Of a DNA stretch of 64,000 nt, positions 1 through 64,000 are shown in pieces. Source of the stretch: Rhodanobacter sp. (GTDB lineage Bacteria > Pseudomonadota > Gammaproteobacteria > Xanthomonadales > Rhodanobacteraceae); assembly GCA_004298045.1 (NCBI GenBank), contig SCRM01000016.1:124001-188000 (forward strand), written 5' to 3'. Numbering within the stretch: position 1 is the first letter of the stretch; each line of letters starts with the position of its first letter. Both the position numbers and the translations under genes were made by a program. The notes beneath the pieces are model-generated. The model saw only the letters and a program-made list of their open reading frames with translations, was not told where the DNA came from and did no database searches.

Positions 1-285
1 GTGGCGCTCAAGCCGGCCGGGCTATACCTCACCCACTTCGGCCGTGTGGATGACATCGCGCGCCTCGCCGACGACCTGCACGCGCAGATCGATGCCATGG
101 TGACCATCGCCAAAACCCACCGCGACGATCCCGATCGCCACGCCGCGATCAAGCAGGCCCTGACCGATCTCTATGCCGGCCGCGCGGCACAACACGGCTG
201 GACGCACGGCCGTGACGCGCTCACCGAACTCCTGTCGATGGATATCGAGCTCAACGCGCAAGGGTTGGGGGTGTGGCTGGGTTAG
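1..285 (+). CDS. MBL-fold metallo-hydrolase, C-terminal fragment (gene runs off the left edge)
   Basis: The reading frame is open from base 1 to a TAG at 283-285 and gives 94 residues. It contains 'LKPAGLYLTHFGRV', which resembles the last strand and conserved His of metallo-beta-lactamase-fold hydrolases, followed by a helical tail with paired basic and acidic residues ('LADDLHAQIDAMV'), as in the C-terminus of a proteobacterial MBL-fold group. The N-terminal HxHxDH metal-binding motif would lie upstream of the window, so neither substrate nor activity can be judged. The GTG at base 1 is an accident of the window edge and not a credible start. The assignment rests on this short tail alone and is moderate. 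Confidence 0.6.
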   Translation: MALKPAGLYLTHFGRVDDIARLADDLHAQIDAMVTIAKTHRDDPDRHAAIKQALTDLYAGRAAQHGWTHGRDALTELLSMDIELNAQGLGVWLG

Positions 286-289
286 GAGC

Positions 290-319
290 GGGATTGGGGA
301 TATGGGATTGGGGATTCGG
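290..319. repeat. GGGATTGGGGAT-type intergenic repeat, copy 1
   Basis: Directly after the stop of the hydrolase gene there are two near-identical units of GGGATTGGGGAT separated by two bases. Related arrays occur at 15946-15975 and 26071-26086, each also just outside a coding region. Such G-rich direct repeats are common in Xanthomonadales intergenic DNA; no function is established. Confidence 0.6.
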
Positions 320-472
320 TCGGGCGGCACCACGCGATCTGCTCGAAATCGGCGGGACCAGATGACCTCGAAAGCAGGGCACGTCGGGATAAGTCGCGAT
401 TGGGCCAGGGTTCGGGATTCGGCCGGATTGAGCCAGGCCGTGTGATCCGGTGGAACACCCAGAACGCCAAGG

Positions 473-670
473 TTAAGCAGCGTGCAGCTCTTCGCGCGTC
501 CGCTTGGATGCGTGGTTTGGCCCACGGCGCCGCAAAAAGATGCGAGCCCAAAACCAGAGCTCGAACACCGCACCGCCCGTGAAGAGCCACAAGGCGCCGC
601 TGACCAAGCTGATGCTGTAGAGGGCAAGTGCGATGACGAGGATTGAAGCTGTAAAGAGATAGTGCTTCAT
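473..670 (-). CDS. Small hypothetical membrane protein (65 aa)
   Basis: A 65-residue protein starting MKHYLFTASILVI. It has two closely spaced hydrophobic segments (about residues 5-22 and 24-40) and a strongly basic tail ('RIFLRRR', 'ASKRTREE'), consistent with a small two-span inner-membrane protein with a cytoplasmic C-terminus. The start at 670 is chosen over an upstream in-frame ATG at 706 because GGAGG lies five bases before it. It sits alone between two unrelated genes. I recognise no family. The clean Shine-Dalgarno and the membrane-protein composition make it more credible than the overlapping frames here. Confidence 0.5.
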   Translation of the reverse strand: MKHYLFTASILVIALALYSISLVSGALWLFTGGAVFELWFWARIFLRRRGPNHASKRTREELHAA

Positions 671-881
671 GTGCCCTCCGAAGCGAGCTTTTGGCGGCGT
701 GCCCACAAGTACCTTGAGCCAGAGCTACGCCAAGCGAAGTGCGGAACAAAGTGCAGCCATGTACTTCAAGTACTTGCGGGTCGAGGTCCAACACTGGCCG
801 AAGCCGGTCGCGGTCGTTGACGAAGCCGAGGTGCCCGCCTTTACGAATCCCGCAACCCGCATCCCAAATTCCAGCTCTCGC

Positions 882-1814
882 CTACCCTGCCGTGTGTGAG
901 CGTCGGGATTCGTAGGCCTTGAGATGGGCATAGACCAGGCGCAGCAGTGGCGTATCGACGCCATGCGCGGTGCCGCGCGCGAGAAGGTCGCCGATCACGT
1001 GGTCGGCTTCGATGCGGCCACCGTTCTCGAGGTCGCGCATCATCGAGGCCGTGAACCCCGAGCCGGCTTCGGTCAGCATCGTCGCAGCACGCGTGATTAC
1101 CTTGGCTGCCGGCTCGTACCCACATGCGGCGGCAACGCGGCGGCAATCGTCGAGCAGGGCCAGCGTAGCCTCGCGGCCGCCAGGCGCGGCGACGATATCG
1201 CCGACTGGCGCGCGCATCAGACAGGTGCTGCCGGCGAGGCTGGCGAGGAACACCCACTTGTCCCACATGTCCTGCACGATATGGCTGCTCGCGCGGCCGT
1301 CGAAATTGGCATCGGCCATGGCCTGTGCCAACTCGCACACGCGCGGCGACTCGCTACCATCGCGCTCGCCGAAGCCAAGGATGTGGATGCGGTTCAAGTG
1401 GTGCACGGTGCCATCGGCCGCCAGCGTCGCCGCAATCGCGCACTGCCCGCCCAGCACTCGCTGGGCGCCAAACCGCGCATCGAGTTGATCAAGCTGATGC
1501 ATGCCGTTCAGCACCGGCAGCACCGCGCTGTGCTCGCCCATCGCCGGCGCCATGTCAGCAATCGCCTGCGCCAGGCCCCACGCTTTGCAGCTCAGCAGCA
1601 CGATGTCGAATGGCGCACGTAGCGCCTCGGCGGTGACGGTCGGCGGCGCGGGCAGCTCGGCGTTGCCCAGCTCGCTGCGGATACGCAGGCCATCGCGCGC
1701 CAGCTGCTGCGCGCGTCGCGCGTGCACCAGAAACGTCACGTCACAGCCCGCCTGCAGCAGGCGCCCGCCGAAATATCCACCGGTTGCCCCGGCTCCCACC
1801 ACCAAAATGCGCAT
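882..1814 (-). CDS. panE: 2-dehydropantoate 2-reductase (ketopantoate reductase) family
   Basis: A 310-residue NADPH-dependent reductase expected to convert 2-dehydropantoate to pantoate in the cytosol for pantothenate and CoA synthesis. The N-terminal Rossmann motif is 'ILVVGAGATGGYFGG' (residues 3-17). Further on come the family hallmarks 'LSCKAW' (the conserved Lys of the NADP domain), 'VLNGMH' and 'KWVFLASLAG', then the helical substrate domain. The start at 1814 has AAGGAGAT seven bases upstream; an in-frame start 99 bases further up would add an unconserved leader. The gene stands alone and is divergent from the siderophore receptor. Several paralogues of this family act on other 2-oxo acids, so the exact substrate is inferred. 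Confidence 0.82.
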   Translation of the reverse strand: MRILVVGAGATGGYFGGRLLQAGCDVTFLVHARRAQQLARDGLRIRSELGNAELPAPPTVTAEALRAPFDIVLLSCKAWGLAQAIADMAPAMGEHSAVLPVLNGMHQLDQLDARFGAQRVLGGQCAIAATLAADGTVHHLNRIHILGFGERDGSESPRVCELAQAMADANFDGRASSHIVQDMWDKWVFLASLAGSTCLMRAPVGDIVAAPGGREATLALLDDCRRVAAACGYEPAAKVITRAATMLTEAGSGFTASMMRDLENGGRIEADHVIGDLLARGTAHGVDTPLLRLVYAHLKAYESRRSHTAG

Positions 1815-2233
1815 GCCTGATCTCCTTGCGGCTTGCTGACGCCTGGCCGAGAAGCCTAAACGCTTGGATCGGGGAAACCAAACGGCAGCGCTGGAGGCCT
1901 CGTCAGCCGGCAAGTTTCTCTAGATCAGTGAATGGGCGATACGCCTGTGCGGGCACAGTGCTTGGGGTATGACGCTCTGCATCGACGCGAGGCCGCAACG
2001 CTCGTTGCAACGCAGAGCGCCGGATTTCGCTTCGGGGCTTCTACTTCCATCTCCATGGTTGTTGCAAATCATTTGCATTTACAATATCGTTGCCGCCAAT
2101 CCGCGCAGGCCGCGTCACGGCTCCCGCGCAAACCAGCCAGTCGCCCAAAACACGCCATGTCATCCGGCATTTGGCCTGTTGCCCCCATGCGGCCCAGCCA
2201 TTCCTCTACCTGCTGCACCGTGGAGTCTTTTCG
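1815..2233. other. Divergent intergenic region with iron-type operator
   Basis: There is no credible gene in these 419 bases between panE (minus) and the siderophore receptor (plus). The right half is locally AT-richer and holds the Fur-like palindrome and a TACAAT hexamer described separately. I see nothing else convincing. Confidence 0.6.
2063..2085 (+). promoter_or_regulatory. Fur-like operator with overlapping -10 element
   Basis: TGCAAATCATTTGCA at 2063-2077 is a perfect 7-1-7 inverted repeat of the kind bound by Fur, and TACAAT at 2080-2085 follows directly as a plausible -10 hexamer. Fur bound here would cover the promoter of the siderophore receptor 150 bases downstream. The local AT content is high against the surroundings. 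Binding by Fur is inferred from symmetry and target. Confidence 0.65.
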
Positions 2234-4594
2234 ATGGGTTTCATCCAAAGCCGCAAGCACCCGATCACCCGCCACGCGCCGGCCTCCACACTCACTGCCG
2301 CCGCCACCTTGGCCACCGGTCTGGCACTGGCGCTGCCAGCCATGGCGACCGGCAACGATGCCGTCAGCCCGACCACCGAGGCGCAAATCGCCACGGCAAA
2401 ACACCTGCCCGGCGTCACCGTGGAAGGCACTGGCGCCCCCTACAAAGTGGATCAGCTCAGCTCGCCCAAATTCACCCAGCCGCTGGTGGACACGCCGCAG
2501 ACGATCAGCATCATCAGCAAGGAACTGATCCGCGACCGGGCAGCCACCACGCTGACCGAGGCGTTGCGCAACACCGCCGGCGTCGGCACCTTTTTTGCTG
2601 GCGAAAACGGTGCCACCAGCACCGGCGACGCCGTGTTCATGCGCGGCTTCGACACTTCCGGCAGCATCTTCGTGGATGGCGTGCGTGACCTCGGCACCCT
2701 CTCGCGCGATGTGTTCAACATCGAGCAGATCGAGGTGACCAAAGGCCCGAACAGCACCGACTACGGCCGCACCGCGCCCTCCGGCGCGATCAACATGGTG
2801 ACCAAGCAACCACTGCTTGGCACCAGCGTTTCCGGCTCGGTGGGCTACGGCAGCAGCAACCAGAAACGTGCCACCGCGGACTGGAACCAACAGCTTGCCG
2901 AGCATGCCGCGCTGCGCCTCAACGTGCTCGGCCAGAACAGCGGCGTCCCCGGCCGCGACGAGGTCGAGAACGACCGTTGGGGCGTGGCGCCCGCGCTGGC
3001 CTTCGGACTGGGCACGCCTACCCGGCTCTACCTCGATTACCTGCACGTGAAGCAGGACAACGTGCCCGACGGTGGCATCCCCACCATCGGCCTGTCCGGC
3101 TATGCCACGCCCGATCCGAAGCGGCCTTTCATTGGCACCGCGCCCAAAGTCGACCCGAACCATTTCTACGGCACCGACCAGGATCGCGACCGCGTCGTGG
3201 AAGACCTGTTCACCGCCATCCTGCAACACGATTTCTCGGAGGACGTGGCGCTGCACGACACCCTGCGCTGGGGCCGCACGCATCAGGATTACCTGCTGAC
3301 CTCGTTCATGGCCAACGCTGCCAACCTGCTGACACCCAACCCGGTCGACCCGGCCACGTGGACGCTGGCGCGCAGCCTGCCCACTTTCAAGAACCAGACC
3401 AACCGCATCATCACCAACCAGCTCAACCTGACGGCCAACTTTCCCACCGGCGCCGTTGTTCACAACCTGAGCTCCGGTATCGAGCTGACCCGTGAAAACC
3501 TGAACACCACCACGCTGGCCGCCCTGAACGGCAGCACCTGGCCGGCGGCAAGCCTGTATCATCCCGACTCGCACGTGGGCAACGCGCTGGTGTATGGCCC
3601 CAGCGGCGGCTGGACGCGCGGCCGCACCAATACCGCCGGCGCGTATGTGTTCGACACGCTGAAACTGGGCAGCACCTGGCGGCTCAACGCCGGCGCGCGC
3701 CTCGACCACTACGCCACCGATTTCAGCAGCGCCGTGGCCTGTGGCGCGCGCGGTGCGCCGGTCTGCGGCAACCTGCCAGCCGCCACCATCGTGCCGGGCG
3801 AGGACGCGCGCAAATCCGGCAACCTGAAAAGCTGGCAACTGAGCGTGATCTACAAACCGGCCGCCAACGGCAGCGTGTACGCCAACTTTGCCACCGCGGC
3901 ACAACCGCCCGGCGGCAACGGCCTCACCTTCAGCAGCGCCGCCAACAGCGCCGACAACCCGACGCTCAACCCGGAAAAGGCGCACACCACCGAGCTGGGC
4001 ACCAAGTGGAACCTGCTTGACGACCAGTTACTGCTGACCGCGGCGGCGTACCGCACCACGGTGGCCAACGCACTCGAACTGGACCCCACCACGCTGCACT
4101 ACAACCAGGTTGGCCGAAAGCGCGTGCAAGGCATCGAGCTGACCGCGGTCGGCCAAATCACTCCCAACTGGACCGTAAACGCCGGCTTCACCAGCATGCA
4201 CACCAGCACCACCCGCGGCGCAGTCGGCACCTCCACCTCAACCTCGTCGCCCGCGGCCGATGGCAGCAACACACTGGCCTACACACCCAAGCTTGCTTTC
4301 ACCAGCTGGACCGCCTATCGCCTGCCGTTCAACCTCACAATTGGCGGCGGGGCGCGCTACTTGGGCAAGCTGAAGCGCGGCAGCGACAGCGCCGTCGGCA
4401 CCCCGAAGTACCTCGAGGCCAACTGGGTGTTCGATGCCATGGCGAGCTACCCGGTCAACAAGCACTTTGACCTGCAGCTCAACCTGTACAACGTGTTCAA
4501 CCAGGACTACGCCGCATCCATCAACAAGAGCGGCTACCGCTACATCCCCGGCATCGCGCGCTCGGGCATGCTCACCGCAAACTTCCGCTTCTGA
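2234..4594 (+). CDS. piuA: TonB-dependent siderophore receptor (PiuA/Fiu-like)
   Basis: A 786-residue outer-membrane receptor that should import ferric siderophore using TonB energy. It has a signal peptide (about residues 1-38, ending LALPAMA), a TonB-box/plug region ('VDTPQTISIISKELI', 'AVFMRGFDTSGSIFVDG', 'IEQIEVTKGPNSTDYG') and a long beta-barrel ending in a C-terminal Phe. The ATG at 2234 has GGAG upstream; longer in-frame starts lack a signal peptide. A Fur-like palindrome lies upstream, and piuC follows on the same strand, the order seen in Pseudomonas piuA-piuC and E. coli fiu-ybiX. This points to catecholate-type ligands. The ligand itself cannot be read from sequence. Confidence 0.88.
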   Translation: MGFIQSRKHPITRHAPASTLTAAATLATGLALALPAMATGNDAVSPTTEAQIATAKHLPGVTVEGTGAPYKVDQLSSPKFTQPLVDTPQTISIISKELIRDRAATTLTEALRNTAGVGTFFAGENGATSTGDAVFMRGFDTSGSIFVDGVRDLGTLSRDVFNIEQIEVTKGPNSTDYGRTAPSGAINMVTKQPLLGTSVSGSVGYGSSNQKRATADWNQQLAEHAALRLNVLGQNSGVPGRDEVENDRWGVAPALAFGLGTPTRLYLDYLHVKQDNVPDGGIPTIGLSGYATPDPKRPFIGTAPKVDPNHFYGTDQDRDRVVEDLFTAILQHDFSEDVALHDTLRWGRTHQDYLLTSFMANAANLLTPNPVDPATWTLARSLPTFKNQTNRIITNQLNLTANFPTGAVVHNLSSGIELTRENLNTTTLAALNGSTWPAASLYHPDSHVGNALVYGPSGGWTRGRTNTAGAYVFDTLKLGSTWRLNAGARLDHYATDFSSAVACGARGAPVCGNLPAATIVPGEDARKSGNLKSWQLSVIYKPAANGSVYANFATAAQPPGGNGLTFSSAANSADNPTLNPEKAHTTELGTKWNLLDDQLLLTAAAYRTTVANALELDPTTLHYNQVGRKRVQGIELTAVGQITPNWTVNAGFTSMHTSTTRGAVGTSTSTSSPAADGSNTLAYTPKLAFTSWTAYRLPFNLTIGGGARYLGKLKRGSDSAVGTPKYLEANWVFDAMASYPVNKHFDLQLNLYNVFNQDYAASINKSGYRYIPGIARSGMLTANFRF

Positions 4595-4612
4595 GCCGCC
4601 CGGCCGCAGATC

Positions 4613-4643
4613 GCGACTGGGCCGTCATGGGACGACCAGTCGC
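4613..4643 (+). terminator. Stem-loop after the siderophore receptor
   Basis: GCGACTGG (4613-4620) pairs with CCAGTCGC (4636-4643), and inside it CGTC (4623-4626) pairs with GACG (4631-4634) around ATGG. The hairpin begins 18 bases after the receptor stop. There is no T-run, so it may be a partial terminator or an mRNA-stabilising element before piuC. Confidence 0.4.
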
Positions 4644-4807
4644 TTCAAGGCACCGCTGTTTGGTCGCAGCGTGGCAACGTTTGCCGGTGCATGGTGGTTC
4701 CATGCAACGGCAAACCTGTTCGCAAAGCGGCCTCGTCGGCACCATGCGCCGCACCACTCCCGCGCCAAGCAAGGCTTCCATCCCCCAGCTGTTCGAGGCG
4801 TTTGACT

Positions 4808-5485
4808 ATGCTGCTGCATATCCCCGGAATTCTCGACACCGCCCAAGTCACCCAGCTACGTACCGCGCTGGACGCGGCAGCGTGGGTGGACGGCCGCGAA
4901 ACCGTGGGTAGCCAAGGTGCGCCGGTCAAACGCAACCAGCAGTTGACGGATGTCTCGCCGTTGCGCGAGGCGCTGGGGCGCATCGTGCTGGCCGCGCTGG
5001 CGAAGAACCCGCTCTACCACGCCGCCACGCTGCCGCTACGCACGCTGCCGCCGCGCTTCAACCGCTATGAGGGTGGCGGCGCCTACGGCATGCACGTCGA
5101 CGGGTCGGTGATGGCCCTGCCCAACGGCGAACAGCTGCGCAGCGACATCTCCTGCACGCTGTTCCTCGTCGAACCGGAGGACTACGACGGCGGCGAGCTC
5201 ATCGTCAGCGACACCTATGGCGAGCACGAAGTGAAGCTGCCCGCTGGCGACGCCATCATCTACCCCGCCAGCAGCCTGCACCGCGTGCAACCGGTGACCC
5301 GCGGCGCACGCCTGGCGGCGTTCTTCTGGGTGCAAAGCCTGATCCGCGACGACAACCGCCGCCGCCTGCTGTTCGAGCTGGACACCTCGATCCAGCAACT
5401 CGTCACCACCGGCGCCGACCACGACGCCGTACTGCAGCTCACCGGCATCTACCACAACCTGCTGCGGCAATGGGCGGAGAGCTGA
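4808..5485 (+). CDS. piuC: PKHD-type Fe(II)/2-oxoglutarate hydroxylase PiuC
   Basis: A 225-residue protein, the usual length for PiuC/YbiX. It belongs to the prolyl-4-hydroxylase-like Fe(II)/2-oxoglutarate dioxygenases. The iron triad is visible as His96-x-Asp98 ('YGMHVDGS') and His158 ('SSLHRVQP'), with Arg165 or Arg168 as the probable 2-oxoglutarate ligand. The C-terminal helical part ('[15 protein letters not shown]') is typical of the family. The ATG at 4808 gives the family length; an upstream start at 4691 adds an unconserved stretch. It follows a siderophore receptor and is probably iron-repressed with it. Genetic links to siderophore uptake are known for the family, but the physiological substrate is not settled. 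Confidence 0.88.
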
Positions 5486-5488
5486 GGA

Positions 5489-5947
5489 TCAACCGCGCCA
5501 GCACTGTGCGAGTACGGCCGGGTCGGTGCTGGTGCTGATCGTGCGCGTGCCAGTCTGGTTCAGCGTGAGGGTGCCGCATTGCGTGTCGCGCGTGGCCTGC
5601 ACGCTTTGCGGCGTGGCGGTGACCGTGAACGTGGCCTGCGTCACCACTGCGGTATACGCGTAGTTGGTGCCGGTCTGGGATGTGTCGGCGCAATCCAGCT
5701 TCAGCGTGGGAGTCGCGCCTGCCACCGGGTTGGGCACCGGGGTAGCACTGGTGTCCTGGTCATAGCGCAGGTTGGTGGTGTAGTAGCGCTCCATGTAGTT
5801 CGCGTATTCCGAAAGGCAGGCTTCGGCCGCCACCCGGTTGGTCTTGACCACATAGCGCGTGTACGACGGCAGCGCGATGGCGGCGAGGATGGCGATGATC
5901 GCCACCACCACCATCAGTTCGATCAGGGTGAAACCGGCCTGACGCAT
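5489..5947 (-). CDS. pilE: Type IV pilus minor pilin PilE
   Basis: A 152-residue type IV pilin-like protein and the last gene of the minor-pilin operon. It has the prepilin peptidase site G|FTLIE after a five-residue leader, the invariant Glu5, and a hydrophobic helix with 'MVVVAIIAILAAIALPSY'. A pair of Cys lies in the globular domain. The ATG at 5947 has GGAG seven bases upstream and gives the usual short leader. In-frame ATGs at 5983 and at 6007 exist; the latter overlaps the pilY1 stop as ATGA and would give a 25-residue leader. It converges on piuC with a three-base gap. Minor pilins prime pilus assembly and sit at the tip with PilY1. Confidence 0.85.
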   Translation of the reverse strand: MRQAGFTLIELMVVVAIIAILAAIALPSYTRYVVKTNRVAAEACLSEYANYMERYYTTNLRYDQDTSATPVPNPVAGATPTLKLDCADTSQTGTNYAYTAVVTQATFTVTATPQSVQATRDTQCGTLTLNQTGTRTISTSTDPAVLAQCWRG

Positions 5948-6003
5948 GTACCGGCTCCGCTTCCCGCCTGCCCCTTTTTCGCTCATCCGCGTCACAGCAT
6001 CGT

Positions 6004-9000
6004 TCATGGGTTCACCAACTCCTGCCAGGAAACGCGGCGCATCGCGCCCGTGGAGCCCGAGGTCATCAGGCTGGACGTGTTGCCGTTGTCGAAGCTCATC
6101 AGCATGTCGCCGCCCACGAAAATCGGGTTGTTCGGTAACGAACTGAAACTGACGCCGGCGATGGGTACCGGCTTGCCACCCAAGGTCACCGTGCCGGAGC
6201 CACCGTTGACCAGGAAGAACCCGGCCGAGGGATTGGTGCCGGTGAACGGATCCACCGCCATCACCCAGCCGCTGCCCGACGGGTTGCATACATCAGTCAC
6301 CACCGGAATGCGCGTGGTGCCCAGCAGCAGATTGCCCTGGAACTGATTGGGGGTGACCATGCGTTCGCCCAGGGCGTTGGAGCCGGTAACCGCGCCCGAG
6401 GCATCGGTGACAGGCTGCACCAGGTTCATGTACCAGCCCAGTTTGCCCGTCATGTCGCTCGGCGTCGGCAACAACGTCACCGTACGCACACCCAGCGTCG
6501 GCGGCGTCGCCGCCGGGTTGCCATCAAGTTCGTACGTGATCTGGCGTTGCACCAGGTTGCTCATCGTCACGCTGTTTGGCGTGGTGGAGCCGCTGTTCTG
6601 CGCAATCAGGCCGTACCAGCTCTCCACCTGCTTGTTGCTCAAATCTGTCGCACTCAGATACTGCCCAGTACCAAAGAACAGCCAAACGTCATTGGTGAGT
6701 GGATTCTTGCCCGCCAACATGCCGGCCGTAATCGGCTGAGGATTGCCGCTGGAATCCGTCGGCGTCGCAAAGATCAACTTGCCGGCAGAGGTCAGATCCG
6801 CAGTGTAAGTGCTGACCTGGCTGCCGGTGCTGCCAGTGGTTTTGATTGTGGCCAACGGGAACTGCCACACCTGTCCTTGCAGGTCGCCGGCATAGGCCAC
6901 GTCACTGAAGCCCGTAGTTGGATCGCCCATCCACGCCACGGGAGCTGCCAAGCCGTTGGGAGCCGAGGACAAACCGGAACGATTGGCTGCGGTGTGCACG
7001 CTGAGCGTGCCGTCGACAATATTGAACTCCAGCAGTGCCGCCGTGCCGTTCGCACTGTTGTAGCCGTTGCCGATCAGTACCTGCCAGTTGCCATCCGCCA
7101 CCTGGGCAATCACCGGTTTGCCGACCATCTGGCCGATGTAACCATTGTTGTTGGCTCTGTTGTCTGCAGCCGAGCGTTCCCACAGCGGCGTGATGTTCGC
7201 CGGATCGGTGACGTCCAGCGCGTACACCGCCTCCGCCGGGCCACGCCCGGTGGTACCAACCAGAACCGTATGCCATTGCGGAGTGGTGTCCTTGGCCAGT
7301 TGCACATGGACATCGGCGATGGTCAGCTCGCCGTCGTTGTAATACTGGTGGGCTACGCCCGCACCGTAACTCGGGTTCGACAGGCTGGCCAACTGCGTCG
7401 CACTTCCCGTCGCCGCGCCACCACCGGTGATGACAGCACCCGGCAAGTACGCGTACACCTCATTGCCGGTTTTCGCGTCAAAGGCGTGCAGCATGCCGTC
7501 GTTGGATGCCACGAACACCAGCGTCTCCCGCTGCGACGCCGGACTGGCGACCGGATTGCCGCTGGCATCCACGGTGCCAACGGCCCAGGCATTGAAGGAA
7601 TTGTCGCCCGTGGTCAGCGTGTTGCTGATGCCGGTAAACGACTGGTTCTCGAACTCGTTCGGGTTCGGTGCGCCGGAATACACCGGCTGCGAATCCACGA
7701 TGTCGCCCAGCGGCGTTTCACGGTTACGGTAGCTGCCCACGCCATTGGCCTGCTCCAGCGTGTTGTTGCCACGCAGGTAATCCACCATTTGTGTCTGCGC
7801 CTGTGTCGTACTGCCAAGTGCATTCATTTCTGTCGTGGACAACGTTGGTGGCGTGCCGCTGCCGTTAATGAACGGCACGAAGGTACCTGCCCCGGTGCCT
7901 GAAGCCGGTGGCGCATAGGTAACGACCTTGCGGTTGGGGTAGGTACGCAGCGTGCCGCTTACCGTCGCGGCCGCATTCAATTGCGTCGCCGCGGACCAGC
8001 TTTGAATGGTGCTGATCACACCGGTGCTGGAATCGATCGGCAGCGCCCGCAAGTCACCCTTCCACTTGGCCGTGTAGTAGTTCGCCTGATACGCCACCGT
8101 GCCATTGGTGAGCTGGGTGGAATTGGCTGCGAGGCTGGCACCGGTGCCGACGCGCTCCTTCGCACGCTTCAGTGCCTCGATCAGTCCACTGGAAAACGCC
8201 TGCGGACTCGTCGCGGAAAAGAAGTTGCCGTGGCCGTTGACGCCGGCATGCGCCAGATCCGCGATGTTGTTGATGGAGTTCGAGGCCGGTGCCGGCCATG
8301 AGAAGTTCGCGATCGCCGTGCCGCCCATCGCCCAGTTGAAAATATCCGCGATCGTTGCCGCCGCGCCGCTGGCCGTGGTACCGGTGATGCCGGCAGGGGT
8401 GAAGCCCAGTCCCATGGCGAACGTCACCATGTGCTGCCAGAACGCCGGATCGGCATTGTTGGTCGGCACCTCGTTCGCGATGCCCGACTGCAAATCGTTC
8501 TTCCAGTAATACGTGGCCACATCGGCCAGTGACGGCGTGCCATCGGCGGTGTCGCCCCCACTGAAAGGCTTGGTCGCCACGTATCCGCCGCTCTGCCCAT
8601 TCGGACCCGGCACCGTCGGGCCGGACGTGTCGGCCGCCGTTGATGTCGTGCTAGAGGCGTAATTGCCGTTCCAGAAGCCGTCCGTGGTCAGGATGGTGTA
8701 AGACTGCCGGCAGGCGATTGGGCTATTGGTTCCACCGGCCACGTATCCTGGGTCGCCCGGCATCGTCGACCAAGGCTGGGCGGCCTGGTAATACTGGCCT
8801 ACCGCGTCCAACGCCTGTCGAAGCGGTGTACCGCCTTTCGGAGTGAGAGGTACAAGCCAATTCCAGAAATTGGTTTTCTGGTCTGGGGTGCTACTCGTCA
8901 CCCCCGTAACCCCGTCGCCGAAAGGCTGTACCTCGGCGACGTAATTCGTACCGCCGTTGTAGGTATCGGTATAGGAATACCTTAATGCGGGGAGGTTGTT

Positions 9001-10038
9001 GTTGTTGGGACTCAACCCCGGGTACCACTGGTCCGACGAATAATCACCGTCGATCGATCCGAACCCCACGCGAAACGTCTTGTCTACCGTCGAGAACGCC
9101 GTCATCAGGCCGCTCTTGGCCATCAAGATGCGCGTGTGGTAGTACGCAAACCAATTGGCGATGTTCTGACCGGCAACCACTCCGTCTGGCGCGACTTTGC
9201 CACTCGTATCGCTGTCCGGAAAGCAATTGGGTTGCGAACCGCATCCTTGGGTGGCCGTGGCTACGTAGAACTTGGTGTAGGTGGGGCCAGCCGCCGGGCC
9301 AGTCGAAAACTGAAAGTAGTGGGAAACCGGGTAGTACTGGAACGTGCAATTAGCGGGGTTGGACGTGGAAACCCCATTGTTGAAGGTAAACCCGCCAACG
9401 CCGTGATACTCCGAGTAGAGGGTACTGCAAGCCCAATTGTTCGCTACTGTTTCGCTGTAGGTCGTCGTGGTCGAGCTCGTTACCGACGTCGAGTAGTTCA
9501 AGTTCAATGACGGATAAGCCGAACTTTGGGCCGCACCCCGAATGTCTTGATTCGAGTAATTGGTCAGATCAACGGTACCCGCCGCCTGGTTGAAACCATC
9601 GATCCAGGCGGAAGTCAGGCTTGTGGCATTGGGATACCGTGTACCATTTGCCATGACCGGCGGCGTATAGGTCACGAGCGGGTTGTAATAGAGCCCGTTG
9701 TTGCTGGCATCGATCATGGCGTCGTTATTGGTGCTGGTCGCCGTGTCCGTGCCGTTGTTGCTCGGTGTCGTACCATTGTTGGTGCCGATGCAGGTCACGC
9801 CATTCAGATAGCACGCATCCGGCATGTAGTCCCACGCCATCGACCCCGAATCATCCAGCATCAACGTGATGTTCGGCGGGATCGGCGGCTGCAGGGTCAG
9901 TGGCTGCTGGTCGATAGCAACGGTGGCGGCGATGCTGGGCACGTAGATGGCGCCCAGCAGCCAAACGCCAAGCACCGAAGCGAGCATTTGGTGGCCAGAA
10001 AAACCGGCCAGAGCGTGCGTGAGTGGATTCGTGTTCAT
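6004..10038 (-). CDS. pilY1: Type IV pilus tip/assembly protein PilY1
   Basis: A 1344-residue exported protein. After an N-terminal hydrophobic segment (about residues 18-38) comes a von Willebrand A-type region with a MIDAS-like motif D62-D-S-G-S66. A very long Ser/Thr/Asn-rich middle follows, then the PilC/PilY1 beta-propeller ('FVASNDGMLHAFDAKTG', 'AGDLQGQVWQF'). The position that carries the EF-hand-like DxDxDGxxD loop in other PilY1 proteins reads D1039-PTTGFS-D1046 here and is one residue short. PilY1 controls pilus extension/retraction and adhesion and works with the minor pilins encoded upstream. The start at 10038 has only a weak GGAAA ahead of it. The PilX stop lies 65 bases upstream. 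Confidence 0.93.
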   Translation of the reverse strand: MNTNPLTHALAGFSGHQMLASVLGVWLLGAIYVPSIAATVAIDQQPLTLQPPIPPNITLMLDDSGSMAWDYMPDACYLNGVTCIGTNNGTTPSNNGTDTATSTNNDAMIDASNNGLYYNPLVTYTPPVMANGTRYPNATSLTSAWIDGFNQAAGTVDLTNYSNQDIRGAAQSSAYPSLNLNYSTSVTSSTTTTYSETVANNWACSTLYSEYHGVGGFTFNNGVSTSNPANCTFQYYPVSHYFQFSTGPAAGPTYTKFYVATATQGCGSQPNCFPDSDTSGKVAPDGVVAGQNIANWFAYYHTRILMAKSGLMTAFSTVDKTFRVGFGSIDGDYSSDQWYPGLSPNNNNLPALRYSYTDTYNGGTNYVAEVQPFGDGVTGVTSSTPDQKTNFWNWLVPLTPKGGTPLRQALDAVGQYYQAAQPWSTMPGDPGYVAGGTNSPIACRQSYTILTTDGFWNGNYASSTTSTAADTSGPTVPGPNGQSGGYVATKPFSGGDTADGTPSLADVATYYWKNDLQSGIANEVPTNNADPAFWQHMVTFAMGLGFTPAGITGTTASGAAATIADIFNWAMGGTAIANFSWPAPASNSINNIADLAHAGVNGHGNFFSATSPQAFSSGLIEALKRAKERVGTGASLAANSTQLTNGTVAYQANYYTAKWKGDLRALPIDSSTGVISTIQSWSAATQLNAAATVSGTLRTYPNRKVVTYAPPASGTGAGTFVPFINGSGTPPTLSTTEMNALGSTTQAQTQMVDYLRGNNTLEQANGVGSYRNRETPLGDIVDSQPVYSGAPNPNEFENQSFTGISNTLTTGDNSFNAWAVGTVDASGNPVASPASQRETLVFVASNDGMLHAFDAKTGNEVYAYLPGAVITGGGAATGSATQLASLSNPSYGAGVAHQYYNDGELTIADVHVQLAKDTTPQWHTVLVGTTGRGPAEAVYALDVTDPANITPLWERSAADNRANNNGYIGQMVGKPVIAQVADGNWQVLIGNGYNSANGTAALLEFNIVDGTLSVHTAANRSGLSSAPNGLAAPVAWMGDPTTGFSDVAYAGDLQGQVWQFPLATIKTTGSTGSQVSTYTADLTSAGKLIFATPTDSSGNPQPITAGMLAGKNPLTNDVWLFFGTGQYLSATDLSNKQVESWYGLIAQNSGSTTPNSVTMSNLVQRQITYELDGNPAATPPTLGVRTVTLLPTPSDMTGKLGWYMNLVQPVTDASGAVTGSNALGERMVTPNQFQGNLLLGTTRIPVVTDVCNPSGSGWVMAVDPFTGTNPSAGFFLVNGGSGTVTLGGKPVPIAGVSFSSLPNNPIFVGGDMLMSFDNGNTSSLMTSGSTGAMRRVSWQELVNP

Positions 10039-10103
10039 GAAGTGGTTTCCGACGCGATGTGCATTGCCGGTGACGTGGTGCAGGTGAAGGGGCCCAAGGA
10101 GGC

Positions 10104-10709
10104 TCAGCCTTGCTTGATGACGGCTTGGATGGTGACCACCGACCGATCCCCCACCACCGCCGGGTCGCCGCTGCGCGCGGTGATCCGGTAGTAAACCGTG
10201 GTGCCGGCACTGCCCTGCACACCGTAATTGCGGGAATTGGCGGTATTGCCAAAGCCCACGTTGGTTTGCTGATTCACCCAGTTGCCCATGTTTTCCACCA
10301 CGTATTGCGGCTGCCCGGTTGCCGCGCCACTCGCCGTATAGCCACCGGTACCGGTACCGGTGGCCACGGTATGGATAGCCCCCGGTGGCAGCGCGGGGTC
10401 ATTGAACGGATTGGGCAAGCAGACAACGCCGCCCGCCTGGCAGTTGTGCCAGATGATGGCCGGCGAGGTCGGCAGCAGTGCCGCGGCAGCGCGAATCGCC
10501 GCCTCGGTGCTCTGGAACGCCACCTGACGGTCGTACAGATTGGAGGCCATGCGCTGCTGCATGATCGTGCCACGCACCGCAGCCAAGCCAACCAAGGTAA
10601 TGAGTACCAGCAGGATCAGCGCCACCACCAGCGCAATGCCACGTTGGTTACCGACTTGAGAGTGCGGGCGACGAAGACAATGCGAACGGGAAAACATCGG
10701 TGATTGCAT
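10104..10709 (-). CDS. pilX: Type IV pilus assembly protein PilX
   Basis: A 201-residue PilX-type minor pilin component. A basic N-terminus of about 23 residues precedes 'QRGIALVVALILLVLITLVGLAAVRG', the PilX N-terminal domain, in which the pilin-like helix lacks the strict FTLIE signature, as usual for this family. 'MASNLYDRQVAFQSTEAA' is the conserved helix after it. The start lies one base after the pilW stop (TGA-C-ATG), so translation is likely coupled; a second in-frame Met is 12 bases downstream. Neighbours on both sides are pilW and pilY1. It should form part of the priming complex for pilus assembly in the inner membrane. Confidence 0.85.
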   Translation of the reverse strand: MQSPMFSRSHCLRRPHSQVGNQRGIALVVALILLVLITLVGLAAVRGTIMQQRMASNLYDRQVAFQSTEAAIRAAAALLPTSPAIIWHNCQAGGVVCLPNPFNDPALPPGAIHTVATGTGTGGYTASGAATGQPQYVVENMGNWVNQQTNVGFGNTANSRNYGVQGSAGTTVYYRITARSGDPAVVGDRSVVTIQAVIKQG

Positions 10710-10710
10710 G

Positions 10711-11763
10711 TCAAGGAGCCCGGTTGCGCACAGTGGTGGTGGAAATGAACTGGCGGACGATCGGTTTCTGGTTCACGCCGGCCCGCTGATTGGTGCTGGT
10801 CACCTCCAGCGCGACCTGCGCGGAATCGACCGTTGTCCAGTTCGTGATGCCGGCGGCGTTGACGAAACTCGTGCCCGGCGAACCTGCACCGGGCTGCAGG
10901 TAGGCGATTTGCATATTGGTGACGTTACGCACCATCTCCTGCGACGTGGCAGTGACGGCGCCGCCCGAGTTGGTGGCCCGTAGGCGATACAGCGACTTCC
11001 CATTCACCGGATTGGTGCCGATGTACCAGACCGACGCCGTGAGCTTGGCAACCCGCGAGTTGCCGGGGAATGTGTAGGGGTTGCCGTTGGCCGTGGCGTC
11101 ACACACGGTGGGGTAACCCAAACCCTTGGCGCAGTTGCCGGGGCTTGGATTGGCATTGCCCGAATTGTGCCCGACCGTGACGTTGGAGTTGTTGTAACCG
11201 GTGATCTGCAGGATCGAGGCATGGTCGAAATCGCACACCATGATCAAATCGCCCGTGGTCAACTGCGTCGTCGTACCACTGACCTTGAAGTTAGCCGCAT
11301 TGGGCGCTGGCACCCAGGAAACGGAAACATCCGTGCTGGCCGTGCTGAGGATGTGCACGGAGCTGGTCCCGGCAACCGGCTTCCCGGCGCCGGTAATGCT
11401 GGTCAGCGCGGGATCCTGGGTGGCGTCGTCGTAGCCATGCAGCGCGTTGTTCCAGTCGGCATACCATGGCGTGCTGCCCGCGACTTTGTTGATCACGTTC
11501 GCCACACGTCCGTTGGTGGTATCGCACCCAGTGAGCCCCGCGCTCCGAAGATCGCGGCTGAGCAGCTCGAACGCGGTACGCGAACCGTCAGCCACGTCGC
11601 TCAGCGCCTCGTTGGCACGGTAGGTCTGCTGGCCGGCGAGAAACACGCTGGTGACGCCACCAATCACGATGAGGCCGAGCAGCATGGCCACCATCAACTC
11701 GATCAGGGTGAAGCCGCCTGGGTGGCGCGCTGGGACCGCGAGATTTGACATGCGTGTGCTCAC
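10711..11763 (-). CDS. pilW: Type IV pilus assembly protein PilW
   Basis: A 350-residue minor pilin-like protein. It shows the prepilin motif G|FTLIEL at residues 17-22, followed by the hydrophobic helix 'MVAMLLGLIVIGGVTSVFLAG', and the conserved 'ALSDVADGSRTAFELLSRDL' stretch typical of PilW. The start is a GTG at 11763 that overlaps the pilV stop as GTGA; an ATG 12 bases inside gives a 12-residue leader and is an equally reasonable start. The large C-terminal domain has scattered Cys (for example 'GCDT', 'MVCDFDH'). The four-base overlaps throughout this operon argue for coupled translation and fixed stoichiometry. Confidence 0.87.
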   Translation of the reverse strand: MSTRMSNLAVPARHPGGFTLIELMVAMLLGLIVIGGVTSVFLAGQQTYRANEALSDVADGSRTAFELLSRDLRSAGLTGCDTTNGRVANVINKVAGSTPWYADWNNALHGYDDATQDPALTSITGAGKPVAGTSSVHILSTASTDVSVSWVPAPNAANFKVSGTTTQLTTGDLIMVCDFDHASILQITGYNNSNVTVGHNSGNANPSPGNCAKGLGYPTVCDATANGNPYTFPGNSRVAKLTASVWYIGTNPVNGKSLYRLRATNSGGAVTATSQEMVRNVTNMQIAYLQPGAGSPGTSFVNAAGITNWTTVDSAQVALEVTSTNQRAGVNQKPIVRQFISTTTVRNRAP

Positions 11764-12263
11764 AGCATGGCCTGCGTGGTGACAGTTTGGTTGGCGCTGC
11801 CGCCTACGCCAGCGCGGCTGTCGTCAAAGGTGATGGACACGGTGCAATAGGCCGTGGTTTTGTCGGTTGTCGGGGTGCACTTGACCGTACCGGTCGTGGT
11901 CTTGGTTGCGCCCAGTCCAGCAGCCAGTTGGGTGCACCACTGGTTCAGTTGCGCCGTCACCAGCGACGTGCCTGCGGCCGGGCAGGCATCCCCGGTAACC
12001 GTGCCGTCGTAGGAGGCATTCGCCACCTCATTGGCAAGGTCCGCACGCATCGCATCGAGAATGGAATAACTGTCGACGGTGGCCATGCTGCGGGCCATGG
12101 CGCTGTTGTTGGTGGACAGTGAACGGGCCTGCAATGCAGCAATGCCGACAAAGCCGATGGACAGCACCAGCACCGCCACCAGCACCTCGATCATGCCCGC
12201 GCCGCGCTGCGCCGCCATGCCGGGCGGTGGACAACACCCGCGGTGCCAGCAATTACGCATCAT
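11760..12263 (-). CDS. pilV: Type IV pilus modification/minor pilin protein PilV
   Basis: A 167-residue minor pilin. The leader is followed by 'QRGAGMIEVLVAVLVLSIGF', where the cleavage site is G|AGMIE, and then 'VGIAALQARSLSTNNSAMARSMA', the classical PilV N-terminal helix. Four Cys lie in the C-terminal half. The ATG at 12263 overlaps the fimT stop as ATGA; a second Met follows immediately. It forms the pilus-priming subcomplex together with FimT, PilW, PilX, PilY1 and PilE. The order fimT-pilV-pilW-pilX-pilY1-pilE matches the operon known from Pseudomonas and Xanthomonas. Confidence 0.88.
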   Translation of the reverse strand: MMRNCWHRGCCPPPGMAAQRGAGMIEVLVAVLVLSIGFVGIAALQARSLSTNNSAMARSMATVDSYSILDAMRADLANEVANASYDGTVTGDACPAAGTSLVTAQLNQWCTQLAAGLGATKTTTGTVKCTPTTDKTTAYCTVSITFDDSRAGVGGSANQTVTTQAML

Positions 12264-12868
12264 GGGCAGGTTCCCGTGGAAGTAGTGGTGGTAATGACCG
12301 AACCGGCAGCGATATTGATCTGGATATGGTTGTTGCTGCTGAGCGCAGCCACGCACAGATCCGCCAGTGGCGCACCGGCGGTGGTGCTGTCGTAAGGCCC
12401 GGTACCGCCAATGGCGTAGGCCAAGCCATCGCCGTGGTAGCGGATGGCGGCAATGTTGCCGTGCAGGACGACCGGCGGCGTCAGCCCGGCCACGCTGGCG
12501 CGCACCTGGGTCGCGGTGGCAGCGCTGGTCTGCACGTAGACGGCGCCGGCCCGGGTGCCGCAAGCGGTGCCCAGCGTATCGCTCGTGTTGTTGGTCGCCG
12601 AATTGCTGCAGAACTGCACTGAACCGTTGCGCTTGATCGCCTCCATGCGCGCCACGTTGAGCGCGCCCACCATTTCATTGGCGGCCGTGCTCAGCCGGTT
12701 GGCATTGATGATGCGGTTGAAGCTCGGCACCGCGATCGTCAGCAGGATGGCGGCCACCGCAACCGTCACCATCAGCTCCACGAGCGTAAAGCCGCGCCGA
12801 TTGGCCGGCCGAAAAGCGGCGTGATCGCGGCGACGAACGCGCGAAATCGTTGACTTCAGGCTGCGCAT
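12260..12868 (-). CDS. fimT: Type IV pilus minor pilin FimT (GspH/FimT family)
   Basis: A 202-residue protein and the first gene of the minor-pilin operon. It has a 26-residue basic leader ending in RRG, then FTLVELMVTVAVAAILLTIA, the pilin helix with Glu5. The GspH/FimT domain follows with 'NRLSTAANEMVGALNVARMEAIKRN'. The ATG at 12868 has GGGGGAG two to three bases upstream, a strong ribosome site with short spacing. The promoter should lie in the 219 bases shared with the divergent rapA gene. FimT-type minor pilins have been linked to DNA binding and uptake in some Xanthomonadales relatives; a role in natural transformation here is inference only. Confidence 0.87.
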   Translation of the reverse strand: MRSLKSTISRVRRRDHAAFRPANRRGFTLVELMVTVAVAAILLTIAVPSFNRIINANRLSTAANEMVGALNVARMEAIKRNGSVQFCSNSATNNTSDTLGTACGTRAGAVYVQTSAATATQVRASVAGLTPPVVLHGNIAAIRYHGDGLAYAIGGTGPYDSTTAGAPLADLCVAALSSNNHIQINIAAGSVITTTTSTGTCP

Positions 12869-12990
12869 GTCTCCCCCTGCGTATGGCGCCGAAATCTACT
12901 CGCGCGTTCGCCGGCTGGTGGATTGGCGCCGACCAGCGGGACCATTCAGCCGACAAGCGGCGTGTGCCGCGGCAACAAACGGTCGCACGT

Positions 12991-13032
12991 CACAGTTGTC
13001 GGCCGCTGCCACCACGTCAGCGGACAACTGTG
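12991..13032. repeat. Long imperfect inverted repeat between fimT and rapA
   Basis: CACAGTTGTC (12991-13000) pairs with GACAACTGTG (13023-13032) and CGCTG (13004-13008) with CAGCG (13018-13022). This makes a 15-bp stem with a three-base bulge and a nine-base loop. It ends 55 bases before rapA in a divergent promoter region, so a transcription terminator is unlikely. An operator with two half-sites or a 5' mRNA structure would fit. Confidence 0.5.
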
Positions 13033-13087
13033 CACCGTCGCCGCCAGCGCGGATAATTGGCGCCCCTGAAACCCAAGCGGTTATGCA

Positions 13088-15937
13088 ATGTTTGTTCCCG
13101 GTCAACGTTGGATCTCCACCGCCGAGCCCGAGCTCGGCCTCGGCACCGTGTTGCGCGTGGAGGGCCGCGGCGTGCAGGTATTGTTCGCCAAGGCCGGCGT
13201 GCTGCGCCCCTACGCCATCGACTCGGCACCGCTGGTGCGCGCGGAGTTTCGCCCCGGCCAGCGGGTGGCCGGCAAAGGCATCGCGTTTCTGGTGGAACGG
13301 ATGGAGATCAAGGAGGAGCTCCTGACCTATCGCGGCGAGGGCCGCGAACTGGGCGAAGGCCAACTCGACGACGAACAGAGCGTGAGCCATGCCGATGACC
13401 GCCTGATTGGCGGGCGCACGGACACCGTCGCGCAGTTCGAGCTGCGGCTGGAAGGCTTGCGTCGGCGCGCCGATGCGCGACGATCACCGACCTGGGGCCT
13501 GAACTCGTCGCGCATCGGCCTGATCGAGCACCAGCTGCGTGTGGCCGGCATTGCCGCGGCCCGGCGCGCGCCGCGCGTACTGCTGGCGGACGAGGTAGGC
13601 CTGGGCAAGACCATCGAGGCCGGCATGATCGTGGCGCGCCAACTGGCCAGCGGGCGCGCATCGCGCGTGCTGCTGCTGTTGCCCGAGGCCTTGGTGTACC
13701 AGTGGTTTGTGGAAATGCTGCGCCGGTTCAACCTGCCCTTCGCGATCTACGACGAGGAGCGTTGCGCGGCGTTGGCGATGGCCGCCGAAGGCGAGCCCGC
13801 CGGCAATCCGTTCGACGACGAGCAGTTGGTGATTGCCGATTTCGGTCTGCTCGAAGCCAACCCGAAGCGCGCGCGCCAATTGCTGGAGGCGTCGTGGGAC
13901 CTTCTGGTGGTGGACGAGGCGCACCACCTCGCGTGGACGCCGGAAGCAACCAGCCCGCGTTACGCGCTGGTGGAACAACTGGCGGCCAAGACCCCGGGCG
14001 TCATCCTGCTTACCGCCACCCCCGAACAGCTGGGCCGCAAGGGCCACTTTGCGCGCCTGCGCCTGCTCGACCCGCAGCGCTACCACGATTTGGACGCCTA
14101 TCTCGCCGAGGTGGAACGCTTCCAGCCGCTGTCGCGCATTGCCGATTGCCTGATCGACGGCAAGCCGCTCGACGCGGCCCAAACCGACGCGCTGCATGCG
14201 GCGCTCGGCGACGACCCCTCGTTGGCACCGGCCATCGCCGATCCGTCCACGCCGACGCATGCCCAGGCACTGCTCGCCGCGTTGATCGACCGCCACGGCA
14301 CCGGGCGGGTGATGTTCCGCAATCGGCGTGTCGGCATCGGCGGGTTCCCCAAGCGCGTGCCGGCATGGGAACTCATTCCCGCCGAGGGCGTGGACGATTC
14401 GGCGCGGCAGGCATTGCTGGTGGAGTTTCAGGCCGATATCCAGCAGCCTCCGCCGGCCGGCACCCACGATTACGCCAACGACCCGCGCATCCCGGCGCTG
14501 GTGGCGCTGCTCGACGCCCACCCGCAGGACAAATTCCTTCTGATCTGCCGCACCCAGGCCAAGGTGCTGGCACTGGAGGATGCCTTGCGCACGCGCACCG
14601 GCGCCGGCATGGCGCGCTTCCACGAAGGCCTCGGCATCGTGCAGCGCGACCGCAATGCGGCGTACTTTGCGCAGCCGGATGGCGCGCGCCTGCTGCTGTG
14701 CTCGGAGATCGGCTCGGAAGGCCGCAACTTCCAGTTTGCCCATCACCTGGTGCTGTGGGATCTGCCGCTCGACCCCGATCTGCTCGAACAGCGCATTGGC
14801 CGCCTCGACCGCATTGGCCAGCACCACGACATCGTCATCCACATCCTTGCCGTGGCCGACAGCGCGCAGCACGTGCTTGCGCGCTGGTATGCCGACGGCG
14901 TGGATGCGTTCCAGCACAGTCCGGCGGACAGCCGCGAACTGTTGCGCCGTTTCGGCGAGCGGCTGACGGAACTCGCCGATCAGCACGCGCGCGGTATTGA
15001 CGCGCGCGACCAGGAGCTGGATGCGCTGGTGGCCGAAACCCGCGCCGCGCACGAAGAGATGGCGGCATTGATCCGCAACGGTCGCGACCGTCTGCTGGAG
15101 CTTTCCGCCAGCCACGATCCGCACGCGGACGAGTTGGCCCAGGCGTTTGCACGCGAGGATGCCGACCCCGGCCGCGATGCCTTCATGCTGCGTCTGCTCG
15201 AAGCCTGGGGCATCCACGGCGAGGAGCTCGGCAACCACGTGTTGCTGCTCGACCCGCAATACCTCTCCACCGACGGCCTGCCGGGTTTTGCCGACGGGCC
15301 GGTGTCCGCCACGTTTCGCCGCGAGGTGGCGCTTGCGCGCGAAGACCTGCCGCTGTTGCGGCTCGACCACCCGATGATTGCCGGCGCGCTGGATCTCGCC
15401 CTGTCCAGCGAAACCGGCAACGCCGCCTTCATGGTGGACGACACCCTGCCGCCGCGCAGCGCGCTGCTGCAGGCCGTGTTCCTGCTCGAATGCGTGGCCG
15501 ACCGCAAGCTCGACGTGGAGCGGTTCCTGCCGGCGCTGCCGATCACCGTCACCGTGGATACGCGGCTTGCCGATCGCGCGCAGTTCCAGCCGAGCGACCT
15601 CGCGCGGCAGAAAGCCGCCGAGCGCAACATCGAAGTGGCGCGCTACCGCAAGATCCTCGGCCGGCTGGTGCCGCCGATGCTGGAAAAGGCCGAAGCCCTG
15701 GCCCGCGACCAGGCGCAAACCAGCATCGACACCGCCACCCGCACCGCCAGCGACGCACTCGATGCCGAGCTCGCGCGCCTCGACGCCCTGCGCGCAGTGA
15801 ACCCGTCGATCAGCGCCGCCGAAATCGCCACCCTCGTCGCCGAACGCGACGCCCTGCTGGTCGCCCTGCCCGAATCCCGCCTGCGCCTGGATGGCGTGCG
15901 CTTCGTCGTCAGCGCGGATTTTCTCGCGTTGAGGTGA
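13088..15937 (+). CDS. rapA: RNA polymerase-associated ATPase RapA (HepA)
   Basis: A 949-residue Swi2/Snf2-family ATPase that recycles stalled RNA polymerase. E. coli RapA is 968 aa. The N-terminal Tudor-like region 'FVPGQRWISTAEPELGLGTV' opens the protein. Walker A lies at about residues 167-178 ('LADEVGLGKTIE') and the DEAH box at about 276-279. Helicase motifs V and VI ('SEIGSEGRNFQF', 'QRIGRLDRIGQ') lie near residues 540-580, and the long C-terminal RapA domain follows. It is a single gene, divergent from the pilin operon, with no obvious Shine-Dalgarno. A G-rich repeat follows its stop. All motifs look intact. Confidence 0.95.
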   Translation: MFVPGQRWISTAEPELGLGTVLRVEGRGVQVLFAKAGVLRPYAIDSAPLVRAEFRPGQRVAGKGIAFLVERMEIKEELLTYRGEGRELGEGQLDDEQSVSHADDRLIGGRTDTVAQFELRLEGLRRRADARRSPTWGLNSSRIGLIEHQLRVAGIAAARRAPRVLLADEVGLGKTIEAGMIVARQLASGRASRVLLLLPEALVYQWFVEMLRRFNLPFAIYDEERCAALAMAAEGEPAGNPFDDEQLVIADFGLLEANPKRARQLLEASWDLLVVDEAHHLAWTPEATSPRYALVEQLAAKTPGVILLTATPEQLGRKGHFARLRLLDPQRYHDLDAYLAEVERFQPLSRIADCLIDGKPLDAAQTDALHAALGDDPSLAPAIADPSTPTHAQALLAALIDRHGTGRVMFRNRRVGIGGFPKRVPAWELIPAEGVDDSARQALLVEFQADIQQPPPAGTHDYANDPRIPALVALLDAHPQDKFLLICRTQAKVLALEDALRTRTGAGMARFHEGLGIVQRDRNAAYFAQPDGARLLLCSEIGSEGRNFQFAHHLVLWDLPLDPDLLEQRIGRLDRIGQHHDIVIHILAVADSAQHVLARWYADGVDAFQHSPADSRELLRRFGERLTELADQHARGIDARDQELDALVAETRAAHEEMAALIRNGRDRLLELSASHDPHADELAQAFAREDADPGRDAFMLRLLEAWGIHGEELGNHVLLLDPQYLSTDGLPGFADGPVSATFRREVALAREDLPLLRLDHPMIAGALDLALSSETGNAAFMVDDTLPPRSALLQAVFLLECVADRKLDVERFLPALPITVTVDTRLADRAQFQPSDLARQKAAERNIEVARYRKILGRLVPPMLEKAEALARDQAQTSIDTATRTASDALDAELARLDALRAVNPSISAAEIATLVAERDALLVALPESRLRLDGVRFVVSADFLALR

Positions 15938-15945
15938 CTAAGGCC

Positions 15946-15975
15946 GGAATTGGGGATAGGGGATTGGGGATTGGG
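15946..15975. repeat. GGGATTGGGGAT-type intergenic repeat, copy 2
   Basis: Three tandem units of the form GGGGATT(A/G)GG lie eight bases after the rapA stop, in the gap facing the convergent osmC-type gene. They match the array at 290-319 in unit and in location. Confidence 0.6.
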
Positions 15976-16080
15976 TAAACCGCAGCCGGCCGGACCGGCA
16001 CTGATCGGTGGCAACACGGAGCCCTCGCCACGAGACCGCCGAAATTTGTCCCGGCGGGTGCGGCGTCATGCTAGCCGCGG

Positions 16081-16488
16081 TCAACCCGCAAGACTGGAGG
16101 CGATGCGCACTTCGCCGGTGAGCACGCGGTGGATCGGGCACTTGTTGGCGATCTGCAGCAGGCGGTCGCGCTGCTCGGCATCGAGATCGCCTTCGAGCGT
16201 GATGACACGGGTGATGTCGTTGCCCTCCTTCGGCGTGCCTTCGGGGTTGAAGGCCAACTCCACTTCAACATGGCGCAACGCCCAGCCCTTGCGGGCGGCA
16301 TACATCTGCAGGGTGATCGCAGTGCAGGCGCCGAGCGCGGAAAGCAACAGGCGGTGTGGCGCCGGGCCGGTGTTGCCGCCGCCTTCGGCGACCGGCTCGT
16401 CGGCGTGCCAAGCGTTGCCCTGGTCGTCGGTGAAGCTCACCGCATAGGCGGCGTCGCCGGTCTTGGCGTGAACGCGGGGAATGCTCAT
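16081..16488 (-). CDS. OsmC family thiol peroxidase-like protein
   Basis: A 135-residue OsmC/Ohr-fold protein, the standard length. The two redox cysteines of the family are Cys55 ('LGACTAITLQMYA') and Cys117 ('ANKCPIHRVL'), placed as expected for reduction of organic hydroperoxides by lipoyl or dithiol donors. 'PAPHRLLLSALG' precedes the first Cys. The ATG at 16488 has AAGGAGAACCC upstream, an excellent ribosome site. It is 20 bases downstream of the acyl-CoA dehydrogenase on the same strand, so the two are probably co-transcribed. The sequence is nearer the general OsmC branch ('PIHRVLTGEVRI') than Ohr. Confidence 0.85.
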   Translation of the reverse strand: MSIPRVHAKTGDAAYAVSFTDDQGNAWHADEPVAEGGGNTGPAPHRLLLSALGACTAITLQMYAARKGWALRHVEVELAFNPEGTPKEGNDITRVITLEGDLDAEQRDRLLQIANKCPIHRVLTGEVRIASSLAG

Positions 16489-16508
16489 CGGGTTCTCCTT
16501 GGTTTGGT

Positions 16509-18278
16509 TCAAATCACGTCCCACAGGTAACCGTCGTGGGCGAGCACGGTGCCGGCAAGCTGCTCGATCGCCTCGTCCTCGTTGCGGTCGAGCTCGCGCA
16601 GGCTGCGTGCCATGCGCCGGCGCGCCTGCCTGGCGAAAGTTGCCGCGAGCGCCACGGCCTCGGCAGCCGCCGGGTTCCCCGCGCGTTCGAGGCTGTCGGC
16701 GCGCGACAGGACGCACAGGCCCACGAACAGATCGATGGCGACGTCGGCCAAGCGGTTCTGCGCGTGCTGCTGGTCGGCAATGCGTTTGCCGTAGCGACGC
16801 AGCAGCTGGTCGGCCGCCTTGGACAGCTCCACCGTGTACTTCTCGTAGATGCCAGCCGCCTTGCGCAGGCGCGGCGAGAGCTCGCGCGCGATGCGATCGA
16901 TGCCGTAGCCGGTGGCCTCGCGCAGGCGCTTGCCGGTGTAGCCGCCCAGCACACCAAAGCCCTTGATCGGGTCGTTGAAGATGTCGCCCACCGCGGCGCG
17001 CAACTCGGTCAGGCCGGCGCCGACGCCCTTGAGGCCGGAGAGCGCGATGTACAGGTGCAGGATTTCGTTGGTGCCTTCGAAAATGGAAAGGATGCGCGTG
17101 TCGCGGGTGATCTGCTCGTACGGCAGCTCGCGCATGAAGCCGTTGCCGGCGGCGATCTGCAGCGCCTCGTAGGCGCAGCGCTGCACTGCGCGGCTGGCGA
17201 ACACCTTGCTCATGGCGGCTTCCACCGAGTAATCGGTGGCGCCCGAATCGATCAGGTGCGCCACCATCCACACCACGCTCTCGGCGGCAAAGCATTCCAG
17301 CGTCATCTGCGCGATCTTGGCGCGCACCAGGCCAAACTCAGCAATCGACTTGCCGAACTGCTTGCGCTCCTTGGCCTGCGCGCACGCGAGCCGGATCAAG
17401 GTGCGCATGCCGCCGACCGCGCCGCCGCCGAGGCCGGTGCGACCGGAGTTCAAGATGCTCATCGCCACCTTGAAGCCCTTGCCCACCGGGCCGAGCACGT
17501 TCTCCGGCGGCACGCGCACGTCGGCAAACGCCACCGTGGTGGTGCTCGATGCGCGGATGCCCATCTTGTCCTCGTGCTGGCCGTGGCTCACGCCGGGCCA
17601 TTTGGCTTCCACCAGGAACGCGGTGATCTTGCCTTCCGGCGTGTCGGTGCGCGCAAACACGGTGTAGAAATCGGCGATGCCGCCGTTGGTGATCCAGATC
17701 TTTTCACCGCTCAGCACCCAGCTGCCATCGGCGTTGCGCGTGGCATGGGTGCGGATCGACGCGGCATCCGAGCCGGCGCCGGCTTCGGTCAGGCAGAACG
17801 CCGCGATCATTTCGCCGGTAGCGAGGCGTGGCAGGTAGCGACGTTTCTGCTCGTCGGTGCCGAACAGCAGCAACCCCTTCATGCCGATCGAACTGTGCGC
17901 GCCGATGGTGAGCGACACCGAGCTGTCGTGGCTGCTGGTTTGCGCCAGCACGCGCGCATAGGCGCCGTTGGAGAGATCCATGCCGCCATAGGTTTCGGGA
18001 ATGATCAGCCCGAACAACCCCATGTCACGCAGCGCCTGGATGAAATCTGCCGGCTGCTCGGCGATGCGGTCGTAGTGCGCCAGCTCGGCGTGCCTGGGCG
18101 CCAGGAACTCGTCGATCGCATCGGTCACGGGGCCAAGCAGCTCGCGGTCGCGTGCACGAATCTGCGGGTACGGAAACAACGCCTCTTCGAGGATATTGCC
18201 CAGGAACAACTGCTTGGCAACGCTCTCGCCGCCAGCCGGAGCAGGTGTGGTGGATGGAACGGACGGCGACGGGCTCAT
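16509..18278 (-). CDS. Acyl-CoA dehydrogenase, VLCAD/ACAD9-like
   Basis: A 589-residue FAD-dependent acyl-CoA dehydrogenase that should introduce the trans-2 double bond in long-chain acyl-CoA during beta-oxidation. The length matches the very-long-chain class (about 600 aa), with a C-terminal helical extension beyond the ordinary 380-residue core. Signatures are 'AFCLTEAGAGSDAASIRT', 'GEKIWITNGG', 'DKMGIRASST' and the catalytic Glu in 'SIFEGTNEILHLYIA'. The ATG at 18278 follows a GGAG; longer starts add a disordered, unconserved leader. The osmC-type gene follows it closely. The electron acceptor would be ETF; no ETF genes are in the window. Confidence 0.88.
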   Translation of the reverse strand: MSPSPSVPSTTPAPAGGESVAKQLFLGNILEEALFPYPQIRARDRELLGPVTDAIDEFLAPRHAELAHYDRIAEQPADFIQALRDMGLFGLIIPETYGGMDLSNGAYARVLAQTSSHDSSVSLTIGAHSSIGMKGLLLFGTDEQKRRYLPRLATGEMIAAFCLTEAGAGSDAASIRTHATRNADGSWVLSGEKIWITNGGIADFYTVFARTDTPEGKITAFLVEAKWPGVSHGQHEDKMGIRASSTTTVAFADVRVPPENVLGPVGKGFKVAMSILNSGRTGLGGGAVGGMRTLIRLACAQAKERKQFGKSIAEFGLVRAKIAQMTLECFAAESVVWMVAHLIDSGATDYSVEAAMSKVFASRAVQRCAYEALQIAAGNGFMRELPYEQITRDTRILSIFEGTNEILHLYIALSGLKGVGAGLTELRAAVGDIFNDPIKGFGVLGGYTGKRLREATGYGIDRIARELSPRLRKAAGIYEKYTVELSKAADQLLRRYGKRIADQQHAQNRLADVAIDLFVGLCVLSRADSLERAGNPAAAEAVALAATFARQARRRMARSLRELDRNEDEAIEQLAGTVLAHDGYLWDVI

Positions 18279-18450
18279 GGCGCACTCTCCATGCTGGGAA
18301 TGCCGCATTCTGGCATTTCCCGATGTGAAGCCTGCGCCGCGCGGCGTCATATCCCGCGCCAGGGTCACTTGCCGACCGCCTCAAGCGGCGGCAAGCTGGC
18401 AAGCCAATGGCGCAAGCGTGCGCCGACTGTATCGCCGCGGAGGCCCGGGA

Positions 18451-19107
18451 ATGCCCACCCCGTCGAATCCCAGCCGTGTTGCCGATGGCGTCGGCTACGC
18501 CTTTGCGCTATTGCCGGATGCTGGCGTGCGCGAGCAATTTGCCGTGGTTGGCGAGCGCCTGCAGCGCGTGCACCGCGTGGGCGGCACGCGCATCAGCGCC
18601 GATGCGCTGCGCCTGGATCTGTGCCCGATGGGGCGCGTCGTACGCCTGGTGCGCCCGGCGGAGCAGGCCTTGCTGGCAGCCGGCGCGGCGGTATCCACGG
18701 CCGGGTTCACCCTCACGTTCGACTCCGCAACCCGCCTGCACACCCACGCAGTGCAATTTCCGCTGACACTCAAAGCCAATGCCGCCAGCACCGCCGCCGC
18801 ACTCGAACTGCGCAAGGCGCTGGCGGCAGCGCAGGCCGCCGTGGGCTTGCAGGTGCTGGCAGTCACCGGGTTTTCCGCCTACATCGCGTTGATGCAAGGC
18901 GACACCCTGCGGGGCGTGGAGGAGATCATCAACCCGATCGAATGGACGGTGCGCGAGTTTGTGCTGATCCGCCGCTTCTTCGGCGGCTTGCGCCACGAGG
19001 TGATTGGCCGCTGGCCGCTGACGGCGCCGGCTGACGACGGCCCCATCGACTTGATGGCCGAGCTGGCACGCATGACCGATGATTCGCCGCCGGCAATGGA
19101 CGAGTAA
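18451..19107 (+). CDS. 2'-5' RNA ligase/2H phosphoesterase family protein with lost HxTx motifs
   Basis: A 218-residue protein with the overall layout of ThpR-type 2H phosphoesterases. It opens with 'YAFALLPDAGVREQFAVV', and near the end has 'EWTVREFVLIRRFFGGLRHEVIGRWPL', which matches the family's last two strands. Where active members have two HxTx motifs, this one reads 'ALRLDLCPMG' and 'FSAYIALMQG'. Both catalytic histidines and threonines therefore appear to be replaced. The ATG at 18451 has GGAGG eight bases upstream. It lies between two minus-strand genes. It is probably an inactive binding homologue; the family call rests on pattern likeness and is moderate. Confidence 0.6.
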   Translation: MPTPSNPSRVADGVGYAFALLPDAGVREQFAVVGERLQRVHRVGGTRISADALRLDLCPMGRVVRLVRPAEQALLAAGAAVSTAGFTLTFDSATRLHTHAVQFPLTLKANAASTAAALELRKALAAAQAAVGLQVLAVTGFSAYIALMQGDTLRGVEEIINPIEWTVREFVLIRRFFGGLRHEVIGRWPLTAPADDGPIDLMAELARMTDDSPPAMDE

Positions 19108-19115
19108 CCCGGCGT

Positions 19116-19640
19116 CTATGCCTCGGCATCCTGCTTGAGCCGTGCACGCACCTCGGGCGCCAACCCCTTGAGGCCCCAGCGCTGGCCTTCCGCTATTGCC
19201 TCGCTGGTGCTTTTGCCTTCGATCCAGGCGGCGCGCAGCGCCACCATGGCGCCAACGCGATTGCCGCTGGCGCAATGCACGAGCGTCAGCTGATCGCCGG
19301 CGGCGCGCAGCAACTGATCGAACTTTTCGACATTGGCCCGGGTGAGGTCGGCGGCGCCGCCAATCGGCAGGTGGCAGTACGCGATGCCCGCAGCGGCAAC
19401 GGCGGCGCCTTCAACAAAATCGGGCGTCTCGCCGGCCTGTCGCAGGTTGATGACCTCGCACACCTGCCCCCGCGTCAAGAGCGGTATGTCGCGTGCGAGC
19501 AGGCAGCCGGAAACCACTCGGTGCACCGCAGGAAACCGCGCATCAGGCAGGTGTTCCAGCGCCTTTTGCGCCGGCGTGGCCGCGGCGGCGGCACCGGTAA
19601 ACACGGCAAGCAGATTGGACAACCAGCGTGGACGGGACAT
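19116..19640 (-). CDS. DSP/DUF442-type protein tyrosine phosphatase-like protein, exported
   Basis: A 174-residue protein with an N-terminal hydrophobic segment (about residues 6-20, 'LSNLLAVFTGAAAAATPA') that looks like a signal peptide or anchor. A phosphatase-like domain follows: 'VVSGCLLARDIPLL', 'VINLRQAGETP', and the P-loop HCASGNRVG, which fits C-x5-R with Cys at about residue 122. The Asp general acid of classical PTPs is not obvious. This corresponds to the beta-lactamase hydrolase-like/DUF442 phosphatase family. The ATG at 19640 has GAGG seven bases upstream. The gene converges on the 2H-like gene with an eight-base gap. The substrate is unknown. Confidence 0.7.
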   Translation of the reverse strand: MSRPRWLSNLLAVFTGAAAAATPAQKALEHLPDARFPAVHRVVSGCLLARDIPLLTRGQVCEVINLRQAGETPDFVEGAAVAAAGIAYCHLPIGGAADLTRANVEKFDQLLRAAGDQLTLVHCASGNRVGAMVALRAAWIEGKSTSEAIAEGQRWGLKGLAPEVRARLKQDAEA

Positions 19641-19691
19641 GACCACCTCGACGTAAACCAAACATCGCTACTGTAAGGCGCCGCGTCGACG

Positions 19692-20972
19692 TCAGCCTTG
19701 CGCTGCGGCAATCACGGCAGATGCGACAAAGAACGAACCGAACGCGATGATGCGCTCGCCCGGCTTGGCCGAATGACGTGCAGCAGTCAGCGCTGTGGCC
19801 ACGTCCGCGTGCTCGTCGTGCGTTGCGCCGGGGAGCACCTTGACCAGCGTGGCCGTGAGATCGCCGATGGCCATGCCGCGCGGGCTCACCGCGTCCAGCG
19901 GGGCCAGATGCCAATAGCTGACGCGTGTGCCAATGGCCGCCAGCACGCCGGCCACGTCCTTGTCTTTCAGCGCGCCGTAGACCGCATGCGTGCGCTTGGC
20001 GGGTTGTGCGTCCAGCCATGCGGCGATCACGCGCGCCGCCTGCGGGTTGTGCCCCACGTCGACAAACAGCTCGGGGTCGCCCCCCAGGGATTGCAGGCGC
20101 GCCGCGATCTGTACGTGACGCAGGCCGCGGCATACCGCGGCATAGGCATCCTGCGGCGCCAGCGGCCCACCGCCGATCCACAACGCATGCAGCGCAGCAA
20201 TGGCCGCCGCCGCATTGGCGTACTGCACTTCGGCAGCCAGCGCCGGCGCCGGTAGTGCCATGGCGGTGCCATCCGCATGCTGCCACTGCCAGCCGTCGGC
20301 GTGCCACGCACGGGTGAAGTCGATGCCGGCACGCTCCACCTTGGCGCCAATTCCTGCCAGCGCGTCGAGCAAGCCGTTCGGCGGGTCGTCCTCGCCAATG
20401 ATCGCCGGCCGCCCGGCGCGGGCCACGCCGGCCTTTTCGCGGCCGATGCTGTCGCGATCCGGGCCAAGCCACTCCATATGGTCGAGGTCGATGGTAGTAA
20501 TGACCGCCACGTCGGCATCGACGATGTTGACCGCATCGAGCCGCCCGCCCAGGCCCACTTCCAGCACCGCGAGATCGAGCCCGGCGCGGGCAAACAGATC
20601 GAGCGCCGCCAGCGTGGCGTATTCAAAAAAAGTCAGCAACGTGTCGCCACGCGCGGTTTCGATGCGCTCGAAGCTCGCCAGGAGCGAGGCGTCGTCCGCG
20701 TCGGTGCCGTCAATGCGGATGCGCTCGTTGTAGGCCAGCAGATGCGGCGAGGTGTACGCGCCCACCCGCAAGCCGGCGCCGCGCGCCATCGCCGCGATCA
20801 ACGCCACCGTCGAGCCCTTGCCGTTGGTACCGGCAACGGTGACGACCCGGCGGGCGGGCGCCACCGCCCCCATGCGTTGCCACACGCTGCGCACGCGATC
20901 CAGCCCCAGCTCGATCGTGTGCGGGTTGACGTGCTGCTGATAGTCGAGCCACTGGGCAAGCGTGCGTGACAT
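19692..20972 (-). CDS. folC: Bifunctional folylpolyglutamate synthase/dihydrofolate synthase FolC
   Basis: A 426-residue Mur-ligase-family enzyme that adds Glu to dihydropteroate and further Glu residues to folates. The P-loop 'GTNGKGST' is at residues 48-55, followed by 'GAYTSPHLLAYNERI', the dihydrofolate synthase signature. 'EVGLGGRLDAVN' carries the Mg-binding region, 'IDLDHMEWLG' the next motif, and the C-terminal Rossmann domain starts near 'DVGHNPQAA'. Length is normal. In many gammaproteobacteria folC follows accD and precedes a SPOR-domain gene and cvpA. Here those neighbours are absent and it stands beside the copper ATPase. Confidence 0.94.
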   Translation of the reverse strand: MSRTLAQWLDYQQHVNPHTIELGLDRVRSVWQRMGAVAPARRVVTVAGTNGKGSTVALIAAMARGAGLRVGAYTSPHLLAYNERIRIDGTDADDASLLASFERIETARGDTLLTFFEYATLAALDLFARAGLDLAVLEVGLGGRLDAVNIVDADVAVITTIDLDHMEWLGPDRDSIGREKAGVARAGRPAIIGEDDPPNGLLDALAGIGAKVERAGIDFTRAWHADGWQWQHADGTAMALPAPALAAEVQYANAAAAIAALHALWIGGGPLAPQDAYAAVCRGLRHVQIAARLQSLGGDPELFVDVGHNPQAARVIAAWLDAQPAKRTHAVYGALKDKDVAGVLAAIGTRVSYWHLAPLDAVSPRGMAIGDLTATLVKVLPGATHDEHADVATALTAARHSAKPGERIIAFGSFFVASAVIAAAQG

Positions 20973-21041
20973 GGAACCGGGCGACCTCGCAAGACAGAAA
21001 ACGCAAAGCTTACGCGATCCCCGTGATGCATCCGGTGAATG

Positions 21042-23564
21042 TCACAGTGGCACCTTGCGCAGGCGCAACGCGTTGGACACCACCGACACCGAGCTGAGGC
21101 TCATCGCCAGCGCCGCGATCATCGGCGAGAGCACGATGCCAAACGCCGGATACAGCACGCCGGCCGCGAGCGGCACGCCGATGCCGTTGTAGATGAAGGC
21201 AAAGAACAGGTTCTGGTGGATGTTGCCCACGGTGGCCTGCGACAGTTTGCGTGCGCGCAGGATCGCGCCAAGGTCGCCCTTGACCAGCGTCACCTGGGCG
21301 CTTTCCATCGCCACGTCGCTGCCGTTGCCCATGGCAATGCCGACCTCGGCCGCAGCCAGCGCCGGCGCATCGTTGATGCCGTCGCCGGCCATCGCCACGT
21401 GCGCGCCTTGTGCCTTGAGCGCCTGCACCACCGCCGCCTTGTCGGTCGGCGACACCTCGGCGCGCACGTCGTCGATGCCGAGCTGCGCGGCGACCGCATG
21501 CGCGGTGGTCGCGTTGTCGCCGGTGAGCATCACCAGATGAATGCCGGCGCGCTTGAGCGCAGCGACGGTCTGCGCTGCCTCGGACTTGACTTGGTCGGCC
21601 ACCGCCAGCAACGCCACCAGCTGCCCAGCCACCGCCAAGTGCATCACCGTTGCGCCCTGCGTGCGCAACCGTTCGGCCTGCGCCGCGGCCGTCGGCGTCA
21701 CGGCGACGCCTTGTTCGCCCATCAGCTTCGCATTGCCGAGTGCCACGGCCTCGCCGTCGACGCTGGCGGTCACGCCGCGACCGGTCAATGCGCGGAAACC
21801 GCTGGCCGGCAGCGTCGCCACGTTCTCGCTCGTGGCCGCCGTCACGATGGCATGCGCCAGCGGGTGCTCGCTCGGGCGCTCGATCGCGGCTGCCAGCGCC
21901 AGCACGCGCGCACGCGCCAAGGTACCGGTCACGACCACTTCCGTCAGCGCCGGCTTGCCGCGGGTCAAGGTGCCAGTCTTGTCCACTACCAGGGTGTCGA
22001 TGTTGCGCAAGGCTTCGATCGCACCGGCATCCTTGAACAGCACCCCGTGCTGCGCGCCGCGCCCACTGGCCACCATGATCGAGATCGGGGTGGCGAGCCC
22101 AAGCGCACACGGGCAGGCAATGATCAGCACCGATACGGCCGCGATCAACGCGTGCGCCAGTTGCGGGGCCGGCCCCACCAGCGCCCATGCCGCAAACGCG
22201 ATGACGGCCACCGTAACCACCGCCGGCACGAACCATGCCGCCACCCGGTCGGCAACACGCTGCAACGGCGCGCGGCTGCGCTGTGCCTGCGCCACCAGGC
22301 CCACGATCTGCGCCAGCAAGGTGGCGGCGCCGACTTTTTCCGCCCGCATCACCAGGCTGCCGTCGCGGTTGACCGTGCCGCCGGCCAGCTTGTCGCCAAC
22401 CTGCTTGGTCACCGGCATCGGCTCGCCGGTGAGCATCGCCTCGTCGACGTGGCTCTCACCCGCGACCACCACGCCATCCACCGGCACCTTCTCGCCAGGG
22501 CGCACGCGCAGCAGATCCCCCACCACGACCGCGTCCAGCGCCACATCTGCCTCGCTACCGTCAGCGGCCATGCGCCGCGCGGTTTTGGGTGCCAGGCCCA
22601 GCAATGCCTGCAACGCGGCGCCGGTACGCCGACGTGCACGCAGCTCGAGAAAATCGCCGAGTGCAACCAGGGTGACGATCACCGCCGCCGATTCGAAATA
22701 GACGTCCACCCGTCCATGCGCATTGCGGAAGCCGGGCGGAAACACGCCGGGAAACAGGAACGCCACTGCGCTGTACGTCCAGGCCACACCGGTGCCCAGC
22801 GCGATCAGCGTGTACATGTTCGGCGACCATGGCCTGAGCGAGCGCCAGCCGCGCGCAAAGAACGGCGCTCCGCCCCACAGCACCACCACCGTCGCCAGCA
22901 GGGCTTCCACCCAGCCGGCAGCACCGGCCCACGCGGCTGGCCCATGCCAACCGAACAGGTGTGGGCCCATCGCGATCACGAACACCGGTACGGTCAGCGC
23001 AACCAGCGTCGCCAGCCGCCACGCCATGGCACGCAACTCGCCGCCGTCATCGGCGTCCGCGCTGGGCAGCATCGGCTCCAGCGCCATGCCGCATTTCGGG
23101 CACAGCCCGGGGCCGACCTGCTGCACCTCCGGGTGCATCGGGCAGGTGTAAATCGTGCCGACGGGTGCCGCGGGCACCGATGCCTGCGGCGCGAGATACG
23201 CCGCGGGATCGGCACTGAATTTTTCACGGCAATGCGCACTGCAGAAGTGATACGTCTGCCCGGCATGCTGGGCGTGATGCGGCGTGGTGGCAGGATCGAC
23301 CTGCATGCCGCATACCGGGTCGGTCGCGCCGGCGGCGTGCGCGTGCTCATGAACGTGGTCGCGATGCGGCGCCACCATGGGCAACGGCAGCACTTTCGCC
23401 GCACATGCCGACACCGCGGGCGTGCCGTAGCGATCCGGCGCGGCGTCGAATTTCGCCTTGCAGCCGGCACCGCAGAAATGGAACGTCTCGCCGCCGTGTT
23501 CGGAGCGGTGCTTCGTAGTCGCCGGATCGACCTGCATGCCGCAAACGGGGTCGCGCGTACTCAT
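21042..23564 (-). CDS. Copper-type P1B-ATPase with tandem YHS domains and an HMBD domain
   Basis: An 840-residue heavy-metal efflux ATPase. Instead of CxxC HMA domains the N-terminus has two YHS domains (residues 5-46 and 82-123, each starting [13 protein letters not shown]) joined by a His-rich linker. A third metal site, the HMBD zinc-ribbon-like 'YTCPMHPE...CPKCGM', follows (139-160). The core has the CPC transmembrane motif '[13 protein letters not shown]', 'TGEPMPVT', the phosphorylated 'DKTGTLT', the HP motif 'SEHPLAHA' and '[13 protein letters not shown]'. These fit Cu+ or Ag+ export from the cytoplasm. The start overlaps the merR stop as ATGA, so the pair is one operon under the MerR promoter. 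Confidence 0.9.
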
Positions 23565-23989
23565 GCCCGTGTCTCCTCGCCAGTCAGCGAACGCAGGATC
23601 GGACATTGCTCGGGCGTGCCGTGCCCGGGGCACGAGGCCACCAGTTCGGCCAGCGCATCGCGCACGCGGGTCAGCTCGGCGATGCGCTCGGTGATGGCAT
23701 CCAGCCGCTTGCGTGCGCGCTGCTTCACCGCCTTCACGCCATGCTGGCGGTCAGCCGACAGCGCCAAGAGTTCGCGGATTTCCTCCAGCGTGAAACCCAG
23801 CTCCTTGGCGCGGCGGATGAAGCGCAACTGCAGCACCGCCGCCTCGCCGTAACTGCGGTAGCCGGACGCCCGCCGCAGCGGCTCGGGCAGCAGCCCTTCG
23901 CGCTCGTAATAGCGGATGGTGTCGATGGCCACGCCGACGCGACGGGCGACGGAACCGATGGTGAGCGAGCTGGCGGTTGGCATGTTCAT
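23561..23989 (-). CDS. MerR family heavy-metal-responsive regulator
   Basis: A 142-residue MerR-type regulator. It has the N-terminal winged helix ('[20 protein letters not shown]', then '[16 protein letters not shown]'), a dimerising coiled coil with Arg/Glu-rich heptads, and a C-terminal metal-binding loop '[14 protein letters not shown]' with two Cys. It controls the adjacent copper-type ATPase; the stop and start overlap as ATGA. The promoter lies directly upstream with a 20-bp spacer, the arrangement MerR proteins untwist. The start at 23989 leaves almost no 5' leader; an alternative Met is six bases inside. The inducing metal is inferred from the ATPase partner. Confidence 0.9.
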
Positions 23990-23995
23990 GGCGCA

Positions 23996-24027
23996 AGTCT
24001 AGAGCCTGGATCAAGGTCCAGAGTCAA
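23996..24027 (-). promoter_or_regulatory. MerR-type promoter with operator palindrome in a 20-bp spacer
   Basis: Read on the minus strand: TTGACT (24027-24022), then a 20-bp spacer, then TAGACT (24001-23996). The spacer contains the inverted repeat CTGGA-N6-TCCAG (24021-24006). Over-long 19-20-bp spacers are the hallmark of MerR-activated promoters. Only six bases separate the -10 element from the merR ATG, so the transcript may start at or next to the start codon. Confidence 0.8.
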
Positions 24028-24060
24028 GCACCGTGCTTGCAGGCAACATAGGGTTTTCGA

Positions 24061-24636
24061 TCAGTGCGTGCTGGCGGCCGGTGCCGGCATGTCGGGCATG
24101 GCTGGGGTCGCATCCTGGTGGTCGCCGTCTTCGACCTCGGCAGCATGAGCGGTGAGCTGGTGATAGCGTTCCGCACTCATCTTTGGCTGCTGTTGCAGGT
24201 ACGCCACCATCGCCCAGATCTTCTGGTCGTCGTGGGTTTTGCCCCACGCCGGCATGGCGCTCATCTTGATCCCGTGCTTGATGATCCAGAACGCCTCAGC
24301 CGGGTCGGGCGCAAACTTGGTCAGTTTCGGCGGTTGCGGGTACAGGCCGGCACGCGTCTCGCTGTCGGTCATGCCCGGTGCGAGATGGCACTGGGTGCAC
24401 ATCTCCGAATAATGCGCCGCGCCTTCGGTGACCAGCGTCGGGTCATCCAGTTGCGGCACCTTGATGCCCGCCAGGCGGGTGTCGATCGAACGCTCGCGCA
24501 GCACGCCGATCAAGCGTGCGGTGACCTTCCAGTGCGGTGCGTCGGCACCGATGTCGTAACTGCCCGACCACCACCAACCGGCGAGCACCGCCAGCGCCAA
24601 CACCACGACCGCCACCAGCTTGCCCAAGCATCGCAT
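24061..24636 (-). CDS. Membrane-anchored monohaem cytochrome c
   Basis: A 191-residue protein with an N-terminal transmembrane segment (about residues 7-22) and one class I cytochrome c domain. The haem motif is C80-T-Q-C-H84 and the likely axial Met lies in 'HGIKMSAMPAWG'. The C-terminus is His/Asp/Met-rich ('HAAEVEDGDHQDATPAMPDM') and could bind metal. The ATG at 24636 has GGGGAG six bases upstream; the ATG at 24642 would have no spacing. It lies upstream of the merR-copper ATPase pair on the same strand, separated by the MerR promoter. Electron transfer or periplasmic copper handling are both possible. Confidence 0.8.
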   Translation of the reverse strand: MRCLGKLVAVVVLALAVLAGWWWSGSYDIGADAPHWKVTARLIGVLRERSIDTRLAGIKVPQLDDPTLVTEGAAHYSEMCTQCHLAPGMTDSETRAGLYPQPPKLTKFAPDPAEAFWIIKHGIKMSAMPAWGKTHDDQKIWAMVAYLQQQPKMSAERYHQLTAHAAEVEDGDHQDATPAMPDMPAPAASTH

Positions 24637-24695
24637 CGTCATCTCCCCGCGCCACACCAAGAGTTCACGCTACGCCGGCACGCGGTACGTACACG

Positions 24696-25967
24696 TCAAG
24701 GCGTTGCCACGCCGGGTGCTACGGCCTCGGGTTTGGGCGGCCGCACGTCCGGCAGGAATATCGCCAGCATGCCCAGCAGCGGCAGGAACGCGCACACTTG
24801 GTACACGAACACGATGCCGTAATGCTCGGCCACCAGCCCGAGCACGCCGGCACCAAGGCCGCCAAGGCCAAAGCTGAAACCGTAGAACAGCCCCGACACC
24901 ATGCCAATGCGGTGCGCAAGCATGTCCTGCGCATAGACGATGATGGCCGGGAACGCCGAAGCCAGCACCAGCCCGATCACGATGCTGAGCCCGATCGTGG
25001 CGTGCAGCCCCACGTGCGGCAGCATCAGCGTGAACGGCGCGCAACCCAGGATCGACAGCCAGATCACCCGGCGCCGCCCGACGCGGTCGCCCAGCGGCCC
25101 GCCGATCAGGGTACCGGCGGCCACCGCAAACAGGAACACGGCCAACAGGTTCGCGGCGGCATGCGCACTCACGCCGAACTGGTGCATCACGTAAAACGTG
25201 TAGTAGCTGCTGATGCTGGCGAGATAGAAAAACTTGGAGATCATCAGCACCAGCAGGATGCCGATGGTGCGGCGTACCAGCGGTGCCGGGTAGCGCGGCA
25301 GTACCGCCGCCCGCGCCTTTACCGGGCGCTGTTCGAGGTGGTGCCGATACCAGCGGCTTACCTGCAACAGGATCACCATGCCGAGCAGCGCCATCAGCGC
25401 AAACCACGCCGCATGCGGACGTCCGCCATCGGTGTGGCGCAACACCAGAAACGCCGCGAGCAGTGGCCCCAGCGCCTGCCCGGTGTTGCCGCCAATCTGG
25501 AACAGCGACTGCGCCAGGCCATACTGGCCACCCGATGCCAGCCGCGCCACGCGCGAGGATTCCGGGTGGAAGGTGGACGAACCGCAGCCGATCAGCGCCA
25601 CCGCCACCAGCACCAGCGGGTAGCTCGGCGCCACCGAAAGCAGCAGCAGGCCGCACATGGTGAACGCCATGCCGATCGGCAAAATCAGCGGAAACGGGTG
25701 TTTGTCGGTCACCGTGCCCACCACCGGCTGCAACATCGATGCGGTGAGCTGGAAAGTCAGCGTGATGGCGCCGATCTGGAAAAACGTAAGGTCGAACTCG
25801 CCCTTGAGCAGCGGGTACAGCGCCAGGATCACCGACTGCATGATGTCGTTGAGCATGTGCGCCGAGCTGACCCCGGCCACCACGCGGAAATCGCGCGAAC
25901 GATGCCTGCCGGGCGCGGCAACCACGGCGCCGCCACTCGCCGCGGTGCCGGATGAAACCTGATCCAT
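24696..25967 (-). CDS. fsr: MFS exporter of the fosmidomycin-resistance (Fsr) family
   Basis: A 423-residue, 12-span major facilitator. The diagnostic stretch between spans 4 and 5, 'FHPESSRVARLASGGQYGLA' followed by 'QSLFQIGGNTGQALGPL', closely matches E. coli Fsr. The usual MFS loop 'GPLGDRVGRRRV' lies between spans 8 and 9. The ATG at 25967 is chosen because longer in-frame starts add a non-conserved leader. It is a single gene 59 bases upstream of the cytochrome c gene. Fsr exports fosmidomycin, an inhibitor of the MEP isoprenoid pathway, when overexpressed; the natural substrate is unknown. This window also carries a mevalonate pathway operon. Confidence 0.85.
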   Translation of the reverse strand: MDQVSSGTAASGGAVVAAPGRHRSRDFRVVAGVSSAHMLNDIMQSVILALYPLLKGEFDLTFFQIGAITLTFQLTASMLQPVVGTVTDKHPFPLILPIGMAFTMCGLLLLSVAPSYPLVLVAVALIGCGSSTFHPESSRVARLASGGQYGLAQSLFQIGGNTGQALGPLLAAFLVLRHTDGGRPHAAWFALMALLGMVILLQVSRWYRHHLEQRPVKARAAVLPRYPAPLVRRTIGILLVLMISKFFYLASISSYYTFYVMHQFGVSAHAAANLLAVFLFAVAAGTLIGGPLGDRVGRRRVIWLSILGCAPFTLMLPHVGLHATIGLSIVIGLVLASAFPAIIVYAQDMLAHRIGMVSGLFYGFSFGLGGLGAGVLGLVAEHYGIVFVYQVCAFLPLLGMLAIFLPDVRPPKPEAVAPGVATP

Positions 25968-26070
25968 GAATCGACCGCTCTGAAAAACGCCGGTACGCGC
26001 CGGCAAACGCGTCATTGTCGCAGCAAGCGACGCAGGGGCGCCAACGGGCAAGAACCGGGATGATGAATAC

Positions 26071-26086
26071 GGAATTGGGGATTCGG
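26071..26086. repeat. GGGATTGGGGAT-type intergenic repeat, copy 3 (single unit)
   Basis: GGAATTGGGGATTCGG lies between the MFS gene and the ABC exporter. It matches the start of copy 2 and the end of copy 1. A single unit only. Confidence 0.5.
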
Positions 26087-26142
26087 CAGCGTGGGTGGGC
26101 GCCGCAACAACGTACGGGCGTTGCCGCCAACGCCATTGCCCA

Positions 26143-27984
26143 TCACCTGCCATCCTCCACCGCCACGAACCCGCCGGTCTGGCGTTGCCACAGGCGCGCG
26201 TAGAGCCCGCCCTGCGCCACCAGTTCGGCGTGGGTGCCGGCTTCGACGATGCGCCCCTGGTCGAGCACCACGAGACGATCCATGCGCGCGATGGTGGACA
26301 GCCGATGCGCGATGGCGATGACGGTCTTGCCGTGCATCAGCGCATCGAGGCTTTCCTGGATCGCGGCTTCGACTTCGGAATCCAGTGCGCTGGTGGCTTC
26401 GTCCAGCACCAGGATCGGCGCGTCCTTCAAAAACACCCGTGCGATGGCAATGCGCTGGCGCTGGCCGCCGGAGAGCTTCACCCCGCGCTCGCCCACCAGC
26501 GAGTCGAAACCGGTGTGGCCCTGGTTGTCGCTCAAGCCCGGGATGAAACTATCGGCGCGCGCCTTGCGCACCGCGTCCATGATCTGCGCGTCGCTGGCGT
26601 CGGGACGCCCGTAGAGGATGTTGTCGCGGATGGAACGATGCAGCAGCGAGGTGTCCTGGGTGACCACGCCGATCTGCGCGCGCAGGGTTTCCTGCGCCAC
26701 CTGGGAAACATCCTGCCCATCGATCGCGATGCGGCCCGATTCGAGGTCGTACAGGCGCAGCAGCAAATTCATCAACGTGGTCTTGCCGGCGCCGGAGGGG
26801 CCGACAACGCCGATCTTTTCGCCGCCGCGCACGCTGAGGCTCAAATCGTCGATGACGCGACCGTGGTGGCCGTAATGGAACCGCACGTGCTCGAAGCTCA
26901 CCGCACCGCGGCTGACCGCCAGTGGCCTGGCCTGCACGCCATCCTGCACCGCGCGCGGCTGGGCGATGGTGGTGATGCCATCCTGCACGGTGCCAACGTC
27001 CTCGAAGATGCCGTTGACCACCCACATGATCCAGCCGGACATGTTGCTGATGCGGATGGCCAACCCGGTGGACAGCGCAATCGCGCCCACGCTGACCTTG
27101 CCCTGGCTCCACAGCAGCAACGCCAGCCCGGATGTGCCGGCGATCAGGAGGCCGTTCATCGCGGTGATGCTGGCGTCGAGCGCGGTGGTGACGCGCGTCA
27201 TGCGCGCGATCTTGCGCGTCTGCTCGGCCATCGCGTCGGCCACGTAGTTCTCCTCGCGCCGGCCGTGGGCGAACAGCTTGAGCGTCAGCATGTTGCTGTA
27301 GCCGTCCACCACGCGCCCCATCAGCTTGGAGCCCGCCGCCGAGGCATGCCACGAGCGCTGCTTGAGGTGCGGGATGAAGATCGCCAGCGAGGCGATGTAG
27401 AGCACCACCCAGCCGAGCAGCGGCAGCGCCAGGCGCAGATCCTCATGCGCGAACAGCGCCACCGCACTGCCGACGTAGACCGTCACGTACCACAGCGCGT
27501 CCACGATCTGCACCGCCGACTGCCGCAGCGCGGTGCCGGTCTGCATGATGCGGTTGGCGATGCGGCCGGCGTAGTCGTTCTGGAAAAATGCCAGGCTCTG
27601 GCGAATCACGTAGCGATGGTTCTGCCAGCGGATGCGGTTGGTGAGGTTGGGCACGATCGCCTGGTTCACCAAGAGGTCGTGCAGCGCATTGAAGAACGGT
27701 CGCGCGATGACGACGACGAAGGCCATGAACGCCAGCTCATGCCCGTGGCGGCTGAAAAACCCCGGCCGTGGCATCTCCTTCGCCAGATCGACCACGCGGC
27801 CGATGAAACCGAACAGCGCGACCTCGATGCCGGCCACGAAGAACCCGACGAACACAGTGGCGGCAAAGATCGGCCACACCTGACGCAGATAGTGAAAATA
27901 AAAGCGCCCGACGGAGGCCGGCGGCATGCCCTCGCCCGGCTCCTTGAACGCGTCGATCAGCGATTCAAACCAGCGGAAGATCAC
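26143..27984 (-). CDS. ABC exporter, fused permease-ATPase (half transporter)
   Basis: A 613-residue type IV (MsbA-like) half-transporter. Six transmembrane helices occupy about residues 30-320. The ATPase domain carries Walker A 'GPSGAGKTT', a Q-loop ('GVVTQDTSLLHRS'), signature 'LSGGQRQRIAIARVFL', Walker B 'ILVLDEATSALDSE' and switch His ('AIAHRLST'). The start is uncertain: a GTG at 27984 gives 'IFRWFESLIDAF' at the N-terminus, which is where family members usually begin, while a TTG at 27999 would add five residues. Neither has a strong Shine-Dalgarno. It acts as a homodimer; the substrate (lipid, peptide or drug) cannot be read from sequence. Confidence 0.88.
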   Translation of the reverse strand: MIFRWFESLIDAFKEPGEGMPPASVGRFYFHYLRQVWPIFAATVFVGFFVAGIEVALFGFIGRVVDLAKEMPRPGFFSRHGHELAFMAFVVVIARPFFNALHDLLVNQAIVPNLTNRIRWQNHRYVIRQSLAFFQNDYAGRIANRIMQTGTALRQSAVQIVDALWYVTVYVGSAVALFAHEDLRLALPLLGWVVLYIASLAIFIPHLKQRSWHASAAGSKLMGRVVDGYSNMLTLKLFAHGRREENYVADAMAEQTRKIARMTRVTTALDASITAMNGLLIAGTSGLALLLWSQGKVSVGAIALSTGLAIRISNMSGWIMWVVNGIFEDVGTVQDGITTIAQPRAVQDGVQARPLAVSRGAVSFEHVRFHYGHHGRVIDDLSLSVRGGEKIGVVGPSGAGKTTLMNLLLRLYDLESGRIAIDGQDVSQVAQETLRAQIGVVTQDTSLLHRSIRDNILYGRPDASDAQIMDAVRKARADSFIPGLSDNQGHTGFDSLVGERGVKLSGGQRQRIAIARVFLKDAPILVLDEATSALDSEVEAAIQESLDALMHGKTVIAIAHRLSTIARMDRLVVLDQGRIVEAGTHAELVAQGGLYARLWQRQTGGFVAVEDGR

Positions 27985-28099
27985 GGCATCACTTGGCAAC
28001 GACAGGGCATATCAGCCTGCGGCGCGCGCCGGTGCAACGCAAGGGCCGAACGGCATGCGCCCCGGAAGCTGGTGCGACGGTGATGGTCCGTCGGGCGAT

Positions 28100-28134
28100 G
28101 AGGCCAGCCTGGCCTCTCACCCCAGCGGGGAGAG
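28100..28134. terminator. Tandem hairpins after the five-gene oxidative operon
   Basis: GAGGCCA-GCC-TGGCCTC (28100-28116) is followed directly by CTC-A-CCCC-AGC-GGGG-A-GAG (28116-28134). They lie 31 bases past the minus-strand ThDP gene stop. No T-run follows, so this is either a Rho-assisted end or an extragenic palindrome. Confidence 0.45.
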
Positions 28135-28164
28135 CAAGCCGACCGACTTCGGCCGCCCGCGTTC

Positions 28165-29820
28165 CTATGGCGCGATCTTGCGCTTGAGCGCCTGCGCCAT
28201 CGGTGCCGGCAAATTCGGCAGCGAGCGCAGCAGCCATGGCAGCAACCGCCGCTTGGTGCGGCCCAGCGCCTCGGGCACGCGGGCATCGATCAGGTGCGGG
28301 CCGGGCGTGGCGAGCGCGCGTTCGAACACGGTGCAGAACGCTTCGGCCCGATCGACGCGCGTGGCCGCCACGCCCATGCCCTGCGCCAGCGCGGCAAAAT
28401 CGAGCGGCGCATCGCCCAGTTCGAGCTGGTGGCGCGCCTTGGGACCGGGGGCGGTCGAGCCGACGCGCTCCAGCTCCACGTTGAGCACGGAATACGCGGC
28501 GTTGTTGAACACGACGGCGATCACGTGCAGGTGCTCGCGCGCCATCGTCCACAACGCCTGGATGGTGTACATCGCGGCGCCATCGCCCACCAGCGCAATC
28601 ACCGGGCGCTGCGGACACGCCACCGCGGCACCCACTGCATTGGGCAAGCCCTGCCCGATCGCGCCGCCGGTAAGCGTGAGGAGGTCGTGGCGCGGCGCGC
28701 CTTGGGTCATCACGCCCAGCATCAGGCCCGAGGTGATCGCCTCGTCCACGACAATCGCGCGCTCGGGCAGTAGGTGCCCCACTGCCTTGCACACCTTGGG
28801 CGCAGTGAGCCGCCCGCGCGGACGGCTTGGGCGCGATGGTGGCTGCACGGCCGGCTCGACGCCTGCCGCATCCAGCTCGGCAACGAGCTTCGCCAGGCTT
28901 GCCGCGGCGTCTTCGACCGGCGTCGCCAGCGTGTGCACCGTGCAGCCCGCGGGCACCAGGTCGCTGGCCTTGCCGGGGTAGGCAAAAAACGCCACCGGCG
29001 ATTTCGCATCCACCAGTACGAGGTGCTTGTAGGGCGCAAGCTGCACGCCAGCCATCTCGGCCAGATACGCAATGCGCTCCACCGCCGGCAGCCCGGCGCC
29101 GCGTTCGAGCCGGGTGGGAAACACCTCGGCAAACAGCTTCACGCCGCAACGCGCCGCCAGCCGGGCCGCATCGCGCAGCGGCGCTTCGCGCAAAGCCTGC
29201 CCGCCAAGCAGCAACGCCACCGGTTCACCGCCGCGCAGAAGCGTAGCGACGCGCGCCACCACGGCGTCCTCCGCCACCGGCGCCAGTTGCGCAGCCGGCA
29301 TCGGGCACGGCTGCGCACCTTCGCTCCACGACACGTCGGCCGGCAGGATCAGCGTGGCCACCTGCCCCGGCAAACCGCGCGCCGCCGTCACCTCATCGAC
29401 CACGTCGCGGCACAGGGTGGCAGTGCTTTGCGCGGTGCGCACAAAACCGGGCGAGACGTTGCGCGCCACGGTTTCGATATCCGACTGGAGCTGCGCGTCG
29501 TACTTGACGTGGAACGTGGCGTGGTCGCCCACGATGTTCACCACCGGCACGTGTCCCTTGCGCGCGTTGTGCAGGTTCGCCAGGCCATTGCCCAGGCCGC
29601 AGCCCAGATGCAGCAGCGTCGCCGCCGGCTTGCCGGCCATGCGCGCATAGCCATCCGCCGCGCCGGTCGCCACGCCCTCGAACAACGCCAGTACCGCACG
29701 CAGGCGCGGCTCGGCATCGAGCGCCGCGACAAAGTGCATTTCGCTGGTGCCGGGGTTGGTGAAACACACCTCGACGCCCGCATCGGCGAGCGTGTGGATC
29801 AACGCGGTGGCACCGTTCAT
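28165..29820 (-). CDS. ThDP-dependent acetolactate-synthase-like/2-oxoacid decarboxylase-like enzyme
   Basis: A 551-residue thiamin diphosphate enzyme and the last gene of the oxidative operon. The catalytic Glu that activates ThDP is Glu48 ('LALFEGVATGAADGYAR'). The Mg/ThDP motif is 'ALVGDGAAMYTIQALW' followed about 25 residues on by NN ('VIAVVFNNAAY'). Sequences like this are annotated as acetolactate synthase large subunit, but there is no ilvN-type small subunit. The neighbour makes 2-oxo acids by oxidising 2-hydroxy acids. Benzoylformate-decarboxylase-like or 2-hydroxyacyl lyase chemistry is therefore a better guess than acetolactate formation. The ATG at 29820 has GGAAG upstream. Substrate unproven. 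Confidence 0.8.
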   Translation of the reverse strand: MNGATALIHTLADAGVEVCFTNPGTSEMHFVAALDAEPRLRAVLALFEGVATGAADGYARMAGKPAATLLHLGCGLGNGLANLHNARKGHVPVVNIVGDHATFHVKYDAQLQSDIETVARNVSPGFVRTAQSTATLCRDVVDEVTAARGLPGQVATLILPADVSWSEGAQPCPMPAAQLAPVAEDAVVARVATLLRGGEPVALLLGGQALREAPLRDAARLAARCGVKLFAEVFPTRLERGAGLPAVERIAYLAEMAGVQLAPYKHLVLVDAKSPVAFFAYPGKASDLVPAGCTVHTLATPVEDAAASLAKLVAELDAAGVEPAVQPPSRPSRPRGRLTAPKVCKAVGHLLPERAIVVDEAITSGLMLGVMTQGAPRHDLLTLTGGAIGQGLPNAVGAAVACPQRPVIALVGDGAAMYTIQALWTMAREHLHVIAVVFNNAAYSVLNVELERVGSTAPGPKARHQLELGDAPLDFAALAQGMGVAATRVDRAEAFCTVFERALATPGPHLIDARVPEALGRTKRRLLPWLLRSLPNLPAPMAQALKRKIAP

Positions 29821-29851
29821 GGCAACTTCCAAGGCAAGGTAGACAACGGAT

Positions 29852-31009
29852 TCATGGTGCGCCTTCGAGCTGCGCGCGGCCGATGTCGGCGACGCGGGTG
29901 ACACCGGTCAGCATCATCGCCAGCGTGAACTCGCGCTGCCAATGCGTGAGCCACTGGCGCACGCCGGCCTCGCCTTGGGCGGCCAGCGCCCACACCCACG
30001 GGCGCCCGACCAGCACGCCATGCGCGCCGAGAGCGAGTGCGCGAAACACGTCGGTGCCGCTGCGCACACCACCGTCGACCAGCACCTCCAAACGATTGCC
30101 AACGGCAGCGGCAATCGCCGGCAGCACGGCCAGCGTGGCCGGTGCACCTTCGAGCTGGCGTCCGCCGTGGTTGGAAACGACAATGCCATCGGCATCCACT
30201 ACGACGGCCTGGCGTGCGTCCTCCACCGACAGGATGCCCTTGAGCAGCAGCCGCCCACGCCATTGCGTGCGCAGCCAGTCGATGTCGCGCCAGGTCACGG
30301 TGGGATCGAACTGCGCATCCACCCACGCCTTGAACGCATTCGGATCGCGGGCGCCCGGCACCTGCCCGGCGAGGTTGCCAAAGCCGAGCGGCTTGCCGCC
30401 AAGCGCGACGCGCCACACCCAGCCGGGGCGCGCTGCAAGCTGCAACGCCTTGATCAGCGCCGGACGCGCGCCGCGCGCATCGAGGCCGTGGCGCACGTCA
30501 CGCCAGCGCACGCCGGTGCGCGGCAGATCCACGGTGAACACCAGCGTGCGCGTGCCGGCCGCCCATGCCGCATCCAGCAGCGCACGCACCGCGCCACGAT
30601 CGCGCAGCATGTAGAGCTGGAACCACGCCGGCACGCCGGCTGCGGCATTGACTTCGGCCAGCGGGCAAATGCCGACGGTGGACAACGTGAATGGCACGCC
30701 GAAGGCGGCAGCGGCGCGCGCCGCCAGCGCCTCGCCGCGCGGTGCCGCCAGGCCGGCCAGGCCCACCGGTGCCAGCGCCAGCGGCATCGCGCAGGGTTGC
30801 CCGCCGAGCGTGGCCTGCGTGCTGACGGCGGCGACATCGACCAGCACGCGCTGGTGCAACGCGACGTGGGCAAACACCGCCACGTTCGCGGCCAGCGTGT
30901 ATTCGTCACCGGCACCGCCGTCGAAATAATCGAACAGGAAACGCGGCAACCGGCGACGCGCGCAGGCGCGCCAATCGTCGGTGGTTGCCGCATAGCCGAG
31001 CCAGGTCAT
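29852..31009 (-). CDS. FMN-dependent 2-hydroxyacid oxidase/dehydrogenase (LldD/mandelate dehydrogenase family)
   Basis: A 385-residue alpha-hydroxyacid oxidising flavoenzyme. The TIM barrel carries 'FDYFDGGAGDEYT' near the N-terminus, 'LALAPVGLAGLAAPRGE', 'QLYMLRDRGAVRALLDAA', the catalytic His-Arg motif 'VSNHGGRQLEGAPA' and the FMN phosphate motif 'VDGGVRSGTDVFRALALGA'. It should turn a 2-hydroxy acid into the 2-oxo acid, passing electrons to quinone or oxygen. The stop is 31 bases ahead of the ThDP gene. Several starts are possible; 31009 matches the family N-terminus (an in-frame ATG 36 bases upstream is the alternative). A glyoxylate/lactate role is less likely given the neighbours. Confidence 0.85.
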   Translation of the reverse strand: MTWLGYAATTDDWRACARRRLPRFLFDYFDGGAGDEYTLAANVAVFAHVALHQRVLVDVAAVSTQATLGGQPCAMPLALAPVGLAGLAAPRGEALAARAAAAFGVPFTLSTVGICPLAEVNAAAGVPAWFQLYMLRDRGAVRALLDAAWAAGTRTLVFTVDLPRTGVRWRDVRHGLDARGARPALIKALQLAARPGWVWRVALGGKPLGFGNLAGQVPGARDPNAFKAWVDAQFDPTVTWRDIDWLRTQWRGRLLLKGILSVEDARQAVVVDADGIVVSNHGGRQLEGAPATLAVLPAIAAAVGNRLEVLVDGGVRSGTDVFRALALGAHGVLVGRPWVWALAAQGEAGVRQWLTHWQREFTLAMMLTGVTRVADIGRAQLEGAP

Positions 31010-31084
31010 GGTTTGGCCCCGCACGTTGCGGCTTTCCATCGCCACATGCCATGTCGGCGGCAGGCGGTTCGGGCGTGCACGGCA

Positions 31085-32536
31085 CTACCCTGCCCGCTTC
31101 AGCAGGAACGCCAGCAGCTTCTCGGCGCGGCCGCGATACGGCGGCATCAGCAGGTTGAGCGCCCGCCACGGCCCCTGACGAAACACCGGACGCAGCTTGG
31201 AAAAGGTGAGGAAACCTTCCTTGCCGTGGTAGTGGCCCATGCCGCTGTGGCCGACGCCGCCGAACGGCAGCGCCGGCGTGCCGATGTGCAGCATGCCGTC
31301 GTTGACGGTGACGCCGCCGGAAATCGTGTGCTCCAGGTACCAGCGTTCGAGCGCGCGGTCGCGGGTGTAGAGGTACATCGCCAGCGGGCTGTAGCGCGCG
31401 CCGATGTAGGCCACCACTTCGTCGCGATTGCGGTAGGTGCGCACCGGCAGCAGCGGACCGAAGATTTCGCTGCGCATGATCAGCATGTCGTCGTCGACGT
31501 CGAGCACCAGCATGGGCGACAGGATGCGTCGCGCGGCATTGCCCGGCTGGTCCGGCAACAGCGGCACCAGGCGCGCACCGCGCGCCCTGGCGTCCTCCAG
31601 CAGCAACTGCAGGCGGTCGTACTGGCGCTGGTCGATGATCGCGCTGTAGTCGCCGTTTTCGAGGTTGGGGTAATAGCTGGCCGCCACCGCGCGCGCATGG
31701 TCGACGAAGGCATCGACGCTGCCCTCCGGCAGCAGCAGGTAATCGACCGACGTGCACACCTGCCCGGCGTTGAGCAGCTTGGTCCACACGATGCGCCGCG
31801 CGGCCTCGCGCAGCGGGTAATCCGGCGCCACGATGCATGGCGACTTGCCGCCCAGCTCCAGCGTGACCGGCGTGAGGTTGGCCGCGCAGTTCGCCATCAC
31901 CGCGCGCCCGGTCGCCGGCGAGCCGGTGAAGAACAGATGGTCGAACGGCAACTGGGTGAACTGCGGCCCGCGGCCACCGCCGTCCTCGAACAGCGCCAGC
32001 TTGTCGGCGGCGAAGTACTGCGGAATGAGGTCCTTGAGCAGCAGCGCCAGCGCGTTGGAGTTTTCCGACATCTTGATCATCACGCGGTTGCCGGCCGCCA
32101 GCGCGCAGATCAGCGGCTGGAACGCCATCGCGATCGGAAAATTCCACGGCACCACGATGCCCACCACGCCGACCGGCTGCGGGAACACCCACGCCTTGGC
32201 CAGCGGGTACTGGGTGATGTCGAGATGGCGCCGCTGCGGCCGCATCCAGCGCTTGACGCGGCGGATCGCGTCCTTGGCCGCGTCCTGGCATTGCAGGAGT
32301 TCGGTCATGCGCGTCTCGAAACGGCTGCGTATGCCGTAGTCGCGGTTGACCGCATCGATCAGCGCGTCGTGGTTTTCCGCCAACAGGCGGTGCAGCGCGT
32401 GCAGGTCGGCGCGGCGTGCGGCCAGGCTCGGCTGGCGGTCACGCGCGGCGGCGGCGCGCTGCGCGAGAAAAGCGGTGCGGAATTCGGCCGGAATCGTCTC
32501 CGCCGGCGCCGCGGGAAACATGCTGGGTTGATTCAT
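31085..32536 (-). CDS. Aldehyde dehydrogenase (coniferyl-aldehyde-dehydrogenase-like)
   Basis: A 483-residue NAD(P)-dependent aldehyde dehydrogenase. Motifs in order are 'VGVVGIVVPWNFPIAMAFQP' (cofactor fold), 'TLELGGKSPCIV' (catalytic Glu) and 'NAGQVCTSVDYLLLP' with the nucleophilic Cys near residue 260. 'RSEIFGPLLPV' and 'PFGGVGHSGMGHYHGKEGF' follow. The last motif and the length of about 480 match the coniferyl/long-chain (class 3-like) aldehyde dehydrogenases, which often have a hydrophobic C-terminus; here it ends 'LAFLLKRAG'. The start overlaps the GMC gene stop as ATGA. It would oxidise the aldehyde made by the GMC or ThDP enzyme to the acid. Confidence 0.88.
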   Translation of the reverse strand: MNQPSMFPAAPAETIPAEFRTAFLAQRAAAARDRQPSLAARRADLHALHRLLAENHDALIDAVNRDYGIRSRFETRMTELLQCQDAAKDAIRRVKRWMRPQRRHLDITQYPLAKAWVFPQPVGVVGIVVPWNFPIAMAFQPLICALAAGNRVMIKMSENSNALALLLKDLIPQYFAADKLALFEDGGGRGPQFTQLPFDHLFFTGSPATGRAVMANCAANLTPVTLELGGKSPCIVAPDYPLREAARRIVWTKLLNAGQVCTSVDYLLLPEGSVDAFVDHARAVAASYYPNLENGDYSAIIDQRQYDRLQLLLEDARARGARLVPLLPDQPGNAARRILSPMLVLDVDDDMLIMRSEIFGPLLPVRTYRNRDEVVAYIGARYSPLAMYLYTRDRALERWYLEHTISGGVTVNDGMLHIGTPALPFGGVGHSGMGHYHGKEGFLTFSKLRPVFRQGPWRALNLLMPPYRGRAEKLLAFLLKRAG

Positions 32537-34155
32537 GGCTGGGCCACCTGGGTGATGCCGCGGACGAGGTCAGCGCACTTCTCGGCGATCATGAACGTGG
32601 GCGCGTTGGTGTTGCCGCCGGTGATGGTCGGCATGATGGAGGCGTCGGCCACGCGCAGCCCATCGATGCCGTGCACTTTGAGGCCGGCGTCCACCACCGC
32701 GCCGGAATCGCCCGCCGGCCCCATGCGACAGGTGCCGACCGGGTGGTATTCGGTATCCGCCGAGTCGCGCAGCACGCGCGCGATGCCGTCCGGGTCGTCG
32801 GCGCGGATCGGCGTCAGCATCGCGCCGCGCCACGGCGCCAGCGGCGCCGCGTCCATGATCGGCAGCGCGCGTTGCACGCCGCGCACCAGTTGCGGCAGGT
32901 CGCCCGGATGACTGAAATAGCGCGGGTCGATCAGCGGCGCGACGCGCGCATCGCTGCTGGCCAGCCGCACCTGGCCACGGCTGCGCGGGCGCAGCAGGGT
33001 CACGTGCAGGCCGACGCCATGGCCCCAGTGCAGCTTGCGGTTGTGGTCGTCGACGATGGCGGAGAGGAACTCCAGTTCGATATCGGGTATCGCCTGCGTC
33101 GCATCGCTGCGCAAAAAACCCACGGCTTCGGCGACGTTGCTGGTGATGCAGCCGCGCCGCTCGCGCCGCCATTGGCGGATGCCGCGCCAGATCGCCAGCG
33201 CGCCGCCGGGCGACATGCCGAAACCGGCATCCGGCCGCCGCGCACGCCAGTTGAGGCTGGCGGTGATGTGGTCCTGCAGGTTCTGGCCGACGCCGGGCAA
33301 GTCCTGCACCACGTCGATGCCATGCTCGCGCAGCGCCGCCGCCGGGCCGATGCCGGAACACATGAGGAGTTGTGGTGAACCATAGGCGCCAGCGCACAGG
33401 ATCACCTCGCGGCGCGCCGCAAGCACCGCCGGCTGGCCGTCGCGTACCACGTGGATCCCGGTGACACGTCGGCCGTCGAAGGCCAGCCGCAGAGTCGCCG
33501 TATTGCTGAAGATCGCGAGATTTCGGCGGCTGCGAATCGGCTCGAGGTATGCACGCGCCGCGCTGCAGCGCTCGCCGCCGCGCATCGTCACCTGCGCCGG
33601 CGAGGAGCCTTCCTGCTGCTCGCCGTTGTAGTCGGGCGTGCGCGGCAAACCCGCCGCGGCGCAGGCTTCGACAAACGCGGCGGTACTCGGAAACGGGCTG
33701 CGCAACCAGCTCACGCCGAGCGGGCCGCCCTGGCCGTGCCAGGCGTTCGCGCCGAAGCATTCGCTGTCTTCGGTGCGCTTGAAATACGGCAGCACGCTGG
33801 CGTAATCCCAGCCGGGGTTGCCGGCTGCGGCCCAGCCGTCGTAGTCGCTGCGATGGCCGCGGCAATAGATCATCGCGTTGATCGCACTGCTGCCGCCCAG
33901 CACCCTGCCGCGCGGCTGGAAACCGCGGCGGCCATCCAGCCCCGCCTGCGGCACGGTCTGGTAGCGCAGCACGTGCTTGCCGATTTTCGCCGCCAAGGCA
34001 AAACCCATCGGCGCGCGGATCAGGACGCTCTTGTCCTCGCCGCCGGCCTCGACCAGCGCCACGCTCACGCCGGCGTCTTCGCTCAGCCGCGCGGCCACCG
34101 CGCAGCCGGCCGAACCGGCGCCCACCACGATGTAGTCGAACCCGTCCATTGCCAT
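32533..34155 (-). CDS. GMC-family FAD alcohol dehydrogenase
   Basis: A 540-residue glucose-methanol-choline oxidoreductase. It has the FAD-binding 'YIVVGAGSAGCAVAARLSE' near residues 7-25 and the GMC signature 'RGRVLGGSSAINAMIYCRG'. A second signature is 'GAYGSPQLLMCSGIGP', and the active-site pair is His in 'TEYHPVGTCRMG' and Asn in 'TGGNTNAPTFMIAE'. It should oxidise a primary alcohol to the aldehyde; the nearest well-known relatives are alcohol and choline dehydrogenases. The start overlaps the upstream stop as TGATG and its end overlaps the ALDH start, so translation of the three genes is coupled. No signal peptide is visible. Confidence 0.88.
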   Translation of the reverse strand: MAMDGFDYIVVGAGSAGCAVAARLSEDAGVSVALVEAGGEDKSVLIRAPMGFALAAKIGKHVLRYQTVPQAGLDGRRGFQPRGRVLGGSSAINAMIYCRGHRSDYDGWAAAGNPGWDYASVLPYFKRTEDSECFGANAWHGQGGPLGVSWLRSPFPSTAAFVEACAAAGLPRTPDYNGEQQEGSSPAQVTMRGGERCSAARAYLEPIRSRRNLAIFSNTATLRLAFDGRRVTGIHVVRDGQPAVLAARREVILCAGAYGSPQLLMCSGIGPAAALREHGIDVVQDLPGVGQNLQDHITASLNWRARRPDAGFGMSPGGALAIWRGIRQWRRERRGCITSNVAEAVGFLRSDATQAIPDIELEFLSAIVDDHNRKLHWGHGVGLHVTLLRPRSRGQVRLASSDARVAPLIDPRYFSHPGDLPQLVRGVQRALPIMDAAPLAPWRGAMLTPIRADDPDGIARVLRDSADTEYHPVGTCRMGPAGDSGAVVDAGLKVHGIDGLRVADASIMPTITGGNTNAPTFMIAEKCADLVRGITQVAQP

Positions 34156-35762
34156 CAGCCCCCCTGGTTGATCGCGCGCGCCGCTGCGCGTGCCGTGAGT
34201 ATGCAGCCTGGCAGGAACGTGCCCTCCAGCGAGCGCTTGCCGCTCGCGCCGCCACCGCCGAAGCCCGCCGCCTCGCCCACCGCGTACAGGCCGGGGATTG
34301 GCGCATCTGCCGCATCCAGCACCCGGCTGGACAAATCGGTGCGCAGCCCGCCGAGACTCTTGCGCGTGATGAGCCGGGTGCGGATGGCGATGAACGGCCC
34401 CGTGCCGCGTCGGGTGAGGGGTGCCGGCTTGCAGGTGCGCAGGCGATCCGGCCCCCATTGCCGCGCGTGCCGGATCTGGCGCAGTTGCACGTCGTTTTCC
34501 AGGCTGGCGCCGCGCGCGAAATTGGCATCGAACGCGGCGACGGTTTGCGTCAGCACGGCGGCATCGACATCGCGCGTGGCGGTCAGTGCATTCATCTTTG
34601 CCGCCAGCCCGGCGAGCGTGTCATCGACGAGGAAATCGGCACTCTCGCGCTGCATCTGCCGCAGCAGGCGCGGGTTGCCGAACAGCGTCTCGGCCAGGAA
34701 ACGCAGGAATTGCCGGTCGCGGATGCGCGCGTTGTGCTCGGCACCGGAGATCGCAAACTCCCTGAGCGCGATGCGCCGGTTCATCAGTTGCCACGTCCAC
34801 GGCTGTGCCTGCGCCGCAACGCGCTGGCACAACCAGTGGGTGTCGAAGCCGGTCACCAGCGGTTCGGGGCCGATGCGGCGGCCCTGGTGATCGAGCCACA
34901 ACGCGGATTTCGCCGGAATCAGCGACAGCCCGTGGCCCGGGAACTGCGGCTGCGGGTGGGCGATGCCGGCAGCGTAGTTCCACATCTCGCCGACGTGGGT
35001 GAGCTGGCCACCCAACCGGTCGGCCACGAGGTGCGCGAGCGCGCCGTCGGCGAGCGGGTTGGCGCCGTTCAACATCTCGCGCGGGCATGGCCGATCATGC
35101 GGCCAGTTGCGCCGCGCCTCGGCATGGCTGCCGTTCAAGCCACCGCTGGCGACCACCACCACCGGCGCGTCGACGCGCGACTCCGCACCGCTGGCCTCAT
35201 CCACCACCTGCACGCCGGACACCCGCCCCGCGGCGCGTTCGATGCCGACCACGCGGTGCCGATGCAACGTCGTCAACCGCCCGCCATCCGCCGCCCGCAG
35301 CGCGTCGATCAGGCGCCGCGTGAGCGCGAGCGAGGTGCCCCAAAGCACGTGGTAGCGCGGCAGCGAGTTGCCCTCACCAACGCGCCCGCGCTCGACCCAG
35401 TTGACCGCCGGCAGAAAGCGCAGGCCCATGCCGCTAAGCCAGTCGTACACCTCGGCCCGCGAGCGCTCCACGTAATGTGCAGCCCACGCACGCGGCCAGG
35501 CGTCATCCGGCGCCAGCTCGGCAAAACGCAGCCAGTCCGCCAAGGCGCGCTCCGGCGTGTCGGGGATCTTCATGCGCGCCTGTTGCGGCGTGCCGACCAG
35601 CGCCATGCCACCGAACGCCCAGCGCGCCAGGCCGCCGAAGCGCTCCGGCGTGTCGCGGTCGACGATCAGCACGCGCCTGCCAGCGCGCAGCGCCTCCAGC
35701 GCCACCACGATGCCGGCGATGCCGCCGCCGGCCACCAACAGGTCTGTCTGGGTTGTCGCCAT
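34155..35762 (-). CDS. FAD-binding dehydrogenase (COG3573/ketosteroid-dehydrogenase-like)
   Basis: A 535-residue flavoprotein of the fumarate reductase/3-ketosteroid 1-dehydrogenase fold and the first gene of the oxidative operon. The dinucleotide motif is 'DLLVAGGGIAGIVVALEALR', and the C-terminal FAD motif is 'GLYAVGEAAGFGGGGASGKR'. The central capping domain carries 'GEGNSLPRYHVLWGTSLALT'. Known members remove hydrogens next to a carbonyl. The ATG at 35762 has GGAGGGG just upstream, the best ribosome site in the operon. The promoter lies in the 98 bases shared with the divergent AraC gene. This matches the COG3573 'predicted oxidoreductase' group, whose substrates are not known to me. Confidence 0.85.
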   Translation of the reverse strand: MATTQTDLLVAGGGIAGIVVALEALRAGRRVLIVDRDTPERFGGLARWAFGGMALVGTPQQARMKIPDTPERALADWLRFAELAPDDAWPRAWAAHYVERSRAEVYDWLSGMGLRFLPAVNWVERGRVGEGNSLPRYHVLWGTSLALTRRLIDALRAADGGRLTTLHRHRVVGIERAAGRVSGVQVVDEASGAESRVDAPVVVVASGGLNGSHAEARRNWPHDRPCPREMLNGANPLADGALAHLVADRLGGQLTHVGEMWNYAAGIAHPQPQFPGHGLSLIPAKSALWLDHQGRRIGPEPLVTGFDTHWLCQRVAAQAQPWTWQLMNRRIALREFAISGAEHNARIRDRQFLRFLAETLFGNPRLLRQMQRESADFLVDDTLAGLAAKMNALTATRDVDAAVLTQTVAAFDANFARGASLENDVQLRQIRHARQWGPDRLRTCKPAPLTRRGTGPFIAIRTRLITRKSLGGLRTDLSSRVLDAADAPIPGLYAVGEAAGFGGGGASGKRSLEGTFLPGCILTARAAARAINQGG

Positions 35763-35787
35763 GTCCCCTCCGCATGCCACCAGCCAT

Positions 35788-35803
35788 TGATAGCGCCTTA
35801 TCA
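35788..35803. promoter_or_regulatory. Inverted repeat in the araC-type/FAD gene divergent region
   Basis: TGATA-GCGCCT-TATCA lies midway between the two divergent start codons, in the only AT-richer patch of a 98-base gap. It is a candidate operator or part of overlapping promoters. AraC proteins usually bind direct repeats, so another regulator is possible. Confidence 0.35.
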
Positions 35804-35860
35804 TCGCCATGCGATTGACTTTGCAGGCCAACGATCTTGACCACGCCAGCCACGGTGTCG

Positions 35861-36877
35861 ATGAGCTGGGCGAACACCGTGCTCGCCGCGGCCGAGCGCA
35901 TGGGCGTGACGCGCGCCAAACTGCTGGCACAAGCCGGCATCGACCGTGGCGAGCTGGCGTGCGCGCGCTGGCCGGTGGATCACATCACCCGGCTATGGCA
36001 CGCGGCGGTGGCCGCCACCGGCGACGCCGGCTTTGGGCTCAAGGCCGGCAGCAGCGTCGGCCCGGCCAACTTCAACGTGGTGAGTGGCCTCGTGCAATCG
36101 GCGCCCACCCTGCGGGCAGCGTTGGCGTTGGTGCCGAAATTCCAGCGCCTCATCAGCGACGGCGGCCGCGTGCAGTTCATTGCCGGCGTGCAGGCCGGCT
36201 GGATGATCTACCACCCGCGCCAAGGGCAGCTTGCTTTCAGCCCGCAGCAGATCGAAGCGGTGCTGGCCGCCAGTGTGTGCCTGATGCGCTGGGTCAGCGG
36301 CAACGATTTCCGACCGCTGCGCGTGCAGTTGAGCCACGCGCGCCTCGGCGCGCTCGCCGGTTATCGCGCGGCGTTTGGTTGTGCGGTGGATTTCGAGCAG
36401 GCCTTCAGCGGCGTGCTGTTGGCCAACGCCGTGCTGGATGCGCCACTGCCGCGGGCCGACGCCCGGCTGGCGCGGCTGCATCGCCAGGAGGCGCAGGCGC
36501 AGCTTGCCGCCCTGGCCGCGCCGGAGGATCTGGTGACCACGCTGCAAACCTGGATCACGGTGCACCTGCAAGGCGACACCGCCACGCGCCCGCATGCCGC
36601 CGCCGCCCTGGGGCTCAGCGAACGCACGTTGGCGCGCCGTCTGCACGCCAAACACACCAGCTTTGCGGCCCTGTACGACGCGGCTCGGCGCGATGCCGCC
36701 CTGGCGGCGGTGGCGGCCGGCGACCAGCCGTTGGCCGACATTGCGCTGGCACTGGGTTTTGCCGAACCCAGTCCGTTCTGGCGCGCGTTCAAGCGTTGGA
36801 CCGGCAGCCCGCCGGAGCGTTGGCAACGGCACGCCTCCCATCAGCCTCCACCGCCGCACACCGGCCGCCGCGGCTGA
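35861..36877 (+). CDS. AraC family transcriptional regulator (OruR/ArgR-like arabinose-binding N-domain)
   Basis: A 338-residue regulator. The N-terminal half resembles the PF12625-type ligand domain found in OruR and other AraC-type regulators ('NTVLAAAERMGVTRAKLLAQ', 'LVQSAPTLRAALALVPKFQ'). The C-terminal AraC DNA-binding domain has two helix-turn-helices: 'PHAAAALGLSERTLARRL' and 'LADIALALGFAEPSPFWRAF', ending in 'RWTGSPPERW'. It is transcribed divergently from the five-gene oxidative operon and very likely activates it in response to a pathway metabolite. Starts at TTG 35837 and GTG 35855 are also open; I chose the ATG. It shares only 98 bases with the target operon. Confidence 0.88.
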   Translation: MSWANTVLAAAERMGVTRAKLLAQAGIDRGELACARWPVDHITRLWHAAVAATGDAGFGLKAGSSVGPANFNVVSGLVQSAPTLRAALALVPKFQRLISDGGRVQFIAGVQAGWMIYHPRQGQLAFSPQQIEAVLAASVCLMRWVSGNDFRPLRVQLSHARLGALAGYRAAFGCAVDFEQAFSGVLLANAVLDAPLPRADARLARLHRQEAQAQLAALAAPEDLVTTLQTWITVHLQGDTATRPHAAAALGLSERTLARRLHAKHTSFAALYDAARRDAALAAVAAGDQPLADIALALGFAEPSPFWRAFKRWTGSPPERWQRHASHQPPPPHTGRRG

Positions 36878-36934
36878 ACGTCAGCGCACGCGAGGGCATC
36901 TGCGCGATTGACCCTCCGCAAGCGCGCTTCGATC

Positions 36935-39400
36935 ATGCACAACATGTCCATCGTCTCCCGCCTGCGCGCGCGCGCCGCGCCGCTGCCCGCGTTGTTGCTC
37001 ATGCTGCTGCTTGGCCTGCCAGCTCCGGCCGCGCTGGCGCGCGTTGATGCCGCCGCCAATGCGCCCGCTCCCACCCCCACGCAAACCCTGCGCCAGCTCG
37101 ACACGCAACTCGATGGCGTCAAGGCCGCGCTGCAAGCCGCGCCCAAGCACCCGCTCGACAAAGCCGCGCTGGCCGACCTGCGCACGCAAGCGTTGCAAGT
37201 ACAGGATGCAGCGCGTCAGCTGGCCACCGATCTCGCCCCGCAGATGGCCGCGCTCGACGCCCAGCTCGCCGTGCTCGGTCCGCCGCCGGCCAGTGGTGGT
37301 GCACCGGAGACCGCCGCGGTCGCCGCCCAGCGCCGCCAGTTGAACCACCAGCAGGCCGATCTGAACGCGCAGATCGTGCGCGCCAAATCGCTGAACCTCG
37401 ATGCGCTGCAGGTGGTGGCGCAGATCACCGGCCTGCGTAACGACCAGTTCCAGGAACAGCTCGCCACACGCACCAACACCCCGCTCGCGAGCGCGTTCTG
37501 GCATGACCAACGGCAGGCCCTGCCCAACGACCTGGCCCGCCTGCAGCGCCTCGGCGGCCGCTGGAGCGATGCCTGGCAGGCCGCATGGCAACCGCCCAAT
37601 CGGCGCCCGCTGATCCTGTGCCTGGTTGCCGCCGTACTGCTGCTGCTCGGTGGTCGCTGGACACTGGCGCAGGTATGGCACCGCGTAGTGTTGCGCGTGC
37701 TGCCCGATGGCCATTTGCGCCGCAGCGCCACGGTGCTGGCGATGGCGCTGATCACCACGCTGGTGCTCGGCCTGGTCGCGCAGCTCGTGCACCAGGCGGT
37801 GAACTGGGGCGATGCGCTCGATGACGACCTGGATGCGATGGCCCGCAGCGCGGTGCACGCCATCAGCTTTGCCGCGCTGATGGCCGGACTCGGCAGCGCC
37901 ATGCTGGCAGCCAGGCATCCCTCATGGCGTCTGCTGCCGTTGGCCGACGACGTCGCCCGCCGGCTGCACCGCTACCCGTGGTATCTCGGCGGCGCAGCGT
38001 TCCTGGTCGGCATCACCGAGCGCATCGTGCGCAGCATCGGCTCCAGCCTGCCGGCCACGGTGCTGCTGCATGCCCTGCTGGCGCTGCTCGTCAGCGCGCT
38101 GATTGGCAGCGTGCTGTTGCGCGTGCGCCACGCGCGCCGCCAGCGCGAGGCGCAAGGCGGAAACGAAGTGCGGCGGTCGCTGTGGGTCGGCGCCGCCAGC
38201 GCTGCCGCCGCGCTGGGCGTCGTCACCTGCTGGCTGGCGGTATTTACCGGTTTCATCGCGCTGGCGTTTTTCATCGCGGTGCAAATGCTGTGGACCGGGC
38301 TGATCGCCGCCAGCCTGTACCTGCTGACCGAGTTGGCGCGCGACGCGTTCGATGCGCTGCTGTCGCCGCACGGGCGCAGCGGCCAGCGGCTGCAGGCGGG
38401 CTTCGATCTCGACCCGCAGGCCTTGACGCGAACGGCGTTGGTGCTCACCGGCATCGCCCGCGTGCTGCTGGCATTGGCCGCGCTGGCGCTGGTGCTGGCG
38501 CCGTTCGACGCCAACCCCGGCGAGCTGGTGCAACGCACGCTGCAACGCTTCAGCGGACTGAAACTCGGCCAGTTGACGATCGAGCCGGCCACTGTGCTGA
38601 GCGCCATCGCGGTGTTCGTGATCGGCCTCATGCTGCTGCGCCTGTTCAAGCGCTGGCTGGGCGAAAGCTTGTTGCCCACCACCCACATGGACGCCGGCAT
38701 GCGCGAGTCGGTGGTGACCCTGCTCGGCTACCTGGGCGGAGTGCTGGTATTCGCACTGGCGCTGGCCGCGCTCAACGTCAGCCTGCAGAGCATCGCGTGG
38801 ATCGCCAGCGCGCTCTCGGTCGGCATCGGCTTCGGCCTGCAGGCCATCGTGCAGAACTTCATTTCCGGCCTGATCCTGCTGGTGGAGCGGCCGGTGAAAG
38901 TGGGCGACTGGGTCAGCCTGTCGAGCGACGTCGAAGGCGACATCCGCCGGATCAACGTGCGCGCAACGGAGATCCAGTTGTGGGACCGCTCTACCGTGAT
39001 CGTGCCCAACTCCCAGCTCATCACCCAGAACGTGCGCAACGTGACGCTCGGCGGCGCGCTCGGCCGCGTGCGCTTCTCGTTGCCGCTGCCGCTGGACACC
39101 GACCCCGAGCGGGTGCGCACGATCATGCTCGACGCGCTCACGGCAAACCCGGCCACGCTGGATACCCCGGCGCCGGCAGTGCTGTTGGACAAGGTGGAAG
39201 TGAGCGCGATGAGCTTCCTCGCCGTTGCCTACGTGCGCAGCCCACGGGAAACCAGTGGCGTGCAAAGCGACATCCTGTTCGACATCCTCGCCCGCCTGCG
39301 CGCCGCTGACCTGCCGCTCAGCTCGTCACAAAGCCTGGTAGTCCGCCGGGTGGATGGCGCGCCAGCAAAGCCCGCCGCGGAGCTGCCGACACCGCCTTGA
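36935..39400 (+). CDS. MscS-family mechanosensitive channel with DUF3772 periplasmic domain
   Basis: An 821-residue large MscS-type channel. A signal peptide (ending about PAALA) leads to a coiled-coil, Gln-rich periplasmic domain of the DUF3772 type ('LRQLDTQLDGVKAAL', 'RRQLNHQQADLNAQI'). About ten transmembrane segments follow, then the pore helix and beta domain: 'GFGLQAIVQNFISGLILLVE' and 'RPVKVGDWVSL'. Such proteins act as osmotic safety valves in the inner membrane. An ATG at 36944 and a TTG at 36908 are alternative starts; none has a clear Shine-Dalgarno. It follows the araC-type gene by 57 bases on the same strand, which may be coincidental. Confidence 0.88.
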   Translation: MHNMSIVSRLRARAAPLPALLLMLLLGLPAPAALARVDAAANAPAPTPTQTLRQLDTQLDGVKAALQAAPKHPLDKAALADLRTQALQVQDAARQLATDLAPQMAALDAQLAVLGPPPASGGAPETAAVAAQRRQLNHQQADLNAQIVRAKSLNLDALQVVAQITGLRNDQFQEQLATRTNTPLASAFWHDQRQALPNDLARLQRLGGRWSDAWQAAWQPPNRRPLILCLVAAVLLLLGGRWTLAQVWHRVVLRVLPDGHLRRSATVLAMALITTLVLGLVAQLVHQAVNWGDALDDDLDAMARSAVHAISFAALMAGLGSAMLAARHPSWRLLPLADDVARRLHRYPWYLGGAAFLVGITERIVRSIGSSLPATVLLHALLALLVSALIGSVLLRVRHARRQREAQGGNEVRRSLWVGAASAAAALGVVTCWLAVFTGFIALAFFIAVQMLWTGLIAASLYLLTELARDAFDALLSPHGRSGQRLQAGFDLDPQALTRTALVLTGIARVLLALAALALVLAPFDANPGELVQRTLQRFSGLKLGQLTIEPATVLSAIAVFVIGLMLLRLFKRWLGESLLPTTHMDAGMRESVVTLLGYLGGVLVFALALAALNVSLQSIAWIASALSVGIGFGLQAIVQNFISGLILLVERPVKVGDWVSLSSDVEGDIRRINVRATEIQLWDRSTVIVPNSQLITQNVRNVTLGGALGRVRFSLPLPLDTDPERVRTIMLDALTANPATLDTPAPAVLLDKVEVSAMSFLAVAYVRSPRETSGVQSDILFDILARLRAADLPLSSSQSLVVRRVDGAPAKPAAELPTPP

Positions 39401-39579
39401 GGCGGCGGCGAAACCAACGCCGTTCGGCTTGCGGCTGGCGCACGGAGCCGCGATTTTCGCGATAGCCGTTGCGTCCGGCACACCCGATGCGCGCCGCCTT
39501 TTCCGGCGGCTCCTCGTCGGGGGTGATGCGGGTCGGAAACCCCGGGTGCCGCGCCTCTCGCAGCGCGCCAAATTCACCG

Positions 39580-39610
39580 CTATCATCTAACAATGATAGT
39601 GACTCGCATT
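39580..39610 (+). promoter_or_regulatory. Fur-like operator overlapping the start of the FTR1 gene
   Basis: AATGATAGTGACTCGCATT (39592-39610) is a 9-1-9 inverted repeat with two mismatches that resembles Fur boxes. It overlaps a second repeat, CTATCAT-N6-ATGATAG (39580-39599). The site covers the presumed ATG at 39593, which suggests that transcription begins very close to the start codon. The Fur assignment is inferred from the gene's iron-uptake function. Confidence 0.55.
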
Positions 39611-41551
39611 TACACCCCTGCCACCCGACTGCTCGCCTTGCTGCTGCTTGCCGCAAGCTTCACCGGGGTTCCCGCCATCGCACAGGACGTGGCAACCACG
39701 GTGCCGCAAACCTGGCAGATGCTCGACTACCTCGCCACCGATTACGCTGGCGCGGTGCGGGGTGGCCAGGTCGTCAGCGCTTCCGAATACGCGGAAATGC
39801 GTGAGTTTTCGGCCACCGCTGCCCGGCGCATTGCCTCGCTCCCGGCCGGCCCGGAGACCACCGCGCTGAACCACGACGCCACCGCGCTGGTTGCCGCCGT
39901 GGATGCAAAAGCCGCACCGGAAGCCATCGCCCGCCAGGCCCATGCCCTCGCTGCCAGCCTGCTCAAGGCCTACCCGGTGCCCACCGCGCCGGAGGAAACG
40001 CCCGACCTCGCACACGGCGCGGCGCTGTACCAATCCACCTGCGCAGCCTGTCATGGCGCCACCGGCCACGGCGACGGCGCTGCCGGCAAGGCGCTCGACC
40101 CGCCACCGATCGCGTTTACCGACCAGGCCCGCGCCGACCAGCGCAGCGCCCTGTCGCTGTTCGAAGTGATCAGCCAAGGCGTCGCGGGCACGTCGATGAC
40201 GAGTTACGTCAAGACGCTGTCGCGTGAAGAGCGATGGGATCTCGCCTATTACGTGGGCACGCTTGCCTACGCGAACGAACAGGCCGCCGGGGCCAAGGCG
40301 TGGCAGCACGACAATACCGCACGCGCCGAAATCGCCGACCTCAAGGAGTTGTCGCAAGCCCGCGTGGCGCAGCTGGCGCCAGCGCTGGGGGTCGATACCG
40401 CACGTGCCATCGTCGGCTACCTGCGCGGGCACCCGGACGCCGTGCAGCAGGCGCTGAGCGGCGTGCCGCTGGCGCGCGGCCGCGTGGCCGCCAGCCTCGC
40501 GGCCTATCGGGCCGGCAACAACGCCGAAGCGACGGCACTCGCGCTGTCCGCGTATCTGGATGGCATCGAGCCGGTCGAGCCGCAATTGACCGATCGTGAT
40601 GCGGCGCTGCGTTCGCGCATTGAAACCGCGATGGGCGCCTACCGCACCGCGCTTGCGCGCAAGGCACCGGCAACGGAAATCGTGACCCAGGCGCAGACCA
40701 TCGACGTGCTGCTCGCGCAGGCCCAGGACGTGCTGAGCGGAAACAACGACCCCACCGCCACGTTCCTCGGCGCGTTCACCATCTTGGTGCGCGAAGGTCT
40801 GGAGGCGCTGCTCGTCATCGTCGCGATGCTTGCTTTCCTGCGCAAGGCCGGACGCGCACGCGCGGTCCGCTACGTGCACACCGGTTGGGTACTGGCGCTG
40901 GTCTCCGGCGGCATCACCTGGGCCATCGCGCGCTACTTCATCACCATCAGCGGCGCCGGACGCGAACTGACCGAGGGGCTGTCGTCACTGTTCGCCGCAC
41001 TGGTGCTGCTCTCGGTGGGGTTGTGGATGCACCAGAAGAGCATTGGCGGCCGCTGGCAGGCCTACCTCAAGACCAAAATGACCGCCGCCGCCGAACACGG
41101 CTCGGCGTGGTTCCTGTTCGGGCTGGCGTTCATTTCGGTCTACCGCGAGGTATTCGAAACCATTCTGTTCTATGCCGCGTTGTGGAACGAAGGCCAGGAG
41201 ATCTGGATCGTCGGCGGCATCGTTTCCGGCGGTGCGGTGCTGGCGCTGATCGCGTGGATACTGTTGCGCACCAGCCGGCGATTGCCGATCGGCACGTTCT
41301 TCTCCGCCAGCTCGTTCCTGATTGCGATCCTCGCCTTTGTGCTGACCGGCAAGGGCATCGCCGCGCTGCAGGAGGCCGGCTGGCTGGGCGTCACGGTGGC
41401 CCCAGTGCCGCGCATCGAATTGCTCGGCATCTTCCCGACCTGGCAATCGGTGTCGGCACAGCTCACGATCCTGGTACTGCTGGTTGCCGGTTTCACCTTC
41501 AACATGCTGCGCGGCAAGGCCGCCCGGATCCGATCCGACGCCCGCGCCTGA
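39593..41551 (+). CDS. Cytochrome c-FTR1 family iron permease
   Basis: A 652-residue protein joining a periplasmic cytochrome c domain to an FTR1/EfeU-type iron permease. A signal peptide (about residues 1-30) is followed by a haem site CAACH at about residues 150-154 ('ACHGATGHGDG'). The permease follows with the two iron-binding REXXE motifs, REGLE (about 400) and REVFE (about 517), and seven predicted spans. It should oxidise and import ferrous iron. The combination is known in several proteobacteria. The ATG at 39593 lies inside a Fur-like repeat; the GTG six bases later is an equally good start. No efeO or efeB genes are adjacent. Confidence 0.88.
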   Translation: MIVTRIYTPATRLLALLLLAASFTGVPAIAQDVATTVPQTWQMLDYLATDYAGAVRGGQVVSASEYAEMREFSATAARRIASLPAGPETTALNHDATALVAAVDAKAAPEAIARQAHALAASLLKAYPVPTAPEETPDLAHGAALYQSTCAACHGATGHGDGAAGKALDPPPIAFTDQARADQRSALSLFEVISQGVAGTSMTSYVKTLSREERWDLAYYVGTLAYANEQAAGAKAWQHDNTARAEIADLKELSQARVAQLAPALGVDTARAIVGYLRGHPDAVQQALSGVPLARGRVAASLAAYRAGNNAEATALALSAYLDGIEPVEPQLTDRDAALRSRIETAMGAYRTALARKAPATEIVTQAQTIDVLLAQAQDVLSGNNDPTATFLGAFTILVREGLEALLVIVAMLAFLRKAGRARAVRYVHTGWVLALVSGGITWAIARYFITISGAGRELTEGLSSLFAALVLLSVGLWMHQKSIGGRWQAYLKTKMTAAAEHGSAWFLFGLAFISVYREVFETILFYAALWNEGQEIWIVGGIVSGGAVLALIAWILLRTSRRLPIGTFFSASSFLIAILAFVLTGKGIAALQEAGWLGVTVAPVPRIELLGIFPTWQSVSAQLTILVLLVAGFTFNMLRGKAARIRSDARA

Positions 41552-41570
41552 CTGGCGGCAGGATAAACAA

Positions 41571-41590
41571 AGGCCGGCTTGCGCCGGCCT
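41571..41590. terminator. Bidirectional Rho-independent terminator between FTR1 and esterase genes
   Basis: AGGCCGGC-TTGC-GCCGGCCT is a perfect 8-bp stem with a four-base loop lying between two convergent genes. On the minus strand the stem is followed by TTTGTTTATCC, giving a reasonable U-tract for the esterase transcript. It probably also ends the FTR1 message, whose stop is 20 bases away. Confidence 0.75.
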
Positions 41591-41758
41591 CCGTCACGCA
41601 ACCCACCATGTCGACTACGACGTGCCGGCGATACCTTTATCTTCAGACTCCTACCTGCACGATGGTGGTTGGGGTGATGCTGGTACGAACACGCGGTACC
41701 GGCGGCGCGCCGATCGCGCAAAACCATGTCCGTGCCAGCCGGCCCCCACGAGCCCGGC

Positions 41759-43405
41759 TCAGTGCGATACCGGCGGCTTCAACGCCGCGTGCGGGCGTGC
41801 CACCGCATACATCTGCCAGGTGATCTGCTTGAGCAAGCCCTGCCGGTCGTCGCCGATGCGGTACAGGTCGAAGTGGCTGCGGTCCGGGAGAAAGCGGATG
41901 TCGGACTTTGCGCCCAGGCTGTCCAGCACCGCCTTGAGCCGGTGCGCGGCGCCATCCAGGTAAAACGTGTCGGCAGTGCCCACGTAGAGGTGGATCTTGC
42001 CGTCGAGATCCGGCTTGAGCGCTGGCCAATGCTGCCTGAGGCGATACGCGATGTCGTAATGCTCGCGCCAGTACGCCACCACCATCGGATCGACCTCGCC
42101 GGTATCTCGGTTGAACATGGGCTGCGGCCGACCATCCTTGCCCTTGGGCGAGAACACCCACTCGAACGAGGCCAGCTGCCCGCCATACGGCCCGAACACG
42201 CGCTCGAGCTGGGCAAACTGCTGGAACGTGGCCAGCACCTTGTCGCGGTCGCGCACCAGCGGATACAGCGTGCCGTCAGGCTGGTGGAAGACGTTGGCGT
42301 GCGGCGCGTACAGGTCCACGCCGGTGAAGTCGTGGAAATCGCTGGGATCGGGCGAGGTGGACCAGGTGCCGCCGAAGATCCTCGGATAACGCGTCTGCAG
42401 CCACAGCGTGGCCCAGCCGCCGGAGGAGTGGCCCTGCAGGAAGCGGCCGCTCGGCCTGGCGTCCATGCGGTAGGTCTTCTCCAGCTGCGGAATCAGCTCG
42501 GTGGTAAGCGCGGTGCCCCACGGCCCGTTGTTCACCGAGTCGGCAAACTCGGTGGTACCGGTCGGGCTGGACTGGTCGAGGAACACCCAGATCATCGGCG
42601 GCATCTGCTGCTCCACCGTGGCGCCGTAGACCATCGCGGCGCTGCCGGCCAGCGTGTCGGAGTCGCCGCCATAGCCATGGGTGAAGTACACCGTGGGATA
42701 GGTGATGCCGGCCTTGGCGTCGTAACCCGGCGGCAGCAGCACCCAGCCGCGCAGATGGATGGGGCGGCCCCAGAACGCGCTCAGCACCGGGCTGACAAAG
42801 TCGATGGCGTGCGCATGCTGGCGCGCCTCATCGAGGTGCTTGAGCGTCGTCTCGCTCATGTAGCGCTTCGGGATGTCCCACGCCGTGCGCTCCGGCAGCG
42901 TCTCCGTGAGCGTCAGCCCGGGTATGGCGGCCGTCGGTAGATGCAGCTTCACGACCTTGCTCACCAGGTCGCCGCCGTGGCGGCCGTGGTAGTTGTAGTC
43001 GTGGTGCACGTCCAGTACGACCTGCACGTAATAGTCGCCCGGTGTCAGCTGCGACCAGCCCTGCGGAAACGCGGTCTGGTCGGCGTCGATGTCGACCACC
43101 TGCCCCGGCACGAGTCGGCTCACTTCGCGCGCGGCCACCGCGGTCTGGCTGGGGAAGAACGGATTGGCATCCACCTTCTCCACCTTGCCGTTGCCATGTT
43201 GCCTCGCGGCTGCCTCGGCGTCCCGCGCCGCGGTGGCAAACAGAAGCAGGCGGCCGGATACCGGCTGTGTCTCGGCACCGCCCAGTTGCACGTGGAAAAA
43301 GCGATGTGCCGGCGCGACTGGCGCAACGTCGCGCGCAAATGTACCGGCAGAAAACAGCAAGCCGCAGCCGATCAGTGCGGCGACAACGGGACGACTCGAA
43401 CGCAT
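41759..43405 (-). CDS. Secreted alpha/beta-hydrolase, enterochelin-esterase-like (esterase D type)
   Basis: A 548-residue exported hydrolase. The signal peptide spans about residues 1-25 ('VVAALIGCGLLFSAGTFA'). An N-terminal beta-rich domain precedes the catalytic alpha/beta-hydrolase domain with 'YPTVYFTHGYGGDSDT' (oxyanion loop) and the nucleophile elbow GHSSGG. The likely acid/base region is 'FLPDRSHFDLYRIGDD' near the C-terminus. The fold matches putative esterases of the Fes/EsteraseD group, some of which cleave siderophores and others sugar esters. The ATG at 43405 has GAGGAA seven bases upstream. It is divided by a palindromic repeat from the serine hydrolase gene on the same strand. 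Substrate unknown. Confidence 0.8.
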   Translation of the reverse strand: MRSSRPVVAALIGCGLLFSAGTFARDVAPVAPAHRFFHVQLGGAETQPVSGRLLLFATAARDAEAAARQHGNGKVEKVDANPFFPSQTAVAAREVSRLVPGQVVDIDADQTAFPQGWSQLTPGDYYVQVVLDVHHDYNYHGRHGGDLVSKVVKLHLPTAAIPGLTLTETLPERTAWDIPKRYMSETTLKHLDEARQHAHAIDFVSPVLSAFWGRPIHLRGWVLLPPGYDAKAGITYPTVYFTHGYGGDSDTLAGSAAMVYGATVEQQMPPMIWVFLDQSSPTGTTEFADSVNNGPWGTALTTELIPQLEKTYRMDARPSGRFLQGHSSGGWATLWLQTRYPRIFGGTWSTSPDPSDFHDFTGVDLYAPHANVFHQPDGTLYPLVRDRDKVLATFQQFAQLERVFGPYGGQLASFEWVFSPKGKDGRPQPMFNRDTGEVDPMVVAYWREHYDIAYRLRQHWPALKPDLDGKIHLYVGTADTFYLDGAAHRLKAVLDSLGAKSDIRFLPDRSHFDLYRIGDDRQGLLKQITWQMYAVARPHAALKPPVSH

Positions 43406-43439
43406 GGTGGTTCCTCTTTGGTCGGCGGTTTCGTTTTTC

Positions 43440-43524
43440 CTCCCGCTTGCGGGAGAGCCCTGCCGTGGGTCGGGATTCATCCCGGCTGTTTTGGCGTGGG
43501 TCGGGTTGAAGTCCAACCCACGCC
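43440..43524. repeat. Extragenic palindromes (hairpin plus two TCGGG-type units)
   Basis: Three palindromic elements fill the gap between esterase and serine hydrolase genes: CTCCCG-CTTG-CGGGAG (43440-43455), GGGATTCATCCC (43472-43483), and a long one at 43493-43524 in which GGCGTGGGTCGGGTT faces AACCCACGCC. The last belongs to the TCGGG-x-CCCGA family also seen at 48113-48130 and 57851-57907. They resemble REP-like elements of Xanthomonadales. Confidence 0.6.
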
Positions 43525-43549
43525 AGTCATTCGCGCCAAGGCATCCGTC

Positions 43550-45196
43550 TCAATCCTGCTTCCCGGCAGCCTTCACCGGCACCGGACGCAGATCCTGGAA
43601 GTCGAAACTGAAATCGGTAAGCGGCGAGATCGGCTTGATGCGCATCTCGCGCACATGGCCGTCGGCGTCGAGCGCAAAGTTGACGAAGGCGTCGGCGTTG
43701 AGCGAACGGTCGTCCCAGCGCACGATGAACGTGTCGTGCTGCCATGGCGTCATGCTGCCCACCAGTTGCTTGGTGTGCGCAAAGCGCAGGCGCAGCTTGC
43801 CGTTCTGCAACGCCACGTCGAGGTCGCCGTACCACGGGTCGCGGTAGGTGCCGGCGTACCCTGCGAGCGGCAGCGAGGGTTTCGCGTTCTTGTCGCGCGC
43901 GGCCTCATGTCTGGCCCAGCTGGCGTCGGCGTCGGCGTCGGATTTGGCCACCGCCTTGGCGTATGCCGCGACCCAGTCGGTCTTGTGCGCAGCGTCGAGG
44001 TAGGCGTCGAGCACGCGATAGGTGATGGCGTTGAACGCGGCGCCGGATTGCTGGTTGGTCAGCACGACGACGCCGAGATCACTGCCCGGCACCAGGGTCA
44101 GGCGCGACACGAAACCCGGCCAGCCGCCGGTGTGCCAGGCGAGCTTTTGGCCGTGGTAATCGGACAGGAGCCAGCCCTCGCCGTAACCGGAGAACTGCGG
44201 CGTCAGCGACGCCAGCTCGGGGTTCTTCGAACGGCGCACCGGAATCGGCGTCAGCATCGACCACATCGCCGCATGCGCCTTTTCGGAGAACAGCTGCTTG
44301 CCATCCGGCAGCTTGCCGCTGGCGAGCTGCACGTTCATCCATTTCGCCAGGTCGTCCACGCTGGCATAGATGCCGCCGGCGCCAGGGTCGTTGAGCCAGG
44401 CCATCGGCGGCACCGGCTTGACGTCCTTGAAGTTGTACGGCGCGTGGCCGGTGGCCACGTCCATTCCGGGGCGAATGCCGGTCATGTCGATGAGCGCACT
44501 CGTCATGCCCACCGGTTTGAAAATGCGGTTGCGGATGAAATCCGCGTAGCTCTCGCCGGACACTTGCTCGATCACCCGCGTGGCCACGGCAAACAGGATG
44601 TTGTCGTAGGCGTAGTGGGCGCGGAAGCTGTTCTTGATCGGCACCTTGGCGAGGCGTTTCACCACGTCCTGCGTGGTGTAGTCCGTCGGCGGCCAATACA
44701 GCAGATCGCCCGCGCCAAGGCTGAGCCCGCTGCGGTGTGCAAGCAGGTCGCGCACGCGCATTTCATGGGTGACATAAGGGTCGCTCATGCGAAAGCCCGG
44801 CAGGTAGTCGACCACCCGCCCGTCCATGTCGAGCTTGCCCTCGTCGGCCAGCATCTCGAGCGCCGCCGCGGTGAACGCCTTGGTATTGGAGGCGATCGCG
44901 AACAGCGTGTCCGCATCCACCCTGGCCGACGCTCCCAGCTCGCGCACGCCATACCCCTTGGCCAGCACCACCTTGCCATCCTTGACGATGGCAACCGCAA
45001 TGCCCGGCACCTTGAAGGTCTTCAGCACATCGGCCACATAGGCGTCGAAATCCGCCAGCTGCGCCGGCAACGCAGCTGCCGTGGCGGCGGCCGCCGGAGG
45101 CGCCGAAGCGCTTGCCGGCACCTGGGCCAGCGCAGCGGTACTGACCAGCAAGGCGCAGCAAATCGCCAGGCGCAGGGAAAGCGGGCGCTTCGACAT
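43550..45196 (-). CDS. Serine hydrolase, beta-lactamase/D-aminopeptidase-like (class C fold)
   Basis: A 548-residue exported serine hydrolase. The signal peptide ends near residue 24 ('STAALAQ'). The penicillin-binding fold has the SxxK motif S103-N-T-K106 and a YxN motif in 'YAYDNILF'. An 'AWHTGGWPGF' motif stands in the KTG position as HTG, typical of class C-like esterases and peptidases. A C-terminal beta domain of about 110 residues (DUF3471-like, 'LAGYAGTYRDPWYGDLDVAL') follows. The ATG at 45196 has GGAG six bases upstream (a second ATG precedes it). Members hydrolyse D-peptides or esters rather than antibiotics, so resistance should not be assumed. Confidence 0.85.
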   Translation of the reverse strand: MSKRPLSLRLAICCALLVSTAALAQVPASASAPPAAAATAAALPAQLADFDAYVADVLKTFKVPGIAVAIVKDGKVVLAKGYGVRELGASARVDADTLFAIASNTKAFTAAALEMLADEGKLDMDGRVVDYLPGFRMSDPYVTHEMRVRDLLAHRSGLSLGAGDLLYWPPTDYTTQDVVKRLAKVPIKNSFRAHYAYDNILFAVATRVIEQVSGESYADFIRNRIFKPVGMTSALIDMTGIRPGMDVATGHAPYNFKDVKPVPPMAWLNDPGAGGIYASVDDLAKWMNVQLASGKLPDGKQLFSEKAHAAMWSMLTPIPVRRSKNPELASLTPQFSGYGEGWLLSDYHGQKLAWHTGGWPGFVSRLTLVPGSDLGVVVLTNQQSGAAFNAITYRVLDAYLDAAHKTDWVAAYAKAVAKSDADADASWARHEAARDKNAKPSLPLAGYAGTYRDPWYGDLDVALQNGKLRLRFAHTKQLVGSMTPWQHDTFIVRWDDRSLNADAFVNFALDADGHVREMRIKPISPLTDFSFDFQDLRPVPVKAAGKQD

Positions 45197-45320
45197 CATC
45201 AGCTCCAACGGCAATGGGTTGCCGCACTATCAACGCAAAATGTCGCGGCGGCCACGGCTGGAAGTCACACCCCGCATGCGGCAAGCTGCACGTTCTCAAT
45301 GGACGCAATGGATCGGCCCG

Positions 45321-46100
45321 ATGGAAGCGCTCGCCCTATGGATCAGCAACTACGCCATCGCGTTGTGGGCACTGGTGTTGATCGTTGCGCTGGTGTGCGG
45401 CGACTTCCTCTGGCGACGAGCGCGTCGGCACCGCCTGGCCACCACCGGCAAGCGCGATTACCTCGCGCTGGAACCAGGCACTGCCGCCGCGTTGCTGGCA
45501 GTGTTTGGCGGCGTGTTTGGGCTGCTGTTCTGGGCGGTATGGACGCACAGCGCGTTGACCCGCTTCGATGCGGCACTCGCGCTCGACCTGCACCACAACC
45601 TGTCACCGGAGGTGTTGCAGGGCGTGGTCGTCTTCACCTGGCTGGGCGACCCCCAGCTGGTGACGGTCTCGGCGCTGATCGTCGCCCTCCTGCTCGCGCT
45701 GCGCCGGCAATGGCGGCTGTTCATTCCATGGGGCGTGGGCCTGGGCGGCATGGTCGCCAGCAACGACGTGGTGAAACGTTTCATGCAGCGCGCGCGGCCG
45801 TTCAACGGCCATGGGTTCATTACCGAAACCGGGTTCAGTTTTCCCAGTGGCCACGCCGCCGGGTCGCTGGTGTTTTTCGGCTTGCTGGCTTACCTGCTGC
45901 TGCGCCAGTGCCTGCCCCGCCACCACCGCGACACAGTGGCCGTCGCGGTGGCGCTGGTGACGCTGATTGGCTTCAGCCGGGTGATGCTGCAGGTGCACTA
46001 CCTCTCCGACGTGCTGGCCGGCTACGCGCTCGGTGCATGCTGGCTGGTGATTGCCATGGCGCTCGCCGAACAGTTGCGGCGCGGCGCACCCACTTCCTGA
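45321..46100 (+). CDS. PAP2-family lipid phosphatase
   Basis: A 259-residue integral membrane phosphatase with about six spans. The three-part PAP2 signature is complete: KRFMQRARP (K-x6-RP), FPSGHAAG (PSGH) and SRVMLQVHYLSD (SR-x5-H-x3-D). Such proteins dephosphorylate phosphatidic acid, phosphatidylglycerophosphate or undecaprenyl pyrophosphate at the periplasmic face. Several in-frame ATGs exist (45240, 45276, 45321). I chose 45321 because it gives an N-terminus leading straight into the first span, but no start has a strong ribosome site. It is followed within ten bases by the RNase gene. Confidence 0.85.
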   Translation: MEALALWISNYAIALWALVLIVALVCGDFLWRRARRHRLATTGKRDYLALEPGTAAALLAVFGGVFGLLFWAVWTHSALTRFDAALALDLHHNLSPEVLQGVVVFTWLGDPQLVTVSALIVALLLALRRQWRLFIPWGVGLGGMVASNDVVKRFMQRARPFNGHGFITETGFSFPSGHAAGSLVFFGLLAYLLLRQCLPRHHRDTVAVAVALVTLIGFSRVMLQVHYLSDVLAGYALGACWLVIAMALAEQLRRGAPTS

Positions 46101-46110
46101 GGGCACCATC

Positions 46111-46497
46111 GTGCGCAGCGTGAAACCCTGGTTGGTAGTGGCGGCGCTGGCGCTGGCCTTCTTCTGGCAACACCATGCGCCACCGGCCCCTGCAGACCAT
46201 CCACCGGCCGTCGCCGCCACGCCCGGCGCAAGCCTGCCACCCGAGGTCGCGGCGACGCTGGCGCTGATCGCGCGCGGTGGGCCGTACCCGTATCGCCAGG
46301 ATGGCGTGGTGTTTGGCAACTACGAGCACCGCTTGCCGCTGGCACCGCGCGGCTACTACCACGAGTACACGGTGCCGACGCCGGGCGCGCACAACCGCGG
46401 CGCCCGGCGCATCATCACCGGCGGTACGCCGCCGACCGACTACTGGTACACGCCCGACCACTACCGCAGCTTTCAGCAGCTGACCGTACTCCGATGA
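46111..46497 (+). CDS. Barnase/RNase N1-type guanyl-preferring ribonuclease, exported or membrane-anchored
   Basis: A 128-residue microbial ribonuclease. An N-terminal hydrophobic segment (residues 7-19, 'WLVVAALALAFFW') is a signal or anchor, followed by a Pro/Ala linker. The catalytic domain (about 45-128) keeps the barnase active site: Glu85 ('YYHEYTV'), Arg99/Arg100 ('RGARRIITGG') and His117 ('YTPDHYRSF'). These correspond to barnase E73, R83/R87 and H102. The start is a GTG at 46111 with GAGG eight bases upstream. The stop overlaps the barstar gene as ATGA, so the enzyme and its inhibitor are translationally coupled. Confidence 0.88.
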   Translation: MRSVKPWLVVAALALAFFWQHHAPPAPADHPPAVAATPGASLPPEVAATLALIARGGPYPYRQDGVVFGNYEHRLPLAPRGYYHEYTVPTPGAHNRGARRIITGGTPPTDYWYTPDHYRSFQQLTVLR

Positions 46498-47141
46498 ACG
46501 CGCAAGCCCACGACCCCGACCTCACGCGCCCCGCCTTGAGCGGCGTGTATTACGTCGGCGACGCCGATCTCGACCGCCTGGCCGCCACTGCCCGACACGA
46601 ACAGCTTGCCGTGTGCCGCATCGACCTTGCCGGCTGCGTCGACCGGGCCGGGCTGTTTCGGCGCATCGTGGCCGCGCTGCCGTTGCCGGCGGATTTCGGC
46701 GACAACTGGGACGCACTCGCCGATTGCCTGCGCGACTTTACGTGGCTGCCGGCGTGGGGCCACGTGCTGCTGTTTGCGCATGCCGCCGAGCTACGCGAGC
46801 ACGACGGCGCCAGCTTCGAGGTGTTGCTTGGCGTATTGGATGACGCGGCCACCTTTGCCGCCGATGGCGACCACCCTTGCTTTGCTTTCCTTGCCCTGCC
46901 GGAAACCGACCCCAGCATGCCCGTTGAAACCGTTTCGTTCGTCCTCGACCGCGAGTTCGTCAAACTCGACAACCTGCTCAAGCTGACCGGTGTTGCCGAC
47001 AGCGGCGGCGCCGGCAAGCAGCTGGTGGCCAGTGGCGCGGTGCGTGTGGATGGTGTGGTGGAGCTGCGCAAGACCTGCAAGATCCACGCGGGCCAGAGCG
47101 TGCGCGTGGGCGACGTGCTGATCCGCGTCAGCGGCGCCTGA
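46494..47141 (+). CDS. Barstar-type RNase inhibitor fused to an S4 RNA-binding domain
   Basis: A 215-residue two-domain protein. Residues about 18-140 form a barstar domain ('LFRRIVAALPLPADFGDNWD' and 'ALADCLRDFTWLP' are the conserved core). This family binds and blocks barnase-type RNases in the cytoplasm. Residues about 148-213 form an S4 domain of the YbcJ/YlmH-like type ('LLKLTGVADSGGAGKQLVAS', 'GAVRVDGVVELRKTCKI'). A Met at residue 142 could start the S4 part alone, but the frame is continuous. The gene overlaps the RNase gene by four bases. Barstar alone is about 90 residues; the fusion with an RNA-binding domain is unusual. Confidence 0.85.
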   Translation: MNAQAHDPDLTRPALSGVYYVGDADLDRLAATARHEQLAVCRIDLAGCVDRAGLFRRIVAALPLPADFGDNWDALADCLRDFTWLPAWGHVLLFAHAAELREHDGASFEVLLGVLDDAATFAADGDHPCFAFLALPETDPSMPVETVSFVLDREFVKLDNLLKLTGVADSGGAGKQLVASGAVRVDGVVELRKTCKIHAGQSVRVGDVLIRVSGA

Positions 47142-47144
47142 AGC

Positions 47145-47963
47145 TCACTCAGGCGGCAAGGCGTCGATGCGGCGCGCCAGCGCTGCCGGCTCCGGCACGC
47201 GAATGCGGAAGGCATCGGCCAACACGGCGCACACTTCGGCGCCATCGCGCAGCGCGTGGCGTTCCGGGTCCCGGCCCGGATGACGCACGTGGAATTCGCG
47301 GTCGCGCAGGGTGAGCCGGCGATCGCCATCGACGCGCGAGGCAATCACGTGCTGCACGAACTTCGACGCCGGCCAGGTCGACACGTAATGGTTCGCCACC
47401 ACGTAGTCGATTTCCGGATGCGGTTCGGGCGCGAAGCGATACAACGTGTGCCAGGCGCCGCACAGGTCAGCCTGCATGCGCCACTCGGCGTCGTGGCGCA
47501 CCAGCCGGAATGCCTCCAGCGCCGTGGATTGGGGTACGTCCGCCACCATTCGCAGCGCGCCGAGCAGGGTCATGCTGCCAAAGCCGACGTCGGCCAGCCA
47601 CGCATCACCGCCAGCGTCAACGCGCAGCAGCATGTGCGTCTCCGCCGTGCTGGCGTCCTCCGGTTGCCGCCACAAGACGCGCGCGATGAGGCCATCGACG
47701 TGAAAGCCGATGGCACGCAGCGCCGCGGCAAACAGGTGGTTGTGCTCGAAGCAGTAGCCGCCGCGCCCGGCGCCCACCAGCTTGGCCTCGATGGCGGCCA
47801 GCTCGAGCCGCACCGGGTGCCCCAGGAAAGGATCGAGGTTCTCGAATGCGATCGCGTTGGCATGGGCTGTCGCCAGCGCCGTCAACGTGGGGACATCAGC
47901 ACGCGGGGCAGCGGTGTAACCAATACGCCGCAAATACGCGGCCAGATCAATCTGGACGGTCAT
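47145..47963 (-). CDS. nat: Arylamine N-acetyltransferase (NAT)
   Basis: A 272-residue cytosolic acetyltransferase that moves acetyl from acetyl-CoA to arylamines and hydrazines. The cysteine-protease-like triad is complete: Cys71 ('GRGGYCFEHN'), His110 ('AETHMLLRV') and Asp125 ('WLADVGFGSM'). 'IAFENLDPFLG' and the C-terminal lid are in place, and the length is typical. The ATG at 47963 is the family start; a longer frame adds an unconserved 29 residues. It converges on the barstar-S4 gene with a three-base gap and is probably monocistronic. Some bacterial NATs act in polyketide or ansamycin amide closure, but no such cluster is present here. Confidence 0.92.
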   Translation of the reverse strand: MTVQIDLAAYLRRIGYTAAPRADVPTLTALATAHANAIAFENLDPFLGHPVRLELAAIEAKLVGAGRGGYCFEHNHLFAAALRAIGFHVDGLIARVLWRQPEDASTAETHMLLRVDAGGDAWLADVGFGSMTLLGALRMVADVPQSTALEAFRLVRHDAEWRMQADLCGAWHTLYRFAPEPHPEIDYVVANHYVSTWPASKFVQHVIASRVDGDRRLTLRDREFHVRHPGRDPERHALRDGAEVCAVLADAFRIRVPEPAALARRIDALPPE

Positions 47964-48112
47964 GTCGCCACGGTAGCACCGCGTCGGCAGAACCCCACAC
48001 CGATCGGCGCGAAGGCTGCCTGCTTGCACAAGCGTACCGACAAAGCGCACACGTCACCGCAGCACGTGATGCGAGTCGGACTGCGGCCAGGCGAACTTTT
48101 TGGCGAGGCCAA

Positions 48113-48130
48113 GTCGGGCTGAAGCCCAAC
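48113..48130. repeat. TCGGG-x-CCCGA-family extragenic palindrome
   Basis: GTCGGGCTGAAGCCCAAC lies immediately before the end of the minus-strand GGDEF-EAL gene. It is the same family as 43493-43524 and 57851-57907, with the shared core TCGGGCTGAAGCCC. Confidence 0.5.
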
Positions 48131-48137
48131 CCACAGG

Positions 48138-50909
48138 CTATGCCCGTTTGTGCGGCACCAGGCGCAGATGTGGCGTGCCACGCCGTACTTGCGGGGTAAG
48201 CAGGCACTCGATGGCTGCCGCGGGTTGCGGGCGCGAGTACAAATACCCTTGGCCCTCGTCACACCCAGCGCGGCACAGGAACTCGTGCTGCTCTTCGGTC
48301 TCGATGCCTTCGGCGATGGTGCGCAAACCAAGGCTGTGCGCCATGGCGAGAATGGTTTGCGCGATGGCGACGTCGTTGTCTTCCTGCGGCAAACCCGTCA
48401 CGAAGGAACGGTCGATCTTGAGCGTGGTCACCGAGGGCAGCTTGAGATAGGCCATCGACGCGTAACCGGTACCAAAGTCGTCGATCGCAACTTCGACGCC
48501 AAGCGCGTGCAGCGCTTTCATCGTGCGCTCGGTCTCGTCGCCCATGCGCAACATGGTGCCTTCGGTGATTTCCAGCGCCAGCCGCCCCGGCTCGATGGCG
48601 TACTGCTGCAGCACCTGTTTGAGGTTGGCAATGAAGCCGGGGTGACCAAACGCGCGGCCAGACAAATTGACCGCCACCCGGATCGCCGGCACGTCTGCCT
48701 CCTGCCACACGCAAATCTGGCGGCACGCCGCATTCAGCACCCATTCGTCGATGTAACGGATGAGGCCGAGGCTTTCCGCGGCCGGGATGAACTCCGTCGG
48801 CGGCAGCTCGCCGCGCTCGGGATGCTGCCAACGCAACAGCGCCTCGACTGCAACCACCCGCCCGCTGCGCAGGTCCACGCTGGGTTGGAACACGAGGTGA
48901 AACTCGCCCTCGGCCAGCGCCCGCCGCAACTGCGATACCAGCAGCAAACGCTGGCGTGCATGCGCCTGCATTACCGGCGTGTAATAGCGAAAAGTGTTGC
49001 GCTCGGCGTTTTTCGCCACATACATCGCGGCGTCCGCGTTGGCGATCAGCGTGGGGACGTCACCGCCGTCGAGCGGGTAGCCGGCAATGCCGATGCTGGC
49101 GCTGAGCGTCAGCTCGCAGTCGTCCACCATGACCGGCTCGGCCAGGCTCGCCAAGAGACGCTGTGCCACCATGCCGGCATCCTCGCGCAGTGCGAGGTGA
49201 TCGAGCAGCACGGTAAATTCGTCGCCGCCGATGCGACCGGCCAGGTCGCCTTTCCCAAGTTCGCGACCAATGCGCTCGGCCACCCTTTGCAACAGGCGGT
49301 CGCCAACCGCGTGGCTGTAGCTGTCATTGACCATCTTGAACGCGTCGAGATCGACAAACAGCACCGCCACCGCGCCACCGTTGCGGGCCGCCGCCGTCAG
49401 CGCCTCCTCGCAACGCCGCTCGAACTCGGCGCGGTTGTACAGACCGGTCAGCGGATCGTGCATGGCCAGGTGTTCCAGCCGTTGCCGTCGCGTTTGCTCG
49501 TCCCGGATATCGCTGAACACCGCCACGTAATGCAGCACCTCGTGTTGCGCGCTGCGGATGGCACTGATGCTGAGCTGCGCCGGGTACGTGCTGCCATCGG
49601 CACGACGGCCAACCACTTGCCCGCTCCAGTGCTGCGGCCCGAAGCCGCCTGGCCACGCCGCCTCGGGCAAGGCGGCTCCGTCTGGTAGACGATGCAACTC
49701 ATCGAGTGAGTGGCCCCGCACGTCTGCCGACGCAAAACCGGTGATTTCGCCATGGGCGGCATTCACCGACACCACGCGGTGCTTGGCGTCCGCAATCACG
49801 ACGCCTTCGGCAATACCCGCCAATGCTTCTGCCGCCACGCGCCGCTCGTGTTCCAGTGCAAGGCGCTCGGAGATATCGCGCATGATGATCTGGCGCACGC
49901 GGCGATATCCCCACACCGCGTGGCTGACCTGCATTTCGACCGGACGCTGGCCACCGTCACTGGCCACCAGCGTCGCCAGCAGCGACGGCCCCACGCATTG
50001 ACTCGACTCGGGTTGCAGCAATGCATCGAATGGCGTGCCCGGCAGCTCCTCCGGCGGGCGTCCAACCCACGCGGCCATGAGCTGATTGGTTTCGAGAATG
50101 CTGCCGCTGGCCTCGTCCACCATCGCGATGGCGACAGCAGCACTGTCGAACAGCAGCCGATAGCGCGCCTCGCTGCCGCGGATACGGTGCAGCACGCGCC
50201 GTGCCATGCCCAACCAAAGCGCAGCCACGCCGAGCAACCCCAGCAGCACAGCCACAAACAGCAGTCGTGCCAGCAGCACCGCGCCATTCACCACTTCGTA
50301 CGCAAACCGGCTGCTGCGCGGAGCGATGTCGCGATTGAGTTGCGCGATGCGCGCACGCTGGGCCGTAATGAATGCTGCCGTCGGTTGACCAACGGCATAC
50401 GCACGTTGCAGCGTGGTCGACATGTCCTTGAACTCGTCGATCATCGGATCAGTCGAACGCCACATCTCAATCGCCGCGGTGATATAGGGCGCTTGCGAAA
50501 GGTGCCGCAACGTAAAAGACATACCAGACACCGCATCTGGCACCATGCTGCTGCGCGCCAACGCCGCACGCACGCGATCATCGTCAGCTTGTCCGGCAAT
50601 GATCGCCTCGCGCGCCCAACGATCCACCTCGATCACGGCAAGTTCATGACGGAATGCCGCCAGATCCGCGGCGTTGCCGCGCGCGGCATAGGCGTCCAGG
50701 TCGATCACAGCCTGCTTTTGCGCCTTCGACCACAGGCTCTCGGCGTTCAAGAACCCGGCCAGCGTCAGCTGCACCTGGAAGGCGGCCCCAGCCAAGGCCA
50801 GCACCAGTACCACCACGGCCGCAAAACCCCAAACGAGCGGCAGCAATCGACGCCACAAGGGCTGTCGCAGGCTGTCGGCAAAATGCACGACCGAATTCTT
50901 TCTAGCCAT
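48138..50909 (-). CDS. Membrane GGDEF-EAL cyclic-di-GMP signalling protein with PAS domains
   Basis: A 923-residue inner-membrane regulator. Two spans near residues 22-44 and 230-255 flank a periplasmic helical sensor region. PAS domains follow ('RYRLLFDSAAVAIAMVDEAS', then 'ALAGIAEGVVIADAKHRVVS'). The diguanylate cyclase domain has an intact IGGDEF near residue 555, and the phosphodiesterase domain an intact EALLRW near 690 and 'AIDDFGTGYAS'. Both activities are therefore possible, which one dominates being unknowable from sequence. The ATG at 50909 has AGGA upstream; a longer start adds a non-conserved basic leader. It may tune pilus-based motility encoded elsewhere in the window, an inference only. 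Confidence 0.92.
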   Translation of the reverse strand: MARKNSVVHFADSLRQPLWRRLLPLVWGFAAVVVLVLALAGAAFQVQLTLAGFLNAESLWSKAQKQAVIDLDAYAARGNAADLAAFRHELAVIEVDRWAREAIIAGQADDDRVRAALARSSMVPDAVSGMSFTLRHLSQAPYITAAIEMWRSTDPMIDEFKDMSTTLQRAYAVGQPTAAFITAQRARIAQLNRDIAPRSSRFAYEVVNGAVLLARLLFVAVLLGLLGVAALWLGMARRVLHRIRGSEARYRLLFDSAAVAIAMVDEASGSILETNQLMAAWVGRPPEELPGTPFDALLQPESSQCVGPSLLATLVASDGGQRPVEMQVSHAVWGYRRVRQIIMRDISERLALEHERRVAAEALAGIAEGVVIADAKHRVVSVNAAHGEITGFASADVRGHSLDELHRLPDGAALPEAAWPGGFGPQHWSGQVVGRRADGSTYPAQLSISAIRSAQHEVLHYVAVFSDIRDEQTRRQRLEHLAMHDPLTGLYNRAEFERRCEEALTAAARNGGAVAVLFVDLDAFKMVNDSYSHAVGDRLLQRVAERIGRELGKGDLAGRIGGDEFTVLLDHLALREDAGMVAQRLLASLAEPVMVDDCELTLSASIGIAGYPLDGGDVPTLIANADAAMYVAKNAERNTFRYYTPVMQAHARQRLLLVSQLRRALAEGEFHLVFQPSVDLRSGRVVAVEALLRWQHPERGELPPTEFIPAAESLGLIRYIDEWVLNAACRQICVWQEADVPAIRVAVNLSGRAFGHPGFIANLKQVLQQYAIEPGRLALEITEGTMLRMGDETERTMKALHALGVEVAIDDFGTGYASMAYLKLPSVTTLKIDRSFVTGLPQEDNDVAIAQTILAMAHSLGLRTIAEGIETEEQHEFLCRAGCDEGQGYLYSRPQPAAAIECLLTPQVRRGTPHLRLVPHKRA

Positions 50910-51327
50910 TGGCGCTTTCCTGTCCGCGCTTGTCGCAATGTCGGCAAGCGATCCGGAGGCCCACATCACCCTCGCTACGCGCGACCACACGCCCGCCATC
51001 GTTGCCTTGGTTCGTGTATCGACCCGTGCGCAATGGACTTGAATAAACCGACGCCGTGCACGCGGCAAAGATGGTCGAGCAGAAACCGTGCCAATAAGCC
51101 AGTCAGGCGCATCGCAACCGCGGCGTCAGCGTCGGCCACCGCACCATTCGGGTAGCATGCCACAGCGGTCTGCAGGTCGGCGAAACCCGCCACCGCGAAT
51201 CCATCAAGGCTAAAGCCGTCGCAAAGAGGCCTCGCCTCACCCCGCCGATCCAGCTACTCGCACACATACGCACAGCCAACAACCTCACCCATGCGTTACA
51301 AGAGTGAATGTTCTGTCAACGATAGCC
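50910..51327. other. Intergenic region without a convincing gene
   Basis: These 418 bases upstream of the GGDEF-EAL gene hold only short overlapping open frames on the minus strand (the longest, 50975-51193, has no ribosome site and no recognisable similarity). The stretch could contain the promoter of the signalling gene. I see no clear riboswitch or RNA gene. Confidence 0.5.
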
Positions 51328-51359
51328 GCATCCGGCGGGCTGGGCAGCCCGCCGGATGC
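51328..51359 (-). terminator. Strong hairpin after undA
   Basis: GCATCCGGCGGGCT (51328-51341) and AGCCCGCCGGATGC (51346-51359) form a perfect 14-bp stem around GGGC. It begins ten bases after the minus-strand undA stop. No U-tract follows, but the stem strength and position fit a transcript end. Confidence 0.65.
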
Positions 51360-51369
51360 GTCGTGTACC

Positions 51370-52161
51370 CTACGCGAGGGTCGCCAAACTGGCGCCGCGT
51401 TGGACATCCCGCGTCACATGTTGCCGACGTACGCAACGGTCACCGAACAGCGCCATGCAACGATAGCTGCGCTCGATACATTCACCGAGATGAGCCACCT
51501 CGGCAACGGATGGATTCATGCCAAGCAGCGCGCAGACGATTTCCAACGCCTCCCACGGATGGGTGTCATCATAGGCCGCGTGCATCTTCAACCAGCGCAG
51601 GCTGGCTGCACGGGTCTCCGGTGCAAAGCTGTCGCAATAAACGGCACTGTCGTTAATCGTCCGCGCCCAGTCGCCGGTAGCACCTTCGATAGCGTAGTTG
51701 GCCGCAGCCAGGCCCGCTGCAAGCGAACCGTCGGTTGAAATCTCCTCACCCCAGCGGTACAGCCCGTCAGTGCCAGCCGGCGCCGGGTGGTGCAGCAGCT
51801 CGTCACGAGCAACGCCGGCACCTTCGGCCCAGTTGAGCCAGTACTCGGCGTGGTTTTGCTCCACCCGGATATTGCGCACCAGCCATCGCCGAGCCATGTC
51901 GTCGCCTTCGCTGCGACCGTAGCGCGTCTTCAGCAAACTCAGCGCCATGAAACTTGGAAAACGCTCAATAAACGGCCACAGGCCTGCAAAGAAATCGTGG
52001 CTACCAGCAGCATCCAGCTGAAGCGTAGTCATTCGCCACAGGATTTCGTGCTCAGTCACTTGCCGCCGTACCGGCTCACACGCGGCAACCATGTCTTGCG
52101 CCCACTGTGGGTAACTGCGCAAATCCTTGAGCGGGCCAGTACGTTCAAATCGGGTATACAT
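51370..52161 (-). CDS. undA: UndA-type haem-oxygenase-like diiron oxidase (1-alkene-forming fatty acid decarboxylase)
   Basis: A 263-residue haem-oxygenase-like oxidase that closely resembles, from memory, Pseudomonas UndA, which turns medium-chain fatty acids into terminal alkenes (1-undecene from lauric acid) with oxygen and iron. Matching blocks are 'RTGPL' at the start, 'DDMARRWLVRNIRVEQNHAE', 'NYAIEGATGDW' and 'WLKMHAAYDDTHPWEALEI'. The metal ligands Glu101, His104, Glu159 and His194 fall at the same numbers as in UndA. GAGGAG lies just before the ATG at 52161. It is a single gene with its own terminator. A related role such as another oxidative C-C cleavage remains possible. Confidence 0.82.
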   Translation of the reverse strand: MYTRFERTGPLKDLRSYPQWAQDMVAACEPVRRQVTEHEILWRMTTLQLDAAGSHDFFAGLWPFIERFPSFMALSLLKTRYGRSEGDDMARRWLVRNIRVEQNHAEYWLNWAEGAGVARDELLHHPAPAGTDGLYRWGEEISTDGSLAAGLAAANYAIEGATGDWARTINDSAVYCDSFAPETRAASLRWLKMHAAYDDTHPWEALEIVCALLGMNPSVAEVAHLGECIERSYRCMALFGDRCVRRQHVTRDVQRGASLATLA

Positions 52162-52537
52162 GAGAAACTCCTCGGACAGAAAAGGGATTTAGACTGCAAT
52201 GGCGAGTCGTTGCTAAGACTCGCGAGCCGAGCATAAAGCCGAGGGTGATCCGCGGACGCGGCTTGTCGCACCGCCAGTCTGCACTGGAAGATGTGCGCGT
52301 CGTTGTTTTCGGGAAACGCGTTATGCGCCGCACGCGCCGAAGATGATTTGCCGCAAATCGAGGTTCGTTACCTCGCCGCGTCGGGCTGGGCGGCGGGTAA
52401 CGAAAACGGCCACCGGGCAACCACGCATTTCGCCGACGAAGCCGGGTGCAGCGCCGGCGGTAATCCGCACATGGGTAACTTCGGTCGGGCGTGTGACAGA
52501 ATCACGTCGCGGGACTTATTGCCCCGACGGAAGAAAT
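52162..52537. other. Intergenic region upstream of undA
   Basis: No gene is seen in these 376 bases. GATTTG-CCG-CAAATC (52345-52359) is a short inverted repeat about 185 bases before the undA start and could be an operator. The stretch also serves as the downstream region of the beta-lactamase gene; no terminator hairpin is obvious there. Confidence 0.45.
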
Positions 52538-53410
52538 TCACCACGCCGCAGCGATGCGCCCCACGGCGGCAAATACGGGATCGGGCGAGTCCGCGCCAAG
52601 GTCCGGGTTGACGTAGTACGCCGCCACCAGCAGCGGCTTGCGGTGCGGCGGCCAGAGGATCGCCACGTCCCCACTCTCGCCATGCGGGCCGGTGCCCGTC
52701 TTGTCGCCCGCAATCCAGTCGTGCGGCACCCCGGCGCGCAAACGGCCGCGCCCGGTGGAGGCGGCGCGCAGCCAGGTCGCCAGCTGCGCGCGCGAGGCCG
52801 CGGACAGGGCATCGCCCAGCAATAGCGCGTGCAGGCTGCCGAGCATCGCATTCGGCGTGGTGGTGTCGCGCAAGTCGCCCGGTGCGCCCTGGTTGAGTTC
52901 GGGCTCGAACCGGTCGAGTCGCGTGAGCCGGTCGCCCAGCTTGCGCGCAAACGCGGTCACCGCGTGCGGCCCGCCCAGGCTTGTCAGCAGCAGGTTGTCC
53001 GCCGTGTTGTCGCTCACCGTGATCGCCGCCGCGCACAGCTCGCCAACGCTGAGCCCAGGTGCGCCCACATGCTTGCTGGTTACCGGCGCCCACGCCAACA
53101 GCGCATCGCGGCCGAAAATCATGCGCCGATCCAGCTGCTCGCGCCCTGCATCCACGCGCGCCAGCACGGCGCCTACGGTGAGCACCTTGTGCGTGCTGCA
53201 CATGAGGAAGCGCTCGTCGGCGCGGTAACCGACGCGGCGCGTGCCTGCGACATCGAGAATGGCGACGCCCAGGCGTCCGCCATGCCGGTGTTCCAGCTCG
53301 GCCAACTGCGCTTGCGCAGCCGGCTCGGCGTCCGGGTGCGCGCGGACCGGACGAATGACCAGCGCGGCAACGCCCCACACGGCAGTCTTCAGCAAGCTGC
53401 GTCGATCCAT
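52538..53410 (-). CDS. Class A beta-lactamase with Tat signal
   Basis: A 290-residue periplasmic serine beta-lactamase. The N-terminus MDRRSLLKTAVWGVAAL carries a twin-arginine motif and a hydrophobic core. All class A motifs are present: S-T-H-K in 'LMCSTHKVL' (Ser70, Lys73), SDN in 'TVSDNTADN' (130 loop), E-P-E-L-N ('RFEPELNQ', Glu166, Asn170) and KTG in 'GDKTGTGPHGE' (234-236). The arrangement is close to the chromosomal L2-like group of Xanthomonadales. The ATG at 53410 has GAGGGAA upstream. No ampR-type regulator is adjacent, so expression may be constitutive. Activity and spectrum cannot be judged from sequence alone. Confidence 0.9.
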   Translation of the reverse strand: MDRRSLLKTAVWGVAALVIRPVRAHPDAEPAAQAQLAELEHRHGGRLGVAILDVAGTRRVGYRADERFLMCSTHKVLTVGAVLARVDAGREQLDRRMIFGRDALLAWAPVTSKHVGAPGLSVGELCAAAITVSDNTADNLLLTSLGGPHAVTAFARKLGDRLTRLDRFEPELNQGAPGDLRDTTTPNAMLGSLHALLLGDALSAASRAQLATWLRAASTGRGRLRAGVPHDWIAGDKTGTGPHGESGDVAILWPPHRKPLLVAAYYVNPDLGADSPDPVFAAVGRIAAAW

Positions 53411-53650
53411 GAAGGTTCCCTCTCGGGCAAGGTGTTCGAGGCGAGCATGGTGCCTGAACCCGCGGGCGGCGCGCGTGGCCGCCCGGTGGCGAGAACATGA
53501 CAACGGTTGGACGCTGCGTCCGTGCGGCCGAGGATGAACCGCACCTGCGTCGGCGCTGAACATCGCCCAACCCGCGACCGGCAAATTGCGACCTGCGGGC
53601 CGCACGACGCGTTATATCAATGGACGACACCACGAGCGGGAGAAGTCGCC

Positions 53651-54937
53651 ATGTCATGGTTCGAACGGCTTTCCGTGCGCCACCATCTGCTGGTGCGCAT
53701 CGCCGCCTCCATTCTGGCCTTGACCGCAATCGTGGCGGTGCCGATGCCCGCACGGGCGGAAGTGTTCGTCTCGGTCACCTTCGCCCCGCCGCCACTGCCG
53801 GTGTATGCCCAACCGGTGATCCCCGGCCCGGGCTACATCTGGACGCCGGGCTACTGGGCATGGGGTGGCGACGGCTACTACTGGGTGCCCGGCACCTGGG
53901 TGCTCGCACCGTTCATCGGCGCACTGTGGACGCCCGGCTGGTGGGGCTGGAGCAGTGGCGTGTATGTGTTCCATCCCGGCTACTGGGGTACGCGCGTCGG
54001 CTTCTACGGTGGCATCGACTACGGCTACGGCTATGGCGGCCGCGGCTATGACGGCGGCTACTGGCGCGACGGCGGCTTCTACTACAACCGCTCGGTAAAC
54101 CGCGTCAGCACGCGCATCACCAACGTCTACAACCGCACCGTCGTCAACCGCACCACGACCATCAACCGCACCAGCTTCAATGGTGGCCCGGGCGGCGTGG
54201 CGGCGCGCGCCACCCCGCAGCAGCGGGCATGGGCGCGCAACCACCGCTTCGGGCCGGTCGCCGCGCAGCGGCAACAGCGCGATCTCGCCAGCCGCACGCC
54301 GGCGCTGCGCGCTGCGGCCAACCGCGGTGTACCTTCGATTGCAGCCACCCCGCGGGCCGGCGCCTTCAACAGCCACGGCGTCACCGCCGCACGCGGCGCC
54401 CCCACTGCCATGGACGCACGCGCAACGCGGTCCGCGCCGGCGTCCGGCCGGCCCGACACCCTGCGCTCGGCCGGCTTTGCGCCACACGCCCAGGCCGTGG
54501 GCCGCATGAGTGATGTTGGAAGAGCGGACGCGCAGCGCGGCAACGCGGCGCCACCGCGGGTACGCGCAAACCGCAACGGCGCATACGGGCAGGCGGAGAT
54601 GCGGCAACCCAGTGAATGGCGTTCGACCGGCTCCGCGCCGCACGCAGAGAACGCTCCCCGCCGCGGCAATTTCGGCGGGCGCGGCGACACCGCGATGACC
54701 GAACGGAACGCCTATCGCGGCAACGGCTATCGGGCCGAAAGCGCCGGCATGCCGAACCGTTACCAGCCTGTCGACAATGGCTACCGGCAGCCAGCCCGTG
54801 GGCCGCGCATGGATTCGGCCCCTCGTGCGATGCCGCAGCCCTATCGCGCCGAGGCACCGCGGGCTGCGTCGCCTTCGCAGCAGACACCGGCTGCCGGGCA
54901 TGGCCGCAGCCGCGGACGCGACAAGCACCAGGATTGA
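53651..54937 (+). CDS. YXWGXW-repeat exported protein with long disordered tail
   Basis: A 428-residue exported protein. A signal peptide ends near residue 36 ('VPMPARAEV'). Residues about 50-130 are Gly/Tyr/Trp-rich with WxPGYW-type repeats ('GYIWTPGYWAWGGDGYYWVP', 'HPGYWG'), the YXWGXW repeat family. The rest (about 180-428) is Arg/Ala/Gly/Pro-rich, low-complexity and predicted disordered, with loosely repeated blocks of the type 'SAGFAPHAQA' and 'STGSAPHAEN'. GGGAGA stands just before the ATG. It is divergent from the beta-lactamase gene. These proteins are found in cell envelopes of many proteobacteria; their role is unknown. Confidence 0.82.
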   Translation: MSWFERLSVRHHLLVRIAASILALTAIVAVPMPARAEVFVSVTFAPPPLPVYAQPVIPGPGYIWTPGYWAWGGDGYYWVPGTWVLAPFIGALWTPGWWGWSSGVYVFHPGYWGTRVGFYGGIDYGYGYGGRGYDGGYWRDGGFYYNRSVNRVSTRITNVYNRTVVNRTTTINRTSFNGGPGGVAARATPQQRAWARNHRFGPVAAQRQQRDLASRTPALRAAANRGVPSIAATPRAGAFNSHGVTAARGAPTAMDARATRSAPASGRPDTLRSAGFAPHAQAVGRMSDVGRADAQRGNAAPPRVRANRNGAYGQAEMRQPSEWRSTGSAPHAENAPRRGNFGGRGDTAMTERNAYRGNGYRAESAGMPNRYQPVDNGYRQPARGPRMDSAPRAMPQPYRAEAPRAASPSQQTPAAGHGRSRGRDKHQD

Positions 54938-55027
54938 ATCACGGCGGCCAAACACGATCGAACGGGCCGCGCCACCCGACGGGCTCGTTCCGTCATGGCC
55001 GCCCACGCTCCCAAGTGCACGTAGCCA

Positions 55028-55729
55028 TCAGTGCTCGGGAATCCTCAACCCACGCTGCACCGCCGGCCGCGCCAGGCCACGCTGCAGCCAGGCGTCGACG
55101 TGCTTGAACGCGTCGTAGCCCACGATTTCGCGCGCGCCGTACCAGGTGATGAGGTTGTTCACCCAGCCGAGCATCGAAATGTCGGCGATGGTGTATTCGT
55201 CGCCCATCACCCATTGCCGCCCGGCAAGCCGGTCATCGAGCACGCCGAGCAGGCGCTTGGCCTCGTTGACGTAACGCGCAAGCGGGCGCTTGTCCTCGTA
55301 TTCGCGGCCGGCGTATTTGTGGAAGAAACCGAGCTGGCCAAACATCGGCCCGATCGATGCCATCTGGAAAAACAGCCACTGGATGGTTTCCCAGCGCCGC
55401 GCTGGGTCGGTCGGCAGGAACTTGCCGGTTTTCTCGGCCAGATACATCAGGATCGCGCCCGATTCGAACACGCCGAGCGGCTTCCCGCCCGGGCCATTCG
55501 GGTCGATGATCGCCGGGATCTTGCCGTTGGGGTTCAGCGCCAGAAACTCCGGCACATGGCTTTCGTCGTTGCCGATGTCCACCCGGTGCACCTCGTAGGG
55601 CAAGCCGGTTTCCTCCAGCATGATCGACACCTTGACGCCATTCGGCGTAGGCAGCGAGTAGAGCTGCAAGCGGTCAGGGTGCTGCGCCGGCCAGCGGCGG
55701 TTGATCGGAAACGCGGACAAATCGGACAT
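55028..55729 (-). CDS. Glutathione S-transferase, nu class (YfcG/YghU-like disulfide reductase)
   Basis: A 233-residue GST-fold protein. It has the N-terminal thioredoxin-like domain 'LQLYSLPTPNGVKVSIMLEE' with the Thr/Asn pair of nu-class enzymes, 'NPNGKIPAIID', 'VFESGAILMYLAEKTGKFLP', and an all-helical C-terminal domain ('MGDEYTIADISMLGWV'). Nu-class proteins such as YfcG act as disulfide-bond reductases with two bound glutathiones. AAGGAG lies eight bases before the ATG at 55729. It is divergent from the zinc alcohol dehydrogenase gene, so the two may share redox-stress regulation in the 132-base gap. Confidence 0.85.
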   Translation of the reverse strand: MSDLSAFPINRRWPAQHPDRLQLYSLPTPNGVKVSIMLEETGLPYEVHRVDIGNDESHVPEFLALNPNGKIPAIIDPNGPGGKPLGVFESGAILMYLAEKTGKFLPTDPARRWETIQWLFFQMASIGPMFGQLGFFHKYAGREYEDKRPLARYVNEAKRLLGVLDDRLAGRQWVMGDEYTIADISMLGWVNNLITWYGAREIVGYDAFKHVDAWLQRGLARPAVQRGLRIPEH

Positions 55730-55861
55730 CGCGAAGACTCCTTGTGGCAACCGCTGAAACATGGCGTCGCCGCAGCGCGCTTCAATCCTGCCGGCGCGAC
55801 TTTTCCTTCGCGCCAACCCGCGTAAGCTGCGCCCCATCTTTTGCGTATCAGGAGTCGGAAC

Positions 55862-56923
55862 ATGCCCCTCATCCACGCGTACGGCACCCCGTCCGCCACC
55901 ACGCCACTCGGCCCGCTCGACATCGAACGCCGCGAGCCGGGCGCGCATGACGTCAAGATCGCGATCCGCTGGTGCGGCGTGTGCCACTCCGACCTGCACA
56001 CCGTGCGCAACGAGTGGCGCAACACGCTCTACCCATCGGTACCGGGGCACGAAATCGTCGGTGAAGTGGTGGCCGTGGGCAACGCGGTGACGCGCTTCAG
56101 ACTGGGCGAAACCGTAGGCGTCGGCTGCATGGTCGACAGCTGCCAGCACTGCGCAACCTGCGCGGCCGGCGAGGAACAGTACTGCGAGAACGGCTTCACC
56201 GGCACCTACAACGGGCGCGGCCAGGTGAACACCTGGGGCGGCTATTCCGAACACATCGTGGTGCGCGAAAAATTCGTGCTGCACATTCACCACAAGCCGG
56301 AGCTGCTGGCCGCCGTTGCGCCGCTGCTGTGCGCCGGCATCACCACTTATTCGCCGCTGCGCCACTGGCATGCCGGTCCCGGCCAGAAGGTCGGCATCGT
56401 CGGCCTCGGCGGGCTCGGCCACATGGGCGTCAAGATCGCCCACGCGCTCGGCGCGCACACCGTGCTGTTCACCACCTCGCCCGACAAGATCGCCGACGGC
56501 AAGCGCTTCGGTGCCGACGAGGTGGTGATCTCGAAAGACCTTGCGCAGATGACGCAGCACAAGCGCAGCTTCGATTTCATCCTGGACACCGTGGCCGCCG
56601 CGCACGATCTCGACGCCTACCTCAATCTGCTCGGCCACGACGGCACGCTGTGCCTGCTTGGCGCCCCGCCGACGCCGCATCCGGCGATGTCCTCGTCGCT
56701 GCTGGTTGGCAGCCGCCGGCAGATCGCCGGCTCGCTGATTGGCGGCATCCGCGAAACCCAGGAGATGCTGGATTTCTGCGCCGAGCGCGACATCGTGTGC
56801 GACATCGAGAAAATCGCCATGGCCGACATCAACACCGCCTACGAGCGCATGCTGAAGCGCGACGTGAAATACCGTTTCGTGATCGACATGGCCACGTTGA
56901 ACCAGACCGCCAAGGCAGCCTGA
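55862..56923 (+). CDS. Zinc-dependent alcohol dehydrogenase (AdhC/YahK, cinnamyl-type)
   Basis: A 353-residue medium-chain dehydrogenase. Catalytic zinc ligands are Cys in 'WCGVCHSDLH' and His in 'VPGHEIVGEV'; the structural zinc loop is 'CQHCATCAAGEEQYC'. The nucleotide motif is 'VGIVGLGGLGHMGVK', with residues after it ('FTTSPDK') suggesting NADP preference. It reduces aldehydes or oxidises alcohols of broad type, as YahK and cinnamyl alcohol dehydrogenases do. GGAG lies eight bases upstream of the ATG. The sirtuin gene follows after four bases, so the two are one transcript. Confidence 0.88.
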   Translation: MPLIHAYGTPSATTPLGPLDIERREPGAHDVKIAIRWCGVCHSDLHTVRNEWRNTLYPSVPGHEIVGEVVAVGNAVTRFRLGETVGVGCMVDSCQHCATCAAGEEQYCENGFTGTYNGRGQVNTWGGYSEHIVVREKFVLHIHHKPELLAAVAPLLCAGITTYSPLRHWHAGPGQKVGIVGLGGLGHMGVKIAHALGAHTVLFTTSPDKIADGKRFGADEVVISKDLAQMTQHKRSFDFILDTVAAAHDLDAYLNLLGHDGTLCLLGAPPTPHPAMSSSLLVGSRRQIAGSLIGGIRETQEMLDFCAERDIVCDIEKIAMADINTAYERMLKRDVKYRFVIDMATLNQTAKAA

Positions 56924-56927
56924 CCCA

Positions 56928-57758
56928 GTGCGTGACGGCACACCGACCGCTGCCTCGCCGCTGCAGGGCTTTGTCGCCAGGCATGCGCACCTGCTCGTGC
57001 TGACTGGCGCCGGCTGCAGCACTGCCAGCGGCATCCCCGACTACCGCGACCGCAACGGCGCGTGGAAGCGCAAGCCGCCGATCACGCTGCAGGCGTTCAT
57101 GGGCGAGCCGTACACGCGTGCTCGCTACTGGGCGCGCAGCCTCGTCGGCTGGCCGAGCTTCGGGGCGGCCAAACCCAACGCCACCCATCGCGCATTGGCC
57201 GAGCTCGAACGCCGCGGCAAGCTGACGCTGCTGGTCACGCAAAACGTCGACGGCCTGCACCAGCGCGCCGGCAGTCGCCACGTGGTCGACCTGCACGGCC
57301 GGCTCGACACTGTGCGCTGCATGGCCTGCGACTGGCGCGGTCCGCGCGATGCCTTCCAGCGCGAACTGTCCGCGCGCAACCCGGATTGGGTCGGCCTCGT
57401 CGCGCACATCGCGCCGGATGGCGACGCCGACCTCGAAGGCATGGATTTCGCGAACTTCGACATCCCGCCCTGCCCGCGCTGCGGTGGCATCGTCAAACCC
57501 GACGTGGTGTTTTTCGGCGAAGGCGTGCCGCGCGGACGGGTGGACGCCGCCAACGCGGCACTTGCCGGCGCGGATGCCATGCTCGTCGTCGGCTCCTCGC
57601 TGATGGTGTACTCCGGCTACCGCTTCGTGCGCGCCGCGGTCGCCGCGGGCAAACCGGTGGCCACGATCAGCCTTGGCCACACCCGCGCCGACGCCATCGT
57701 CACGCTCAAGATCGAGGCCACCTGCGAGGAAGCGTTGGAGTTTGTGCTGGGGGAGTGA
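56928..57758 (+). CDS. Sir2-family NAD-dependent deacylase (class II, SIRT4-like)
   Basis: A 276-residue sirtuin. The NAD-binding 'LVLTGAGCSTASGIPDYRDR' is at about residues 23-42, 'TQNVDGLHQRAG' at about 105-116, and the catalytic His in 'VVDLHGRLDTVRCMAC'. The zinc site has two Cys pairs, CMAC and CPRC, and 'VVGSSLMVYSGYRF' completes the Rossmann fold. The length and the 60-residue insert between the Cys pairs match the class II (SIRT4-like) bacterial proteins, which remove acyl groups or ADP-ribosylate. It starts with GTG four bases after the alcohol dehydrogenase stop. A perfect hairpin terminator follows. Confidence 0.9.
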   Translation: MRDGTPTAASPLQGFVARHAHLLVLTGAGCSTASGIPDYRDRNGAWKRKPPITLQAFMGEPYTRARYWARSLVGWPSFGAAKPNATHRALAELERRGKLTLLVTQNVDGLHQRAGSRHVVDLHGRLDTVRCMACDWRGPRDAFQRELSARNPDWVGLVAHIAPDGDADLEGMDFANFDIPPCPRCGGIVKPDVVFFGEGVPRGRVDAANAALAGADAMLVVGSSLMVYSGYRFVRAAVAAGKPVATISLGHTRADAIVTLKIEATCEEALEFVLGE

Positions 57759-57850
57759 AGCGCATAACCGGGCGTCGCGGCATGACTCCTGGGCGATGTC
57801 AGCCAACGCGAAACGGCGAAACCGCTACGCACGCAGCCACCCAAAACTCG

Positions 57851-57907
57851 CTCGGGTAAAGCCCGACCGACAACACCGCACTCCCGTGGATCGGGCTGCA
57901 ACCCGAT
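57851..57907. repeat. Pair of TCGGG-x-CCCGA extragenic palindromes
   Basis: CTCGGGTAAAGCCCGAC (57851-57867) and ATCGGGCTGCAACCCGAT (57890-57907) lie 22 bases apart in the convergent gap between the sirtuin and AhpD-like genes. They share the TCGGG...CCCGA core with the elements at 43493-43524 and 48113-48130. Confidence 0.6.
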
Positions 57908-57940
57908 ACCTTCATGCGGTGCTTGCCGCAGTACCGAAGT

Positions 57941-57980
57941 GGCAACGGCCCGGTCGACATGCGTCGGCCGGGCCGTTGCC
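57941..57980. terminator. Bidirectional hairpin between sirtuin and AhpD-like genes
   Basis: GGCAACGGCCCGGTCGAC (57941-57958) pairs along its whole length, with one wobble, with the strand at 57963-57980 around the loop ATGC. An 18-bp GC-rich stem between two convergent genes is a clear transcript end for both, even though no long T-run flanks it. Confidence 0.8.
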
Positions 57981-57999
57981 ATGGCGTGCGCAGCGCCGA

Positions 58000-58470
58000 T
58001 CAATCGTGCCTGGCGTGGTTCCCCGGCTGGTAGTGGCCTGGTTCGGCGCGGAACGGGATCGCCAACCGGTTCCAGCCGTTGATGGCAATGATGGCGTAGG
58101 TGAGGTGGGCCAATTCGACCTCGCTGAACACCTTGCGCACCTCGGCGTACAGCTCGTCGGGCACTTCGCGGTCCGCGATGCGGGTCAGCTCTTCGGTCCA
58201 CGCCAGCGCCGCACGCTCGCGAGCACTGTAGAACGGCGACTCGCGCCAGGCATCCAAAAGATACAAGCGTTGCTCGGTTTCGCCGGCCGCCCGCGCATCC
58301 TTGCTGTGCATATCGAGGCAATAGGCACAACCGTTGATCTGCGAAGCACGCATTTTCACCAGTTCCAGCAGCGGATGTTCCAGGCCGGAGCGGTCCACCA
58401 CCTGTTGCAATTGCACCATTGCCTGCAAGGCTTCGGGGGCGGCTTTTGCGTAGTTCATGCGTTGTGTCAT
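58000..58470 (-). CDS. Carboxymuconolactone decarboxylase/AhpD-like alkylhydroperoxidase family protein
   Basis: A 156-residue protein of the AhpD-like CMD family. The redox-active motif C-x-x-C-x3-H is present as 'GCAYCLDMHSKDAR' near residue 50, as in YnjA-like peroxidases, and the following helix 'RERAALAWTEELTRI' is conserved. The C-terminal 'YAIIAINGWNRLAIPFRAEP' is typical of the group. It probably reduces peroxides through its vicinal cysteines. AGGAGG lies before the ATG at 58470, the best ribosome site in this region. It converges on the sirtuin gene beyond a strong terminator. The next gene upstream is over 430 bases away, so it is a single transcription unit. Confidence 0.88.
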   Translation of the reverse strand: MTQRMNYAKAAPEALQAMVQLQQVVDRSGLEHPLLELVKMRASQINGCAYCLDMHSKDARAAGETEQRLYLLDAWRESPFYSARERAALAWTEELTRIADREVPDELYAEVRKVFSEVELAHLTYAIIAINGWNRLAIPFRAEPGHYQPGNHARHD

Positions 58471-58902
58471 GGGGGCCTCCTGATGACAGAAAAGAAAACG
58501 ATGCACGCGGCGACGGAACGCTGGCGTGACACACATCAAGTACGACGCTTCCGCGCCGCAACACCTCACCAGTTGCCGTCGCACGCCACGCTTTTCAAGC
58601 GGAAATCCACGTCGGGCCGCCAAAACCGCTGCCAGTGTGACAACTGCCGCGCGCCGCTTGTCATCGCAGTAGCGGTGACGCAACCCATGCGGAGTGCACG
58701 GCGATACGCGGCCTTTGCAAACGCCGTGACGCGCCAGGCCCGGCGCCGACGAAATTCGTCGCGATAGCCATTCCGCGCGCTTCCGGCAAGGTGCGTCACG
58801 CCCAAGCGAAGACGTCGGATGAAACCGATGATCGTCGTGGGCGCGCGGCGTACCACTGCCAGAGGAATCGGCAACGGTTGCCGCAACCCGACGGTTGCTC
58901 GC
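58471..58902. other. Intergenic region between AhpD-like gene and idi
   Basis: There is no credible gene in these 432 bases. Open frames on either strand have no ribosome site and no recognisable product. It should contain the promoter of the AhpD-like gene and the end of the mevalonate operon transcript, but I see no clear hairpin. Confidence 0.5.
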
Positions 58903-59481
58903 TCAGGCCGGCGTGGCGAACCATTCCGCGTGCTGTGCGCGCAGGCGCTGCCATTCGAGCTTGAGCCACGGCGTGTAGCGCTCGGGGTTGGCGGCAATTT
59001 CCTGGTCGAGCATGTCCGGCGCCACGTAGCGCAGCGCGGCGATTTCGCTGGCGTTGACGTCGGGCGCCGCGTCGCTGCGCCCGGCAAACACGTGGCACAG
59101 CTCGTGTTCGGAGCCGGCATCGCCGTAGCTCGCCTGGTAGGTGAACTCGAACAGATGCGTGAGCTCGCAATCGAAGCCAAGCTCTTCGGCAAGACGGCGG
59201 TGGATCGCATCCTTGAGCCGCTCGCCGCGGCGCGGATGGCTGCAGCAGGTATTGGCCCAGTAACCCGGCCACAGGCGCTTGCCCTCGGCGCGCTGTTGCA
59301 GCAACACCTCGCCGTTCGGGTTGAACACGAACAGGGAAAACGCGCGGTGCAAGGTGCCGTGGCCGTCGTGCGCACTGGCCTTGTCGAGATACCCGATTTC
59401 GCGATCCTTCGCGTCGACCAGGATCAGCGGCTCATCGTCGAAGGAAACCACTTCGTCGCGACGTGGCTGCTGCTCACTCAT
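58903..59481 (-). CDS. idi: Isopentenyl-diphosphate delta-isomerase, type I
   Basis: A 192-residue Nudix-fold isomerase that interconverts IPP and DMAPP. The catalytic Cys is in 'WANTCCSHPRRGE' (Cys80) and the catalytic Glu in 'GSEHELCHVF' (Glu127), with the metal-binding His/Glu residues around 'HRAFSLFVFN'. The type I enzyme needs Mg/Mn and no flavin. It is the last gene of the mevalonate operon and begins four bases after the fused HMGR-kinase stop, so it is co-translated. An isomerase is essential in mevalonate-pathway organisms, because the pathway yields only IPP, which supports the operon as the organism's isoprenoid supply. Confidence 0.93.
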   Translation of the reverse strand: MSEQQPRRDEVVSFDDEPLILVDAKDREIGYLDKASAHDGHGTLHRAFSLFVFNPNGEVLLQQRAEGKRLWPGYWANTCCSHPRRGERLKDAIHRRLAEELGFDCELTHLFEFTYQASYGDAGSEHELCHVFAGRSDAAPDVNASEIAALRYVAPDMLDQEIAANPERYTPWLKLEWQRLRAQHAEWFATPA

Positions 59482-59485
59482 TGCC

Positions 59486-61756
59486 TTACCCCAGATCCAC
59501 GGCCATCGCCTGATAGCCCGCGTCGCGCATCGCGGCGATCACGCGATCGCGGTTCTCCGGGCACAGTGCCACGATCGACCCGCCACCACCACCACCGGTG
59601 AGCTTGGCGCCCAGCGCACCGTTTTCGCGCGCGAGCTGCACCAGCTCCTCCAGCTCGCGGCTGGACACGCGCAGTGCGTTGAGCAGGCCGTGGCACACGT
59701 TCATCAGGTCGCCAAGCTGCTGCAGGTCATGCCCTTCGAGCGCCTGCGCGCCTTGCAGCGCCAGCCGGTCGATCTGCTCAAAGATGCCTTCGTACAGCGC
59801 CGGGTTGCGCATCCACGCACTGCGCACGTTGCCCACCGTGCGCGCGGTGAGGCTCTCGCGCCCGCTGATGCCGATCACCAGCGGCACCGAGCCGCCGAGT
59901 TTCAGCTCGCGAATATCCGGCTTGGCACCGGCGGCATCGCGCTGATAGAGCACGGTCTTGCCGAACGTGGCCACCGTATTGTCCACGCCGGAAGGTGAGC
60001 CGTGCGCCACGCGCTCGCACTGGTAGGCCAGCGCGTTGACCTCGTCATCGGTGAGGCCCAGCTTGAAATGCCGATCCAGCGCGCGCACGACGGCGACCGC
60101 GAGCGCGGCGGAACCGCCCAGGCCCATCGCGCGCGGCACGTTGGGAAACACTTCGATATGCATCGGCCGCTCGATCAGGCCGAGGCGGTCGAAGATCAGC
60201 CCGAGCGATTTCTGGATCGAATCGCGGCGCGCGGGATCGCGACTGAAATGGCACTTCACGCCCCAGCGCGCGATCAGCATTTCGACGCCGCCGGACGGCA
60301 TGTCCTTCACGCTGGCGTGGATCGCCAACGGAATCGGCGCGGCAATGGCGTGGCTGCCGTACACCACCGCGTGCTCGCCCAACAAAATCACCTTGCCGTA
60401 CGCGGACACGCCATCGGCCGGTACTGGCGTGTCGGCCGGCACGATGATGCCGGCGCGACCGTGGCGCAGGCCTTCGATGATCTCCAGTGCCTTGTGCACC
60501 TTGATCTCGCCGCCTTCGACCAGTTGATCCACCACCGCATCGAAAATGTCGGCACCCGCCCCGGCGGCAATCGCCACGCTGCGTGCATGCAGCGTCATGT
60601 GGCCCTGCTGGATGCCCTCGGTAGAAAGGGCGCGCAAGGCGGAGAAGTTCTGCGCCAGCCCCACTGCGCCCATGATTTCTGCCAGCTCGGTCGCGCTCTT
60701 GACGCCGAGCAGGCGCAGGTTCAAGCCGACGGTGGCGTTCGACAGCAGCGAACCGCCGACGATGCCGACCTTCATCGGCATGTCCAGCTCGCCGACCAGT
60801 TCGCCGCTCGCGCTCTTGTACCAGCGCGTCAGCGCGGTATAGCGCCCGCCGCGCGCGGCGTACGCGTGCGCAGCCGCCTCGATCGAGCGCCAGTCGTTGC
60901 CGGTGGCCAGCGCCACCGCGTCCACGCCATTCATGATGCCTTTGTTGTGGGTGGCGGCGCGGTACGGATCGAGGCTGGCAAACTCGTTGGCGAGAATCAC
61001 GCCGTCGCGCACGTCCTCGCCGGTGAACGCCTTGCTGGCCAGCGCGTCGACCGGGATCACGCAGCGCGCGCGCACCAACGCGCGGTCGGCCAGGTTGGAC
61101 AGGATGCGCAGAAACACACGTCCGCTGGTGAGTTTTTCCACCAGCGACGCCACGCCTTCGCACATGGTGTTGACCAGGTTCGCGCCCATCGCGTCGCGGG
61201 TATCGACCAGCAGGTGCAGCACCACCATGTCGCCGCCTTCGGCGCGCGCCAGGAGCTGCACCTCGATGTCCTTCGCGCCACCACCGCGCGCCACCATCTG
61301 CGGGTGCAAGCTGTTGGCGAGGTTGAGCAATTCTTCCTTGTGTTGCAGCAACGCGGCCTTGGCCTGCACCGGGTTCGGCACATCCACCACCTGTACCTGG
61401 CCGATCAGCACCGGCTCGGTGCTTTCGACGTGGAAGCCACCGGTGCCGCGCACCACCTTCGCCGCCGACGACAGCGCGGCAACGATCGACGGCTCCTCGA
61501 CCACCAGCGGTATCACGTAGTCGCGCTCGTTGACGAGAAAGTTGAGGCCAAGCCCGACCGGCAGGCCCATCACGCCGACCACGTTCTCGATCAGCTTGTC
61601 GGCGCGGCTCACCTTGAGCGTGTGCTCGCCCGAGGCCAGTGCGTGGTAATCCTCCGCGCTGAGCCAGCCGCGCTCGTGGATCATGCGCACGCGCTCAGCC
61701 ACCGAGAGTTTGTAGAAAGCCGGAAACCGCGCCGTCTTCGACGTATCGACACTCAT
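59486..61756 (-). CDS. Fused class II HMG-CoA reductase-mevalonate kinase
   Basis: A 756-residue bifunctional protein. Residues 1 to about 430 are a complete class II HMG-CoA reductase: Glu88 ('VVEEPSIVAALS'), Lys272 ('ATHNKGIMNG'), Asp288 ('ATGNDW') and His386 ('GIQQGHMTLHAR'), each five above the Pseudomonas mevalonii numbers E83, K267, D283, H381. Residues from about 452 are a GHMP-type mevalonate kinase: 'GKVILLGEHAVVYG', the P-loop 'GLGGSAALAVAV', 'HGSPSGVDNTVATFG' and 'KLTGGGGGGS'. The roughly 20-residue linker has no stop, start or frame change. It catalyses two successive steps, HMG-CoA to mevalonate to phosphomevalonate. Class II enzymes can also run in the degradative direction. Confidence 0.92.
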   Translation of the reverse strand: MSVDTSKTARFPAFYKLSVAERVRMIHERGWLSAEDYHALASGEHTLKVSRADKLIENVVGVMGLPVGLGLNFLVNERDYVIPLVVEEPSIVAALSSAAKVVRGTGGFHVESTEPVLIGQVQVVDVPNPVQAKAALLQHKEELLNLANSLHPQMVARGGGAKDIEVQLLARAEGGDMVVLHLLVDTRDAMGANLVNTMCEGVASLVEKLTSGRVFLRILSNLADRALVRARCVIPVDALASKAFTGEDVRDGVILANEFASLDPYRAATHNKGIMNGVDAVALATGNDWRSIEAAAHAYAARGGRYTALTRWYKSASGELVGELDMPMKVGIVGGSLLSNATVGLNLRLLGVKSATELAEIMGAVGLAQNFSALRALSTEGIQQGHMTLHARSVAIAAGAGADIFDAVVDQLVEGGEIKVHKALEIIEGLRHGRAGIIVPADTPVPADGVSAYGKVILLGEHAVVYGSHAIAAPIPLAIHASVKDMPSGGVEMLIARWGVKCHFSRDPARRDSIQKSLGLIFDRLGLIERPMHIEVFPNVPRAMGLGGSAALAVAVVRALDRHFKLGLTDDEVNALAYQCERVAHGSPSGVDNTVATFGKTVLYQRDAAGAKPDIRELKLGGSVPLVIGISGRESLTARTVGNVRSAWMRNPALYEGIFEQIDRLALQGAQALEGHDLQQLGDLMNVCHGLLNALRVSSRELEELVQLARENGALGAKLTGGGGGGSIVALCPENRDRVIAAMRDAGYQAMAVDLG

Positions 61757-61802
61757 TCGCCATCACTCCACAAGCACGCAGCCGCGGCCGCATCCATCCG
61801 GT

Positions 61803-62912
61803 TCAAGGGAAGTCACCGCCCTGCCCGGCCGCGCCATGCGACGGCGAACCGGAGTGCATGAAGGAGACGTCGCACTGCACGCCCTGCGGATCAACCGCCA
61901 ACCCCTCCGCGTGCAGGCCGGCCGCCATCATAGCGCGGCGCACGCGTTCCAGTTGCGGTGCACCATCGGCCACCACCACGCCGAAATCGCCACCTGCGCC
62001 GCAGGGTTTGAACGCTGCACCCGCGTGTGCGGCAAGCGCAGCCAACTCGCGCTGCGCTGGCGAGAAAATCGCCAGCCCGCTGGCGCGTTCCAGCCGCGAC
62101 AGTGCCGCCGCATACGCTGCCACCAGCGCAACGAAACCTGCCGCATCGCCGTGCAGCGCCGTGGGCGCGGATCCCGCCAATTGACACAATTCGCCCATGC
62201 GTGCCGCGTAATCCGCCGCGTGCGTCTGCCGCCAGGCGGCCAAGTGCGCCAGTTGGCCGGCTGTCGATACCGCCTCCTGCGACCACACGAACAGGCACTG
62301 CGCGCCGGCCGGTGGCCAGCTCGCCGATGACGAAGCCGGTGCGGCACCAGGCATGCCGCGCCGGTACGTCAATGCGCCACCGGCAAGGCTCGCCGCAATG
62401 TCGACGCCGCTGCCGCGCCCGCCTTGCCAGGCGCCATGCCACGCAACCAGGCGCGCCAGCCATGCCGGCGTGGGGGCGAAACCCTGCCCGCTCGCGCGCA
62501 CCAGCGCAGCAGCCAGCGCCACCGTCAACGCCGCGCTCGACCCCAGCCCGAGCTTGCGCCGGCCGGTCGGCGTGGCCGCAAAGAAACCCGAAGTGTCCAG
62601 CGTGAAGTCCAGGCCGCCGCGCGGCGCGAGGCCGATGCCGGCCAGCGCATTCCACACCTGCGTCACCAGGCCGAGGCGAGCCGCATCGGCGACAGTGTTC
62701 CACTCCAGCTTGCCGGCAGCGTCGACGCTGGCCGACGCTGAAGTGATACCAAGGTCTGGCGCAGCTACTTCCACCCCGGCACCATCGGCGCTGTCCAGTA
62801 TCACCCGTGCACGCCGGTTCATCGCCACCACCAGCGCCGGCGCACCATCGAGCACCGCGTAATCGCCGAGCAGCACCAGCTTGCCCGGCGCGCTGGCTTG
62901 GATGCGCGTCAC
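61803..62912 (-). CDS. Phosphomevalonate kinase (GHMP family)
   Basis: A 369-residue GHMP kinase. It begins 'TRIQASAPGKLVLLGDYAVL', the family's strand-loop motif. The ATP-binding P-loop is 'KLGLGSSAALTVALAAALV', followed by 'GRGSGVDIAASLAGG'. 'FKPCGAGGDFGVVVADG' is the third GHMP motif. The length and the position next to mvaD identify it as the kinase that converts phosphomevalonate to diphosphomevalonate (EC 2.7.4.2). The start is a GTG at 62912 overlapping the mvaD stop as GTGA. Without mvaD and the fusion gene one could not exclude another GHMP kinase. Confidence 0.87.
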   Translation of the reverse strand: MTRIQASAPGKLVLLGDYAVLDGAPALVVAMNRRARVILDSADGAGVEVAAPDLGITSASASVDAAGKLEWNTVADAARLGLVTQVWNALAGIGLAPRGGLDFTLDTSGFFAATPTGRRKLGLGSSAALTVALAAALVRASGQGFAPTPAWLARLVAWHGAWQGGRGSGVDIAASLAGGALTYRRGMPGAAPASSSASWPPAGAQCLFVWSQEAVSTAGQLAHLAAWRQTHAADYAARMGELCQLAGSAPTALHGDAAGFVALVAAYAAALSRLERASGLAIFSPAQRELAALAAHAGAAFKPCGAGGDFGVVVADGAPQLERVRRAMMAAGLHAEGLAVDPQGVQCDVSFMHSGSPSHGAAGQGGDFP

Positions 62913-63907
62913 GCGTGCGGCCCCGCCACCAGATGTGCGCCAGCGCCCAGCCCGCACTCGATCACCTCGAGCACGCCCGGCACCTCGCGCAGCGCGGCCG
63001 CCACCGCGGGCAGCGCTTCAGGCAGACACACTGCCTTGACCTGCGGGCCGGCATCCACGGTGAAAAACACCGGCATGCCCTGCCCGCGCAGTTCGCGCAC
63101 CCGGTGCATGCAGGCCACGGTCGCGCCGTTCCAGTAGATCAGCCCCGGCCGCGCCGCGAGCGCCAGCGCGTGCATCTTGAGGCAACTGTGTTCGGACACC
63201 TCGGCCAGCCGTGCGAAATCGTGCGCCGCCACCGCCGCGCGGGCGGCAGCAAGGTCGGCCTCCTGAGTCGCGACCCACGCACCCTGGAACGGCGAGGTCG
63301 CCGCGGTGCGGCGCATGCCAACAGTGGAACTGACGCTTTTCGCCGCCACCGAGGTCACCGCAATCGCCACCGCCAATGGCCACTCCGCACGATCCAGCAA
63401 TGGGTGCGCGATCGAATCGCGCCCGTCTGCGCATTCGCCGCGCGCCCATTCGACAAAGCCGCCAAAGATCGAGCGCGCCGCCGAACCCGAGCAGCGCCGC
63501 GCCAGCGCCGACAATTCGCCGGGCGGCAGCGCCAGCCCCAGCGCTTGCGCGCCGGCGAGCATCAGTGCCGCAAACCCCGACGCCGACGAGGCCAGCCCGG
63601 CGGCGGTGGGAAAGTTGTTGTCGCTCACCACCTCGGCGCGCCAATCCACCCCGGCGCGCGCGCGCAGCAAATCCAGCCCCGCGCCAACCCGCGCCGACTC
63701 GCTAGTCTTGCCATTGAGTTGCACCCCGTCGGCACCGGCCCCGGCGACGAAAGTCACCTGCGTGCGGGTGCGAATGCGGTCCAGCGTGATCGACAGCGAA
63801 CCCACGCACGGCAGGTTCAACGCCTCGTCGCGCTTGCCCCAATATTTGACCAGGGCGATGTTGGGATGGGCTTCGGCGGTGGCCGAACCGGGAGCAATGG
63901 CAGGCAT
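62909..63907 (-). CDS. mvaD: Diphosphomevalonate decarboxylase
   Basis: A 332-residue GHMP-fold decarboxylase that makes IPP from diphosphomevalonate. Diagnostic stretches are 'HPNIALVKYWGKRDEALNLP' at the N-terminus, 'NNFPTAAGLASSASGFAAL' (P-loop and Ser), and 'FFTVDAGPQVKAVC' with the catalytic Asp. It is the first visible gene of the mevalonate operon. The 93 bases before the window edge show no strong promoter, so HMG-CoA synthase could lie further upstream. The ATG at 63907 is chosen over one 24 bases upstream because family members begin just before the 'HPNIALVKYWGK' motif. Confidence 0.92.
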   Translation of the reverse strand: MPAIAPGSATAEAHPNIALVKYWGKRDEALNLPCVGSLSITLDRIRTRTQVTFVAGAGADGVQLNGKTSESARVGAGLDLLRARAGVDWRAEVVSDNNFPTAAGLASSASGFAALMLAGAQALGLALPPGELSALARRCSGSAARSIFGGFVEWARGECADGRDSIAHPLLDRAEWPLAVAIAVTSVAAKSVSSTVGMRRTAATSPFQGAWVATQEADLAAARAAVAAHDFARLAEVSEHSCLKMHALALAARPGLIYWNGATVACMHRVRELRGQGMPVFFTVDAGPQVKAVCLPEALPAVAAALREVPGVLEVIECGLGAGAHLVAGPHA

Positions 63908-64000
63908 GGGCAAGATGGCGTGGCAACGCACGCAAGCATACGCGAGGCCGCCGGCCCGACCAATGGCAAAACGGTGCCCGGACTATGACGCCGCATGCCG

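Follow-up and report, generated by a model that had tools for sequence, protein, structure and literature searches.

The window, a 64,000-nucleotide stretch of a Rhodanobacter sp. contig, contains on its minus strand a gene that joins a class II HMG-CoA reductase (HMGR) to a mevalonate kinase (MK) in a single frame of 756 residues, read from ATG to TAA (Table 1); frame 1 of the plus strand over the same span holds an internal stop. Pfam places HMG-CoA_red at residues 19-391 of the product (E = 1.4e-107), GHMP_kinases_N at 516-599 and GHMP_kinases_C at 671-748, and the NCBIfam models TIGR00532 (HMGR, 403 bits) and TIGR00549 (MK, 235 bits) both score well above their curated cut-offs of 260 and 163. 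The proposal of the initial annotation, that HMGR and MK share one uninterrupted frame, is thus borne out by the reading frame, Pfam and NCBIfam. The fusion gene is the third of four, after a decarboxylase and a probable phosphomevalonate kinase and followed, 4 bases on, by a type 1 isomerase. HMGR, MK, phosphomevalonate kinase, diphosphomevalonate decarboxylase and isopentenyl-diphosphate isomerase are all present, with the phosphomevalonate kinase assigned below its model's cut-off with the help of gene position.

Table 1. Features of the mevalonate operon (positions are those of the 64,000-nucleotide window)
Feature	Position	Strand	Evidence
Type 1 isopentenyl-diphosphate isomerase	58903..59481	minus	NF002995, 178 bits (cut-off 127)
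HMG-CoA reductase / mevalonate kinase fusion, 756 aa	59486..61756	minus	ORF, Pfam, NCBIfam
Mevalonate kinase part, residues 450-756	59489..60409	minus	TIGR00549 and alignments
Linker, residues 432-449	60410..60463	minus	alignment of 45 fusions and model
Class II HMG-CoA reductase part, residues 1-431	60464..61756	minus	alignment to 1qax
GHMP kinase, probable phosphomevalonate kinase	61803..62957	minus	TIGR01220, 67 bits, below cut-off 166; position
Diphosphomevalonate decarboxylase	62909..63931	minus	TIGR01240, 278 bits (cut-off 171)

To characterize the two halves, we compared them with stand-alone enzymes and with one another across an alignment of 45 fusion proteins, comprising the window's own and 44 of the 47 named fusion loci listed; L069 and L073, which are cut by contig ends, L068, which has a long linker, and the family loci L001-L030 stand outside it. 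Residues 8-428 align to 4-423 of the P. mevalonii HMGR chain (1qax, 428 residues) and the kinase part aligns to nearly whole mevalonate kinases, which indicates that neither half is cut. E88, K272, D288 and H386 align with P. mevalonii E83, K267, D283 and H381, which we take to be the catalytic residues of that enzyme, and are invariant in all 45 aligned fusions. Likewise invariant in all 45 are K455, S549, E581 and D592 of the kinase part, presumably the motif 1 lysine and the phosphate-binding, metal and catalytic residues, respectively; we assign the glycine-rich stretch at 721-726 to the same set. The expectation that the catalytic residues of both enzymes are retained is upheld by this invariance. 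Mean identity to the window protein over the 45 sequences is 64% in the reductase part and 54% in the kinase part, and falls to 11% in the linker, which varies in sequence and also in length (7-37 residues, median 18).

An AlphaFold2 model built from the 45 rows (mean pLDDT 88.5, pTM 0.61) contains two confident domains, of which Foldseek matches the first to the P. mevalonii and Delftia HMGRs and the second to mevalonate kinases. Confidence drops below 50 at residues 434-444, within the linker, and the relative placing of the two halves is therefore not fixed by the model. Based on the intact domains and residues, the fusion is predicted to be, very likely, a working bifunctional enzyme, and channelling of mevalonate between its two parts is possible. 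The kinase is attached at the C-terminal end of HMGR, and in class II HMGRs the C-terminal part closes over the active site. Two shorter fusions (L067:6001-8118 and L070:2310-4367) differ at this point: their reductase match runs to query residue 395-399, just past the LHARS motif, and the reductase seems to lack its last stretch ahead of the kinase.

Across the window's family, 44 of 233 genomes carry the fusion, 43 of them (the window's own included) at full length in one frame and the 44th (G176) split over two contigs. One family locus (L021) has match figures identical to those of Dyella monticola (L031), in line with Rhodanobacteraceae as the probable family. Among named genomes we found at least 80 loci, at least 47 of which encode both enzymes in a single frame, truncated in two cases by a contig end; among the 80 listed, HMGR and MK are adjacent and separate in nine (eight Bacillaceae and one Myxococcaceae MAG), and in 24 HMGR has no MK match in the stretch scanned. 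The fused rows are labelled Pseudomonadota, Actinomycetota (cultured Cryobacterium strains among them), Acidobacteriota, Calditrichota and Planctomycetota, with one unassigned. A view of the fusion as unique to the window does not stand against 44 family genomes and at least 47 named loci in five phyla. In an even sample of 398 genomes across the phylum, 2, including the window's own, have it at full length; two candidates per genome were scored there and up to four in the family sample, so that some fusions may have gone uncounted. It is absent from all 14 congeners of the window's genome, and none of 44 matching plasmid records covers 80% of the fusion protein. Some stop-to-stop fusion frames in genus g23 extend to 957-960 aa; the extra length, at first sight a third domain, comes from the upstream kinase gene, which overlaps out of frame.

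A stop or frameshift at the junction, which would have undone the initial annotation, is absent: 43 of the 233 family genomes hold the full-length fusion in an open frame. In comparison with five relatives, substitutions in both halves fall mainly on the third position of codons, a bias that is slight or absent in the linker. Because the full-length fusion recurs without a stop in 43 genomes and both halves show the third-position bias, the 756-residue fusion is no sequencing error. The operon context recurs as well: among the 47 named fusion loci listed, some on short contigs, a relative of the phosphomevalonate kinase lies nearby in 42, of the decarboxylase in 41 and of the isomerase in 36 (on the opposite strand in two). 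The order of the genes varies among fusion loci, as in L053 and L057.

We next turn to dxr and ispG of the MEP route. No dxr match was found in 25 of the 44 fusion genomes vs. 3 of the 189 genomes without the fusion, and those three (81-85% complete) all have ispG; the weak dxr matches of six genus g8 genomes (E from 1e-57 to 1e-76) are counted here as present, and the status of G077, G078, G080, G082, G083, G138, G213 and G214 follows by elimination among the matches listed. No ispG was found in 31 of the 44 fusion genomes, and it is present in all seven fusion-less genomes included in that search. The window's genome (G000) has neither gene; its 14 congeners all have dxr, and 13 have ispG, the exception being G199 (85% complete). 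Since neither dxr nor ispG is detectable in G000, the operon is probably the isoprenoid source of the window's organism and would probably be essential to it. More widely, we infer for many fusion genomes that the MEP route gave way to the mevalonate operon, which would probably make the fusion essential there. Two irregularities were noted. Seven genomes of genus g8 (G068, G070, G072, G074, G075, G079 and G081) without an ispG match encode a Dxr-like protein, whose dxr match is weak in six of them; and G005, which lacks a dxr match, holds an odd-scoring ispG (G005:C14:1665-2702, E = 1.5e-136) that may be contamination of a MAG.

The operon begins with HMG-CoA, and we next consider HMG-CoA synthase. 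A PF01154 match occurs in 36 of the 233 family genomes, 28 of the 44 with the fusion and 8 of the 189 without, and is absent from G000; the same model was positive in 7 of 14 control genomes. With an eight-row synthase profile, each of the six positive controls gave E below 1e-220; two of them (G005 and G075) had supplied rows to it. At E up to 1, this profile found nothing in 14 fusion genomes of 95% completeness or more (G000, G036, G040, G135 and ten of genus g23), nor in G010 (89% complete) or two fusion-less congeners; in G014 it found a synthase fragment. Among the minus-strand ORFs scanned near the G000 operon (eight in one scan and three in another) there is no synthase, and the one match of an archaeal-type synthase model in G000 proved to be FabH.

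Sorting the 44 fusion genomes by both markers gives 27 in which synthase is present and ispG not found, 12 in which ispG is present and synthase not found, one with both (G005), and four in which neither was found: G000 and G036, together with G010 and G014, which are less complete and of which G014 has its synthase fragment. Of the 14 genomes blank with the profile, 12 retain both dxr and ispG, and G000 and G036 have neither; it follows that only G000 and G036 would depend on HMG-CoA from leucine. On the other hand, the pathway may be an ordinary one fed by acetyl-CoA, with a plain bifunctional HMGR-MK and, in G000, a synthase that is non-homologous, very divergent or unassembled. The synthase of 28 fusion genomes, the presence of a thiolase in G000 and the 95.9% completeness of that genome are consistent with this reading. 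We nevertheless regard it as unlikely, though to be taken seriously, since PF01154, TIGR00748, a search with one synthase protein and the eight-row profile are all blank in G000, and PF01154, the protein and the profile are blank also in G036 (99% complete) and in the single-contig genomes G149 and G193.

A source of HMG-CoA other than the synthase is suggested by a gene cluster in G000 (L143), which encodes HMG-CoA lyase, methylcrotonyl-CoA carboxylase alpha subunit, a carboxyltransferase, an enoyl-CoA hydratase and a thiolase; the lyase scores above its cut-off, the alpha subunit is recognized by its MCC-specific BT domain, and the hydratase and the beta subunit are assigned by family and position only. 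In leucine catabolism the carboxylase and the hydratase turn methylcrotonyl-CoA into HMG-CoA. Because no synthase was found in G000 while this cluster for the last steps of leucine breakdown is present, leucine-derived HMG-CoA may feed the fusion there. Such a feed is not a requirement of the fusion, given the synthase in 28 fusion genomes. HMG-CoA lyase is above cut-off in all 44 fusion genomes and also in 14 of 17 fusion-less genomes tested, and no isovaleryl-CoA dehydrogenase was found among the ORFs scanned near the G000 cluster. Comparison with three other genomes matched the lyase, the carboxylase alpha subunit and the hydratase. In the corresponding stretches of G036, G149 and G194 nothing matches the carboxyltransferase and thiolase (L143:13705-15429), indicating that the leucine cluster is arranged otherwise in these genomes. 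In the literature searched, the coverage of which was partial, there is no precedent for a bacterial isoprenoid pathway fed by leucine. The accessible part of a study of Trypanosoma brucei describes leucine catabolism that supplies HMG-CoA to HMGR for sterol synthesis; T. brucei is a eukaryote with an HMG-CoA synthase and separate enzymes, in contrast to the fused enzymes of the window (PMC5993337).

We propose that the HMGR part would reduce HMG-CoA to mevalonate, which the MK part would phosphorylate with ATP to mevalonate 5-phosphate, so that the four operon genes together would lead from HMG-CoA to IPP and DMAPP. The reaction of class II HMGR is reversible; a kinase tethered at its C-terminal end would therefore pull the first step toward synthesis by removing mevalonate at once. 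At the branch point, the fusion would compete with HMG-CoA lyase for HMG-CoA derived from leucine. The domains, residues, operon, two MEP gaps, lack of a detectable synthase and leucine-type cluster of this scheme come from the sequence, and the enzyme activities, the pull and the leucine feed are our reading of them. As one explanation, a bifunctional enzyme, a pull toward synthesis and leucine-derived HMG-CoA seem to us to account for the observations somewhat better than even chance would have it. We advance more tentatively, as an idea that could well be wrong, the stronger version in which some free-living members of the family, having dispensed with HMG-CoA synthase and the MEP pathway alike, would make all their isoprenoids from leucine: HMG-CoA would leak out of leucine breakdown to the fused reductase-kinase, which would outcompete the lyase by locking mevalonate as its phosphate.

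The direction of the reductase could also be the reverse. In a scavenging scheme for the genomes in which no synthase was found, outside mevalonate would be taken up and converted to IPP by way of the kinase part, while the reductase part, running backward, would yield HMG-CoA for the lyase and thus acetoacetate. Among solved structures the reductase part best matches P. mevalonii HMGR, an enzyme of mevalonate breakdown, and the lyase accompanies the fusion in every one of its family genomes; however, G000 and G036 would need outside mevalonate to live, and the lyase is common without the fusion too, so that we consider scavenging distinctly improbable. That an accident of sequencing or assembly joined two neighboring genes, or that one half is dead, has some precedent in the adjacent yet separate HMGR and MK genes of 9 of the 80 named loci listed, but is so improbable as to be set aside, being already contradicted by the third-position bias in both halves, by active-site residues invariant in both, and by the same fusion in 44 family genomes and at least 47 named loci, some from cultured isolates.

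We return to the synthesis-directed bifunctional enzyme and its relation to known systems. The HMGRs of P. mevalonii (1qax) and Delftia (6dio) share ~50% identity with the window protein over nearly the whole chain, with the same catalytic residues and fold, but are stand-alone enzymes, whereas the window HMGR has a kinase after its C-terminal end. Likewise, the mevalonate kinases 2hfs (Leishmania), 6mde (Methanosarcina) and 2x7i, which we take to be a Staphylococcus-like enzyme, share the GHMP motifs of the kinase part (33-34% identity for 2hfs and 6mde in Foldseek alignments) and are stand-alone, in contrast to the C-terminal kinase of the fusion. Natural two-enzyme proteins of isoprenoid synthesis are known. 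According to the accessible part of a 2026 review on isoprenoid synthesis in bacteria, MvaE of Enterococcus faecalis is a natural acetoacetyl-CoA thiolase/HMG-CoA reductase, and so, like the window fusion, a two-enzyme mevalonate-pathway protein that includes HMGR; it joins non-consecutive steps, whereas HMGR and MK are consecutive (PMC13001223). IspDF, which the same text describes as a natural bifunctional enzyme common in bacteria, belongs to the MEP pathway and also joins non-consecutive steps, in contrast to the consecutive mevalonate-pathway steps of the window fusion (PMC13001223). Within that part of the review, which names both proteins, the word "fusion" is used once, for IspDF, and "fused" does not occur (PMC13001223). 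No thiolase domain is among the Pfam matches of the 756 residues, in agreement with the original distinction of this protein from MvaE.

The further suggestion that no HMGR-MK fusion has been described also holds for the literature searched, in which none was found (coverage was partial, with few subscription journals). As far as searched, the novelty lies in two known enzymes in a widespread joining for which we found no description, and in its unusual pathway context. What emerges is a widespread and apparently undescribed bifunctional enzyme, placed where flux through the mevalonate pathway is controlled, that lends itself to tests of channelling and to isoprenoid production. It also makes testable whether a bacterial mevalonate pathway can run without HMG-CoA synthase, on HMG-CoA from leucine, after the MEP route has been given up, and the 44 fusion genomes provide a natural series by their ispG and detectable synthase status.

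To examine the origin of the fusion, we calculated an HMGR tree of 89 rows, gathered by likeness to the fusion, many of them from MAGs, and including 8 of the 29 family loci L002-L030. A single branch (100/99) divides 56 fused from 33 separate rows, a split that one fusion event would explain. Midpoint rooting, applied for drawing, puts the root within the fused set and would turn the separate rows into the derived ones, and L063, L076 and L090 lie on long branches. In the Bacillaceae loci L079-L085 and L088, HMGR and MK are encoded separately, side by side or with an overlap, and a decarboxylase and another GHMP kinase come after them; this arrangement perhaps reflects the order that preceded the fusion, or convergence.
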